From Elusimicrobiota bacterium (lineage in GTDB: Bacteria; CG03; SLGR01; PWQF01), in the NCBI GenBank assembly GCA_003557485.1, contig PWOI01000151.1:1-8961 (forward strand): a stretch of DNA of 8,961 nucleotides, in the 5' to 3' direction. The notes under the pieces are model-generated. The model was not told where the DNA came from. It did no database searches and was given only the letters and a program-made list of their open reading frames with translations. This document shows, piece by piece, positions 1-8,961 of this stretch; the first letter of the stretch is position 1; each line of letters opens with the position of its first letter. The position numbers and the translations under genes are program-made.

Positions 1-710
1 TCTCAGCCGATAAGCCGGAAAGCGAAGCTCTGGATGAATTTATAGACAAATTTTATCCTCCCGAAAAAACCGGCGTTCCTGACGGTGTGGAAAAAGAAAA
101 GAAAAAGTTTTACCAGTACCCCCTGCTTATTACTGCCCTGATTCTTCTTTTTCTCTTTGCCGGCGCCGCTTATTTCACAAGGGCCGGCCGCAGGGTTCTT
201 GCTCCCGCAGACGAAGTTGGAGTTATGCGCGGCGACATACTTATAAGAACGGATCCGCCGGGAGCTTCTGTGAGTATAAGAGGTGTTGATGTTAATTACA
301 GCAGCCAGCGCACATCCCCTGCGGATTTTGTCTCTCTTGAGGGAGGAAATTACCGGGTGCTTGTGGAAATGGATGGCTACGAGGAATGCTCCCTTGATGT
401 TTATCTTGACTCGGGCCGCCAGGAAACCCGGAACATTGAGCTTACTCCCCACAGGCAGGTCCATATTTCTTTAGGCTCCTCAATAGGGTTTAATCCGTCC
501 GAAATAATCTATCTGGACGGGGAACCCCTGATATATTATGGCCGGCCTCTTACGGTAAGCAGGGGAGGGTTCTCCGGGAAACGCATTAATATACCCTCCG
601 GCTCCCGGCATACCATAAGAATTGCAGGAAGGGAAAAGGTCATCGGGACAGGCTCTGAAAATGAACCGGTCCGGATTACTATAGAAAACGGGCAGATAAA
701 AGTTGAATAA
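1..710 (+). CDS. Membrane-anchored PEGA-domain protein, C-terminal part (5' end outside window)
   Basis: The frame is open from the window edge (first whole codon at 3) to the TAA at 708-710, giving 235 visible residues. A GTG at 87 could start a shorter protein, but the 28 upstream codons are open and encode a plausible acidic segment, and I see no ribosome binding site there, so I read the gene as entering from the left. Layout of the visible part: an acidic then Lys-rich cytoplasmic stretch (residues 1-38), one transmembrane helix (about 40-58, rich in Leu/Ile/Phe), a short Arg-rich stretch, and a PEGA domain from about 78 to 145 with the typical TDPPGA turn (83-88) and a Gly-Tyr near the end of the unit. 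The rest (146-235) is beta-rich and may be a degenerate second unit. The extracytoplasmic PEGA part probably has a structural or cell-wall-associated role. The unseen N-terminus may carry another domain. The REC-TM-PEGA protein at the far end of the locus has the same TM-PEGA layout. Confidence 0.8.
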   Translation, partial: SADKPESEALDEFIDKFYPPEKTGVPDGVEKEKKKFYQYPLLITALILLFLFAGAAYFTRAGRRVLAPADEVGVMRGDILIRTDPPGASVSIRGVDVNYSSQRTSPADFVSLEGGNYRVLVEMDGYEECSLDVYLDSGRQETRNIELTPHRQVHISLGSSIGFNPSEIIYLDGEPLIYYGRPLTVSRGGFSGKRINIPSGSRHTIRIAGREKVIGTGSENEPVRITIENGQIKVE

Positions 711-754
711 ATCAAGATTTTCCGTTAGTATTCAAGAAGTAAGGTTAGTGTTTT

Positions 755-761
755 AAAGGAG
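755..761 (+). promoter_or_regulatory. Ribosome binding site that fixes the TTG start of pilB
   Basis: AAAGGAG lies 7 bases before TTG at 769. A TAA in the same frame at 754-756 leaves no earlier start, and no ATG or GTG precedes the conserved N-terminal domain, so the TTG is the best start. Confidence 0.75.
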
Positions 762-768
762 AACTGAT

Positions 769-2460
769 TTGGTACTGAACCCTTTTAAAAGAAAACTGGT
801 GGGTGATATTCTTGTCCACCGGGGCATTATCACGAAAGAACAGCTTGAAACTGCTCTTGAGCAGCAGGAAACTTCTGACGAGAAAGTTACCGAGATAATG
901 CTGCGCCTGGGTATGGTAAAAGAGAAAGATATACTTGAGGCGCTTGCTTTCCAGAAAGGCGTGGAATATATCCGCCTGCACGAAGTGGAAGCCGGTGAAG
1001 AACTGAAAAAACTTATTCCCGAGGATATGGCCCGCCGTTTCAATGCCGTTCCCGTCAGGAAAAGCGGCAATGCCGTGGTCTTTGCTATGACTAACCCCTC
1101 AGATGTCATAGCAATTGAGGAAATAGAAAAGTCTGCCGGAGTGAAAGTTACTCCCGCTATCGCTTCGCGGGACGATATTGAAAAGCATATTGAAAAGGTT
1201 TACGGCGGGTTTGCGGGGTTAAGCAACCTTACCGAATCAATAGATTTTGATACCGCATCGCCGGAGGACACCATCCCTGAAATAGAAGACGGGGAGTATG
1301 ACGCCGAAGATACGCCGATAGTCAAGTATGTCAGTTCTGTAATAGCCGAGGCTATTAAGAAAAATACGACTGATATACATATAGAACCTTTGCCTGAAAC
1401 TGTTCTTGTCCGCCTTCGGATAGACGGGCAGCTCAGGGAGTTCCCCGGACCCGCGAAAAAAGCTTATCCTGCTATTGCATCCAGGATAAAAATCCTTTCC
1501 GGGCTCGACATAGCCGAGCGCCGCCTTCCCCAGGACGGAAAAGTAGCTGTGGACTTTGAGGGTGTAAAGGTCAATATAAGGGTTTCCACGCTTCCTACCA
1601 TTTACGGGGAAAAAATAGTAATGAGGATTCTCCGCCAGTCCGGTCTTTCCCTTGACCTTGAGTCACTAGGATTTACGGAGAATGATTTGAAACTCTATAA
1701 GGACGCCCTTAACTCCCCGCTTGGAATGATACTTGTCACCGGCCCTACGGGAAGCGGCAAAACTACTACACTCTACTCGGGGCTTAATTATATAAATAAA
1801 CCGGAAAAAAATATAACCACGGTTGAGGACCCGGTTGAATACCAGCTTAAGAGGATAAACCAGGTCCAGGTGAAAAACGACATAAACCTGACTTTTGCCC
1901 GGTTTCTGCGCACTGTGCTTCGCCAGGACCCGGATGTTATAATGGTAGGGGAGATAAGGGACAGGGAAACAGCTGAAATCGCAGTCCAGGCGGCCCTTAC
2001 CGGGCACCTTGTTCTTTCCACTCTTCATACGAATGACGCTGTTTCGACCCTTACCAGGCTCAGGTATATGGGCATAGATTCATTTCTTGTCGCAGATGCG
2101 GTTAACCTGGTTATAGCCCAGAGACTGCTCAGAAAAATATGTCCCGATTGCAAGGAGGAAATAAAACTTGTAGAATCGGTTTTAAATCAGCTCAACCTGA
2201 AGCCGGATAAAAATACGGTTCTATACAAGGGGCAGGGCTGTGAGAAGTGTTTTGAGGCCGGCTACCTGGGAAGGACAGCCGTTTACGAAATGCTTCCGGT
2301 GACGGAGGGTATTAAAAAGTTGATTATTGAAAAGGTTCCGGAGGCGTCAATCAGGAAAGAGGCGGTAAAGCAGGGACTGGTGACGCTGAGGCAGGCAGCG
2401 GTTCAGAAAATGCTTGATGGCATAACAACGCTGGATGAGGTTCTGACGGTGACTTTCTGA
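769..2460 (+). CDS. pilB: Type IV pilus extension ATPase PilB (GspE/PilB family)
   Basis: Cytoplasmic hexameric secretion ATPase of 563 residues, the usual length for PilB/GspE, which would drive pilin polymerisation through the inner-membrane platform. An N-terminal MshEN/T2SSE_N-type domain covers about 1-150. After an acidic linker (about 155-180) comes the N2 and RecA-like core. The core contains Walker A GPTGSGKTT (325-333), a Walker B/Asp-box region with E395 in GEIRDRET, and the His box around H413 and H420 (LTGH, LSTLHTNDA). The zinc-binding tetracysteine of extension ATPases is present as CPDC (C458, C461) and CEKC (C491, C494), which argues for PilB/GspE and against the retraction ATPase PilT. 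The start is TTG at 769, supported by a good ribosome binding site. Context with pilM/N/O/Q favours PilB over type II secretion GspE. In the N-terminal domain the Arg expected at the first position of both c-di-GMP-binding motifs is missing (L10 and K39), so nucleotide sensing is doubtful. Confidence 0.95.
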   Translation: MVLNPFKRKLVGDILVHRGIITKEQLETALEQQETSDEKVTEIMLRLGMVKEKDILEALAFQKGVEYIRLHEVEAGEELKKLIPEDMARRFNAVPVRKSGNAVVFAMTNPSDVIAIEEIEKSAGVKVTPAIASRDDIEKHIEKVYGGFAGLSNLTESIDFDTASPEDTIPEIEDGEYDAEDTPIVKYVSSVIAEAIKKNTTDIHIEPLPETVLVRLRIDGQLREFPGPAKKAYPAIASRIKILSGLDIAERRLPQDGKVAVDFEGVKVNIRVSTLPTIYGEKIVMRILRQSGLSLDLESLGFTENDLKLYKDALNSPLGMILVTGPTGSGKTTTLYSGLNYINKPEKNITTVEDPVEYQLKRINQVQVKNDINLTFARFLRTVLRQDPDVIMVGEIRDRETAEIAVQAALTGHLVLSTLHTNDAVSTLTRLRYMGIDSFLVADAVNLVIAQRLLRKICPDCKEEIKLVESVLNQLNLKPDKNTVLYKGQGCEKCFEAGYLGRTAVYEMLPVTEGIKKLIIEKVPEASIRKEAVKQGLVTLRQAAVQKMLDGITTLDEVLTVTF

Positions 2461-2505
2461 ACCGGAGATGCAGGAAAAGGGTTTAAAGGGAAGTAAAGGT
2501 AACAG

Positions 2506-2513
2506 AAGGAGGT
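2506..2513 (+). promoter_or_regulatory. Strong Shine-Dalgarno of the pilin gene
   Basis: AAGGAGGT, a full-length match to the anti-Shine-Dalgarno, ends 6 bases before the ATG at 2520. It is the best ribosome binding site in the window, which fits the need for far more pilin than assembly proteins. It lies in a purine-rich 59-base spacer (48 of 59 A or G, by hand count) with few C residues, so little secondary structure is expected. Confidence 0.8.
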
Positions 2514-2519
2514 AAGAAG

Positions 2520-3005
2520 ATGAAGATTGACAGAAGGAAAAACGGAGGTTTCACACTGGTGGAACTTATCGTTGTGATGGTGATTGTAGGGATACTTGCA
2601 ATCATATCGGTGCCTATGTATACGAATTATGTTACAAGGGCACGGTCTCAAGAGGGGGTGGCTCTAGCTGGAGCTGTTCTTCAAGCAGTACGGTTGCATG
2701 GTGTTGAACATGGAAATTATAATAACCTTGATCCTACTAGACTTGGAATAAATCCCCAAACAAATAAGTTTTTTAGGAATTTTGGCATTAATAGTCCAGA
2801 TACTGCTAATTCTAATATACATGGTGTTGTTTTAGGTTCAGGAGCTATGGATGGAATTAATGTGTATTTTATCCACAGAATACAATCGAATGAAGAAGCT
2901 CGTATATCAGTGTGGGATTCCAATAACAATGAATTAGTTTCAGGAGAACATGCGCCTTCCGCTGGCCAGTTAGCACAACCTGGATATAGTTATTTCGATG
3001 AATAA
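2520..3005 (+). CDS. Type IV prepilin (PilA/PilE-like)
   Basis: Precursor of 161 residues with a short basic class III leader (residues 1-10, ending Gly-Gly) and the prepilin peptidase site G10/F11, followed by FTLVELIVVM. Glu15 is the conserved Glu5 of the mature protein. The hydrophobic N-terminal helix spans about 11-35 and continues as an amphipathic helix to about 60. The mature protein is about 151 residues and has no cysteine, so the disulfide-bounded D-region of Neisseria/Pseudomonas pilins is absent. I see no GspG-type calcium-site motif. It sits between pilB and pilM and is separated from pilM only by its own TAA. Whether it is the major or a minor pilin cannot be told, although the strong ribosome binding site favours major. 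The 5' third matches the locus in composition, but 2701-2940 falls to about 32% GC, against about 60% in the first part of pilM. Confidence 0.93.
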   Translation: MKIDRRKNGGFTLVELIVVMVIVGILAIISVPMYTNYVTRARSQEGVALAGAVLQAVRLHGVEHGNYNNLDPTRLGINPQTNKFFRNFGINSPDTANSNIHGVVLGSGAMDGINVYFIHRIQSNEEARISVWDSNNNELVSGEHAPSAGQLAQPGYSYFDE

Positions 3006-3998
3006 ATGCTCGGAATTGACATAGGAACAAAATATGTAAAAGCCTGCCAGGTTGATATGCGGGGCGGGGTTTTGCGTGATGTGCAGGTTGCATTGCAGGA
3101 GCTTCCCGGGGGGAATGATTCATTCTCTCCGGCAGCTGCCCGCGTTGCGCTTGAGAAACTGCTTGCCGGAGGGAAGTTCAGCTCCCGGCGGGCTGTTATG
3201 TCAATAGGAGGTCCGGGAACTGTAGTCAGGATTACTGATTTTCCGGTTATGCCGGCTGACGAAATACGGAGCAGCGTCAGGTTCAACGCCGAAAAGTACA
3301 TATATACCAGCCTGGAAGGAATGGATGTTGACACCTGTGTCCTTTCCAGGTCCGAAGAGAAACTTCGTGTGCTTGTGGCCGCCGCTCCCTCGGAAGCCGT
3401 AGATATGCGTGCCGGTATCGTTCATGAAGCGGGCTGTTTTGCTGAGATTGCGGATGTTGACGCTGTCGCTCTGGTGAACTGTTTTCTGAAGTTGAATTCC
3501 GGCGCATTTGCGGAAGACGGAGTAATCCTTGTTGACATAGGGCATACTTCTTCCGAGATTGTAGTATTGGAGAAGGGGGAGTTCTGTTTTGCCGGAAGCG
3601 CAAAGTTCGGGGGCAGCGCGGTGACAGCCGAAATTGTCTCCGAACTTGGAATTGAGCGTGATGAGGCCGAAAAACTAAAAAAAAATCCTGACTTATGGAA
3701 TAATGCCGGCCTGAAAATGGCAAACATACTGCGCAGAAGTTCCCCTGACCTTATTGAAAACCTGCATCGCACGATCGAGTACTGCCGCAGCAATAAGCTG
3801 GTTAAAAACATAAGCGCAATATATGTTACAGGAGGTTCCGCTATGCTTGACGGTATCTGTCCGGTGGTATCTAAAGTTCTGGGGTTAGGTGTTGAGGTCT
3901 GGAACCCTTTTGACAACCTTGATTTTGCAGGAGACAGGAGCAGCGGGCCTATGCTGGCAGTAGCACTGGGCCTTGCTTTACGCAGCAGCAATGATTGA
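3006..3998 (+). CDS. pilM: Type IV pilus inner-membrane assembly protein PilM
   Basis: Cytoplasmic actin-like ATPase-fold protein of 330 residues (family usually about 350) that binds the cytoplasmic N-terminus of PilN. Visible motifs are the phosphate-1 loop GIDIGTKYVK near the N-terminus (residues 3-12), the phosphate-2 loop VDIGHTSSE (176-184), and the adenosine-binding YVTGGSAMLDG (273-283). The first part resembles the SHS2/PilM family. The ATG follows the pilin TAA with no gap and in the same frame. No Shine-Dalgarno is visible in the 25 bases before it, so initiation probably depends on ribosomes finishing the pilin. The 3' end overlaps pilN by 8 bases. Confidence 0.93.
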   Translation: MLGIDIGTKYVKACQVDMRGGVLRDVQVALQELPGGNDSFSPAAARVALEKLLAGGKFSSRRAVMSIGGPGTVVRITDFPVMPADEIRSSVRFNAEKYIYTSLEGMDVDTCVLSRSEEKLRVLVAAAPSEAVDMRAGIVHEAGCFAEIADVDAVALVNCFLKLNSGAFAEDGVILVDIGHTSSEIVVLEKGEFCFAGSAKFGGSAVTAEIVSELGIERDEAEKLKKNPDLWNNAGLKMANILRRSSPDLIENLHRTIEYCRSNKLVKNISAIYVTGGSAMLDGICPVVSKVLGLGVEVWNPFDNLDFAGDRSSGPMLAVALGLALRSSND

Positions 3999-4623
3999 AA
4001 TAAACCTTATAAGAGACAGGGCGCTTACAAAGAAGATTGAGGATGGGTATATGCGTATTATAAAGATTGCCGCTATATCTGCGGGTGCTGTTATTTTGAT
4101 TTTAATCTCTTTCTATATCGCCCTGAGTGCAAGGATAAATAATTATGTTCATGAAGAAGAACAGGTGAGATCGGAAATAACCAGGCTGGTCAGGCGTTAC
4201 GCTATAGATGAGTGGCTTCGCTCCTGGTCCTACCTTGACAGCAGGGCAGGTTCTATAAAAGCTGTCGTTGAAGACAGGGTTAAGTATGCGCCGCGGATGG
4301 CTCTTATTGAAAACCTTCTTCCTGAAGGGATGCACCTCAGAAGCTTAGTCCTTGATTACGGGGCTGAAAGAATGTCTGCCGATTTGCTTGCGCTTCCCGG
4401 TTCCGAGGTGTCCGAAAAAGTAGAGTTATATGTCAAAGAGTTAGTTGAAGGCGGCGTACTGCCTTCCCATTCCGTAACAGACATAAGAAGAACCGGAATG
4501 ACGAGGGTTGAAGAAGAGAACCTTCTGGTCTTTACGATAAGCGCTGATTTTAAACAGTCGGATGGTTTCTTGGATTATGAAGACACCGATGGGCTTTACG
4601 TTGAGGACGACTGGGATGAATAA
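3991..4623 (+). CDS. pilN: Type IV pilus alignment protein PilN
   Basis: Bitopic inner-membrane protein of 210 residues. The N-terminus MIEINLI matches the short conserved PilN motif that inserts into PilM, which is why I take ATG 3991 and not the in-frame TTG at 3973. A transmembrane helix spans about 23-47. It is followed by a charged, probably coiled-coil segment (about 48-75) and a ferredoxin-like region (about 105-185) that would pair with PilO. The C-terminal 20 residues (191-210) are strongly acidic, with several Asp/Glu and aromatic residues, which is not a standard PilN feature. The start overlaps the pilM stop (ATGATTGA) without a visible Shine-Dalgarno, and the end overlaps the next gene (ATGAATAA), consistent with translational coupling and fixed stoichiometry. 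Confidence 0.88.
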   Translation: MIEINLIRDRALTKKIEDGYMRIIKIAAISAGAVILILISFYIALSARINNYVHEEEQVRSEITRLVRRYAIDEWLRSWSYLDSRAGSIKAVVEDRVKYAPRMALIENLLPEGMHLRSLVLDYGAERMSADLLALPGSEVSEKVELYVKELVEGGVLPSHSVTDIRRTGMTRVEEENLLVFTISADFKQSDGFLDYEDTDGLYVEDDWDE

Positions 4624-5563
4624 GCAGCAGTATATTAATTCTTTTAAGCAAAAGGCTTTTTTAGGAGGGGGAGTATTTCTCCTTCTGGTTCTTATTGTGG
4701 TCCTGTTTCTTATACGCCCCGCGGTCCATAAGGTCTCTGATTCTCAAACCCGGCTCAACAGGGCGCGCAGGCAATTCAGTGAATTGAATGCAGCGGTTGG
4801 AGATTTGCTTGAATACAGGGAAAAACAGCAGGAAGTGGAAGGCGTCCTTGAAAGCTTCTCTGGATACATAGTGGCCACTGCGACCGGTCCTGTTCCGGAA
4901 GAAAAGTTTCAGGGCGCCCTGCGGGAAATGAGCCCTGTAAGTTTTGGGGGGTTTGGCAGGGGGGAAACAGCATATGCTCCGGCAGGATACAAAAAACAGC
5001 TATGGGAGCTGAGCCTGAGTTCTTCTTACAATGATCTTTTTGATTTTATAAAAGAAATAGAAACCTATGAGAAGTTTGTGGGTGTAACCCGCCTTGAGAT
5101 AAAAAGCGGGGAATTTGAAAACACACATAAAGTACTGCTTACATTATACTCAATTCTGGATGAAATTTCCGAAACACTACCTACCGAATTTGATGATGAT
5201 TATGTACAGCTTCTGGAACTTTCCGAATCGGTAATCGAGACAGTCGAGGGACTTATGCTGTCTTTCGGAGTTGATTCTGATGCTGATACTTTAGAGGTTG
5301 ATCGTGACCCCTTCTATTTTAAAAATACTCTTTTCATAGAAGAGGCTCCTGAAACTCCGGAAGCGCCACCTGCACCGCCTCCGTCTCCGCCCCGTCTTAT
5401 TCTGGGCGGAATTGTATGGGATGATCAGGATACTGTAGCTGTAATAAACGGGGAAATCTTCCGGGAAGGAGAGAGTGTAAGGGGCGCTAGAGTTGAAAGA
5501 ATAGAAAGAAACTATGTTCTGCTTCAGTGGCGGGGAAGGTTTATAAGGCTGGAAATAGATTAA
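4616..5563 (+). CDS. pilO: PilO-type alignment protein with a C-terminal PilP/GspC-like domain (PilO-PilP fusion)
   Basis: Protein of 315 residues, clearly longer than a usual PilO (about 200). I chose ATG 4616, which has GAGGA 8 bases upstream and starts just before a normal PilO N-terminus; the frame extends further upstream only inside pilN. The PilO part has a transmembrane helix (about 16-34), a coiled coil (about 40-80) and a ferredoxin-like domain (about 95-182). An acidic segment follows (183-228), then RDPF (230-233), a tetrapeptide typical of PilP proteins, then a Pro/Glu-rich linker (242-259). The last 56 residues (260-315) form a small beta-domain: ILGGIVW, then AVINGEIFREGE, then a hydrophobic strand and a terminal basic strand. 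This is the pattern of the PilP/GspC homology region, which contacts the secretin N0 domain. I infer that one polypeptide does the work of PilO and PilP. No separate PilP lipoprotein is seen between here and pilQ. Confidence 0.87.
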   Translation: MNKQQYINSFKQKAFLGGGVFLLLVLIVVLFLIRPAVHKVSDSQTRLNRARRQFSELNAAVGDLLEYREKQQEVEGVLESFSGYIVATATGPVPEEKFQGALREMSPVSFGGFGRGETAYAPAGYKKQLWELSLSSSYNDLFDFIKEIETYEKFVGVTRLEIKSGEFENTHKVLLTLYSILDEISETLPTEFDDDYVQLLELSESVIETVEGLMLSFGVDSDADTLEVDRDPFYFKNTLFIEEAPETPEAPPAPPPSPPRLILGGIVWDDQDTVAVINGEIFREGESVRGARVERIERNYVLLQWRGRFIRLEID

Positions 5564-5579
5564 GCGGCAGGGTGAATAT

Positions 5580-5585
5580 AAGGAG
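5580..5585 (+). promoter_or_regulatory. Ribosome binding site of pilQ
   Basis: AAGGAG ends 7 bases before ATG 5593 in the 29-base gap after pilO, so pilQ translation can start independently of pilO. Confidence 0.7.
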
Positions 5586-5592
5586 ATAAGGT

Positions 5593-6783
5593 ATGATTAA
5601 AAAGAAGCTTGTGGCGGCGGCGGCGCTGGTAATGCTGCTGGCTGTTTCCGGAATAGCAGCGGAGCGGAGGATTTCTCTTGATTTCCAGGGGGTTCCTCTC
5701 AGGACTGTACTGAGAATACTGGGAAACAGAACAGACAAGAAACTTGTTACGGATTCCGAATTAGCCGGAAAAAACATTGTGTTAACCCTGGACGATGTCA
5801 CTCCCAATGAAGCTATAGATACTCTTGTTCACGCATACGGGCTTTATTATGTAAGGCAACCCGGAACAGATATTTATATTATAAGGGACAGAACCGAAAG
5901 GGCCCCTATAACAGTTTCCCATGTTATTAACCTAAGCCATTCGGATGCTTCTTTAATGGTAAGAACGCTTGAGCCCAACTTGAGCCCCGGCGGAAACATC
6001 GTAGCTGACCAGCGGACAAACTCTATAATAATAAACGATATTGCCGAAAACATACATAAGATAGAGGACCTGGTCAGGAAATTAGATTATCCGACACCTC
6101 AGGTAATGATTGAATCCAGGATAATCGAGACTAATATTACTGACGGGTTCCGCATCGGAATGGACCTTACTGACTTCACTAAAGTTGACGGCCCTGATTT
6201 CCCGGTTTACAACCAGGTGTTTTCACCGGGTGTCGGAGGGGTTACATTAAAGACAACACTGCTGGAAAGCGGCTATAACATAGATTCCCTCATTGAGGCA
6301 ATACAGACTAAAACAGAGGCGCGGCTTCTCAATAACCCCAAGGTTCTCGTCCTCAGCAATGAGACAGCATCTATAAATGTTCTTGAGGAGGTTCCATACC
6401 GCGAGGTACAACGCGTTACAGACGAGGGAACCACTGTAGAGGGAATATCTTTCAAGGAGATGGGGGTAAGTATTGAGGTGACTCCTTATGTGAACAGGGA
6501 CGGGACCATTATTATGAGAGTTGAGCCTTCACACAGCTTTCAGACCGGTGTAATGGATAATGTTCCGGTTATAAAAGACAGCAGAGCCAGAACCGCTCTC
6601 AGGATAAGCGACGGTCAGACTGTTGTAATCGGCGGGCTGATAAGAGAGAGCGATTCTCTATCGGAAGAAAAAGTTCCTTTGCTTGGCGATATACCGATTT
6701 TGGGATATTTCTTTAAAAGTACAAGCCGCGATAAGGTAAGGAGCGAACTTACCATATTTATAACTGCGAGGATAGTTGACTAA
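5593..6783 (+). CDS. pilQ: Type IV pilus secretin PilQ (compact form)
   Basis: Outer-membrane secretin of 396 residues forming the gate for the pilus. A Sec signal peptide covers about 1-23 (three Lys, a hydrophobic core, then an Ala-rich cleavage region). An N0/STN domain follows (about 26-99, starting ISLDFQGVPLRTVL). Next is an N1 secretin_N domain (about 106-166, with DQRTNSIIINDI), then the secretin beta-barrel domain (about 168-396). The barrel domain opens at PQVMIESRIIET and ends with the family signature VPLLGDIPILGYFF (361-374) and a SELTIFITARIV final strand. Proteobacterial PilQ is usually about 700 residues because of N-terminal AMIN domains that bind peptidoglycan. These are absent, so only one N0, one N1 and the barrel remain. 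I see no C-terminal pilotin-binding extension and no lipobox. The N0 domain would be the docking site for the PilP-like domain encoded just upstream. Confidence 0.93.
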   Translation: MIKKKLVAAAALVMLLAVSGIAAERRISLDFQGVPLRTVLRILGNRTDKKLVTDSELAGKNIVLTLDDVTPNEAIDTLVHAYGLYYVRQPGTDIYIIRDRTERAPITVSHVINLSHSDASLMVRTLEPNLSPGGNIVADQRTNSIIINDIAENIHKIEDLVRKLDYPTPQVMIESRIIETNITDGFRIGMDLTDFTKVDGPDFPVYNQVFSPGVGGVTLKTTLLESGYNIDSLIEAIQTKTEARLLNNPKVLVLSNETASINVLEEVPYREVQRVTDEGTTVEGISFKEMGVSIEVTPYVNRDGTIIMRVEPSHSFQTGVMDNVPVIKDSRARTALRISDGQTVVIGGLIRESDSLSEEKVPLLGDIPILGYFFKSTSRDKVRSELTIFITARIVD

Positions 6784-6794
6784 AAACCTTCGCA

Positions 6795-8961
6795 ATGGAT
6801 GAAAAAATTAAAATATTTATTATTGATGATGATGCCAACCTTGTAGAAGCCCTTAAACTCTATCTTCAGAACATCGGTTACCTTACCGAAAGCGCTGACT
6901 GCGGCAGCCAGGCCGTTGATAAGTTCAAAAAGGGAGATTTTGACATTATCTTGTGCGATTACAACCTTCCCGACACTAAGGGACTTCAGCTTATTGAAAA
7001 GCTTGTTGCGGTAGATTCCGAGGCTGTTCCCGTCTTAATAACGGGTGTAAGTTCAATGGAGCTTGCCATGGAAGCAATGCGCAAAGGAGTCAGGGACTAT
7101 CTTGTAAAGCCGGTGGATTATACCGAACTTGAAAGTGTTTTGGCTGATATTGTGAAAGAAAAAAATGAACCGGAGAGGCCTTCCCCTAAGAAGACTAAAC
7201 TAAAGTCTGACGAGCCTCCCAGCCCGGCTGAGGATACCGTAAAAAAGTCCCCCGATACAGAAAGCATCCCTAAAGAAAAAAGCGTTAAGGCCACTGCAGG
7301 CCAAGGCCTTGAAATGAAATCAGAAGAAGAACTTCTTGCAGGATTTAAAGATAAAGAAAAGACAGTTTTTGACTTTGTTATTGACAAAACCAACCTTATA
7401 AAGCGGCAGCTTAAGAAGTATTCTTTATATATTTTTATTTTTCTTTTTTTAGCATTAGTTGCTGACACGCTGGTTTTTCAGGTCTCAGGTCCGGCTGTTT
7501 TTCTGTACAACAGGTTGAACCCTCCCGATTTTATAATAGATTCTATTCCATCCGGGGCTGTGGCAGAAATTATATCTGATGATGGGGCAAATATCTTGGA
7601 TACTGGCAGGAGAACCCCGCTTCGGATTGATAAAATACCTCCGGGCTCATATAGCATTTCATTGAATAAAGAAGGGTTTAAGACTATCAATAGAACAATA
7701 ACTGTTTATGAGAGTTCCCCCAATGGTGAAGGAGTAATTATCCCCGGCTCCTCAAGAAAATACTCCGATAGTGGAATTGCGGAGTTTTATTTGCCCCTTG
7801 AAGTGGTTTTGAATATTAATTCGCAGCCGCCGGGCGCAGTTGTTTTTATTAATGAAAAGAAAAAGGCAATACGGACTCCTTTATCAATTGACGTTCCTAC
7901 AGGCAGGGATAATATTGTTCTTGAAAAGAATGGGTTTCCTGCTCTTGGAACCACCGCTATAGGAGATATTGAAGGAAGGTGTCTTCTTGATTTTCGCCCC
8001 GGAAGCAGCAATGACATTGATTTAAGGTTCTGGGATATCGAAACAACCGAAGACGGGGTTTCGCTGATAGGCAGGTTCTTGCAGGAAGTAAAAGTAAAAT
8101 CAGAACCGCCTGGGGCGACAATATTTCTTGATGGGAATAATGTTGGTGTCACGCCCCTTAAAAAAAGAATGGCAGCCGGAATTTATGAAATGCGTGTTTT
8201 AAAGGAAGGTTTTTCTGTTTGGGAAGGGGAGTTGGATGTGTCAACGCAGCCTGAAGTTGAAGTTATGCTTGCGAAAAATATAGTTTTCAGGGCCAGGGAT
8301 ACTGATACAGGCAGGGTACTTCCGGCACAGCTTACTATAAATGGAGAGGAGGTAGAAGGACAGACACCCTTAGAAAAGGAACTGCTTCCGGGGACTTACA
8401 GTATTTCATTTACTCATTCCGGATACAGTCCCTGGAGAAGAGATATAAGGATAAGCGGCCAGGACAACCTGACAGCCGATATGCGCCGGGAAATGCATCA
8501 GGTTACGATGCAGGTCATTGATTCTGCTGATTCCCGACCGGTAGGCGGGGCTTCTGTCTACATAGGCGACAGGAAAGTTGCCGAGTCCTCCGGGGACGGT
8601 AAAGTCCCGTTAACTATAATTATGCGCCCGCATACATTTATAATAAGGGCTTCCGGTTACGACCCCGTTACATTCAATTATGAAAATCCACAACCGGGCG
8701 ATTCTTTTGACGTTTTTCTTTCCCGGACAGATACGCCTGTTTCTTCTGGCGATGATGAAGATGAGCGGCCAGTTGGTGTTTCTGAAGTTATTATTGATAC
8801 TCGGCCAAACTTTTCGGGAGCGTCCATATACCTTGACGGTGAGCGAGTTGGTGAGACTGTGAGGCGTATACCGGAGCTTTCTGCCGGCAGATATCTGCTG
8901 GCAATAGAACATTCACTTATAGGCAGGGTGGAGTCCTCTTTAGATGTTGAAGCGGACAAAA
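6795..8961 (+). CDS. Membrane-spanning response regulator: REC domain, TM helix and PEGA repeat array (3' end outside window)
   Basis: The frame is open without a stop from ATG 6795 to the right edge (722 codons). It starts 11 bases after the pilQ stop, with no clear Shine-Dalgarno, and an in-frame TGA at 6777 bars earlier starts. Residues 1-118 are a receiver domain: acidic pocket D11-D13, phosphoacceptor D55 in LCDYNLPD, T83 and K105 in VKP, all key residues present. A flexible Pro/Lys/Glu-rich linker follows (about 120-195). A basic stretch (KRQLKKY) then leads into one transmembrane helix (about 209-230), which by the positive-inside rule puts REC in the cytoplasm and the rest outside the inner membrane. 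From residue 245 on there are at least six beta-rich PEGA or carboxypeptidase-regulatory-like units. No DNA-binding, GGDEF, kinase or other output domain is visible before the edge. No histidine kinase is nearby. The role is inferred only: a phosphorylation-responsive partner of the pilus machine, or a cell-envelope scaffold. Confidence 0.85.
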   Translation, partial: MDEKIKIFIIDDDANLVEALKLYLQNIGYLTESADCGSQAVDKFKKGDFDIILCDYNLPDTKGLQLIEKLVAVDSEAVPVLITGVSSMELAMEAMRKGVRDYLVKPVDYTELESVLADIVKEKNEPERPSPKKTKLKSDEPPSPAEDTVKKSPDTESIPKEKSVKATAGQGLEMKSEEELLAGFKDKEKTVFDFVIDKTNLIKRQLKKYSLYIFIFLFLALVADTLVFQVSGPAVFLYNRLNPPDFIIDSIPSGAVAEIISDDGANILDTGRRTPLRIDKIPPGSYSISLNKEGFKTINRTITVYESSPNGEGVIIPGSSRKYSDSGIAEFYLPLEVVLNINSQPPGAVVFINEKKKAIRTPLSIDVPTGRDNIVLEKNGFPALGTTAIGDIEGRCLLDFRPGSSNDIDLRFWDIETTEDGVSLIGRFLQEVKVKSEPPGATIFLDGNNVGVTPLKKRMAAGIYEMRVLKEGFSVWEGELDVSTQPEVEVMLAKNIVFRARDTDTGRVLPAQLTINGEEVEGQTPLEKELLPGTYSISFTHSGYSPWRRDIRISGQDNLTADMRREMHQVTMQVIDSADSRPVGGASVYIGDRKVAESSGDGKVPLTIIMRPHTFIIRASGYDPVTFNYENPQPGDSFDVFLSRTDTPVSSGDDEDERPVGVSEVIIDTRPNFSGASIYLDGERVGETVRRIPELSAGRYLLAIEHSLIGRVESSLDVEADK
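7527..8960 (+). repeat. Protein-level tandem PEGA-like repeats
   Basis: At least six diverged units lie in the extracytoplasmic part of the REC-TM-PEGA protein: about 7527-7709, 7800-7937, 8082-8249, 8277-8459, 8493-8690 and 8778-8960. Shared marks are a PPGA-like turn after the first strand (QPPGA, EPPGA; SIPSGA in unit 1; NFSGA in unit 6), a T-P-L segment in the middle, then a PPGSYSIS or LPGTYSIS strand and a Gly-Phe/Gly-Tyr near the end. Units 4 and 5 resemble carboxypeptidase-regulatory domains (D-x-x-T/S-x-x-x-P-x-x-A). The array may continue past the window. The repeats are recognisable as protein only and show no long DNA identity, so they are old duplications. Confidence 0.75.

Follow-up and report, generated by a model that had tools for sequence, protein, structure and literature searches.

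The analysed window, meaning the whole 8,961-nt stretch of contig C90 of an Elusimicrobiota bacterium (assembly G000, 87% complete), carries the following genes, all on the forward strand.

3..710, + strand: PP2C phosphatase-TM-PEGA protein, C-terminal part (its N-terminus lies on contig C139)
769..2460, + strand: pilB/GspE-type ATPase with an MshEN domain (T2SSE 2.5e-137, MshEN 7.8e-20)
2520..3005, + strand: type IV pilin-like protein (N_methyl 4.9e-9)
3006..3998, + strand: pilM (PilM_2 2.2e-40)
3991..4623, + strand: pilN, identified from its place in the operon and a single hydrophobic segment near the N-terminus, without a Pfam hit; start chosen within the ORF 3973-4623
4616..5563, + strand: pilO carrying a PilP-type (GspC/T2SSB-like) domain at its C-terminus; we chose the start within the ORF 4562-5563
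5593..6783, + strand: short pilQ (N0/N1/secretin, no AMIN), 11 nt ahead of the REC gene
6795..8960, + strand: REC-TM-PEGA protein; its 722 codons run up to the contig end, which cuts off about 20 more at the C-terminus

With its downstream part taken from relatives, the operon has the order pilB, pilin, pilM, pilN, pilO, pilQ, REC, TPR, pilT and pilC, and encodes a second type IV pilus machine. The gene joining a receiver (REC) domain to a transmembrane (TM) helix and a PEGA array lies directly downstream of the short pilQ in G000 and in the relatives G005, G002 and G007, which upholds the tight link to pilus genes proposed in the original prediction. In 4/4 relatives (these three and G003) it is followed by a gene for a secreted TPR protein, which overlaps the REC gene stop by 4 nt (three full-length relatives and G003), and in G005 and G003 pilT and pilC, named by position and opening residues, come next. 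The REC thus has a fixed place in pilMNOQ operons across genomes. The C-terminal domain of PilO gave weak, sub-threshold matches, to T2SSB in all four homologues and to T2SSM in two. This GspC/PilP-like domain is apparently fused to PilO (4616-5563); by eye, locus L095 has a similar domain encoded on its own, by a gene of 118 aa.

The short pilQ was found in exactly 4 of the 16 phylum genomes, namely the four with a full REC-TM-PEGA gene, and a longer secretin in most or all of the 16. The long PilQ of G000 has an AMIN domain (E = 1.1e-9), for which the short PilQ gave no match, and is accompanied by its own pilM, pilN and pilO and a small lipoprotein-like gene. This second pilM-N-O-(P)-Q set lies on contig C31 (L072, 4969-9509), and its secretin type recurs across the phylum.

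One open frame, running from the ATG at 6795 to the window end, encodes the REC domain, a disordered linker, one TM helix and the PEGA array, with these parts:

6795..7166, + strand: receiver domain, residues 1-124 (Response_reg 1.8e-22; AF2 REC fold; in one clade with stand-alone pilus RECs)
6957-6959, 7041-7043 and 7107-7109, + strand: active-site codons of D55, T83 and K105, which together with D11/D12 are all present
7167..7349, + strand: linker, long and rich in Pro/Lys/Glu/Ser, predicted disordered, poorly conserved
7350..7388, + strand: juxtamembrane motif DKEKTVFDFVIDK with T190 and an Asp at +3, found in 3/4 REC-TM-PEGA proteins and common to most Ser/Thr kinase (STPK)-TM-PEGA proteins
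7422..7478, + strand: the one TM helix (residues 210-228), oriented N-in according to the positive-inside rule
7530..8714, + strand: PEGA units 1-5, one also matching CarboxypepD_reg; extracytoplasmic stalk
8781..8960, + strand: C-terminal PEGA unit 6, the best conserved part of the stalk

A Pfam search of the window protein identified Response_reg (E = 1.8e-22, residues 7-115) and PEGA (E = 6.2e-49), five stretches of the latter being individually significant; the count of six units follows our own boundaries. The receiver has the REC fold with the DD, D, T/S and K residues of family PF00072, and the loss of phosphorylation residues that marks pseudo-receivers is not seen. No output domain other than REC, PEGA and PEGA-like domains was detected by Pfam, nor a protein kinase domain, nor a LysM or AMIN match. 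In this the protein differs from classical response regulators, whose output is a cytoplasmic DNA-binding or enzymatic domain. The hydropathy profile contains one strong segment (residues 210-228, mean KD 2.36), preceded by five K/R in 15 residues and followed by one, and therefore an N-in topology is predicted. The AF2 model (mean pLDDT 75, built from five sequences only) shows a REC fold (1-124), disorder (126-194), a helix (192-241) and beta domains (246-718). The closest solved structures were REC domains and, for the stalk, at a low TM-score, the Bacillus anthracis TIE protein. Tandem Repeats Finder detected no DNA repeat, which indicates that the PEGA units have diverged at the DNA level. 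Among the REC-TM-PEGA homologues the REC (46-58% identity) and unit 6 (32-62%) are best conserved, and the linker is the least conserved part (11-33%). The intact receiver, the single TM helix and the at least six PEGA-like units that had been read from the sequence are thereby borne out. As to the end of the gene, the frame stays open to the contig end (C90:8961), which is also the window end; the stop codon lies beyond it, and the homologues run about 20 residues further.

Searches with profile A1 revealed full-length REC-TM-PEGA proteins in G000 and in the relatives G002, G005 and G007; G003 yielded the C-terminal fragment of one. All these genomes belong to one order, within which G005, G002 and G007 represent three further genera. 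No full-length member was found in the remaining phylum genomes (16 examined), or among about 670 other genomes (about 370 domain-wide, with only two candidates scored per genome, and 294 in the phylum of G345), so that none was seen away from pilus genes, in agreement with the proposed co-occurrence. In total, the searches comprised about 1,480 overlapping genome scans, out of 97,973 genomes. No published paper combining PEGA with a receiver, a pilus or a response regulator was found in open-licence PMC, and within that literature the architecture is, as supposed, undescribed. Although the gene stops at the contig end, an assembly or frameshift artefact fusing two genes was rejected and has practically no chance of being correct, since the same architecture occupies a single stop-free ORF in G005, G002 and G007, three genomes of different genera.

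The TM-PEGA part of the window protein (the chassis) is homologous to that of Ser/Thr kinase-TM-PEGA receptors, which are encoded in the same superlocus (described below), in the same genomes and elsewhere. Both kinds of protein share this chassis and, in most of the kinases, the juxtamembrane motif KT[VI][FI][DE], whose Thr with Asp at +3 we take to resemble an FHA-binding site. They differ in the head, which is a kinase in the receptors and a REC in the window protein, and in the end of the array, most kinase arrays lacking a unit-6-like end. When the arrays were cut at a conserved motif and compared, the REC-TM-PEGA chassis formed one group (support 79/86), consistent with a single fusion; apparently the REC acquired its TM-PEGA part once, in the ancestor of the order, from a receptor of the Ser/Thr kinase type. 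The only strong match of unit 6 outside the REC-TM-PEGA proteins was a PEGA protein of G082 (L068, 7813-10120), which is followed by an overlapping gene for a secreted TPR protein; the part of this locus that was read contains no pilus genes. The G082 protein is truncated at its N-terminus and Pfam sees only PEGA, a kinase head being our reading of its short N-terminal stretch. In another phylum (G130, L067 4930-9198), REC, STPK, TM, PEGA and TPR are found as one 1422-aa protein.

At 25 loci in the phylum of G345 the same REC is a stand-alone protein that has neither PEGA nor TM. PilQ is adjacent at 22 and the TPR gene at 24 of these loci, compared with an adjacent PilQ in 1/26 control RECs. 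The three loci without PilQ comprise two at contig ends and one with a PilO-like ORF directly upstream of the REC. The TPR proteins of both phyla align over 188 columns (hhalign probability 98.8, a score that TPR repeats can inflate). These RECs without PEGA (165-330 aa) scored 131-221 bits against profile A2, and the best match outside the order among the 370 domain genomes scored 133 bits; the ranges overlap at the low end, where synteny and the tree therefore carry the argument. In the tree, the 29 pilus-linked RECs form one clade (support 100/98), and the REC-TM-PEGA proteins form a clade (99/97) inside it, the nesting itself being weakly supported. All five phosphorylation residues are kept in 28/29 pilus-linked RECs; the exception, G007, has lost DD2 and has K at position 12, and a member of this type may be phosphorylation-independent. 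The C-terminus of most stand-alone RECs is a basic, hydrophobic tail ([FY][YW]W[GA] in 18/25), which, as a guess, may bind the membrane. Those at L151, L153 and L154 have long N-terminal extensions of about 100-150 aa.

The original prediction regarded the PEGA array as the output of the receiver. Since orthologous pilus-linked RECs have no TM or PEGA, the REC can work without the array, and this part of the prediction does not hold. The stand-alone REC is likely the ancestral form, on account of its wider spread as much as of the tree, in which the nesting is weak. From these comparisons we consider it very probable that the receiver is an old component of the pilus and that PEGA was acquired as a tether. 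Despite the synteny, the target of the stand-alone RECs could lie outside the pilus.

The first 121 nt of the window (1-121) are an exact overlap with the end of contig C139 (20239-20359), and the PP2C frame continues across it. An end that two contigs share may also reflect branching at a repeat, but G005 has the same order, except for a gap inside the FHA gene. The superlocus joined in this way consists of REC, histidine kinase, REC-REC, REC-kinase, two STPK-TM-PEGA, FHA-TM-FG-GAP and PP2C-TM-PEGA genes, followed by the pilus operon. Its PP2C carries a shorter form of the chassis borne by the kinases. An FHA-TM-FG-GAP beta-propeller protein (L029, 17236-19440, with homologues at L028, L067, L069 and L070) is regularly encoded beside STPK and PP2C genes, and the three apparently constitute a conserved envelope Ser/Thr-signalling set. 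Of the nearby kinases that had been anticipated, an orphan histidine kinase or CheA, the first finds a counterpart in histidine kinases upstream in G000, at C139:3007 and C139:5475, and, by ORF similarity, in G005, over 20 kb from the REC gene; among candidate phosphate donors of the REC, those of the superlocus rank first. For the second, no CheW-domain match was obtained in G000 (87% complete) or G007 (incomplete), which, within the limits of these two assemblies, may speak against CheA as an obligate partner; such matches are present in G002, G003 and G005.

Among known systems, the nearest working precedent is FrzS of Myxococcus xanthus, whose receiver recruits SgmX, which in turn promotes recruitment of PilB (PMC11580455, PMC12632262). 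In both cases a receiver and a localisation module act, or would act, on type IV pilus formation, but FrzS couples a pseudo-receiver to a coiled coil in the cytoplasm, whereas the window receiver is intact, membrane-anchored and encoded in a pilMNOQ operon. PilG and PilH of the Pil-Chp system of P. aeruginosa, likewise REC proteins, govern whether pili extend or retract; they are single-domain, soluble and fed by a CheA-type kinase. The likeness to them would lie in a REC steering pili; the window protein is membrane-anchored, and no CheW-domain protein was found in its own 87%-complete assembly. The best background REC matches were mostly parts of longer regulators, one of them an NtrC-type regulator encoded directly downstream of a secretin gene in G334 (L105, 526-3363). 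From NtrC/PilR-type response regulators the window protein differs in having no AAA+ or DNA-binding domain. TsaP and the AMIN domains of PilQ attach the pilus secretin to the envelope; the stalk may have a similar role, although the PEGA protein gave no LysM or AMIN match.

We propose, with a probability of about 0.5, that the REC-TM-PEGA protein is a phosphorylation-switched docking site tethered at the base of the pilus. In this reading the second type IV pilus machine has the REC as a dedicated, phosphorylatable receiver. The protein would be kept with the envelope-side portion of that machine by its PEGA stalk, the conserved unit 6 and the secreted TPR neighbour probably mediating this, and the REC, on its flexible leash, would act locally on the cytoplasmic face, where it would recruit or release PilB, PilM, PilT or an adaptor and so set extension versus retraction, with the phosphate most likely supplied by one of the superlocus histidine kinases. 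The partner contacts, the donor kinase and the direction of the effect are all inferred. A tethered docking switch is favoured over transmembrane gating by the stand-alone orthologues and by the conservation of the REC and unit 6 as against the variable linker; of the two earlier ideas, envelope gating and a cytoplasmic tag at the pilus base, the tag thus comes close to the reading preferred here and the gating loses ground. What counts against a tether is that a purely cytoplasmic function would need fewer than six stalk units, and this excess over the need of a membrane anchor leaves room for a sensory role of the array.

Such a role is the essence of an outside-in sensor, in which the PEGA array and the TPR protein would respond to load on the pilus, to the secretin or to the envelope; the tails would cluster and thereby alter how well kinases reach the REC or Thr190. 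The REC would then be a point of signal entry alongside the Ser/Thr kinases and the PP2C that bear PEGA in the same locus. The presence of the chassis on the kinases and, in shorter form, on the phosphatase of the superlocus is what a shared receptor module would be expected to show, and unit 6 recurs in the G082 PEGA protein, also ahead of a secreted TPR gene. Nevertheless, orthologous RECs have no ectodomain, so sensing by the array is unlikely to be ancestral, and the linker is disordered and unconserved; on balance we regard this reading as unlikely. It is likewise a speculative thought, and an unlikely one, that the pilus node joins His-Asp and Ser/Thr phosphorylation, with a histidine kinase switching Asp55, the PEGA-bearing Ser/Thr kinases phosphorylating Thr190, the FHA protein of the superlocus reading it, and shared PEGA stalks uniting kinase, phosphatase and receiver at the pilus.

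In the opposite direction, phosphorylation of the intact REC could alter the attachment of PEGA to PilQ or peptidoglycan and so gate or anchor the pilus, and the array may replace the AMIN domain for which the short PilQ, unlike the long PilQ of the same genome, gave no match. The replacement of AMIN by PEGA is weakened by the other phylum, where the operon of the short PilQ includes the REC as a stand-alone protein but nothing that bears PEGA; an array is therefore not required to take the place of AMIN. The linker of about 65 residues between REC and TM, disordered and 11-33% identical, is moreover a poor route for rigid allostery and unsuited to passing on a conformational change of the REC, and the phosphorylation gating of the original prediction therefore appears improbable. 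Still more doubtful is a structural stator or scaffold, whose stalk would brace the machine while the REC, independent of phosphorylation, would be either vestigial or a docking domain that is always active: G007 has no DD2, and pili can be controlled by receivers that are not phosphorylated, as the example of FrzS shows, but the five residues are retained in all the other pilus-linked RECs.

The analysis identifies an apparently undescribed, conserved receiver gene in the pilMNOQ operons of at least two phyla, with its phosphorylation sites intact. One lineage appears to have changed the anchor of this receiver from a tail to TM-PEGA, a receptor stalk having been transferred between two kinds of protein, Ser/Thr kinases and two-component receivers. 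Local switching of a pilus machine, apart from transcription or a chemosensory array, becomes directly testable.
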